This document shows positions 1 through 44,519 of a stretch of DNA of 44,519 bases, piece after piece. The notes below the pieces were generated by a model, which saw only the letters and a list, made by a program, of their open reading frames with translations, was not told the DNA's origin and did no database searches. The stretch lies in the NCBI GenBank assembly GCA_000697665.1, contig KL197723.1, positions 694,224 through 738,742 on the forward strand, written 5' to 3'. The stretch's first letter is position 1, and each line of letters opens with the position of its first letter. Position numbers and translations under genes: made by a program. This DNA comes from Jaapia argillacea MUCL 33604. Its lineage: Eukaryota > Basidiomycota > Agaricomycetes > Jaapiales > Jaapiaceae.

Positions 1-222
1 AGCTTCTCCCTCGGTTTTCATCCAAGCAAGAGCATCGGTTTGCGAGGAGAACTCTCGGAAATATTCGCGCTTCTCGAGATCGTGATCATAGCCTCCGACG
101 CGTAATTGGGTTGATCAGGTTTGATGCGGAACTTGGAGAATAGGGGCTCAGTGTTCGGGGTACTGGCAGGCAATGACGAGAATGTGATGAGGGGATTGAG
201 TTTAAAGCTTGATTGAGCCATG
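1..222 (-). CDS. possible 5' end of an unrecognised gene running off the window
   Basis: On the minus strand an ATG near 222 opens a frame of about 43 codons. A second frame, shifted by one base, then stays open to the window edge (about 34 codons, containing YDHDLEKREYFREF). The amino-acid composition looks protein-like, and the two pieces could be one gene with a frameshift or an unseen splice. I recognise no domain. It is included only because the open frame continues past the window edge; it may be spurious. Confidence 0.2.
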
Positions 223-439
223 GTGTCCCAGGATCGCTGGAGAGGTAGTGCAGGGAGGGGGGTCAAGGTTGACGTGCATTCTGTGGCCTACGATACATGG
301 TGCTATGGCCTCCGTTGCCTTTCCACCGTGACAGTCCACAATAATATTCTGGGGAAATGTCTGCGAGTCGAATAAACCGGAGGTCGGGGAATGCACGCGG
401 GAGTTATGTAACATGCTACCAAATCGGGATGTGGCGCAG

Positions 440-1824
440 AGGGCGAAATGTGAAAAGTGGGTCCTCGGGGCATCAATTTCCGGCAGCTGCCCGGCCTTTC
501 ACGTGGAATTGACTCGAAAATCTGGAGTGTTGATGATGTTGGATTCGATATACGTGATTTTTCCATGGATCCTTCCCAAGACCTCCTCGTGCTTGTGGAA
601 CTCGCCGAATACGAGCCAAAGTTTGTATTATCTGAATTGTTGCGTGCACGCTCTTGCTGATGCACCCACCTCCTCTCAAGTACTGTCCTGCACCCATCAC
701 ACACTACTTCCGAATTCATACTCTGTCGCTCTCTAGAGGTGAACAACATCCTCTTGGCCCTGCCCTAGGGTATTTCGACCACGATCTTGTGGGACTTGCC
801 AGTATCCTGAGGCGCATACAGATTGTCATTTGCGGGGATTATGTTGGCATCATCTTCGTTTACTTGGTCGACTCTTATCTCTATGATGAGTTTTGCATAT
901 GGGCATGGAAAGAAGGAGACCTCCTCATGGTAAGGGTGTTGCTTAGATATGATTCCTCCTTCCTAATTGTTGATGGTTTCAGTGCCTGCAACTGGGTCGT
1001 AAAGCTCGTATCCAATCCTTCACATTCCTGAACGAGACACAGGTTCTCCTTGCCAACATTTTCGCGGATGGGGACGGCTGGAAATCCATGATTTCCTGAA
1101 TTTTGAGCATGGGAGAGTCGAGTGGATGGACACTTCGGCTATTTCTACATTCTGCTATCCGAGCTTGCCGTTTCATAAATACGACAGTATGTCAATCACG
1201 TCCGAGCCAAATCCATCCTGGAGGCCCTCAAACAACTCCCAAGTCCCCTTTCACACCTCCTCGGAATCTCGCCTCGTCGTCGTGACGATCCAGTGTTCGG
1301 ATCGCGATAGGCCTTTCGACAGGAGGGACGTGTTGGTCCACTTCATCCCTGTTGACCTCTTTACCCGCATACCTGGCTTTTCTGGCATCCGCGAAGGCGT
1401 AGCAGCCGAGCTCCCTTCAAGTTTTTGTTAGGAGATGTGGGCTCCCAACTGTACACTGCTAATCAACGAAGAGTCCAACAGATTGCGCGTCGGCTGCGTT
1501 TCAGGGACTCGATATGTCTCATCGTATCTGCACGACCGAAGCGATATGAGTTTGCACATGAATGTGTATGACTTCAACGGTCGGGCTATACGCCATGATC
1601 TGGCGATGGGGGCCAGTGACGATATACACCATGATGCCTGCGCTCTAACAAGGTGGATTCACGGCGGTACGACATCATTTGAGACCACGTTGGCTCATCG
1701 CAAACGGTCATTCGAACTTCCACTCGCATCAAAAGATCCATCGTTATACCGGAACGCGATGATTCACGAAGACGGTATCGTCTTGATTGAGGTGTGTAAA
1801 GTTCAACTATCTCGTGGACAATAG
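440..1824 (+). pseudogene. F-box/propeller-like protein, C-terminal part, decayed
   Basis: Translation in three spliced pieces gives the pattern of the large agaricomycete F-box protein group. DPSQDLLVLVE lies near 570-600. A WKEG segment with ICGDYVGI follows (about 700-924). After an intron at about 925-980 (gtaagg...ttcag) come FLNETQVLLANIF, the PF[HN]TSSE-RLVV stretch, VHFIPVDLF, EMWAP, GTRYV and DFNGRAIRHD. Lesions are visible. The frame shifts by one base near 1070, where a G run looks one base short. An in-frame TAG at 1429-1431 replaces the first W of a W-E-M-W motif; a second relic at 11.5-11.9 kb reads TGC there, so TGG to TAG is likely. No F-box itself is seen. In intact relatives these proteins are thought to be SCF ubiquitin-ligase substrate adaptors. 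The family call is from memory of motifs. Confidence 0.6.
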
Positions 1825-2198
1825 TGGCTTGAAACTAGGTTTGCCGTAGTGGGGAGGCTCTACAACTTGCTGGTTAATAAGTCTGTGAATGAGGAAATTC
1901 CTCATCTGGCCGACTGTTCCCATCCCAAACCCTTTTCTCTCCTCATTTTATGATCGGTGTTGGTTTGCTAGTTATCATAACCATTTGTAGAACTGCTCTT
2001 AGAGGCTTCTCCTCCAGTGGTACTCGATTGGTTGCTTATTGTCTCGTCCTTTGCTTGCGAGGATAGTATGCTACGGTCGTTTCATATCTCGCTTACTTGC
2101 GGGTACATACAAAACCGACGTAGACCATATTTTTTATGCAATGAAATGAAAAACTTACTGAAAGATGTTGGAGGGAAGTGGGTTCGAGCTGCACCGAG
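1825..2198. other. intergenic, nothing recognised
   Basis: This lies between the 3' end of the F-box relic (+) and the 3' end of DUF6699 copy 1 (-), which are convergent. I see no convincing gene, terminal repeat or promoter here. Confidence 0.5.
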
Positions 2199-3567
2199 CT
2201 AACCAGTAAGACTCCTGGTCTTCATCTCCCACGTCCCATTCTTCCCTTTAACCAACCCCTCGAAAATAACTTGATCCTTCAAAAAGTCAACTCTCCTAAC
2301 CGCATATGCCTTCGCTTCCCCACCTTCCAACCCACACCTCAAAAACCAGGCATCAATAATCTCCTCTCTCTCCTCATCATCCAACCCGTTGTTGTAAAAA
2401 TCCGATTTCCCAATCTCCTTTCTCAATTTCACGTAGATGGCTGCGAAGAGGTTGCCGAGCACACATCCGGGACCAGAGTTGGGGCGAATGTCAATGTACC
2501 AGGGGAGGAGTGGGTGATAGAGTCGCATCTGGTAGACTGGGGGTCCGGTGATATATTGAGCGAGATCTTCAAACTCGATGTGGCGGTTTAGGTGGACGAA
2601 ACGGACTGTTCCTTCCACGTCGAGTCGCATGTCGTAGGCTACGGGTGGTCGTTTCCGAGAGTAGCGGACACTTTGGTGGAGTTTGACGGTGTTGTTGAAA
2701 TGACAGTATGGGACTTCTGAATGGAAGTAGTAGGGAGGGTGGAGGAGGTGAAAAGAGGGGACGTACCTGTTGTACCTGTCAACGCGGCGGCAAGTTTCTT
2801 ACCACACAAACGAGCGATGAGTGCTATCAATCTCGACTTCTTGACGAAATCCTTCCTCCACACCTTCGGGGGTTTCCTCGTTCCCTTCAACGTAATGTCC
2901 ACCTTGATCGGGCCATCAGGAGGGTGATAAGTATTTCCTTCCAAAACGAGATCTGCACTGTCGACCAGAAGTGGGTTACCGTCGTCGTCAACTTCATAGA
3001 TTCGTGTTACACTATCTCCACGAACTGTGTACGCAAACTGTATGGTATCGAGGATCAAACTTAGCATGAGGTAGAGATATGAATAGAAAGGCGCACGTAA
3101 GGGTCGTATTCTTTCACGTAGGGATCGTCGTAAGGGTCGAACGTCGCACCAGTTTGCTCTGGCAAACCATTGATCGGTGGTTCAACATCTCTTTCATCCA
3201 TAAATGCCGCGCTAATTCTATCCCCCGCGCGACATTCTCCCTCTTCGGAGCGGCTCACAAGTGGGTCATGAGCACAGGCTACCGGCTGCCTTGGAGCTGG
3301 TGGCGCAAACTGGTCGGCTATTATTTGTCCTCGTGGTCCCTGACTTGGCATCGTAGCCGCTTGCATATGGAAATCGATATGACTCCCAGAAGGTGGTGGC
3401 GGCAAGAAGTAAAACGCCTCCTGTAAGGAAGGAGACGAATTCCTGCGCTGAGAAGCCTGGTTTGGTGGTGGCGTGAAGACAAGAATGTCTTGGTTAGCCT
3501 GATTTCCTCCGCCGTTGGGAACAGGAGGTGGTGCCTGTCGTTGCCATGGCGAGTTGAAAGGATTCAT
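2199..3567 (-). CDS. DUF6699 protein copy 1, proline-rich N-terminus, intact
   Basis: Three exons (3567-3097, 3037-2776, 2716-2199) with GT-AG introns close in frame to 416 aa. The 5' splice site of intron 2 could lie 9 nt further on (gtacgt), adding three residues. The N-terminal ~110 residues are Pro/Gln/Asn rich (MNPFNSPWQRQ, PPPVPNGGGNQ) and look disordered. A conserved linker follows (PPDGPIKVD, RKPPKVWRKDFVKK). Residues about 270-380 fit DUF6699: YDMR, then VYQMRLYHPLLPWYIDIRPN and VLGNLFAAIYVKLRKE. DUF6699 has no assigned biochemical role. I see no signal peptide or membrane segment, so the product is probably intracellular. The start was chosen because it is the first ATG about 190 bp after a TATA box and is matched by copy 4. 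It is a member of the inverted duplication. Confidence 0.85.
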
Positions 3568-3757
3568 CTTTGATGAAAGTGGTGAGTCGTAAGGTGAATG
3601 TGAGGTGCCAGGCGCAAGATGTGAGGTGTGGAGTGTAAATGCGAGTGTGAGGTGAGATATACGGGAAGCGAGGTGCGAGACGTGAGTGGCGAGTGGCGAT
3701 GGCGATGGGCAAATTTACCGAAAGGGTGAAGCTGTTGCAAATGAACGAGATCCATGA

Positions 3758-3764
3758 CTTTATA
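3758..3764 (-). promoter_or_regulatory. TATA box of DUF6699 copy 1
   Basis: GTCGACTATAAA on the minus strand lies about 190 bp before the ATG. The same GTCGACTATAAA stands about 200 bp before the ATG of copy 4 (35.88 kb), in a flank that otherwise diverges more, so a core promoter is likely. Confidence 0.6.
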
Positions 3765-4081
3765 GTCGACAACAATGAGAACCACAGAAACCCACCATCA
3801 GGAAACCAATCCAGTGGTATGACTAGGTATGGACTGGTCTATACCGCCGCGTACCACGTCATACCACCGCGTTATTCCTCTGATGACGTAGAATCTGTTT
3901 CCCTAGAGAGCTGAGCCACCAGTCATTTTGTTGGCATGCCAAGGTGCAAAGATTGATGGTCGAGGAGCGCAATGCTCCGGAATGGAAGGTTGAGGGGGCC
4001 TCGGGTTGTGGCGAGCGAAAGGGACCAGGTAGGCGGGAGTTGGATGGATGATCTCAATTAGTAAGACTATCCGGTACTCAG

Positions 4082-4700
4082 TCAGAAGAGACCGTTGAAG
4101 GAGGCTTGATTTGGAGCATTGGCGAGGGCAGCCCACTTTTGCAGGTGAGACAGCCAGGTGCCATACAGAGAGAAGAAACAAGAAAGCCAACGGCGGAAGT
4201 TGGAGCGAGATACTAGCTTGGAAAGCACCCAACAATACACGGACAAGTCTGAGTGATCCATAGTGTTGGTTCGGGGCAATCCGTTGACGAAATAGCAGTC
4301 TCATGTGGCATTGGCTGTCGGTGGATGACACCTCTCGGGCAACCATCAAAAGTCTGAAGCGAATGAAGGGCAGGCTTTGGACGATGGACGTTGCTATGTT
4401 CGGTTTCAAAGTTTCGGGCTTGGTGTACATGTGTGCCACATGGTCTCGGTGCTTGGGCTCTTTCCGAATTCCAAGGAGCACAGGATCATAGTCGCTTTGG
4501 CCCGGGACCTTTGCCCGATCTCCAGCTGCAGGAAATCCCAGTCGCCGAGCAAGATGACTACCATATTTCTTCAGTTCTTGTCTGAGGATAGCAGGGGACT
4601 TCGAAATATGGATCGCGCTGATGGGCCCGCTCCTGTTGTTCAGTGTCACTGCTGCAACCTGCGACCACTGTTGTCACCTTTCGAAATAGCCCATTAGATG
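4082..4700 (-). pseudogene. relic H, left-arm copy (conserved ORF pieces of unknown origin)
   Basis: A long open frame (4649-3903, 248 aa) and an overlapping short ORF (4279-4082, MDHSDLSVYCWVLSKLVS) lie here. Both match the right arm in mirror orientation. SPAILRQELKK corresponds to SSAVLRRELIKN near 34.96 kb, and MDHSDL...CWVL corresponds to MDDSNFYVDCWVLANIVS at 35465. Only patches align and the frames differ along the way, so I read this as an old decayed gene upstream of DUF6699 copy 1 rather than one live 248-aa protein. No domain is recognised. Confidence 0.4.
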
Positions 4701-5200
4701 GTTGTCTCTCGGAACTACGTTGTCCGACAACGACAACCTCTGGCGGCCACTAGGCGCCCAAAGCCGTGCCCACCACGTTTCCTCTGATGTACAAAACTGG
4801 GCGCTCACCGATTGCAGTAATGTTTGTTCTGAAATTTGGTCGGGAACGAGGATTTTGACCAGCCCTAGATTGTATCCCTACGAACCTTACAGTCATCCCT
4901 TGTCAGCTTCTCATGGAAAAAGCGCAGCGGGACAACGAACCCGAACCGACAGCATCGGATTTTGATATTGTGGTGCGCATCCATGCTTTGGTCGTGCCAC
5001 TCGATGCCCACTGAATCGACACCGAATGGAACCGACTGTTTTTGAATTTCTGGAGCACACAGGCTGGAGCCTCGCCTCATTTCCTGACTCGAGCTTTTTT
5101 GTCTCGATTCAAGCCAAGTGTTCGTGATTCCACCCCATCTCTTTCTTCTTGGTTGAAAGAGCCTCCTTCTTCTGGCCACTGCTCTCGTGTCTCTGACGCG
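4700..5200. other. no gene recognised; upstream part of repeated TATA module
   Basis: Short ORFs only. The piece TTGTCACCTTTCGAAA near 4.67 kb recurs near 44.15 kb in the same orientation, which links this stretch to the module copy at the right edge. Confidence 0.35.
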
Positions 5201-5440
5201 GTGAGCCGATGGTCGGTCACCAGCCCTTTATTCGCTTTTCGGCCGTGCTCTGCCCCGCAACGCAGCTGTTGTTCTGGACTTGTGGTCCTGTGGTCAACTG
5301 CTCACGGTTCCTTTTTACTCGATCTCCATCTCTGGACACATTTCGGGTATGGCCTTGTCTCTCAGTTTCTACCCGCCACACGATCTGAATCTGTATATAA
5401 ACCGACCCAATTCTGACCAAAAGGAGTACCAACCATCACT
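5200..5440 (+). promoter_or_regulatory. repeated TATA module, copy 1
   Basis: CGCCACA (about 5375) is followed about 20 bp later by TATATAA (5394-5400), then CCGACCCAATTCTGACCA and GGAGTACC. The arrangement and about 200 bp upstream recur at 34.35 kb (-), with weaker versions at 6.0 kb, 33.83 kb (-) and 44.4 kb. A TSS is expected near 5.43 kb, but no long ORF follows. It may drive a noncoding transcript or be a dead promoter of a repeat. Confidence 0.5.
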
Positions 5441-5980
5441 CCCCACCTCCCCTCAATTGCTCTCCATCGATAGCATACAGTCTACCCAACAGTAGATTAT
5501 ATTTGACATCCTCAGCAACCGTCTCCTTTGTCCTGAGGATCTGCATTCTGGCGGCATCTGATCGACTCATTGACCGGCATCGAGGGTATCTCCACCTCCA
5601 TCCTACATTGTTTGGCCTCGTGAGTTATCCTCCGAATCGTGCAGTGTAATCACTCCGCTGACCGATCATGAATGCCCGTTTACAGTTGTTCGATTTGAGC
5701 GACACACGAGCGACGAGGCCTTCCAATTCGCCATTCACACCAGCCCACCACACACATGCTTGATCCCTGGCACTATCTGCAAAATGGTCACGAGGCAAAC
5801 GAGAACCTTCTCCGCATCTCTATTTTCTCCGACCATTTATTTCGTCTCCATGGTCGCCGGCGATGTTTGATGTGAGTGTCATGCGCTCCATATCCAATCT
5901 CATTCGGACAACACAGTGATATGTTTTCGTCCCTTTGTCCCAACTCCTTCCCGGAAATGCAGCTTCCATTCGTTACCCCC
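5440..5980. other. no ORF; downstream part of TATA module 1
   Basis: No plausible protein gene. A stretch with gtgagt...tttacag near 5.62-5.69 kb looks like an intron and has a counterpart in the right arm (about 34.13 kb, minus). A spliced noncoding RNA is possible but unproven. Confidence 0.3.
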
Positions 5981-6060
5981 ATTGTCCATTCGCCACATGG
6001 CCTCTGTCCATATATAAGGCCGCCCAATTCTGATAAAAATGAGTAGCCTCTCTCCCACTC
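5980..6060 (+). promoter_or_regulatory. repeated TATA module, copy 2
   Basis: CATTCGCCACATGGCC is followed by TATATAA (6011-6017), GGCCGCCCAATTCTGAT and GAGTAGCC, in the same order as copy 1 about 615 bp earlier. The sequence after it (for example GCGATATATTTTCGACA at about 6.49 kb, compared with GTGATATGTTTTCG at about 5.92 kb) shows that a unit of about 0.6 kb was tandemly duplicated. Confidence 0.5.
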
Positions 6061-7247
6061 AGGTCCTCCTCACTCGCCCCAATCTACATTTTACCAGCGG
6101 CGTGCGCTTCAATTGCCAGGTGTCGCTCATTCCACAGGAATCGTCCAATTGTTCGCTTGGAATCCGCCTCTACCGATTGTTGGTGGCCTTTCCACCTAGA
6201 TTCGCACGTCACTTAGCTTGTAAGTTCTCCCGCTGATGGACGGTGCCGCATATCCACATCGTTTTTCGGTCGTTCGAGTTGGGTCAACCTAGTCTTGCCC
6301 AACGTCTTCCTACTTCCTGTCACGGCAATCAACCATGTGGTCATGCCTAGCACCATTTATAACTCGATTTTGGGGCAAAGATGAACCTCGCGACTTTCTC
6401 CTGGATCGCTGGGTTCTCCGGTGATCCGACGACGGACGACGAATAATGTGAGTCTCATACTCTTCTTGAATTTTGTGGGTTCTCTGCGGACACCATAGCG
6501 ATATATTTTCGACATTTAGGAACCACACCTAGAATCTCTCGTTTGTGAATATTTAAACCCTCGCGTTATCCGGAACAAAGCAACGAAGCCAGATTTCGAC
6601 AAGGAGGCATGAGCGTGTACGAGCGCCCTCCGTATTCCGCGCCAATCATCACCAGTCCCCCGAGGGCAGAGAACCTCGTCTTACAGAAACAAGATGTGTC
6701 CTTTCTACTCTCACTTTCTGGTCCAATCCCAGGTGAGAGTAGTGTACTCTGGCACGAGTTATCGTAAACCTATGGGTTCGTCGCTTGCAGATCAAACGTT
6801 TCGCAGACACCTTGCAATACGGTATTTGAGAAGATCAGATGTATGTTTATTCCCTCATTCGAGATTTCTTACAGATAAAAATGCCATTCAAATATCGCGA
6901 CAGTGGTAGGAAATTCGAGCTCGACTAGCTCCGCCCCAAGCTAAAGACGATCGCGGATGCCAACACATATTCTTATCCGACTCGCGTTGAGTCAACCCGA
7001 GGGTCGAAACTCGACGAAGCACAATACGCCAACATACCCTGCAAGCCAGTTGACGCCATCAACGCTATCTCATCTTATCTCGTGAGCACTAAACATTGGT
7101 CCTAAACGTTGTAGGCGAACCTGAGACTTCTCGTACTCAAGTCTTTGACAGTATATGCTGATATTCAACGCAAGATTTATTTCGTGCGTATATAATCTTT
7201 TTGGGGTTTCGGATATTTCTTACGATCAACTCCTGAAGTTCGAAACG
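6060..7247. other. no gene recognised
   Basis: Only short ORFs that do not resemble proteins. The stretch corresponds to 32.95-33.8 kb in the right arm. I see no transposon ends or RNA genes. Confidence 0.4.
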
Positions 7248-8230
7248 TTAACAGGCGAAGTAAGATTTGGACGCCGAAAGTAACTCACCACGATCGCTGG
7301 GCCCTTGGCGGCTCCCCCTTCCCAGTGGATCTTCTCGGACGCTTCCCGAATACGCCACATTCGTCTTGACATACCTCTCATCCATTCTCCCTGATCCCTG
7401 ACCCACTCCCTTAGGAGGCTTCCGCTCACCTTCAAATCGCATATCATAGTTGGATGGCGGATCCCAACCCGGATGCTGGAATGATACGGATGGTGAGTGA
7501 GTGAATCCGAGATTGTGGCGAGATGACATACCGGCGACGAATAATCTCTGCGCTGTGGGCTGTTTGGAGACTGCTTCGCGCACCAAAAGGCTCCCTGAGC
7601 GAGTCTATCTTGTGCTATACCATCTTCTGTAGGTGGTCGACCATCTCTGTCATCGCGCGTGCCATACGCCTGTGGCGAAGACGGCAGATACGCTCTACGA
7701 TCCTTGTATTGTGGGATCTGAGGAGTTGTGTGTGTGTTATGGTTCTGTGAGAAACATAATGAACATCCAGCTCTCCAGATCCACCGAATACAATGAAAGA
7801 CATACACTATTGCGATGCCTGGGATGTGGAGGGTTTGCTCTTTGGCCAGGTTCGTAAGGTCGCCGAGAGTATTCACGATCTGGCGTTGAATGGACGTTGT
7901 TGGATGCCCGTGTATTCATGGAACGACTGGGTCGGAAAGCAAAAAGGTGTCAGAGTCCAGTTCTTCTCCGACGCTTCCTCCGTTCGCAAAGGAAACTTAC
8001 AGGTAAGCATCATGGGCACCATACTCAATCCCCTCGTAACTCCTTGGTATTGCCCGGGGAGTTGGGTGGGATTGATTGGGATGAGTCGCCACAAACCCGC
8101 CTCCAGGAAAGGTCTCGTAGGATGGGATTTGAGGCGACTGGGTGGGTTGTTGGTGCGCTTCCCTTCTTCGGGGGTCTTGTTGGCCGGAAGTGCGAGAGGA
8201 GGGAGGGCGTGAATAGTGGGGAGAGTACAT
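7248..8230 (-). CDS. gene B copy 1, disordered Pro/Ser/Arg-rich protein, intact
   Basis: Four exons (8230-8001, 7926-7806, 7744-7532, 7475-7248) close in frame to 263 aa. The start MYSPHYSRPPSSRTSGQQD is the first in-frame ATG after a TATA box about 60 bp upstream. The protein is rich in P, S, R, Q and H throughout, with short shared blocks such as RRAYLPSS.QA, PPTED and W.PPSNY. No known domain, signal peptide or membrane helix is seen. The right-arm copy (31960-32948) has the same four-exon structure, and its last exon has exactly the same length (228 nt). Both remain open despite clear divergence, which argues for a real protein. It is divergently paired with DUF6699 copy 2. Function unknown. 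Confidence 0.7.
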
Positions 8231-8290
8231 CGGGATGAGGAGAGGATTTGCAGTAAGTGTTGGTTGTGGAGGATAAGCCAAACCATTATT

Positions 8291-8298
8291 CTTTTATA
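8291..8298 (-). promoter_or_regulatory. TATA box of gene B copy 1
   Basis: CCGACTATAAAAG on the minus strand lies about 60 bp before the inferred ATG. The same block precedes gene B copy 2, and about 200 bp further upstream is strongly conserved between the two. Confidence 0.6.
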
Positions 8299-8299
8299 G

Positions 8300-9534
8300 T
8301 CGGAGAAACGTGACACGGGGGATGGAGGTGGCGAGCGGACAAAGACCCCCCCCAAAGGGAGATGAACCTTGTCAAATGGTCGACCGCGGCAGGGGAGAAA
8401 ATACTGGAAAATTATGGCAAGTGGTTGTCCCTAATCGGTAAAGGCAGTGGTGTCCGGGAGGGTGAGAACTCGTCATGACAAACCCAGAGGGTAGGCACCA
8501 TACGACGTATGGTCGGGAGCCCAGGCAAGTCGTGATCGAAAGTCGAGGGAAAGGTATTGTCGAGAGAGGTGTGATAGGGAGAAGAAATGTCATACACCAA
8601 CACCCGCGCGTAAACGCGAAAGAAGGCTTCAAACATTGAGCGGAAGGTTCGAAAGAGTTTAGCGGTGTCCAGCGGGGGTGCCAGTGTGCTGAGCAACCAA
8701 GCTATGTGTCTATGCCTCACAAGGTATTTGCAGCAAGAAGTGGGGGTGATTGGTTTCCTTTTGGTCCGGATTCATGAGAGGTGTAGCACGTAGGAGGGGG
8801 GAGAGGTGTGTCGGAGGGGAGAATGAGGAACGAAAGATGGGGGCAGCAAGATATCGTCTTTCTACTCAGTCGGGTTTGAGTGGGTGGAATGCGCTCCGAT
8901 CCATGAACATAACGGTTCTACTCCCCGTGAAACTTTGAAAACCAATCGCTACAGCGCTAGCGAGGATGTGATAACGTTTTGAGGTTGAATGGGTCTTTAC
9001 TATCATTTAGCAGCCGGAAGTCAAGATCGATTCTCGAACACGGGTAGAACTACTTACCGCTTGCCTGCATGTTCCAACCACTACAGATCCTCTCCATCTC
9101 TTTCCCTAAGCATCGACCCATTCCTACATCATCGTTTCATCTACCAATGACTTTGGCGAAAATCAACGTCGGCGATAACGCGCACCAGAGTTGTTGGGGG
9201 AAGCTGAGAGTTCAAACGCGAACGACAAGAACAGGGCCGAGTTTTGAGATCCAGTCCTTTTGTCATTGGCGTTCCGGCAGACCACGACTGTTGAACAAAA
9301 CCGTGCGTGCCTCGAGGCACACAGCAACAGGTGCTGATGGTTACAGTTTATGGCAAGTTTATGGCGCCCACCGACGCCCACCATCGATTTCACCGCGAAA
9401 CTGACACAGCTGCTCTTCCATGCTCCTCCTCGTGTCCTTCACAGCATATACTATGACCTGCCGACTCAGTATCGCTTCCCTGACTATCGTCAGAACCAAC
9501 TTTTGTGCTCCGAGCCTCCCAACGACTTGCCCAA
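8300..9534. other. divergent intergenic region between gene B copy 1 and DUF6699 copy 2
   Basis: About 1.3 kb separates the two start codons, against about 1.2 kb in the right arm after removing the Plavaka element and the MITE. Near-identical patches occur, for example GTGCCTACCCTCTGGGTTTG near 8.49 kb and 31.68 kb. They create a matching ORF in both arms, but they sit directly upstream of gene B TATA boxes and are better read as conserved regulatory DNA. No independent gene is supported. Confidence 0.45.
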
Positions 9535-11298
9535 ATGATCGTTCACTTTTATGGCCGTTTGACCTTGGTTGCGAAACGCAAACTCGTTTTTGGTTGCGTT
9601 ATCACGATCGCCAGCATAGGTTCTGCAATCATCGGTTTCGTAGAACAACATGAAGGTATCGGTATTGGAGCAGGGGTGTTTGCCCTCGTTGTGGCTTTAG
9701 CAACTGGATGGTACGGAAATCCTCTTCCTTACTCTCTTCTGAGACTGATCTGTTAATCAGGTTGATCAAGTACGACTTACGGAAACGAGAACATGATGTG
9801 GCAAAGGATCCACCATGGATGTCGCTTTGCTCGACCATCAATATGTGCGCACTCTACGAGTCTAACCTTCCAAGGCGACCATTCCATCTCACCTCACTGC
9901 CTTTTCTTCGTAGAGAATCCCTCGCCGAAGAGGGAGAATGTTATGTGGCGTCGACTACTTGGGATAGCGACGAATCTCGCAATCCCGAATCTTCACAAGG
10001 GAGCAGCAGCAGCTCGAATGTGACGATGGATGTACATGTACGTCCCTTGCCCCCTTTTTCTCCCCCTTTTCCACCTTCTCAATGACTTCCAGGACCCATA
10101 TTCTCCCCTCGGTACCACCATACCGCCGATTGCGGAAGAATACGAAGACGATACTGGGAGCATACAACAAAAGATGGAAGAAGATGACAACTTCGATGCT
10201 CAAGTATGTCTCCATCCTCTCCCCCACCGACTCTCATGATAATTTTTTACATTTTCCAGGGCTTGTATGGTGGTGATAGAAATAGCGGGGAGCTGATGGG
10301 TAAAGGAGATATCGAACCACCCAATGGTTTGCGGAAGCGAACTGGGGCTCCGTTCGACCTCGACGACGAGACCTACTTGAAAGAACATCACCCTTACGTA
10401 AGTCTTTCTCTTCCTAGCTCCACCTCATTTCTAACTTCCGGTCCTCGATATCGTGTAGGCGGCGTACACAGTACGTCGAGATAGCGTAACACGAATCGAC
10501 GAAGTTGACGACGACGGTAACCCCCTTCCGATAGAGGGTGCGGTTCCCTCTCCGGAAGACAATGCTTATCACCCTCCTGATGGCCCGAAGCAGGTAGACA
10601 TTGCGTTGAAGGGGATAAGGAAACCTCCGAAGGAATGGAGGAAGGATTTCGTCAAGAAAAAGACATTAATAGGACTGGTCTCGCGTTTGGGTGGAAAGAA
10701 GCTGGTCGCTACATTAACAGGTAAGTTTTGTCATCTCCATTTCTTCCTCCTTACGCAGCGAGCTGCTCACGTATTTTCAGATGTACCATACTGCCATTTC
10801 GGCAACACCGGTAGACTCCATCACTGTATCCGTTACACCCCCAAACAACCCCCAGTAGCCTATGACATGCGAATCGAGGTAGCAGGCACTGTCCGATTCG
10901 TCCACCTAAACCGTCAAATCGAATTTGAAGACGTATCTCAATACACCACCGAACCCCCAGTATACCAGATGCGACTCTACCACCCGCTTCTCCCCTGGTA
11001 CATTGACATTCGCCCCAACTCTGGTTCTGGATGTGTGTTGGGCAACCTTTTCACGGCCATCTACGGGAAATTGAGAAAGGAGGTTGGGAAAACGGATTTT
11101 TATAATAATGGATTGGATGATGAGGAGCGGGAGGAGATTATTGATGCTTGGTTTTTGAGGTGTGGGTTGGAAGGTGGGGATGCGAAGAACTTTGGAATTA
11201 GGAGGGTTGATTTTTTGAAGGATCAGGTTATCTTTGAGGGGCTGGTTAAAGGGAGGAATGGGATGTGGGAGATGAAGACGAGGGGGCTTAATGGTTAG
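9535..11298 (+). CDS. DUF6699 protein copy 2, membrane-anchored version, intact
   Basis: Seven exons (9535-9710, 9761-9844, 9914-10037, 10093-10203, 10260-10397, 10459-10720, 10781-11298) close in frame to 470 aa. The N-terminus has two probable membrane helices, at residues about 17-35 (VFGCVITIASIGSAIIGF) and 41-58 (GIGIGAGVFALVVALATG), with a basic KYDLRKRE segment after them. A Ser-rich acidic linker leads to PPNGLRKRTGAPFD, shared with copy 1, and to a C-terminal DUF6699 (about 325-435; YDMR, YHPLLPWYIDIRPN, LGNLFTAIYGKL). The intron at 9845-9913 is supported by copy 3, which differs by an 8-nt indel exactly there. The likely location is a cell membrane with the DUF6699 part on one side; the topology is inference. 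An upstream coding exon cannot be excluded. Confidence 0.85.
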
Positions 11299-11334
11299 GT
11301 GCAGTTTGAATTCATTTCGACGAATCTGCTTCAT

Positions 11335-11500
11335 CTACAATTGATCACCAAAACTCGAAGGCAGACGTGTTGTTTTGGGGTCCATGTCACTGGCTTCAAA
11401 CTCGTGTGCACCACGTGCAGCACTTTGAGCTTGTCCGTTCCAAAGACCACCAGACTCGAACGGAAGACTTGGACCCTCATTTGATCTCCAGGGAATCCTA
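11335..11500 (-). pseudogene. relic H fragment, spacer copy
   Basis: The block WNGQAQSA with surrounding sequence matches 35.10-35.25 kb (GGPRNGQAQSA, + strand). It is a short decayed piece lying directly after the stop of DUF6699 copy 2. No function can be given. Confidence 0.4.
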
Positions 11501-11940
11501 GTCTTCGCTATCAGAGACTCGAGTTGACGGCCACTTCGGCCATTTCGACATTCTGCTCTCCGAGCTTGCTGTTTCATATTTAGGAACATATGTCGATCTC
11601 CGAGCCAAATCCATCCTGGTGGCCCTCGAACAGTCCCCAAGATCCGTTTCACACCTCTGAATCTCGATCGGCCATTCGGTACGATTGATTTGTTGATCCA
11701 CTTCATCCCCATTGACCTCTTCGCCCCCACACCTGGTTTTTATGGCATTCGTGAAGGTGCGGCAGTCGAGCCCTTGAATTTTCGTTGCGAGATGTGGGCT
11801 CCTACCTGACTGTACACTACTGATGAACAAGGGGTCCAACATATTGCACGTCTGCTGTTTTTCAGGGACACGACATGTCTCCTTGTATCTGTGCGACTGA
11901 GGCGATATTAATTTCTACATGAATGTCAGGCTACTGTCTG
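11500..11940 (+). pseudogene. F-box-like relic, second copy
   Basis: Nucleotide similarity to 1120-1570 is easy to see: GAGCCAAATCCATCCTGG, GTCCACTTCATCCC, GAGATGTGGGCTCC and CAGGGAC. The reading frame is broken many times. It is oriented + and lies in the spacer between the duplication arms. It is useful as an outgroup because it keeps a non-stop codon (TGC) where the 5' relic has TAG. Confidence 0.5.
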
Positions 11941-12165
11941 GAAATCAACATGATCAACTCGGAAACTTCTTCTCGGTGCTCAAGCCAGAAACCCCCTTGT
12001 CTGCGCACTTTGGAACTTCGAATGTTCCCGACATCTCCAAAAATTTCAGGAGACGCTTTCGATTCTGAAATCTGGACATTTGTGATTGCCTGGCTGCATT
12101 CTATCCGAGGTGCAAATGATGAGTGTCAGTCTTGCTCAATTCGGAGTTGAACCATCTCACCATCA
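11940..12165. other. spacer, nothing recognised
   Basis: Short stretch between the F-box relic and the granulin-like gene. No convincing coding or repeat signal. Confidence 0.35.
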
Positions 12166-12472
12166 TCACTCGGATTGTTCCACCAGCAACGGTGCTAACT
12201 TTGGGACACACCCCCATGCGTCGTGACAGTCGTCAGTCGACTGAGTTCGAGTGGGTTCGGTAAGTAGTAAACTTCGTACTAGGTGGACGCAACAAACATA
12301 CCGGGCAACAACTATTCTTCTTAGCACAGCAGACACCATTCTTATAAGGACAACACACCCAATTACCATTTCCCATGTCGCTGCAAGTTTGGTGGTCGTC
12401 GCAATATAGACTGCTGTCCCCGCATTGTATGGAGGCATTTGCAAGAATGAGTTGGAAGGCAATGAGCAGAAT
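12166..12472 (-). pseudogene. small secreted granulin-like cysteine-rich protein, start codon ATT
   Basis: Two exons (12472-12302, 12240-12166) give about 81 aa. A hydrophobic leader (LLIAFQLILANAS) is followed by CGDSSLYCDDHQTC, WVCCPY, GVCCAKKNSCCP and, after the intron, DDCHDAWGC. The spacing C-x6-C-x5-C-x9-CC-x6-CC-x5-CCP matches the granulin cysteine framework, except that the first CC pair has only one C. Secretion is inferred from the leader. In place of ATG, the context TTCACC-ATT-CTG occurs exactly where initiation is expected, about 90 bp after a TATA box; no other in-frame ATG precedes the leader. So either the start was lost or AUU is used. Everything downstream is clean, so the change is recent or the gene is functional. 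Granulins are signalling or protease-linked modules in animals and plants; the fungal role is unknown. Confidence 0.6.
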
Positions 12473-12562
12473 GGTGAAGGGTCGGCGACCCGAAAGCGTT
12501 GTTGTAGGCTGAGGACTCCAAGGTGAAGGATGAGGCGAAAGCGGAAGGGAGGAGGCTCGTCG

Positions 12563-12569
12563 TTTTATA
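12563..12569 (-). promoter_or_regulatory. TATA box of the granulin-like gene
   Basis: TACTATAAAACG on the minus strand lies about 91 bp before the ATT in start position, similar to the other TATA-driven genes in this window. Confidence 0.5.
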
Positions 12570-12579
12570 GTAAATGAAC

Positions 12580-12846
12580 CAGCACTGGCTTACCCCCGCT
12601 CCAGTCAGATGCAAGGGGCGCCAGGGGAGGAATATGTTCGCTGTAAGGTGTAAGCACTATTATGGCCTAGCTAAGGTCCCAGGGGCATAGTGAATCAATG
12701 CCGCTGTCGGCTTTCGTCATCAACCGCACTAAAGCACCCGCCACCTATGCACGCAGAATTAGACAATATTGTAATTGATACAATACAATAAATACAGACC
12801 GAACAACGTTGGAGAGCAAACAGTCTGACGTGAATTCGAACTGCAC
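12580..12846. other. inner end of the right arm; no gene
   Basis: Similarity between the arms ends about 20 bp after the DUF6699 stop codons (about 11.32 kb and 12.83 kb), marking the inner breakpoints. The rest is AT-rich unique sequence. Confidence 0.4.
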
Positions 12847-12903
12847 CTAGACATTAAGCCTCCTTGTCTTCATTTCCCACATACCATTCTTCCCTTTAAC
12901 CAA
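12847..12903 (-). pseudogene. DUF6699 copy 3, detached last 19 codons including stop
   Basis: On the minus strand the sequence reads LVKGKNGMWEMKTRRLNV and then TAG, matching the C-terminus of copies 1 and 2. The rest of the gene resumes at 22248 after the integrase element. The first two codons (TTG GTT, Leu-Val) are the target duplication. Confidence 0.9.
12898..12903. repeat. target site duplication AACCAA, left
   Basis: AACCAA at 12898-12903 is repeated at 22248-22253. Removing the element and one copy restores the DUF6699 reading frame seen in copies 1 and 2, so this is a true 6 bp duplication. Confidence 0.9.
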
Positions 12904-12946
12904 TATGGCACGTATTTTGTAAAGAAATTAAAAAAGATCCTCTTGC
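12904..12946 (+). repeat. left terminal inverted repeat of element A
   Basis: 43 bp, identical to the reverse complement of 22205-22247; it begins TATGGCACGTATTTTGTAAA. Beyond it the two ends keep only patchy similarity. Confidence 0.9.
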
Positions 12947-13180
12947 TCAAAAAATCCTCTCCACTTGAAAAAAAAGGTCATCTTCGACCAAAAGAAAGTA
13001 AAAATGATCCTGTCGTGCCCAAAAAAATCCTCATCCGTGAAAATTCCCTTGACATAAAAAGTCCCTCTCAAAGAAAAAAGCCCCCTCCATTGACAAGCAT
13101 CTTTTCCAAAAAGATCCCCTCACACAAAAAAACCTCTCGATTTGAGAGGCTCCTCTCACTGAGCCCCTCTGAGCAAAGGC
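12947..13180 (+). repeat. left subterminal A-run/TCCTC array of element A
   Basis: The motif AAAAAATCCTC and close variants (A run followed by gATCCTC, TCCCTC or ATCCCC) recur every 20-40 bp, for example at about 12930, 12947, 13005, 13021 and 13110. The right end has the complementary T-run pattern. Such arrays are typical transposase-binding regions; that role is inferred here. Confidence 0.5.
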
Positions 13181-13288
13181 TCTGGGGATTTACAACTCAA
13201 TACCCAATTGGGCGTCAAGCTTGTCGATCAATCTATGAGGTCATCCTGACGTGGAGCTGATCAGCATCCCTCCCTCCTCTCCCGACAC

Positions 13289-14008
13289 ATGCCTCCACCC
13301 TACCGCACCCCTCGCTTCGATCGTGCAATGGGTCTCGGCCTCTCAGGTCTCCCTCATCCACCCAACTCACCTTGGTCACACCATCATCTGAACCCCAGAC
13401 CCCAGAAGCCGATGTGCTTGGCCATGTCCACCATCCCCAGAACCACCTCGACCTTACCTGAACCCGTGTCTAACTTGCCACTCTCACCTGCCCAATTGAT
13501 ACATCTCTTCCAGCACATCATATCTTCTCCAAATCGTAGCGAAATCCCTCAATACCTACCCCATATCCTTCAAGATGAGGTTCATGTATGTGTATGTGGG
13601 CGGCAAGAACCTGGAGGTCACGATTCGAAATCACACTATCACTGGAAGATCTTCGTGGTTCAAGATCTTGTATCCAAGTCGCGCAGCGATACATTCCTTG
13701 CCACCTCCACATCTTAGGAGATATACGCTCTCAGATACAGCATTATACTTCAAGAACCAACCCCCAAGGATGGGTGTTCAACCTTCCTTTTCCTCGAGAT
13801 TCCTCCAAAACCTCTCACCATCCTTGAATTAGGCTCGGGGACTGGTATACTCGGCCCTAAGATCACTGAGATCCCGATGCAGTCACCTGGGGACCTCATC
13901 ATTCTCACTGATCTCCCCAACATTTGCTCCTCTATGGTACACCTCGAGCGCACACTTCCCTTGCCTTTTAGTATCACTTCCACCCCTCCCTCAACCACCA
14001 TTGTGTAG
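13289..14008 (+). pseudogene. captured fragment of a METTL21-like methyltransferase
   Basis: Pieces in different frames read SSWFKILYPSRAAIHSLPPP, YTLSDTALYFKN, NLPFPRD and then LTILELGSGTGILG with ILTDLPNICSSM. This is the layout of fungal family-16 (METTL21-like, S-adenosylmethionine-dependent lysine) methyltransferases: an N-terminal part, motif I (ELGSGTG) and a TDLP motif. At least two frame changes separate the pieces, no intron explains all of them, and the C-terminal catalytic half is missing. It lies inside element A near its left end on the opposite strand from the element's genes, so it is most simply a captured host gene piece. Confidence 0.6.
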
Positions 14009-15874
14009 TCTTCTGGTTGGTTGCTCATTTTATTCCTTTTGTTTTGGTCACTGCTCCCGTGTTCATGTATTCTCTGTACCCCGATCCTACATCATTGAAA
14101 TGGTATCGTCATTGTGTATTGCTATTGTATTTCTGACCACAGCATCCATTTAGGGACACTGGCAAGGTCCTGTGTCTGGATAGACATCTTAAAATCAAGC
14201 TGTTGAGTTGCAAGGCCAGTTCCTGTTCCACCAGGTTTGGGCACGCAAACCTCATGGTTGCGCCTTCCTCCCCACCACTACTACACGGCTCAGAACACTT
14301 TCATACCGCTCGTTCAACTACACCATGACTGGTTTTCTGTCCTACACCCCTTCTTCACCATCACAGCCTCTTGAAAAGCCACACAAATTTCTCGTTGCCG
14401 ATGTGTGTCTCTATGGATACTGTACATTGTGCGTCTACTCTTTTGGTTTCGTTCCTATCCTCCTGCAACGATAAGACTGATTTCCGCACACTCGGTTGCT
14501 GCCTGTTCACGTCAGATAGATTGGCACTGGCATCTTCACATCAATATTACATGCTCGTCACCCATGTGTCTGATGCAGACCTTCGTTCACTTTGTGTTGG
14601 CTCTGATTTGACATGGCCATAATATGGATAGGTCATTTAGCAAATACCTTTGTAGATGGTTGGAAGGTGGTGGTGGTGGTACACGCAAGGTGAGCACCCT
14701 TTCTGTCACTTTTTTGTTCTCCCCCAACACTGACCATTTTCAAGTTGTTGAGGCGAGATTTCTGGTCCATGCCAGTCTCCCATGTTGACAGCCCTGATGC
14801 TTTCCTCTTCCCTTCACCCCCTCCATTGCATACGAACACAACCGTGGTTTGGCACCTTTGTAGGACTAGCTCATTTGCAGCGCCTATGTGCACAATTTTC
14901 TGTCACTCAGGGATCATGGGCTTTACTACCAATCAATCTCTGTGGTTACGATTACTGCCTCAAACACAACTCTCTACTACCAGTTTTCAATAAGGTTGTG
15001 TTCTTCCTTTGACATATATCTGCAGACAAATATCCACCTCTGCTTACCTCTGGGACTTGTTGCCATCCCATTCACCACTGCCTCCCAATTTCTGCAATGG
15101 ACAGTAGACTCAGGATTGCACCCCACTTGTCCCAGTCGGTCACAGAGCAAGACATTAGTATGCCCCCATTGAAGGCCCCAGGACATTTTGCTCAGTTGGA
15201 GATTATCTCACACCTGCTGTGTTCGTTCATATCTGGCTGGCACATGTGTCTTTACTTGGTTGCCTTGTGCTCTTGTCTCATTTTTCTGGCTTTGTTCACA
15301 GCTTTTTCTTTTGCTTTTGGGGCTTGGGAAATCTGGGCAAGTGGCTGTGCTACTCGGTGACAATTCCCACACTCTGAACCATGAGTCTCATGGGTGCGTT
15401 TATATGTTTATTGCATGTGTTGTAATTCTATTCACTCGCATTCAATACACAATATCTATCCTTGGACCTAATGGCTTACCCACCCATCTGAATACTGGTC
15501 ACTCACACCCTCTATCCGTTGTCAGCATGACTCTCCCATGTCCATTTGCAGACAAAGGCCAACCCTTCTATATCTAATATGTTGGCGAGCTCACCACCTA
15601 ACCAATTTTGAGTAGTAGTGCATCCAAGGTGAGTTTGACCTTTTGTCTCCTTTTTCCACGAGTATTGACAATTTTGAAGAAATTGTAGGATCCCTACTAC
15701 AATCATGAGCATGCAGCAAGGATATGTGCCTGATTTGTAACACATTTGTTTGTGTGTCCTTCCCTAAATAAGAGTACCCCTAATACTTAGAGGCCCGGAA
15801 TCCAATGGGGTCCATTGCTCTGATTCTCTTGAGTGCTGTAATGACATGATAAACTGCATCTACAGACCTGAGAT
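14009..15874. other. interior of element A without a recognisable gene
   Basis: ORFs up to about 130 codons exist (for example 15188-15577, +), but they are Cys/Leu/Val rich without family features. Two diverged patches look related (around 14.68-14.76 kb and 15.62-15.69 kb, sharing CAAGGTGAG...TTTTGT and TTGACAATTTTGAAG-like blocks), suggesting an internal repeat or remnant of a spliced gene. Confidence 0.35.
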
Positions 15875-17482
15875 TCAAGAAAGGTGTGTTTGCATGTATT
15901 GTACAGCAGTGCAGTAAGTGTTGATACCCCACGCATCCTCCTCCTCACCTCCAAGTCCCATATCAAAGCCTTCAAGAAGGGACTTTGCATAGTCCAGCTC
16001 CATCTCATCAAACAAGTAACTCTCACCCTCTGAATCATCTTCCTCATCTGCTTCACCTACTGGTGGCATTGCAGCCTCCCCATCCCAACCATACAGTGGA
16101 TCCCTCAACGCCTCAACACCATCCCCCAGATCTCCATGCCAGTAGCCTTGTTGGATCGCTCTCTCCTTGCTAAGCTCCCACAATGCAATTGGGCTTTGGT
16201 TACGTTCAGTGTGAATGGCATGACGATTCCAACCCTCAAGGGTGTGGTTGAGAGAGGCTTGTATGCAAGGCTGATAGACAAGGAAGAGGCAAACAGCCTG
16301 CACATTGTTGTCCATATTGAGAAGTCCACACTCCTCTAGGTGAAGAAAAATCCGACGAAATGCTTCAATGGTATCCTTTCTCACATCTCTCCAGAGTCGC
16401 TCGATGCAGATGTTATGTACAGACCTAGGGAGAGACAGGCTAAATGAGAAACCAGAGTATACAAAATTCAGATGACATGCTCACCTTCCCCAGAGATACA
16501 CGTTATGTGCTTCTCCCCAGTGCTCGATCATCAATATCTCCACCTTATTGTTCTCCGTGCCATAATCTCCTCTTGCACGACTAGGCCAGCCCCACTTCTG
16601 CACCCCTTTCTCAAACAAGGACAGGACTGTGGAGGCACGTTTATTGGACTGGCATTCGAGGTATATGATGAGGCGAGAATGGCCATCAACACAGCCATGG
16701 ATCCAAAACCCCCAGGGTTTCAGTTTCTCGTTGCCATCATGGTGCCAAAGGGCGTTGGAACCCCATACCCTGTAGACTCTTCACTTGAGAACCCCAGCCC
16801 ACCTGTTTGTGTCAGCGAGTGAGAATTACTTGAATTACTTTTGCCAAAAGCACACACACCTGCTGAGGACCCCCTCGGGATCCACTCTTCGGAGGCTATC
16901 CTGAACCCTGCGACTTGGCAAATAAACACCCTTGGCTTCAAGATGTCCCTTGATGACATTAGAGCCCGAAAATGGATGATTGAGCGATATCTCAGCAACC
17001 AGCTCATCCAAGTTATCATCATCAATCTCTGTATGGGGACATCGAGCTGTTGACATCCCGGCGTCCTTCAACCGATTATAGAGTGTCTGGCAGGAGGTGT
17101 TCAGGGTTGTCACAATATCAACCCAAGGGATACCCAAGTTATGGAGGTCAACAGCCCTTTGTAGGTTGATATCATGAGATGGGCATCCAGGACGGCCTGA
17201 GTAAATCTTCAGGGGTGTGGGATGAGTATCCTCAGTTGGGGACTGCAGAAATGTGACAAGGGTGTGGAGAAGAGCATCAAGGCCATCAATAAGCTCATCC
17301 TTCTCTGCTTCAGTTGCCTTTGGATCGTCCAGATTTAGCACAAGCGAGTGCAATGCTTGAAGCTGATGAATAGATTGCTCCACCGCGATAGATTCAACAG
17401 CAGGAATTGATTCGACAATGAACTGAGTGTCTTGGACGATTTTGGCCCCATCAGCAAAGAACTGATGCAAACCATTTGACAT
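15875..17482 (-). pseudogene. rve-type (DD35E) integrase of element A, one in-frame stop
   Basis: Three exons (17482-16860, 16802-16485, 16424-15875) give 497 codons with a single TGA at codon 215 (16783-16781). Residues 107-140 resemble a helix-turn-helix of the GRP...DLHNLG...LYNRLKDAG type. Then come DELVAEISLNHPFSG and RRVQDSLRRVDPEG. The catalytic core has LWHHDGNEKL (D230), GDYGTENN (D287) and NICIERLWRDV (E322), a D-57-D-35-E spacing. Relatives have an arginine at the TGA position (K-R-R-V-Y), so CGA to TGA is likely. Both acidic and basic tails are present, so length is near normal. In the family this enzyme would cut and join element ends. This copy is probably inactive unless the stop is read through. 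It is the last of three co-oriented genes of the element. Confidence 0.85.
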
Positions 17483-18903
17483 GACGGATCATTACAACGA
17501 CTGAGGAAATGCAATGCAGAAACTGAAGTCAACAGCTGTGATGCGTCTGGGACTGGGATGCAAGTAGATTGAAGGCACCCCAGATTGAGATCACACAGTT
17601 GGAGTTGATGCAGATGAAGGTTCTATTGATGAGACTGTAGATATGCACATATGACGGAAATGCAAGTATATGGTCAGACATGATGTCCCTCGATTGGAAT
17701 CAACAACGAGACTCTTATGACAATAACATCGAGGTTTTGTAATTAGCATAGAATGTAATCTCAAGGTGGCACCAATCTGACAAGCAGCTCATATGAAACA
17801 ACTGAAGCGGCCAGCACTGCTGATGTAGTTAGGAGGTGTTGACATTAGTGTTTCGTGATTGGGGGGCCTGAGAGCAAGTATGGCAGTGTTCAGAGGGGAA
17901 GCGGTGTGCGCACAGTCTTTGTGGGCCTGGAAGACTGATGGAGCAGGGAGGGGGCGAAAAAATCTGTCATGAATATTGAAACAGCACGATTTGCAAGAAA
18001 CACATTAAGAGTCATCTTTTGCTTACCTGGAAGCCTTCAAGCCCTTCCTGACACCCTATTAAGCCTGATTGAGAATCCTTTCATGCTCCTAGTTTTGCTC
18101 CAACCAAGGGATGAGTGGGAGAGTGCTGTTGCACTCAATCCCGGTGTGGAGAATCGAGCTGAATTGGGTTGGGCTGGTGGGTGTTGCTGTTCAGAGCATT
18201 TATGAACCACAAGATGAGACACAATGGTTGAAAACAGGATTGATGGAAAAATAGCAGGAATGGGGCTGAATCAGGAGTAGATGTTGCCAGCTCCAATGTG
18301 GATGATGCTCAACAGCGCGAGACATGGTGGGCACTGCCAGTGATTGTCACTGTGACAATCATCACAATTGGTCATGATGCCACACAGCAAGAAAGATTCA
18401 GACATAACAGGTCAGGGCCCTATAGCTAAGCTCTGATATTGATAGGAGAGCATCAGAGGAACCATAGGAAGGTGTCTCAAAGAAAAAACTGAGCTGCATG
18501 TCGGTTCTCACTGCTCAGCATATGTAAGTGCCGTTGTGGCGCCAATTGTCACAATTGGTCACAATGCTCAACAGCATGAAAGGATCAAGATACAACAGTT
18601 CAGCTCAGAGCATGGTACATTGCCTGGCGGTTTGTGGTACGTCTAACTTCACCGTTTTCCACAGTGACCCAACTGTTTAAACCTTTCGTTAGTTACCACA
18701 GTGAAGACCTCTTTCCATTCTGCACCAAGGGAATGTTGGGCTGCTTTGTCAGGGTGGTAGTGCTATTTGAAGTTAGGTGCCTTCAGAGAAGAAGTCTCAG
18801 AAAAATGGTATGCTATTTGACTTACCACAAGGAGAGCCTTCTTCTGGCGTTCAGCTGATCTGCTTGAAAAATCAGTATCACAAAGCATTTCTTTCAAGTC
18901 CAA
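17483..18903. other. interior of element A, noncoding, with a short diverged repeat
   Basis: No gene is supported. A block containing CACAATTGGTCA...GCAAGAAAGATTCAGA at about 18360-18415 recurs in altered form at about 18548-18605 (CACAATTGGTCACAATGC...GAAAGGATCAAGA), with a weaker trace near 18300. It could be a regulatory or subunit repeat. Confidence 0.4.
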
Positions 18904-19451
18904 CTAGAGAGATGGAACAGGGTGCGGTATCTTTGCCAGAAGCGAAAGCACTGCTTCATCCCAGGTCCTCTTGCCTGCTAGTTCATCTGCAACATCGAGC
19001 CTCTCCCTTTGCAATCGGGAAGTGCCATATGCTGGCCTGGGCTTTGGTCTCGGTGGAGTAGCCGGTCGCTGTGGAGGGTTGGATGGAGGAGGAATTGACT
19101 CGTCTGTCTTCGCTGAAATTGACACAATATGTGACATTTGAGCTTGCAAATGCATTGGTACAAGAGGTACTCACCATCCTCCTCCAACTCAAACAGTCCT
19201 TTCCCTCCCACACCATCCATATGATTCTTAATACTGTCCATCCCTTTCCTCAATTCATCGATTTCCACTTCTTCACTTGTCTCTGAGCGTTCATCACCCT
19301 CAAACCCCTCCTCACTGTTGTCGACAAAAATGATCTCAGGAGACAAAGTCCGCCTGGAAACACAGCACATCACTAATTATTTGCAAGTATACAGAATTTA
19401 AGTTTACTGTCGCTTTTCCTTTTTCTCCCTTTCTCCCTGTGTCGCACTCAT
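18904..19451 (-). CDS. 143-aa acidic, proline-rich protein of element A
   Basis: Three exons (19451-19408, 19353-19175, 19112-18904) close in frame to 143 aa. The start MSATQGEREKKEKR is highly charged. The middle is acidic (NSEEGFEGDERSETSEEVEID). A proline stretch follows (PPPSNPPQRPATPPRPKPRP), then a short C-terminal helix-like end (RTWDEAVLSLLAKIPHPVPS). No domain is recognised. It sits 80 bp after the stop of the 568-aa gene in the same direction, so both may be expressed together. A role as cofactor of the integrase is only a guess from position. Confidence 0.6.
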
Positions 19452-19531
19452 TGTAGATCTTGTGTTCCTTCCATCTTGCTGAATAAAATAATCGACTCCA
19501 AATAAGAGAAATTGCAATACTGAAGCTCAAA

Positions 19532-21681
19532 TCAACGCACTGAGCTCTCGCTACGAGGTCTCTTAGAAGGCTTGGACTTGCTGGACTTGAGGTCGTTGGT
19601 GAGTCTCTGAAGCACCATGGTGCAAAAGCTTGCAAGAATGTCAAACTTGGGGTGGTAGCTCTCGTGCATCTCATTGTGTGTGTCAAGGAAGATGTGGACG
19701 ACCTCCTCCAGAAACTTGTCCAATCCAAAGTTTCCTCCAAGAAGGAGCTCTGATTTTACCATCTTTTTGGTGGCGCAATATCCAAAGTCGTTGATGACAG
19801 CTTCGAGGTACTTCTCAGTGGGATCTTGTTCACAGAGCTTTGAGGAGAGGGAAATGTGCCACTGCTGCTCTGTGGCGACCTAAATGAAGATGAGATGGTA
19901 TCGAAAACTCCTGTGGGACAGGAAAATGACTCACGGTAAGGGCAAATGTACCATCCTTGTCTCTAAGAAAATTCTCGAGATCTCGAAAAGGCGGCGGATC
20001 AAACAAACGGCAGGGAACTATGATGCGAAGCACGCAAACATCATCAACAATCATCCCCAGTGATTCGCTGAGACCCTCGATCACAACAGACATCTCGGTA
20101 TCCAACGACCTCTTGCGAGATTTGACCAGCTCCCCCAAGAACTGAAGCGCAGAATCCACCACTCCACTAACTTTCAAGATACCAGCTGGTCCAAGAGAAA
20201 TCAACTCCCCTGCTTCTAAAACTTCATGAAGGTCACGGAGTGGAACGGTCAAGTAAGCTGTGATCACTGAGAGGACCTGCGAGGGCGAGAATTCAGTAGG
20301 AGATTTCCTACACAACTCTAAGAATTTCAGGAGACTGTCGGCGTTGTTGATAAGGTCGATGTACTTTTCGCTTGCCTTGGAGGGCCACTATCATAGGAGG
20401 AGGCCATCGTAAGTGCACTTTCAAGGAAATGACACCACTCAGTGCATTGGATAAAGACGTACCCATGGCTGATCCTTGGCTGGCGCCTCCATGTTAAGCA
20501 AAATCCTCGCCAGCTGTGCTGGCTTCTCTACAGCTTCATCATAATAGATGGCTGAGATCCCACCGCTGGTCAACTGTATGAAAGAATGAGAGCTTATTAT
20601 GGGGGCCGATAAGCGATTCTCACCTCATCGGAGTTGGGATCAAATGTTGGTTGGGGTGGGGGTTCAGACTTGGGATGACGTGGGCTGTCCTGATCATGAG
20701 TGAAGAAAAGTGTCACAATTCTATCAATAAACTCACTGAATTATCACTAGAATCAGCCTCGCCTTCTGCACTCGACTCTGATCCACTGACTGTCTCACGG
20801 TAACTCTCACCCTCAAGTTCTTCCAACGTTCTGCGCGTGATATCTTCTTCAGGAGAAGGCGCCACTTAGGTGTTGTTTGAACTTGGGAAAACTCAGGTAT
20901 AGATTGAAATACACTCTCAACCTCCTTGGCAATGGATAGGGATCCACACTCGTGCGCAATGGTGATAGACTTGATAAGGCCGGCGTCGTCCAACTGGAGT
21001 GCCCTACAACACACCTAAACGTTTTGTGAGGGTGGCTCAAACAAAGCACTCACCAGTTTGGGGAAGGGCGCAGATATGTTTCGTTTGTCACGGCAGATGT
21101 GCCTTCAACGAGCCCAACTGTGTAGGTAACAAACTTGGTCTTCTTGACATACCCTCCCTTGCAAGGACGAAGAGGGGGTGGCTGAGCCCAGAACCAAGCG
21201 ATTGAAGACTCTATTCAATCTCACAACAGCCGAGAGAGATTGAATGTACATGAGACCGTGGGTCGAAGCTCTTACTTCCAAAACTCTTTCCTTCTCCCTT
21301 GCGACTGTCGCTATCTGATCGTTTCCTTGACTGGTCGCGAAAATTTGAAGAAAGGTCGGGGTCGAGTGCCTGAGTAGGTCGGCTGGATTGAGGAGGCTTG
21401 GACAGAGGAGGAGGGGGGATAGGAGGAGCAATCGGGGGTGCTGACTGGGCTTGACCTCTCGCAGATGCATGCTAAATATATTTTAGAGGAAAGATCAGGC
21501 AAATCTTTGGACTTGTACTCACCGACAGATGCAATGCAGCCGGATGGGAACAAATTGCACATTTGGTCATTGGTGCGGTGTTTGCAAGAGTGATGCCTCC
21601 ATCGGGTATAAAGATTCCACACGCAAGGGGGCAATTGGGCACCTGGCACTCAACCAAACGATCCTTCCATGAGGAATCCAT
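19532..21681 (-). CDS. 568-aa zinc-knuckle protein of element A, intact
   Basis: Nine exons (21681-21523, 21471-21276, 21210-21054, 21003-20915, 20864-20737, 20689-20624, 20573-20463, 20387-19935, 19879-19532) close in frame. The start was chosen as the ATG just before the zinc motif. Cys12, Cys17, Cys21, Cys41, Cys44 and His46/His51 form CX4CX3C...CX2CXHX4H, a likely zinc-binding unit. Next come a proline/serine-rich stretch (PPIPPPPLSKPPQSSRP), a basic patch (RKRSDSDSRK), a Ser/Glu-rich linker and a mostly helical C-terminal half of about 260 residues ending in a basic tail (KSKPSKRPRSESS, possible nuclear signal). No enzyme motif is seen. It is the only large gene of the element without any lesion. 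It may be a DNA-binding partner of the integrase; function unknown. Confidence 0.65.
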
Positions 21682-22204
21682 GGAGGGAGTGAGTGAAGCA
21701 AGAGGGATGGATGTCCAGGCAACCAGAGACCACACGAGAGATTGCGCCACCGGCAAGTCACAGCCACCATCTTGATAAGACCAGCCCAAGCCGCCTTCAA
21801 CACAATACAAGTCGGCACAGAGGCTGGCGGCGCAAGTTGATACCCAGAAATACTGAGCGCAGAATCAGAATGACAGTGCATGAACGGTTGGGTGGACAAC
21901 ACTGCCACCCATCAGGAAGAGAAGATCTGTCAGAGAACCCATCATCTTGGGCCAACCTTGTCTCTTGTGGGTCGCGGGGAATCGAGCTGATGTCCGCTGA
22001 TAAAATGTGCGGTGTTTCCACGTTGGGGAGATTTCTTGAAGCCAGCGGGGTACTCACCTCCCAACTGAGGGGAGATTTTTTAATGGGATCAGATTTTTTC
22101 AATGAGTTGAGGGGTATATTTTGATGCTCAATGGTTTTTTTTCGTGTCGGGAGGATTTTTCTGGGCACGAGAGGATTTTTGCGACAGAGACGAGCCTTTT
22201 TTTT
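21682..22204. other. right end of element A: promoter region and subterminal array
   Basis: About 520 bp between the start of the 568-aa gene and the right terminal repeat. The last ~140 bp (about 22070-22204) has T runs followed by GAGGAT or CTGGGC blocks (GAGGATTTTT, AGGATCTTTT), the mirror image of the A-run/TCCTC array at the left end. No gene. Confidence 0.5.
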
Positions 22205-22247
22205 GCAAGAGGATCTTTTTTAATTTCTTTACAAAATACGTGCCATA
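22205..22247 (-). repeat. right terminal inverted repeat of element A
   Basis: Exact reverse complement of 12904-12946, ending ACGTGCCATA next to AACCAA (22248-22253). Confidence 0.9.
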
Positions 22248-23961
22248 AACCAAACCCTCAAAAATAACCTGATCCTTCAAAAAATCAACCCTCCTAACCC
22301 CATATTTCTTTGCTTCCCCACCTTCCAACCCACACCTCAAAAACCAAGCATCAATGATCTCCTCTCTCTCCTCGTCATCCAACCCGTTATTATAAAAATC
22401 CAATTTCCCAATCTCCTTTCTCAATTTCGCGTAGATGGAAGCGAAGAGATTGCCCAGCACGCATCCGGGACCTGAGTTGGGGCGAATGTCAATGTACCAG
22501 GGGAGAAGTGGGTGGTAGAGTCGCATCTGGTAGACTGGAGGTTCGGTGGTATATTGAGCGAGATCTTCGAACTCGATGTGGCGGTTTAGGTGGACGAAAC
22601 AGACTGTTCCTTCGAAGTCGAGTCGCATGTCGTAGGCTACAGGTGGTTGTTTCGGGGTGTAACGGATACAGTGGTGGAGTTTTTCGGTATTACCGAAATG
22701 GCAATATGGGACGTCTGAATGAAAGTTAGTAAGGAGAAAGGATGGAGAAGACGAGACAAGGGAACGTACTTGTTAATGTTGTGGCAAGTTTCTTACCACC
22801 GAAACGAGCCACCAGTCCTATCAATTTCGTCTTCTTGACGAAATCCTTCCTCCATGCCTTTGGGGGTTTTCTAGTCCCCCTCAACACAGTGTCCACCTTT
22901 ATCGGGCCATCAGGGGGGTGATAAATGTCTCCTTGCGAAAAAGGAGCCGCACTCTCGATCGATAGTAGGTTACCGTTGTCATCAACTTCATTGATTCGCG
23001 TTATGCTGTCCCCCCATGCCGCGTGCGCGACCTGCATGGTATTGAGGACGGAAGTTAGCAAGGAGGTGAAGCTGGAAAGAGAAAGGCATACGTAAGGGTT
23101 ATTTTGTTTCGAGTAGGTATCGTCATTGAGGTCGAACGGCGCCCCTGTTCGCCTCCGCAAACCATTGGGTGGTTCAATATCTCCTTCATCCATCAACACC
23201 CCACTATTTCTATCGCCATCATACGAGCCCTGGAAAATGTAAGAAGTCATCACAAGAGTCAGTGGGGGGGGGGAGGAGAGGATGAAGACATAGATGAGGT
23301 TCAAAGTTGTCATCTTCGCCTTCGTGGATCCTTCGTTGTACACTCTCAGCATCATCTCCGTATTCTTCCACGATAGGTGGTATGGTACTACCAAAGGGAG
23401 CATATGGGTCCTGGAAGTCATTGAGAACAGAACAAGGGGAGAAATGAGGGCGCGAGGGGCGTACATGTCCACCTATCTTCATATCCCTGCTGCTGCTATT
23501 ACTACCTTGTGAAGATTCAGAATTGCGAGATTTGTCGCTATACCAAGTACTCAACGCCACACGACATTCACCCTCCTCAGCGAGGGACTCTCTATGAATA
23601 GAAAGCAATGAGGTGAGATGAAATGGTGGACGTGGAAGGTTGGAGTGCACACATATTGATGGTCGAGCAAAGTGACATCCATGGTGGATCCTTGGCCGCA
23701 TCATGTTCTCGTTTCCGTAAGTCATACTTGATCAACCTGATTAGCAGATCAGTCTCAGAAGAGAATAGGGAAGAGGGTTTCGTACCATCCGGTTGCGAAA
23801 GCCACAACGAGGGCGAACACCCCTGCTCTGATACCGATACCTTCATGTTGTTCTACAAAGCCAATGATCGCAGAACCTATGCTGGCAACTGTGATAATGC
23901 AACCAAAAACGAGTTTGCGTTTTGCGACCAAAGTCAAACAGCGATAAAAGTGAATGATCAT
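22248..23961 (-). pseudogene. DUF6699 copy 3, main part, disrupted
   Basis: This is the mirror-image partner of copy 2, with the same N-terminal helices (VFGCIITVASIGSAIIGF, GVFALVVAFATG), linker and DUF6699 part (YHPLLPWYIDIRPN, LGNLFASIYAKLRKE). Three independent problems are visible. Element A splits the gene at EGLV, so the frame now runs into the terminal repeat; the last 19 codons lie 9.3 kb away. Plavaka sits about 23 bp upstream of the ATG (23961), cutting it from its promoter. The intron donor that is GTATGT in copy 2 reads CTATGT at about 23293, so that intron cannot be spliced normally and leads to a stop. An 8-nt gap near 23.64 kb falls inside an intron and is harmless. Confidence 0.85.
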
Positions 23962-24004
23962 TTGCCCTAGTCGTGGAGAGAGCACATACATCAGCAATTT
24001 CGGT

Positions 24005-24105
24005 CATTCCTGAGAGCCTGAAAGTCCTGAGAACTCGGCTCTCAGGACTCTCAGGCACTTCAGCCAAACTTCAGGACAGTTCAGGTCGACGAGGATCTCA
24101 GTTCA
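24005..24105 (+). repeat. left subterminal repeat array of the Plavaka element
   Basis: TCCTGAG, CCTGAA, TCTCAGGA and CTTCAGG are packed about every 10-15 bp in both orientations. The first bases are CCTGAAAGTCCTGAGAA, repeated nearly word for word at 30186. Typical of CACTA-type transposase-binding arrays; the binding role is inferred. Confidence 0.6.
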
Positions 24106-24124
24106 AAATGGTATATGTAGTAGC

Positions 24125-27100
24125 TTAAAATACACATTCGTGAGCATGGTAATCAGCATATCTACTGAGATAGAAGAAACGAAAGGCATCGAGGGAATCG
24201 TGAGGGGCAAATCCAACTGGTATGGGTGTCCTACCTGAGACACCAATCAGATGACATGCCCGTACAACAGAATCGAGATGAACTATGCCAACAGTTCGAT
24301 GACCACTGATAACTTCTGGCTTGACCACCCACATTCCCGTAAGAGAATCAGACTCCTCGCCTTCCTTGAGGAACCATTCAATCAACGCACAGGGATATCG
24401 AACTTTCTCGTGGACAAATGAGAGGAAACGAAGAACACGCCCTACCAACATGCCTCGCATATCATCGAAATTGGGATCCATTTTGATAAGGATCGTGTCG
24501 TATCGAGGATGCTTTTTTCTCCAGGTGGGGTTAGCGCGGATGATTTCACGATGCATGCCGTTGGGACCCGATCGCTCGCTAGGAGCATAAAATGTGGCAC
24601 TGGCACAATGGTAGACCGATATTCGTCCTCGGATTTCGGGGCATTCGTCGAGAGGAAGATCGGCGGCGGCGAGTTCATCATCATGATATAACTGGTCATG
24701 AAGGAAACGTCAGAGGAGCTCCGGGAGTAAAGGTTGGTGGATCTCGGCTGACAGTAAATGGAGTGGGCGAGTGTAATCTAGAAGGCGTGATCAGGAAAAA
24801 CGAGACTTTTGGTACAGTACACGGACGGGACTCACTGGCTCGTTTCGGCAACCTTACAAAAGAAACTCGCCGGGGACCCTCTGCATCCATTGCATCTCGC
24901 TCTGCATTATTTTGCTCATCTTCACCTCCCTCCTCTTGCAAAGCAGCTGCCTCCCCTTCCATATTTCCACTGAGCATCCTTCTCCTTCCAAACTCCACCC
25001 GAATTGCCGCGAGTTTGCTGTTACGGGTATTTCTCCGGATCATTTGGCTGATTGGGTTATTTCGGTTAGAAGCTCTCCAAGGACGCTTCACGACAGGGAT
25101 GTGTTTCGATTCTGTGATTGACGAGCAAAGACCATTCGGTGATCTGAAGAGTCGAATATTCTTGATATAGTGAACCATGGCATGTTGTTGCGGTAGAGAA
25201 AATCCATTCGGTCGAATTCCCTCCTCTTCAAAGACGACACGGTAATGATGAAATCGATCCAACGCCTCAGCCATCAACGCCAAGCAAGGGGTGTCGTGTG
25301 AAGGGCGCCGGACGAGATAGCAGAAATCGAGGAATGCGGCGATGCAGCGGACCATATTGTCGGGGACATAACCGACGATTGCAGGTAAAAAGACCTAAAC
25401 CATGAATCGAAAGTGAGAACTCTGCTGTGAGCAGTAAGGTATCATGTGGCCACATACCTTCATCAGCGCCTTCGAGTCATTTCCTGTCCACTGCTTGAAT
25501 CGCCGACCCTCAGGGAAACGACAGAGGCCTGGGAAGGGAGGGACAGCTGCTATCCTTGAATGGGGTTAGTGTTGACTATCACATGTATCGCTTGGGCCAG
25601 ATTTACATACCTTCGATCAATGTCCGCGAGAATTCTGTTTGCTTCACGTTCGCTATCGGCAGTCATGAGAATGTACTCCTCGACCCAAGATACCAAGTGG
25701 TCCTTGAAGGTTCCCTTGATGAGTTGATGAAGGATGTCAGGCGTGATCAATTCGTGGATGTCGGCTCGAGGGAAGTGGTTGGTGAATGGCTAAAAACAAA
25801 CAAAGTTCAGGAGTCAGTATCCGTTGACGATCACATTAGAGTTCATTCACGATCGCATTCGAATGACGTAGCTGTCCAATACCAAATACTCACGATAACA
25901 TCAGCAACAATACCGAATGCGTCCCACAAATCAATAGAATCGAAGGTCTCTACCAAGAGTTCTGTATGGTTGCGGAACCTCGGCATTCCCTCAGTCTCGA
26001 GCTCATCAGGAGCAGCGCGGCACCTGGAAGGGGGAAACAGTTCGTCAGAGTAAACTCTTCGACAAGGTGAATGGCTCACTTTGGACACCAGCCCTGTACA
26101 ATCCCAGCTAAGTAGACCTGTTCTGGATAATCTGCGATAAATGGCCCGAGCTCGAAAATGGCGCGACGAAAATGTCCATCAGGGCAAGGCATAACCTCTG
26201 GGATAGTCATACCAGGCCGGAGGGGGGATAAGATTTGGGCGAGCGATGTATGATAAACTTGCTTCTTGAAAATACGGAACTCCTCATCATTGTCAAACTC
26301 TCAGCTGGCTGCAGTAGAATCTCCAGTCAGGTTCTATGTAATGGTATAGGGAACAGCCACTCACCTTTAGGAATTGATAAAAATGCCAATGGGACGAGGG
26401 CGTTGCGATGGGCGCGACGCATCTCGTTATGAACATTACCTACCGACAGGTAGACCGGATGAAACTCTTGGTTACCGGTCCCGACGGATACAGTAGTCTT
26501 GTCTGCACCGAGTATGATCGGCACTAACATAGCGCCGTGTGTATTAGGATCTTCTGCGATCGTGTCCTAAATAAAAGTTCAAGCCAAAAACTCGCGGGTA
26601 TCGCAACGAAAACTCACCGCTTTCTGAAATGCCCATCTCCCAGACATAAAGTTTGACCATCGCTGACAATCTGGTCCCGTGAACTCTTCAAAAGGGACAT
26701 AGTCGAAATGCCCATCAAAGTCAACACTCCCTACAATGCTCCAAACAATGGAACAGCTGTCCCTCGTGTGGACAACGAACTCCTCACGCTTCCATGCAGG
26801 GGACTCGGGGGTGATCTCTTCAGAGTATTTCACCTTGAAGCTAGTCCAGTTCGATTCTCCATATTCAATCGCATCGATTGTCTCCTCCATATCAGCACAA
26901 TTTCGATAGATCGGCCCCCCTGCACCATCCTCAGCACTCTTCTTCGCAAGGATCCTCAAAAGCTCGTCAATGTCACCTCGAGAGGATTGAATCTTCTCAA
27001 ACATGAGCTCGGCAAATTGGAAGGAGGGTTCGTCACCGAATGGTGTCCAATCGTGTGTTGTGTCGCGAGGGGGAGGTTGCTCGTCCTCCGGAATAAATTC

Positions 27101-27315
27101 GCCTTCTTCGTTGCATTTGCGTGCTGCAAGGCCGATATTGGTGAGCATATTGACACCATGATGATGAAACTTGATTTACCGTTCAAATCAGGATGAAAGT
27201 TGAATGTCGACTGGTGTTTTGGGGGTTTTGGGCGCTTGTGATGGTGGTTGTTGTGCTGAACATAGCCGGACAGTGTTGGAATGGTTCGCTTACAGATTCC
27301 ACACCAGCGAGCCAT
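24125..27315 (-). pseudogene. Plavaka transposase, near complete, one in-frame TGA
   Basis: Nine exons (27315-27180, 27123-26618, 26566-26365, 26299-26080, 26023-25894, 25789-25611, 25554-25458, 25394-24836, 24777-24125) give 894 codons including the stop, interrupted only by TGA at codon 699 (24712-24710). The N-terminal C2H2 finger has C5, C8, H21 and H25 (MARWCGICKR...VQHNNHH). Family landmarks follow in order: WTPFGDEPSFQFAELM, ILGADKTTVSVGTG, YLSVGNVHNEMRRAH, WCPKCRA, WTGNDSKALMKVFLPAI, PNGLCSSITESKHI, and at the end IVHLDSVVRACHLIGVSG and DALDAFRFFY-like SRYADYHAHE. Relatives have arginine where the TGA stands (LLxRFL), so a C to T change at CpG fits. Loss of the last 195 residues should inactivate it. 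Confidence 0.9.
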
Positions 27316-27444
27316 CGGAGTGACAGAGGGGAAGAGAAGATGGCGAAAAGACCGTGGGATAGAAAAAGGGGAAGGGACTTGGGGAGAAATCGCGACGAAT
27401 CGGAAAAGGTTATCAACAAACATCTTCATTTTCATCCACATATT
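27316..27444. promoter_or_regulatory. bidirectional promoter of the Plavaka element
   Basis: Only about 129 bp separates the transposase ATG (27315, -) from the accessory-gene ATG (27445, +). The region must hold both promoters. It is GA/TC-rich without a clear TATA box. Confidence 0.5.
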
Positions 27445-29881
27445 ATGGCGGGACGCAAACGTCATACTAAGGCTCAGGCTTCTGTGGACCTCCCTCTCAG
27501 CGATGAAGTCCTCAGCGAACCGGCACCTAGCAGCAAAAAAAGGAAATCAGTGTCGAATTCCAAGGCCAAAAAAGCGACCAAGTCTGCAGAGGTAACAGTC
27601 ACCTCCGTTCCACTTCCAGAGAAATTTTACGAACCTCCTCCCTCTCAGAAGAAACAATCACCAGCTCCTCCCTCCAACAATGATGAGCCTTGTGATGTCC
27701 TTGACAACATCCTGGACAAGCCTGCTGCGCATCGATATTCCACACGTGCAGGGAATCGTCACCCAGCTGAGCGATTGGGCCTCAAGAAGAAATTCATGGC
27801 CGACATCAGTGCGGAGGCAGAACGCAAGCGAAGGGAGAAAGCTATGGAGCAGGAGGAGAAGGCGGCAAAGAAGGTAACAAAGCAGAATCGAGAGGACCAG
27901 GGGGTGAGCAAATTGGTGCTTCTGGAGGCAGCGAGAGCGCTTGAGGATGCCAAAGAGGATGAATATCTTCATGGTGGTGCAGCCCGTCACTATCGTGCTC
28001 CGGTGCAGACCAAAGCGCAGGATGACGAGCCCGTTGTCGAGGATGTTGATTACTCAGACTCAGAGTCTGACTACGATGGAATGGCTAAGGGGGATCATCC
28101 GAGTCAAGGGAGCGATTCAAGTGATATTGAATTTGAGTCCAGTGGAGAAGAGGGTCCAGTCAAGAAGGTTAGTCGTCCTAGCTGTCGCCCAGAATCATGC
28201 TGATGTTGGAGCAGAGAAAGCTGACCGCCACCGAGAAGAAGAACATTCGTAAGAAGGAACTTCGTGCCAGCATCACTGCTGATCCGCCGGCGGCAATGCT
28301 CAAATCTTATCACACAACGTACGTCACTTCCTCTCACACCACTGGCTGTCATCAATGATACCTGTACATATCTGATCCATTCTCTCAGGATGCATACGGT
28401 GGCTGCTAAACCACCCAAGCCTAAGGCATCTCGAGTCGGACCCAGTGGTGCTTTCGATCCTGCATGGTGCAACAATTTCCGCCCTCCAGGTGACGCTGGT
28501 GATGAACACCCTGCTTCTCAGACCTCTCGCAACAATCCACCTACTCTTCAATGAAGCGATACGTCCCTTACTAGCCAGCCCATTTCCGATTGGAAGCTAG
28601 ACCTTCTTATCTCTCCCGAGGCTCCAAAATCAAACGCTGTCCAACGGAAACCAAAGCCGGTATCACTCAAGCGCTCTGCTTCATATGACTCCATCGAGGA
28701 GATCGCCGGCTTCAAGGACGAGGATGTTGCGATTAAAAGGGAGAGTGTTGTGAAATTGGAAAGGGGACACCAGGCACAGGTATGTAATTTCTCCTTTCGC
28801 TCGCCTCAACCTCCATTGATAAGCGATTATTAGATAGTTTCAGTTATTGTTGATGATGAGCCCAAACCGAAACTGCCACGCAAGCCGAAGACCCCCGCAA
28901 AACCAACGAAGACGCTTGCTTTCTCTGCTCTACCTGCCGACGTCCAGCCTATCTATCGCACTAAACTCCTCACGACACTTATCGAATACTATGGTGGCGA
29001 AAAGGATCCGTTCGATCTCGATCACGGCATGGACCTCTTCCAGACGGTGACGCAGCATACGGTCAACAAAATACTCCCTGAAAAACACATCGAAATTGTC
29101 AAGTCAGGTAAACCTGACAATGGGCGAACATACACCATCGTGAGTCTTCCTTGTTGTTGTCCATTCTCGCTCCATTGAATTATTTTGTAGGCCCGACAGG
29201 GTATGAGTGAATGGCATAGGGGCTTCCACATCACCGCAAACAAGGTCATCAAGGAGAGGATAACCGATTCAGTCGAACCGTCGCCGAAATTAAGAAACTC
29301 GTCGTGGAGGCCCTTGAAGATGACGGCGAGGCGTACTGGGGAGAGTGGGACCGAAATGTATGTCCTATTCTCTTAATATGAGGTTGTTATTGATTGTCGG
29401 CTTTCCTAGGACCCGGATGCTTCCCGTGCGTGGTGTTCGAAGTACATCCTCAAGACACTCGCATACCACATCCAAGCAACAAAGGGTTCTATCCTACAGA
29501 AGGATTCTATCCTTCCACTGGGCGCGTTGGCCCTCTCGATCGTCGCGGTAAGTATGCTGTTCTTGCTATCAGGCCTTATTACTCACAAACCCTTCCCATC
29601 AGGTTCAACGCGCATTCCTAATGTATGAGTCTGGTGTTTTCGTTCCAACAGACGAATTCTCTGACGAGAACGTCGGAGACCTTACACGAGAGTATGCCGC
29701 GGTCAACCTTCAACGACTGATGGACAAGCCGTCCCGTTTCCGGGCCTTGGTAGCTAAGGCATCTGCATACACTACTGACTCGAGCAGTCAAAATCGGCGC
29801 AAGCGCAAAGCTGGGGAGGGGGTTAAAATCCGAGCCGTGAGGATCCAGGATCCTAGCAGCCCCATTCCATTCGACAACTAA
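27445..29881 (+). pseudogene. accessory gene of the Plavaka element, decayed
   Basis: It starts MAGRKRHTKAQASVDLPLSD. The first exon is basic and low-complexity with a helical AEAERKRREKAMEQEEKAAKK stretch and an acidic SDSESDYDG part. Later exons contain ARQGMSEWHRGFHITANK, LVVEALEDDGEAYWGEWDRN, ILPLGALALSIVA and VQRAFLMYESGVFVPTDEFS, then a basic tail (QNRRKRKAGEG). That end resembles proteins often seen beside basidiomycete transposases (DUF6532-like in shape; uncertain). Two lesions are clear: an in-frame TGA at 28552-28554 with coding frame continuing on both sides and no phase-compatible intron, and a loss of one base between about 29240 and 29275. Function unknown; nuclear by composition. 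Confidence 0.7.
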
Positions 29882-30185
29882 TTTTCCTCCGTTGGTACGT
29901 TCTATGTCTTTCGGTTACCGTTGTCCCTCCAATGACTCCTCTCCATCGTCTGACTTTAGAATCACCGACCAGGCCATTCGTCACTGTTGACCCAATCAGC
30001 CTCGCATCGTTCACCTATCATTCGCAGTGATTTTCGGTCACTCAAGTTTCACATTGTCAATTCCATTTGGTTCTCAAAACAATCATATCTCCTTTGCGCA
30101 GAATGATCTATTCCCCTATAACCACTTTCTGTTCATGTTGGTGTAGCCGAATCGATATGAATAAACATGTTTTTATTTTTGTCTC
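29882..30185. other. 3' flank of the accessory gene inside the Plavaka element
   Basis: About 300 bp without a gene; probably 3' untranslated region and spacer before the right subterminal array. Confidence 0.4.
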
Positions 30186-30345
30186 CCTGAAAGTCCTGAG
30201 AATGCTGAGAGAAACCTGAGATCACGTCCTGAGCAAGTTAAACCGGTCAAAATAGACCGCCTGAACACTGAAGGCCTGGAGCATCCTGAAGTGACCTGGA
30301 GCACCCTGGAGGCTGTTTCTCAGGATGCTTCAGGGCGCTTCAGGA
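30186..30345 (+). repeat. right subterminal repeat array of the Plavaka element
   Basis: TCCTGAG, CCTGAA, CTTCAGG, and CCTGGAG/CTCCAGG variants recur about every 10-15 bp up to the terminal repeat, mirroring the left end. Confidence 0.6.
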
Positions 30346-30587
30346 CATTACCACATTTGCTGATGTATGTTGGTTCTGACAATAGCCAGGGAAGTGATAC
30401 TGAGTCGGCAGGTCATAGTGTATGCTGTGAAGGACATGAGGAGGAGCCTGGAAGAGCAACTGTGCCAGTTTCGCCGCGAAATCGATGGTGGGCGTCGGTG
30501 GGCGCCATAAACTTGCCATAAACTGTAACCATCAGCACCCGTTGCTGTGTGCCTCGAGGCTCGCACGGTTTTGTTCAGCTGTCGTCA

Positions 30588-30977
30588 CTGCAGGCGAGGG
30601 CCAATAAGCTATCTCATCATATCGTTGACATATCCATTTCCGCATTCATAAGGTTCCCGGTGCTATATCCCCTCGACTTTCCCTTTCGAATAGTTAAAAT
30701 ATGGGAATAGCTGTGGCTTCCCGACATATCCAAATCGCATATTTAAACTATGATACTGTAAAATTACTGCATTTGGAAGTTCTATTACTATATTGGGAAG
30801 GTGTGCGCACACAATATTTTAAATATGTGATTTGAATATGCTGGGAAGCCATAGTTATTCACATATTTTAACCACTCGAAACGCAATGTCGAGGGGACAT
30901 AGCACTGGGAACCTTATGAATTCGGAAATAGATATGTCAACAATATGATGAGATGGTTTATTGGCCCTTGTCTGCAG
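30588..30977. mobile_element. palindromic MITE, about 380 bp
   Basis: The left arm (from 30594, CGAGGGCCAATAA...) and right arm (to 30971) are inverted copies about 160 nt long that differ mostly by C/T and G/A changes; the middle is AT-rich. CTGCAG stands on both sides (30588-30593 and 30972-30977), either a 6 bp target duplication or the tip of the repeats. The left duplication arm (about 9.28 kb) lacks it, proving insertion after the duplication. No coding capacity. Confidence 0.75.
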
Positions 30978-31885
30978 TGCGTGGTCTGCCGGAGCGCCAA
31001 TATTGCAATGACAATAGGACAGGATCTCAAAACTCGGTCCTGTTCTTTTTGTTCGCGTTTGAACTCTCAGCTTCTCCACACCAACTCTGGTGCGCGTTGT
31101 CGCAGAACTTGATTTCGTCAAAGTGATTGACAGATGAAATGATGATGTAGGGATGGAAGATGCTCAGGACAAGGGATGGAGAGGATCTATGGGGTGGTTG
31201 GAACGTGCAGGCAAGTGGTAAGTACTGCTAGCCGTGTTGGAGAGTCGATGTTGAATTCCTGCTTCAAGTTCTAAAGCCTAAAGCATTCATCACATCTAGC
31301 GATGTGGAGAATGATTTCAAAGTTCACAGGTACCCGGCTCGGAGTGCATTCTGCAGACTCAACGCCAACTGAGCGGAAAGACCACACATCTTGCTCCCTC
31401 CATCATTGGTTTCTCCTCATTCAGTACTTCGACACTCTTCTCCTCGCCTACGTCCTCCGTGCCTCATCGATCCTGATCGACACATGAAATGGATCCAATT
31501 ACACCCGCTTCATTTTGGCGAATTCCTTGTGAAGCATGGACACATGGCTGATCCCTCCGACACTCCCAACCCCGCCGGACGTCACCAACATTTGTCCACC
31601 CTTTCCTTGACTTTCAGTCGCCAACGGAGGAAGATTGGGATAGCTTGCTATGGGTTCCCCACCGTGGATCGTACGGTGCCTACCCTCTGGGTTTGCCATC
31701 ACGAGTTCTCACCCTCCCGACTACCACTGCCTTTACCAATTAGGGACAACCACCTGCCATAACGGTCCAACATCTTCTCCTCTGTCACGGCGCACCATTT
31801 GACAATGCTTTTCTCCCCGTGGAGGGTGGCTTTGTTCAAACCATGCTGCTCGCCACCTCCACCCCCCGCGTCACGTTTCTCCGAC
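30978..31885. other. conserved divergent region upstream of gene B copy 2
   Basis: Counterpart of 8.3-9.3 kb. The strongest conservation is at about 31.67-31.89 kb directly before the gene B TATA box. No separate gene supported. Confidence 0.45.
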
Positions 31886-31893
31886 TATAAAAG
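31886..31893 (+). promoter_or_regulatory. TATA box of gene B copy 2
   Basis: CCGACTATAAAAG lies about 67 bp before the ATG, the same block as for gene B copy 1. Confidence 0.6.
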
Positions 31894-31959
31894 GGTGATA
31901 TCAATGGCTTGGCTTATCCTCCACAACCAACACTTACTGCACATCCTCTCCTCATCCCG

Positions 31960-32948
31960 ATGTACTCTCCCCACTATTCACGCCCTCCCTCCTCTCGCAC
32001 TTCTGGCCAACAAGACCCCCGAAGAAGGGAAACGCACCAACAACACACCCGGTCCCCTCACAGCCCGTCCTACCAGAGCTTTCCTGGCGGGTTTGTGGCG
32101 ATTCCCCCAATTCAATCCAACCCAACTCCCCAGGCGATACCAAGGAGTTACGAGGTGATTGACTATTCTGCCCCTGATGCTTACCGGTAAGTTTCCTTTG
32201 CGAACGGAGGAAGCCTCGGAGAAGAACTGGACTCTGACAGCTTTTTGTTTTCCGACCTAGTCGTTCCATGAATACACGGGCATCCAACAACACCCATACA
32301 ACGCCAGATCGTGAATACTCTCAGCGACCTTACGAGCCTGGCCAAACAAACCCTCCACATCCCAGGCGCCACAATAATGTACGTTTTTCATTGTATTCGG
32401 TGGGTGTGGAGAGCCGGACGTTCATTGTGTTTCTCACAGAACCACCATGAACAACCAGCTCCTCAGACCCCCCAAAACTCGCACCGTAGAGCGTATCTGC
32501 CGTCTTCGCGACAGGCGTTTGACACGCGCCACGACAGATATGGTGTGCCACCTACAGAGGATGTCAATGCACGACACAACGTCGCTCAGAGTGGCCATCG
32601 AAGTTCGGATGGAGCCTCTTGGCGGCCCTCGGACAGTCCGCCAGAGAGAGACGAGTTTCCGTTGGTATGTTGTCCCGCCATTGTCTTGGAGTTATTCACT
32701 CACCATCTCTAACATTCTAGCATCTAGCCTGGAACCCGCCGTCTAACTACCATACCTCTGGCGGGCGATATGTTGATGCCGTTGAGAGGGAAGCAGCTAG
32801 GAGGGCGGGAGAGGGGTCAGGAAGAATGGACAATGGGCTGATGAGGGCGAGTGAGACCCTTACGAGAACCATGCGAGAGGATACATTAGGAATGGGAGCA
32901 TCGCCGATAGTCCAAAGGAGACATTGGTTCATGACTTTCGTCATCTAA
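31960..32948 (+). CDS. gene B copy 2, disordered Pro/Ser/Arg-rich protein, intact
   Basis: Four exons (31960-32186, 32261-32378, 32440-32664, 32721-32948) close in frame to 265 aa. The start MYSPHYSRPPSSRTSGQQD is identical to copy 1, and conserved blocks are RRAYLPSS, PPTED and NPPSNY. The C-terminal quarter has diverged most and ends RRHWFMTFVI, unlike copy 1. Introns are at the same places and phases as in copy 1. The distance to the inferred TATA box (about 67 bp) supports the start. It is divergent from the broken DUF6699 copy 3. No domain is recognised; composition suggests an unstructured, possibly nucleic-acid-binding or scaffold protein, which is a guess. Confidence 0.7.
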
Positions 32949-33790
32949 ACCTTGTTTCACCTGTTAACGTTTTAACCTTCAGGAATCGATCTCGAGAAAC
33001 TCAGAAACCCAAAAACATTAGACAGTTTACCAATCAAATCTTGCAATGACGTACGGGCGAATACTGAGTGAGAGTCGCCGCGGGAAAGAATTCTCTCAGT
33101 CTCCAGTTCATATACAACCTAAATGATGGGATAAGAATTGATACTCACGAGAATAAGATGACATTGTTGCTACTCGTATTAACCGTGTTCGCCTCCACTC
33201 CCACCCTTCTGATTGAAGTTTATCTTGCATTTTGGTGGCGGTGCGCCGCGTCGAGTTCTTAGCCAAGTTGGTTGGGCAATTGCAAAGCATCCGCCTGTCT
33301 AGCCAGATGATCTTGAGGTCGGGGCTAAGCTCGTCGTGCTTGAGCTTCCCATTGATGTTACGATATTTTGAGTGATATTACTTTTAGAAACACCGAAAAC
33401 GAAGGACAGAACACATTACCGAGGTTACGGTTGGGGTCAGCCTGAGAGTGACTGAGATGTAAGTCTAGGGTAGATCGTCAACTGGGGGGCTAACTTACTA
33501 TCGTGAATCGAGTAGTATCAACTTTGAAGACTATGATTCGTGAATGATCAAAAACGTACCGCACATGAGAACTCAGAAAATCCAACCATCAGTAGCAAAG
33601 TGTTTGGGGTGGAAACTCGGAGGAATGTGTTCAATCCCTATTTACGATCGGTGGAGACAACTCGACATGGGCAGACAAGTAGATTCTCGGTGAATAAGGA
33701 CGACTCCCGTACCCTGAGTAATATCTGGTGAATGGGCTTGTAAGATGTTGTACTCAGGACTGTTGACTTCGTACAAGTGAGGAGAGATGG
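32949..33790. other. no gene recognised
   Basis: Corresponds to about 6.1-7.2 kb in the left arm. Only short ORFs; no repeats or RNA genes seen. Confidence 0.4.
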
Positions 33791-33870
33791 GGAGGGATGG
33801 TCTTCCTCTTCATTAGACTTGGGCCGCTTTATATACGGATGTCGGGGGTGTGGCGAATGTACAGAGTGTG
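33790..33870 (-). promoter_or_regulatory. repeated TATA module, right-arm copy A
   Basis: On the minus strand: CATTCGCCACACCCCC, then TATATAAA (33835-33828), GCGGCCCAAGTCTAAT and GGAAGACC. It is the mirror partner of the module at 6.0 kb. Confidence 0.45.
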
Positions 33871-34330
33871 ATTTGCGACACAAGGCTCAAACACGTTACT
33901 GTGGTATCCGGATGAAGTCGCGAGGTGAAAAAATGACGCTGGGGAGAGTGGCGAGTTAAGTTGTGTGCGTGCTTCGATCGTCTTATAAATTCGTGCTTGG
34001 GTTCAAATACGTGTGCGGTCTGCTGCGGTGGGGAGTGGGGGGATCTCGTCGCTAGTGGGTGGCTCATATTGAGCCACTATGAAATGGTGGAAGAATGCAC
34101 GGGCGTCGACGGTAAGCGGAGTGTTGACACTACAAAATTCGAGGGGAAACTCACAAAACTAAATAGTTCGAATCAAGGTGGACGCCTGGTAGAGACAATC
34201 ATGCCCAGAGAGCGAATCCTCAGGAAGAAAGGAAAAGGTTCCTGCATAGTGAGAAACTCCTGGTAAGTGAGACTATAGCACATCACTCGCCGTTGGGTAG
34301 ACTGCCCACGGAGAACGAGTGGGGGGAGGT
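33871..34330. other. downstream part of TATA module, no gene
   Basis: A stretch with gtgagt...accg near 34.13 kb (minus) matches the intron-like block at 5.62 kb. No protein gene supported. Confidence 0.3.
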
Positions 34331-34560
34331 GGAGAGAGGGAGATGGTACTCCTTCTGATCAGAATTAGGCCGCCTTATATATGGATCCATGCCGTGTGGC
34401 GAGTAAAGAATTAGGAGTTGGGCCATGTCCAGAGCGGCTCCAGAAAACAAAACGAGTCAAAGAGAGCCACGGGCAGTGGGCGCAACCACAGGTCCGGAAC
34501 AATGGTTGTGTTGACACAGAGAGCTAGCTCAAAAAGCAAATAAGGCGCCAGCGACTGGCT
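34330..34560 (-). promoter_or_regulatory. repeated TATA module, right-arm copy B
   Basis: On the minus strand: CTCGCCACACGGCATGG, then TATATAA (34381-34375), GGCGGCCTAATTCTGATCAG and GGAGTACC. About 150 bp upstream is also similar to 5.2-5.37 kb (GTTCCGGACCTGTGG, GGCTCTCTTTGACTCG). It is the mirror partner of the module at 5.39 kb. Confidence 0.5.
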
Positions 34561-34841
34561 GTTTGTGCGCCACGCCGATGCAGTGAAAACAATGGCCAGA
34601 GATAGGAGACTTTGTAACAGCTAAAATGCGATTGTACAATGAAAATTCGGAATCCAGCAGAAAAAGGCTCGAGTTCGGAGGCGAAACCACGCTCCAGTAT
34701 GTCGACTCCCGAAATTCAAAACTTCCGGCCAGTGTCGAATTGGTAATAATTATAATAAGTGGCACGACCTAAGCATGGACGAGCACCTCGATATCAGCCG
34801 AATTGCGGCACAGTTGTGACCTCAATAGGTAAGGCCATGGC

Positions 34842-35671
34842 TTGGCATGCGTGGTGCATACTGCTGTAGATAGAGTGTCTGCGAGAGGCAGTAGAGGCGA
34901 CAACTGTGGTTGCGGTGGAGAACAACGGCAGCTGGATCGCGAGTCAATTTTCGGAGTCCTCGGCTGTCCTCAGACGAGAGCTGATCAAGAACGTGATAAC
35001 GAGCTTTATGGTATGGAAGAGAAGAGTAGCCAAAGTCTGGTTATTGACGATCAGGATCCACTGGAGACCAAAACGAGTTTATTTATGGCTTCTGTGAATC
35101 CGTTTGGTGGTCCTCGGAACGGACAAGCTCAAAGCGCCGAGGCCACGTGGCGCATATCACACACCGAACTTGAAGTCACTTCAGCCACAACAACGTTCGA
35201 GGTTTCTTCTGCCTTTTGGGGCTCTCATCCTGTAGATGGAACAAATCTCACCGCCATAACCACTGCTTCATGAGGCCTTGAGGCCTGATCGTCGTCTCCG
35301 TTTATGGAAATCCCACTCCATCCAAGGCAAGCGAGATAAATCCACTGAAATCTCATCCAGTGGACTTTCGAGGAGGGAGGTTCATCTTGGCGTCTTGGGT
35401 TGACTCAGATCTTAGGAGCCTTGGGTGAGTCATTCTTGAACGAGATTGTCTCAAATCACTCACTATGGACGACTCAAATTTCTATGTCGATTGCTGGGTG
35501 CTCGCAAATATAGTATCCATAAAAGAAGGTCTCCGTTTTAATTTCGCCTTTAGTCTTCCCCCACCTCGTGCCCATCTACATCTCTCCACATGTTATCACA
35601 CCATTGTTAAAAAAGCGGGCTACCCTTGCCGACACACTTACCAACATCCTTCAATGGACTCTTCCGACTGA
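34842..35671 (+). pseudogene. relic H, right-arm copy
   Basis: A 143-codon ORF (34842-35273) overlaps a second frame with SSAVLRRELIKN (about 34.96 kb). A 68-codon ORF, MDDSNFYVDCWVLANIVS, starts at 35465. Each part has a mirror partner at 4.1-4.7 kb, and GGPRNGQAQSA also matches the spacer fragment at 11.4 kb. Frames are not continuous, so it is treated as decayed. No domain recognised. It lies 400-1200 bp upstream of DUF6699-like copy 4. Confidence 0.4.
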
Positions 35672-35886
35672 GTTCTGTGATATTCTTTCTACTTTGGATT
35701 TATACATCTGTCTCTCGTCCGCCAGTCCAACTGCTCGCTAACCCCTGGTTGTTGTCAGTCTTCCATTCCTAGAACATCATCACCATCAAGCCTCGTACCT
35801 CGACATGCCACAAACACGACTCGAAGCTCGGCTCCCTAGCGAATCTGCCGTGGCCACGTGGGTTTCTGCAGTGCTCGGCTGTCGAC

Positions 35887-35893
35887 TATAAAT
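35887..35893 (+). promoter_or_regulatory. TATA box of DUF6699-like copy 4
   Basis: GTCGACTATAAAT lies about 200 bp before the ATG, matching the copy 1 promoter. Confidence 0.6.
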
Positions 35894-36094
35894 TCTTCAA
35901 TCCGTGTTCTATCTACGTCAACACCGCACTTCCCCCAACCTCGCTTATAACTGTTACTGCTAGACGTGCACGTCTCGTACCTCACTACTTGCATCTTACA
36001 CCCCACTGCTCGCATTCTACGGCTAATCACCCCCGTCTCGCGCCCGATCGCTCAAATTTGCTCCTCACCTTACGACTCGCGACTTTCGTCCAAC

Positions 36095-36878
36095 ATGAAT
36101 CATTGGAACTCTCCGTGGCAACAACAGACACCTCCACCAGTTCCTAATGGTGGAGGAAATCAGGCTAACCCGGGGGCTCTTGCTGTCACGCCACCACCAA
36201 ACCAGGCCCTTCAGCACTGGGGTCCATCTCCTTCCCCCTCCAACGTTGTGTTCTACTTTCCGCCATCGCCTTGGGGGAATCATTTCCATTTCCATATGCA
36301 AAACCAAGCCCACGCTGCTGAAATGCAAGGGCAGGGGTCACCGGGACAAGTGCCAGCCGCTCAATTTGCACCACCGGTTCCTGATGGCCAACCCAATGCT
36401 CCTGGTGGTCAACTAAATGTTCCTGTCGGTCACCTAAATCCACCTGCTTCCCCCCCGAGTTCTCGTCATCGTCACCGCGACAACCGAGTTGCAATGCAGG
36501 CGAATGACGTTGATAACCCAGGGAATCAGGGCGCTCGGTCGCTTAGGCGGGGTCCCACGGAACTGGACCCCAGACCTGACTCTCAATCATTCATCACTGA
36601 ATGGGAGAGCGACGGGAGATGTTCACCTGATCGCACCCGCGATGAACTCGGTGGGCAACTGGTAGCCCGTGGTCATGCACCCCCCGTAAGTCCCTCTGTC
36701 TTTTATTTCTCCAAAGTCTGATTGTCTTGCTGTTTAGCCTTCGTGGGCTCCTTGCAGATTCCTCGGATTTGCTTGCACAGCTCATCCTGGTGGAATCTTA
36801 GTTAACCAAATCGTCACGGCACCCCTGTGCACTGTGCATTATGCTGAGTCGTTTCCCGCTCGCCATCCTAATATGTAA
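36095..36878 (+). CDS. DUF6699-like copy 4: N-terminal part only
   Basis: Two exons (36095-36685, 36738-36878) close in frame to 243 aa. The start MNHWNSPWQQQ..PPPVPNGGGNQAN mirrors copy 1, followed by FHMQ, AAQFAPP and RCSPDRT, which correspond to copy 1 segments. A local repeat GQPNAPGGQLNVPVGHLN is unique to it. After the intron, copy 1 and copy 4 share nothing: the linker and DUF6699 domain are absent, and a short unrelated tail ends at TAA 36878. If the intron is not spliced, it stops 11 codons later. It is either a truncated paralogue or a short stand-alone disordered protein. Confidence 0.55.
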
Positions 36879-38066
36879 ATAATTACGGCTTTGCATTCTT
36901 ATTGGGTGAAATATATTTGAGCTTTCAGTAACGATCACTCGAATGTCGGCCTGATAAGAAACGAGAAATCAAGCCTGGAGCCTGGGGACTAAATCGCTGA
37001 CCTGTTGAGCGATGCGAAGTTTGATACAGTCTGATCTCCTTGTTTGTTGACCGCAGTCCAGACAGAGCTCATATTGATTCTCAGAAAGAGCATTTCTTTG
37101 AATGCGTCTACGAAACTATCTTTCTCCAACAGTCTGTATCTGACCGCGTCCTCGCGTCTTCAGCCACACCACTCTCTTGATGTACGAATATAAGGAATCC
37201 CACCTGTAGAAAAATAACAGTGAATATAAAGTTTTTACTGCTGTCTCCTTGGCGCCGAAGCCCGAGGGAACAAAAGGCACTCAGCGAATTGCCTAAAAGG
37301 GCAAGAACAGATTTGATGTGGGTAGTAGGAGTCGGGAAGTTCACGGTTCAACAGTCTGAGGCATCCTCTCTATCATTCTCTATCCGCCTCGTAACATCGC
37401 ACCTGGCGAACCATAGTCACTAATCCAACGTTTTAAACTCGCTCCTCGCTCGGCACTCCCTGTGTTTTCGAGTACTGTACCACGACAGCGGCAGCCTCTG
37501 AGTCGTCGCTGCTCGCTTGTCTGAAGGAGACTCACCGCCTCCCATTTACGACCTATCCACCGGTGTTAATGGCCTGTTTGACTTCGTCATCTGCGGAGAC
37601 TCTCAAATACCAGTCTCATTTGTTGCATATCATGGCCCTCTCGCCACATCGTCAGCCTCGCCCCATTACCAAGTCATGATCATTTCCTACGCGTGGCATA
37701 CAGCAATCCTCTGCTAGCTGTCTGATCGGACAGCAGAAGAATCTTCAATCCCACAGAAACTTGAAGGAACGATTGCGAGCTATGGTAGGAGCGTGACGCT
37801 CTCGGTTGGCAAAACGAGATAAGTACGGGGAGCGAATGGTCGGCATCGAGACTGACGCGGTGAGTTCACATTCTCCAAAAGAATAATCTTCTCATAAACG
37901 CTGGGAGATAGAGAATACTTCAACATGCATCGGGTTTCACACCAATTGCCTTGTCTGCTGTCGACGAGAGTTTGTCCTCGCCACTCTTCCATTCTACAAT
38001 CTCCTTGGCGCCATCCCAACACGCCTTGCACGCGTGTTTTTACACTGCACTGCACCTAGTTTCTAC
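36879..38066. other. no gene recognised
   Basis: About 1.2 kb with short ORFs only. Nothing resembles a known family and no mobile-element ends are visible. The outer end of the right duplication arm lies somewhere near the start of this stretch. Confidence 0.4.
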
Positions 38067-38074
38067 TATAAAAA
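38067..38074 (+). promoter_or_regulatory. TATA box of the repeat-protein gene
   Basis: TACTATAAAAACC lies about 96 bp before the ATG at 38170. An ATG at 38078 would lie upstream of a start site 25-30 bp after the TATA, which supports 38170 as the start. Confidence 0.5.
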
Positions 38075-38169
38075 CCTATGGTCCTCGACTTCGTTTGGCA
38101 TCGCCTTTTGCCTGTTACCGTCACCACCCCCACCCAAGTACTCCAAAGCACTGGTTACTTTTACCTAAG

Positions 38170-39063
38170 ATGTGTTTCGAGAACGTTATGTGCCCCAATT
38201 ACCCCAATCATTGCTGGCCCGGGTACTCCCACACGAGATTGGACTTTGCCAACATGTTTCCCGCTACGCCGTTACACATGGTATCCAATCATACTCATCT
38301 TGCCTATCACCCCAGTCAACAAGTGCAACATTATTCTCCGTTCGTCCCGCCACCTGTACCGAATTACTATCCTTCGCCATGTTGGCCAACACCACCCCCT
38401 GTCGCCCCTCCGCCGACGTCCTCCCCATTCCAAGGATATCTTCGCTACGAGCATCATTACTACGACTATGGTCGTGATATGAGCTCGCAGTGGCTTACGA
38501 AACCTACCTCGCCCTCGCTCGACTACCAGCCGTATCAATCTCGTCGCTATGAAACTCGGCATCATTACCAAGACCCAGATCCGACGCCACAAGCCCCGCC
38601 ACCTGCTCAATCTTCTCATCATGGATGGCTGACATGTGCCGGGATACAACAACCACCCCCCAATCGTCATCGAAGTGTTGGAGTAAGCACTGAGTTTGAC
38701 GTGAACTACGGCTCTCAAGGATCACAGACCATGGCAAACCCGCCGGTCCCTCACTTGTTGCAAACACCGTATCGAGATGTTGGAGTGGGTACCGAGGCCG
38801 ACGTGAACTACCACTCTCAAGGGTCACAGACCCTGGCAAACCCACCAGTCGTCCCTCACGTGTCATATCGAAGTGTTGGAGTGGGCAATGAGGCTGACGT
38901 CGTGGGGCAGAGGTATCGCTCTCAGGGGTCACAAACTCCTCGTGCTCGCCGATCCAGGGCGAGAGGGGGGGTCCAGTATGCCGATGCTTCTTCCTCTCCA
39001 CATTCTCATCACGGTGGTAGTGGGAGGCATCAATCATCATCTGCTACCCAAACGGCATGTTAG
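38170..39063 (+). CDS. Pro/His/Tyr-rich protein with three SVGVGTEADV repeats
   Basis: A single-exon frame of 297 aa. The N-terminus has three Cys (MCFENVMCPNYPNHCWPG), then Pro/Tyr/His-rich sequence. Residues about 166-260 hold three tandem units of about 32 aa: RSVGVSTEFDVNYGSQGSQT, RDVGVGTEADVNYHSQGSQT and RSVGVGNEADV...RSQGSQT, followed by a basic RRSRARGG segment and an end in ATQTAC. Each unit ends in SQT and the protein ends in TQT, the core of dynein light chain (LC8) binding motifs, so a multivalent LC8 ligand is one idea, unproven. No known domain, signal peptide or helix. The open frame and TATA box support a real gene. Confidence 0.65.
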   Translation: MCFENVMCPNYPNHCWPGYSHTRLDFANMFPATPLHMVSNHTHLAYHPSQQVQHYSPFVPPPVPNYYPSPCWPTPPPVAPPPTSSPFQGYLRYEHHYYDYGRDMSSQWLTKPTSPSLDYQPYQSRRYETRHHYQDPDPTPQAPPPAQSSHHGWLTCAGIQQPPPNRHRSVGVSTEFDVNYGSQGSQTMANPPVPHLLQTPYRDVGVGTEADVNYHSQGSQTLANPPVVPHVSYRSVGVGNEADVVGQRYRSQGSQTPRARRSRARGGVQYADASSSPHSHHGGSGRHQSSSATQTAC

Positions 39064-40390
39064 TTTCTTCATTTTCCCTTTCAACGACCTCATTTATTGG
39101 CTATTCTAGGACCAATTTCATCCTAGGTCAGGGGTTTGTCGATTATTCTCCGCCGTGAAGAATATATGGCGATCTTGAGGAAGTACAGGCCTTGTACCAC
39201 CATTACATTTCCGTTCGTCTGTGGGACTTGATCTTCGTGCGATACTGTTGTACATTAATGATAATCTTCTTTTGAGATCGCTCATGATCGGGCGTTACCG
39301 TACCATGCGTGGTGGATGAGACGCCTTCGTCTTTGCTCGGCTGTTGTTGTGGTGGAGGGGTGACACAGTACGACAAGCTTGAAGCGTTGGCGTGACGGAT
39401 CCACTTCTATCCATCCGAGTCCCCCGTGCTCTCGCCTGCTGTCATCCCTGATAGACCACAGGGACAATCGAATCCGATATCCTAGTTATTGGGAGAAATC
39501 GAAGGGAAGGTAATTGGCACATCTTCTTCAAAGTTATGTACGATTATCTGAGTTGGTGGGCTGCTTTGAGTCTGTCTTACCCAATGGGTTCATTACTAAG
39601 ACCCTTGTTTACGAATGAAAAAGGTATTATATTATTTACTCCTATAGGTGATGGAGTCTGAGACTTGTGGCGGTGGGGCTAAGTCAGAGTCAGCTCCAAG
39701 TTTAAACCCAACGCATTCCCTGATCAAGAACTCACTTGACGGCGGTGGGGCTCTGCAAAACACAGACTCATTGGGCAAGGAGTGGACGTGGCACTTAGAG
39801 GATTCGCCACACCGACTCGCCTTCGTATCAAGGGTCCTTTCTGAGATTCGTAGGGCCTAGCGCTGGAGTATAGCGTGAGCGCCACGTGTATTAGATCATC
39901 TCGTGTGGTGGGGGGCAACCTTCGCCGGTCCCAGGAAAATAGAAGGTCCGTGAAGTTTAGGAACGAGGTCGGCGAGAACAGCTGAGTTAGAAGGAGAACA
40001 AGAAGTCTCGACGTTGCTGATGCATGGATAAAAGGAGCAATTGGAATGGCGACCGATGAGGCGGCTATGAAGCGGCTGAACCAGATCCAATATCATCGCG
40101 TGAGAGGGGGGAGGACGGCGGTAACCATAAGAAAAGGTGTTTGGGCATCGATTCCACTCAGCAGAGACGACGGATGATGAGGAGAAGCGTCCCAGCGAGA
40201 ACCCAGACTCACAGATATACTCGTAGAGGACTATGAGAACGGCGAGAAAATGGCGGAAGCAAGGTTCCAAGATCAAACAAGGGTGCCAGAGAACAAAAGT
40301 CGAAGTTTGCAATGATGTGAGAACATCAGTCCTTGGATTTCTCTTCGCTCGAATCTACATTTTTCTCTGGGAGTATGGCATACACGCCGA
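39064..40390. other. no gene recognised
   Basis: The longest ORF is 138 codons on the minus strand (40312-39896), without recognisable features. A short direct repeat GGCGGTGGGGCT occurs at about 39670 and 39743. Nothing else stands out. Confidence 0.35.
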
Positions 40391-40399
40391 CGCACCTGA

Positions 40400-41070
40400 C
40401 GTTCGTTGAAATTGATTCTCTTTAATTGGAATGTGGCTCTGCAAGGAAAACGTGAATCTCTGCATCAGGACGAATGCGTCGTGGAAGGAGCGCACCTTGA
40501 TCGGGATGGGCGAAATGGTCAGAGATACCATCATTCTCAATCTCCACCACAACAACTGGCCCAATTCCTTCGCTTGAGTAGGATTCTCGTCCAAGACAAT
40601 TCCACCACACAAGAGCTCGACTAATGACCACTTGGAGGTCATTGACAGATTTCGAGCGCCACGATCCATCCACTTGCGATCTTCTTGCGAGTGGAGGTCA
40701 CATCGAGTCAGATTACTGCCAGTTCTTCTGGAGTCAACGTCCCACAAGATTCAGGGATTCCAGCCACATCAAGGGGGGGTTGGATCAGATTGAAGCAGAT
40801 AGGTGGGTGAGAGGTCTCCCGTCGTGACACTAGCAGGCACGTTAGCGACGCCCAGATAATGCAGATAAGCAGGGGATGAAAACCCGGAAGATATGGAGGA
40901 GGAAGCGGAATGCCGATGGGATTTGGTGAGGCACGGTTGAACAGTGGTTGGAGTGAGATAAAGCTGGAGAGAAGGTGATGGACCAGTACAAGTCCGAATA
41001 TAACGTGTATCATCTCTTGCCTTCGGCGCGTCGACTGCCGCTTGGAATTGGCTCTCCAGTCTTCCGTCAA
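40400..41070 (-). pseudogene. N-terminal relic of a fungal amidase
   Basis: On the minus strand, MTEDWRANSKRQSTRRRQEMI resembles the W..A.KR start of acetamidase-type amidases. Later DVAGIPESCGTLTPEELAVI followed by KKIASGWIVALEIC matches the cGiLTpeElei...iasg..tal.v region. ENPTQAKELGQ and LTISPIPIKV recall the AKELD and LHGLPISIK motifs. Frames change between these pieces and two TGA codons interrupt the middle. The Ser-cis-Ser-Lys core beyond is missing. The call rests on motif memory and is moderately uncertain. Confidence 0.45.
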
Positions 41071-41392
41071 CTTTCCTCTATCCTACATATATGCCTTTGG
41101 TTATGTTTTTTGTCCAACATGAACCGTCAAAGTTTCTCCCTTGGATACCACATGGTGTTTGTGTTTATCGCTTCAACAGCACGCTGGCAGTTCGGTTTCC
41201 GACTGGCGAGAAGCCGTCATTTTCGAAGGTTGGTCTCATCTTAAGCACACTACCGTAATTCTTATCTCTCGACCCCGTCGTAAATAGCACTTGTGGAGAT
41301 AGGGATACATAGAGTGGGTGCCGAACCGTTAACCGGCTTATAATGAGCACCACTCGTTGTCCAACAAGCCGTTTGGTCTTCCTCGATTCGCC

Positions 41393-43820
41393 ATGGACAA
41401 TCGCGAAGATATCCCTATTCCAGGCTCGGTTTATCTCGTGGATGTCAACGAAAAGTCGACACTCGCTCACTCTGGAGGCGATCATACCATCATACTGAGC
41501 CCAACTCCCTCAAACGATGTCAATGACCCTTTGAACTGGCCAAAATGGAGGAAGCTACTGTCTGTTAGCTGCGTTTTTGTGTGTGAGTGCGCTCTCCGCT
41601 TTTTATTGCCTGATCTAACTCGTTCGTAGATGTTACCGCCATCGGTATTGGGACTACTGCAATCTATTCCATCCTTCAACCCATCTCCGACGACACGGGG
41701 ATACCACTTTCGACCCTCAATGCAGGAACCGGTTACAGTACATCGCAATCACCTCTCCTTTATATTTTGGCTCTCATCCTACCATCGTTTCAATAGTGTT
41801 CCTCCGTAAGCTCCTCTGGGGCCATCATTTTGGGATGCTGATCGCAGCTTTGTTCCACATCCTTGAATTTCTCAAACAGTCTTGGGATGGGGAGCACTGA
41901 TAAACGGTCCCCTCGCACTGGCGTTCGGAAAGCGTGGGATGTACCTGATCTCAATCGTCGGGAATATCGTGAGTTTCCGTCTACCTGTCTTTCTAGTTTC
42001 CTTGGTCTTACTCGTTTCTAGTGCATGTGTATATGGGCTCCTTATGTGAAGACAAATGGTCAATGGTATGCGTTTGAGGTTCTCATCAGTCGGATTAGTG
42101 GTTCTGAAGTTTCGATCAAGGCTCGCGAGCAAGATTATCCAGGGTAAGAACCTATTTCCGCCCCATCAATCCCTATTCACGTTTGCTTCTTTGATAGGAT
42201 TTCTATGCACTCCCGTGGAATCGCTCTGCGAGGTGTCCATTGCTGACGTCGTGCGTATTCATTCCCTCCCTCCTCTGCCTTCTTCACTTAGGGATGCATC
42301 AGTTCTTCGCACACGAACGAGGGACGTACATCGGGTTATACACTCTATTCTTATTCGGGTGCGCCAACTCTTCACTCATTTCCACCCATGTTGATCTCAT
42401 ATCCAACATCCATTTGAACAGGTCCAACTACGTAGCTCCAATCATCGCGGGAGTAAGTCACTATCTATCCCCGGCGCCCGGAACCAACACTGAGCTTGAT
42501 GTTTTAGTTCATCTACGACGGTCAGGGGTGGCACTGGGTCATGTACTGGTGCGCGATCATCAATGGCGCCGCTCTCTTTATACTTTTCTTCTGCATGGAA
42601 GAAGTCGGTCCCTCACCTCCTGCGCTCTGCTGCCTTTTCATCTAATGATATTTCCTGCGCTCAGACAACCTACCTACGATCTAAGACAGAAGCATCGGAA
42701 CGACACCAAGCAGATTCTCCAGTCAACGACGAAAAGAAAATCTCGACATTTGATGTACAAGTGACGAGAGCTAACGATTCGTCGGATGGGAATAGTGTGG
42801 TTGGGACGCCGAAGCCTGGGAGTCTTGTCGGGATTCCCAAGACCTACCTTCAACGACTATCTTTCTTTGATACAAGGTATACGGATACCAAAACGATTTT
42901 TACGATGATGTATCGCCCGCTGCTTTTACTTCGGTTCCCCGTTGTTTTCTGGTACGTCTTCCCGTTCTTCGCCACATCATATCCTGAGATTCACTTGTTG
43001 GCAGGGCTGGATTCCAATATGGTAGCTGTTTGGTGTGGTACAACGTCCTAAACGCCACCGCCTCGTTGATCCTCAGTGCACCTCCCTACAATTTTCGCGC
43101 AAGCTCAGTCGGGCTAACGTACTTCGCCCCTTTAATCGGCATCATGATCAGGTACTCTTCACCCCACCAACTCCCTCCTCTACATCTCATCCCCTTTTAT
43201 AGTGCTTTCTACAGCGGCTACTTCGCCGACAAATTCGCCATCCTCTACGCCAGACGTAACGCTGGTATCCGAGAACCTGAACATCGATTATGGCTTATGC
43301 TTATATCGTTGATCTTGTGTCCGAGTTCGTTGATACTTTGGGGTGTCGGTGCTTCGAAGGGAGTTAGTTGGGGTGGGTTGGTGGTGGGTATGGGTGTTAT
43401 TTCTTGTTCGACGGGGATTGGGTCGTCGCTTTCGTTGGGGTATGCTTTGGATTCGTATAAGGATTTAAGTGGGGAGGTTATGATGACTGTTATTATCGTT
43501 CGGGTAAGCCATTTCTTGTCCTTGAACGTAGTTTTTATGCTGAGATTGATTTAGAACACCCTTTCTTTTGCAATCGTGAGTTATCTTCTTTGGATCACCG
43601 GTTGGATATGTCTATGGTCCTCATTTCGTTTATACAGGGTTATGGAATCACTCCTTGGTTGACGATGGGACTCCAGAATACGTTCATCACCGCTGGTTTT
43701 GTAGGGTTTGCGATTACTCTTAGCTTTCTGGGAGTGATTAGATGGGGTAAAGGTTGGCGAACGAGGAGTCGGGAAACGTATTGGCGATACGTCGCTACTA
43801 GTTCGAGTGTTGCTCACTAG
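41393..43820 (+). CDS. major facilitator superfamily transporter, intact, 15 exons
   Basis: Exons at 41393-41582, 41630-41737, 41797-41805, 41880-41968, 42022-42065, 42121-42143, 42198-42250, 42303-42358, 42422-42452, 42508-42603, 42665-42951, 43005-43151, 43203-43503, 43555-43575 and 43638-43820 close in frame to 545 aa. Typical fungal drug:H+/general substrate features: NDPLNWPKWRK before helix 1, ILQPISDDTGIP, LLGWGALINGPLALAFGKRGMYL, LCEVSIADVFFAHERGTY, SNYVAPIIAG, FIYDGQGWHWVMYWCAI, MEETTYLRSKTE, then a ~90-residue loop, a second helix bundle with YFADKFAILYARRNAG, and GYGITPWLTMGLQNTFI near the end. Twelve helices are expected, plasma or organelle membrane. Substrate not predictable. 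The first ATG with a hydrophilic N-terminus was chosen as start. One 9-nt exon is required to restore YMFLLLGWG. Confidence 0.9.
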
Positions 43821-44067
43821 AAGAGTTTTAATCGTCTGATTCGAGAGTGCCTTCTAGCTGGAAGAGAGTAGACGTGGTGTTCCATCCGTACGTCGCAGTG
43901 AGAGAAAGGTGCGAAGTAAACCTGTTCTCGCCCTTTCATGATATGATACTACGGTCGATGTCCTTGAAGCGAAAACCAAATCGTCTGTCATGGCTGGTCA
44001 AATATACTCTTGCATCGCCGGCCCTTGTTCGTCTTGTCTCGTGGACAGTGTTGTCGATTCCTTCAAT
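43821..44067. other. 3' flank of the transporter gene
   Basis: No gene; probably 3' untranslated region and spacer. Confidence 0.4.
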
Positions 44068-44125
44068 TAGAGAGTTTGTAGAGCAGCCACCAGAGCCACG
44101 TGGTGGCTGCTCCACAAACTCTCTA
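44068..44125. repeat. 25-bp-arm inverted repeat (hairpin)
   Basis: TAGAGAGTTTGTAGAGCAGC...CACCA (44068-44092) pairs with TGGTGGCTGC...ACTCTCTA (44101-44125) around an 8-nt loop, with one mismatch in 25. It lies about 250 bp after the transporter stop. It could be a transcript hairpin or a tiny inverted-repeat element. Confidence 0.7.
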
Positions 44126-44519
44126 TTGTATGAGAAACGGCCATTGTCACCTTTCGAAACAACTCCTTGTCGGCATTGCCCCGTTGTCCCAGATTAGGAC
44201 GATTCACTGGCTAGAGGATGTGAATAAGTATCCTTGTTGATTTGGCATGGCGGCATGACAAGCCATTGCTATTAGCCTTTTCTGCCGGACCTGCCAACAC
44301 CGGATTTGTTCTTGCGTCCACTGCTCCTGGCTCTGTTTCGACTCGTCCTTGATTTATGGACTCACTTCGGCACACTCGTTGTCCATTCGCCACACGAACG
44401 AATCCATATGACATGTGGCCAATCCTGATTCACAGGAGTTTCTCCCGCTGCCACACAGGCGGGGCAGGGTGTTCGATCTCGTCGATGATAAACCTTTCCT
44501 GGACTGATGTCGGAGAAAA
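44126..44519 (+). repeat. partial copy of the TATA module region, without TATA
   Basis: TTGTCACCTTTCGAAA (about 44145) matches 4.67 kb. The sequence GCGTCCACTGCTCCTGGCTCTGTTTCGACTCG resembles the 34.45 kb module, and CATTCGCCACACGAACG plus CCAATCCTGATTCA resembles the TATA-module core, but the TATATAA is replaced by CATATGACA. It runs off the window. Confidence 0.45.

Follow-up and report, generated by a model that had tools for sequence, protein, structure and literature searches.

What kind of mobile element interrupts a DUF6699 gene of the basidiomycete Jaapia argillacea MUCL 33604? The window, that is, the whole stretch of 44,519 nucleotides that was analysed (contig KL197723.1, positions 694,224 to 738,742), contains a 9,344 bp element at positions 12904-22247 (Table 1). 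Its terminal inverted repeats are identical at 43 of 43 bases (96% over 51 bp), its termini are TATGG..CCATA, and it is flanked on both sides by a perfect (6/6) duplication of AACCAA. The 9.3 kb transposon with 43 bp identical ends and a 6 bp duplication that was described in an earlier note on this DNA is confirmed. When the element and one AACCAA are deleted in silico, the DUF6699 frame on the minus strand continues as ...EGLVKGKNGMWEMKTRRLNV, the final codons being located left of 12904, across the insertion. The Pfam match to DUF6699 reaches profile position 131 of 131 with 90.5 bits without the element, versus 126 of 131 and 87.5 bits with it. This gain is small but consistent, and the earlier claim that removal of the element restores the host frame is borne out.

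Table 1. Features of the inserted element and its target site, in window coordinates.
Feature	Position	Strand	Details
Target site duplication, left copy AACCAA	12898..12903	.	
Left terminal inverted repeat	12904..12946	+	all 43 bp shared with the right repeat; starts TATGGCACG
Methyltransf_16 (lysine methyltransferase) gene fragment	13613..13937	+	PF10294 match ~13808-13936, E 1.3e-5
Integrase/transposase gene, Pfam rva_4	15875..17482	-	exons 17482-16860, 16802-16485, 16424-15878 plus stop
Gene 3, acidic then proline-rich protein	18904..19370	-	two exons, 19370 to ~19175 and ~19112-18907; C26 homologue
Gene 2, N-terminal Cys cluster, WRLL core, helical region, basic C-terminus	19532..21681	-	eight exons predicted; C26 homologue
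Right terminal inverted repeat	22205..22247	-	
Target site duplication, right copy AACCAA	22248..22253	.	
Interrupted host DUF6699 gene, part upstream of insertion	22254..22628	-	

The integrase gene, gene 2 and gene 3 are all on the minus strand of the window. The integrase gene has two introns of 57 and 60 bp, and its product matches Pfam rva_4 with an E value of 8e-62. The catalytic spacing of the spliced integrase is DD34E, which replaces the DD35E given earlier. The frame is interrupted by an in-frame TGA at 16783-16781, a codon on which the earlier note is silent. The window copy is thus probably unable to move itself and now probably non-autonomous.

Searches with the integrase and its two relatives in the genome (C26 and C1, described below) point to the bacterial IS3 and IS481 families. 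The NCBIfam models IS481 (best E 8e-9) and IS3 (best E 4e-6) are matched by all three rva_4 integrases, at scores far under the models' own cut-offs (27-35 bits versus 224, and 18-26 versus 160, respectively). The rve profile does more poorly, with a best E of 3e-4 among the three. PHROGs transposase families are matched by one of the three (best E 1e-6). The best match in a tblastn search of plasmids is the transposase of the IS3-like ISPpu29 (E 7e-5, 24% identity across 90% of the query), and the best 20 of 1,071 matching records are all ISPpu29. Helix-turn-helix profiles give weak matches in two of the three integrases. The N-terminal HHCC zinc domain of Ginger1 and LTR-type integrases has no Pfam match in the integrases, and the HHCC pattern, sought with a regular expression of our own, is absent from both complete N-terminal regions tested (window and C26). 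A PDB sequence search with the C26 integrase found nothing; one with the three-member alignment gave five weak matches (best E 0.021), three of them resolvase or invertase chains aligned at the helix-turn-helix end. A scan of genome_contigs produced 41 stretches that fit a pattern, none of which was confirmed. The bacterial IS3 and IS481 families share the transposase core and the N-terminal helix-turn-helix; these insertion sequences are not known to have introns or the companion genes seen here.

By its anatomy and its IS3/IS481 profile similarity, and not by a tree, the window element is very probably a copy of an IS3EU/GingerRoot DNA transposon that is present in low numbers. IS3EU elements are described with TA..TA ends and usually 6 bp duplications, GingerRoot elements with 6 bp duplications and mostly TA..TA ends (Kojima and Bao 2023, PMC10045372), and rust IS3EU elements with duplications of 6 bp, repeats longer than 30 bp and the ends TAYGG..CCRTA (Kojima 2025, PMC12730594). 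TA..TA termini are found in the window element, C26 and C1. The duplication is 6 bp, perfect in the window and matching at five of six positions in each relative, and the identical 43 bp repeats compare with the over 30 bp of the rust families. The transposase is of the IS3/IS481-related DDE type (three of three profile matches, below cut-offs) and lacks HHCC (two of two). Its first catalytic D lies ~230 residues from the N-terminus, versus 100 to 300 in PMC10045372. By contrast, IS481EU is described there with TNT..AYA termini and duplications of about 4, 15 or 25 bp, unlike the TATGG..CCATA and 6 bp of the window element. The statement that the element fits no known class is therefore not upheld, since the published ends, duplication, repeats and transposase type of IS3EU/GingerRoot all fit.

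An integrase-type transposase together with a 6 bp duplication would also accord with the relationship proposed earlier, to a Polinton/Maverick stripped of its replication and capsid genes. Polintons carry genes for a family B DNA polymerase, an ATPase and capsid proteins, and no Pfam match to Polinton genes is present in the translations of the integrase, gene 2, gene 3 and the methyltransferase fragment. The IS481 and IS3 profiles beat rve in this three-member comparison, the ends are TA..TA, and the longest stop-to-stop frame inside the element is 217 codons. Among viral_contigs, a scan with the C26 integrase matched its pattern nowhere, and a scan with the three-member alignment gave 476 stretches that fit a pattern and no confirmed relative. 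This reading is rejected on the ends, the nearest profiles and the absence of long frames, and we consider it extremely unlikely.

Relatives of the element occur in the same genome. A genome search identified at least three rva_4 integrase loci, and all three are flanked by TATG..CATA ends, with flanking 6-mers that agree at 6/6, 5/6 and 5/6 positions. C26 ends in TATGG and has inverted repeats of 29 bp at 86%; C1 ends in TATGC and has inverted repeats of 30 bp at 90%. The duplications of C26 and C1 have one mismatch each, and neither was picked up when the sequence was scanned automatically for perfect 6 bp duplications. The TATGG ends of C26 were adopted once the fungal consensus was known, the inverted-repeat search having earlier started the repeat there; ends read by eye further inward have no duplication. 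C26 contains a 2.7 kb run of N. Its integrase is ~50% identical to that of the window, and it carries relatives of gene 2 and gene 3 in the same order, on the strand opposite to the C26 integrase.

Gene 2, the zinc-knuckle protein of the earlier note, encodes ~583 amino acids in an eight-exon model versus 568 in that note, and gene 3, the acidic/proline protein, ~135 versus 143; splice sites are predicted in both versions. The end of gene 2 was placed by hand at an in-frame stop, the automatic model having continued into gene 3, and the exon borders of gene 3 were set by eye. Neither gene has a significant Pfam match. Confidence is low for the predicted folds of two single gene 2 exons (mean pLDDT 68.6 and 54.7), and of the 156 structure matches to the first fold with E values up to 10, none has E ≤ 0.001. 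When the core, helical part and N-terminus of gene 2, and gene 3, were compared with C26, the score was reached by 0 of 500 shuffles in each of the four tests. In C1, the N-terminal Cys region reaches its score against C26 gene 2 in 1 of 500 shuffles, and the WRLL core in 32 of 500 against C26 and 1 of 500 against the window, both core alignments being just 7-8 residues long. Gene 2 is clearly present in two of the three integrase elements.

These comparisons bear on whether genes 2 and 3 are part of the transposition machinery or are passengers or captured host genes without a role in it. Apparently captured DNA does occur in the element. The methyltransferase fragment, 74-76% identical at the DNA level to a match on contig C12, is probably captured host DNA, and the same origin for the companion genes would accord with the lack of a clear gene 2 in C1. 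Against it, both genes are found again, likewise ordered, in C26, whose integrase is only about 50% identical, and a genome search with window gene 2 recovered two loci, both inside integrase elements, and no host copy. These counts are lower bounds from a search of modest sensitivity, in which the reverse query with C26 gene 2 recovered C26 alone. Passenger status is accordingly rather unlikely, and genes 2 and 3 may aid transposition. The supposition that the companion genes always travel with the integrase holds in that both gene 2 loci lie in integrase elements, gene 2 being clear in two of the three such elements.

Companion genes also distinguish the window element from described relatives. 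Those of the window kind are not mentioned in the abstract, introduction and results of PMC10045372. The TET-positive rust IS3EU elements share the 6 bp duplications and repeats over 30 bp, and their TAYGG..CCRTA ends fit the window element and C26, C1 having TATGC; they carry alpha-kinase and TET/JBP genes (PMC12730594), for which there is no Pfam match inside the three elements here, although the N run of C26 could conceal one and a distant PE-type TET might escape the model. The closest described element, compared by description alone, is Styx of Zymoseptoria, an IS3EU with four genes that is active (PMC10853768). Styx has the same plan of an integrase with presumed DNA-binding companions; it differs in its four ORFs, which include GATA, CCHC and DUF3577 proteins, in its ascomycete host and in its 0-34 copies per genome. 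The earlier expectation that a described family might have the same gene set is thus borne out for the family, by anatomy and profiles and not by a tree, whereas the gene set is alike only in plan.

Genes 2 and 3, with no significant Pfam match and, by description, unlike the rust and Styx genes, could be taken with the rva_4 integrase to define a separate undescribed superfamily whose IS3EU-like ends and duplication arose by convergence; the unmatched alpha-kinase and Tet_JBP models, within the limits given, agree with this. Nonetheless, the ends, the lengths of the duplication and the repeats, and the lack of HHCC all agree with what is published for IS3EU, and companion genes are known to differ among IS3EU elements (PMC12730594, PMC10853768). 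We regard a separate superfamily as very unlikely. The earlier reading is right that this is a non-viral transposon of the integrase type which carries companion genes and is not a Polinton; most likely it is not a new superfamily either. Within IS3EU/GingerRoot, genes 2 and 3 may, tentatively, represent two protein families not described before, which together make up a conserved accessory module for the elements in this fungal group, needed for transposition or escape from silencing, in place of the alpha-kinase and TET of rusts and the GATA and CCHC proteins of Styx.

A mechanism can be proposed on this basis. The IS3/IS481-like DD34E integrase, which has an N-terminal helix-turn-helix, would bind the 43 bp ends and connect them to the target DNA across a 6 bp stagger, giving the AACCAA duplication; movement of the element may be cut-and-paste. 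Genes 2 and 3 would be a module inherited together with the integrase, gene 2 most likely as a partner that binds DNA or belongs to the end complex, gene 3 most likely as an acidic, proline-rich adaptor. The perfect ends of the window copy may still be usable by integrase supplied in trans. A Styx copy with a non-functional integrase is reported to have moved (PMC10853768).

The locus provides a multi-gene fungal element of IS3EU type whose ends are intact, together with a reconstruction of its empty site and, in the same genome, two relatives. At each of the three loci recovered there, Pfam rva_4 is tied to TA-ended elements with 6 bp duplications. As the gene pair shared with C26 suggests, Styx and the rusts are not alone in having large IS3EU elements with several genes, and genes 2 and 3 are accessory protein candidates open to testing.

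C1 gives the impression, and only that, of a gene 3-like ORF and a BTB-like ORF; the BTB-like frames had no match in a Pfam scan. A 6.1 kb stretch on C8 with TATGATG ends was considered as a further autonomous element and rejected, having no integrase match and flanking 6-mers that disagree; it is instead a short member of the TATGATG family that holds a large insertion.

The transposon that interrupts the host DUF6699 gene is a real, complete element. Its terminal repeats begin with TATGGCACG and are 96% identical over 51 bases; as the earlier note had read, they are identical over 43 bases and AACCAA adjoins the element on either side. When the element and one AACCAA are deleted, the host frame (minus strand) runs on as ...EGLVKGKNGMWEMKTRRLNV, and the Pfam match to DUF6699 reaches profile position 131 of 131 with 90.5 bits, versus 126 of 131 and 87.5 bits with the element in place; the claim that their removal restores the frame therefore holds as well.

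Integrase, gene 2 and gene 3, the last two being companion genes, all lie on the minus strand. The integrase matches the Pfam profile rva_4 (PF24764) at E 8e-62. A search of the 43.7 Mb assembly with PF24764 gave 6 matches at three loci, one in the window and one each on contigs C26 and C1, numbers that are lower bounds. The catalytic residues D230, D287 and E322 are kept in all three aligned integrases. In the spliced proteins of the window copy and of C26 alike, 34 residues lie between the second D and the E, so the window integrase is DD34E and not, as first thought, DD35E. Exon 2 of the window integrase holds a single in-frame TGA (16783-16781), which precedes the first catalytic D; the genome search counted two TGA in the unspliced stretch, the second of which lies where the second intron begins. 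The window copy is probably non-autonomous. In C26 the integrase frame has no stop over 588-590 codons, two presumed introns being in frame. The C1 integrase lies in two frames, and its first matched stretch holds one TGA, which may be intronic.

Features of the window element, its relatives and short elements of the same genome
Feature	Position	Strand	Length	Remarks
Window element	12904-22247		9,344 bp	
Methyltransf_16 fragment (lysine methyltransferase)	13613-13937	+		PF10294, E 1.3e-5; left of the genes
Integrase	exons 17482-16860, 16802-16485, 16424-15878	-		introns 57 and 60 bp
Gene 3	19370-18904	-		acidic part, then proline-rich part
Gene 2	about 21681-19532	-		N-terminal cysteine cluster, WRLL-containing core, helical region, basic C-terminus
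C26 element	346216-357077		10,862 bp	flanks AACATC/AACGTC
C1 element	365635-372325		6,691 bp	flanks CCGTCC/CGGTCC
Short element, TATGATGTTCCGTTTGTACA ends	C17:59498-60157		660 bp	perfect 6 bp duplication CAAATG
Short element, TATGATGTTCCGTTTGTACA ends	C88:22301-23040		740 bp	perfect 6 bp duplication GTCCAG
Short element, TATGATGTTCCGTTTGTACA ends	C11:815685-816423		739 bp	perfect 6 bp duplication GGTTCG

The C26 ends were fixed at TATGG with the fungal IS3EU consensus already in view; a first reading by eye had placed them further inward, where no duplication is visible, and was rejected. An inverted-repeat search gave exactly the same starts for the C26 and C1 elements. Neither element came up in a scan for perfect 6 bp duplications. 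The probability that the flanks of one fixed pair of ends match by chance at five or more of six positions is 0.0046.

According to Kojima and Bao (2023; PMC10045372), complete IS3EU families always have TA..TA ends and usually 6 bp duplications, GingerRoot has 6 bp duplications and mostly TA..TA ends, and HHCC is absent from both. Rust IS3EU elements, according to Kojima (2025; PMC12730594), have 6 bp duplications, repeats of >30 bp and TAYGG..CCRTA ends, and carry alpha-kinase and TET/JBP genes. Compared by these descriptions, the window element fits published IS3EU in its structural features. All three integrases match the IS481 and IS3 profiles (E down to 8e-9 and 4e-6), both well below the models' own cut-offs, and the rve profile more weakly (best E 3e-4); the best plasmid tblastn match among those listed is the IS3-like ISPpu29 transposase (E 7e-5). 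IS481EU, with TNT..AYA ends and duplications of 4, 15 or 25 bp (PMC10045372), was excluded. Structure and profile matches thus point most likely to a known superfamily, IS3EU/GingerRoot, and the proposal of an element outside the usual fungal classes is not sustained. Alpha-kinase and Tet_JBP had no match within the three elements, although the C26 element holds a 2.7 kb N run that could hide genes and very distant TET types may escape the search; elsewhere in the genome they match at 1 and 25 places. Seventeen of the 25 Tet_JBP places, on many contigs, exceed the family cut-off; these places may be other TET-carrying transposons.

By description, the closest described element is Styx of Zymoseptoria (PMC10853768), a 7,927 bp IS3EU element that has a 36 bp repeat, a 6 bp duplication and four ORFs (transposase, GATA protein, CCHC protein and DUF3577). 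The two share the same plan, companion genes included, a likeness of description. Solo ends of Styx are known, and a copy whose integrase is non-functional is reported to have moved.

Gene 3 and three portions of gene 2 (helical part, core and N-terminus) match the C26 element with scores that none of 500 shuffles reached in any of the four tests; the core and helical strings were cut by hand. Between unspliced frames of the window and C26, an independent tblastn gave E 1e-10 for the C-terminal part of gene 2 and E 8e-5 for gene 3. In C26, genes 2 and 3 both lie on the strand opposite to the integrase, and in the window element all three share one strand, so the two companion genes behave as a pair. 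On C1, gene 2 scores were reached by 1/500, 32/500 and 1/500 shuffles, with core alignments of only 7-8 residues. Searched against the genome, window gene 2 matched the window and C26 loci only, and the reverse search with C26 gene 2 found C26 alone, so the sensitivity of these searches is limited. Whether the genes always travel with the integrase, as the earlier note asked, is answered in part: both gene 2 loci that the search recovered occur together with an integrase, and the module is clear in two of the three integrase elements. A Pfam scan of both genes gave nothing at E <=1 except a non-significant Ferredoxin_N match (E 0.22) in one exon, and no description of the pair was found in the accessible portions of the open-access IS3EU literature.

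Most likely the integrase would bind the element ends and link the element to new DNA, the joins being staggered by 6 bp. Cut-and-paste movement would be expected from the superfamily, the footprint alone being observed here. Judged by composition and co-inheritance, gene 2 most likely encodes a DNA-binding partner, and gene 3 most likely an adaptor. The methyltransferase fragment, 74-76% identical to contig C12 DNA, was probably captured from a host gene.

The 20-base window end has four sites genome-wide at <=3 mismatches, two being its own ends. One is a solo end at C17:53677-53696 (1 mismatch in 20; 97% over 31 bp), for which the same search gave no partner, and the fourth, on C27 with 3 mismatches, is at chance level (control count 2). 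The C26 end occurs at its own two ends only (control 0). With so few end sites, both families look nearly single copy.

Perfect 6 bp duplications flank all three complete short elements with TATGATGTTC ends, which resemble the ends of the C1 element. Their end has 14 sites genome-wide (control count 6): six form the three complete pairs, two are a C8 pair with a large insertion and non-matching flanks, three stand alone with 0-1 mismatches (C16, C7 and C62), and for the remaining three, at 3 mismatches, chance is a fair explanation. The C8 copy (C8:105574-111662) holds an insertion of ~5.4 kb; a Pfam scan of one of its frames gave no match, and our impression is that its frames resemble a reverse transcriptase and a tyrosine recombinase.
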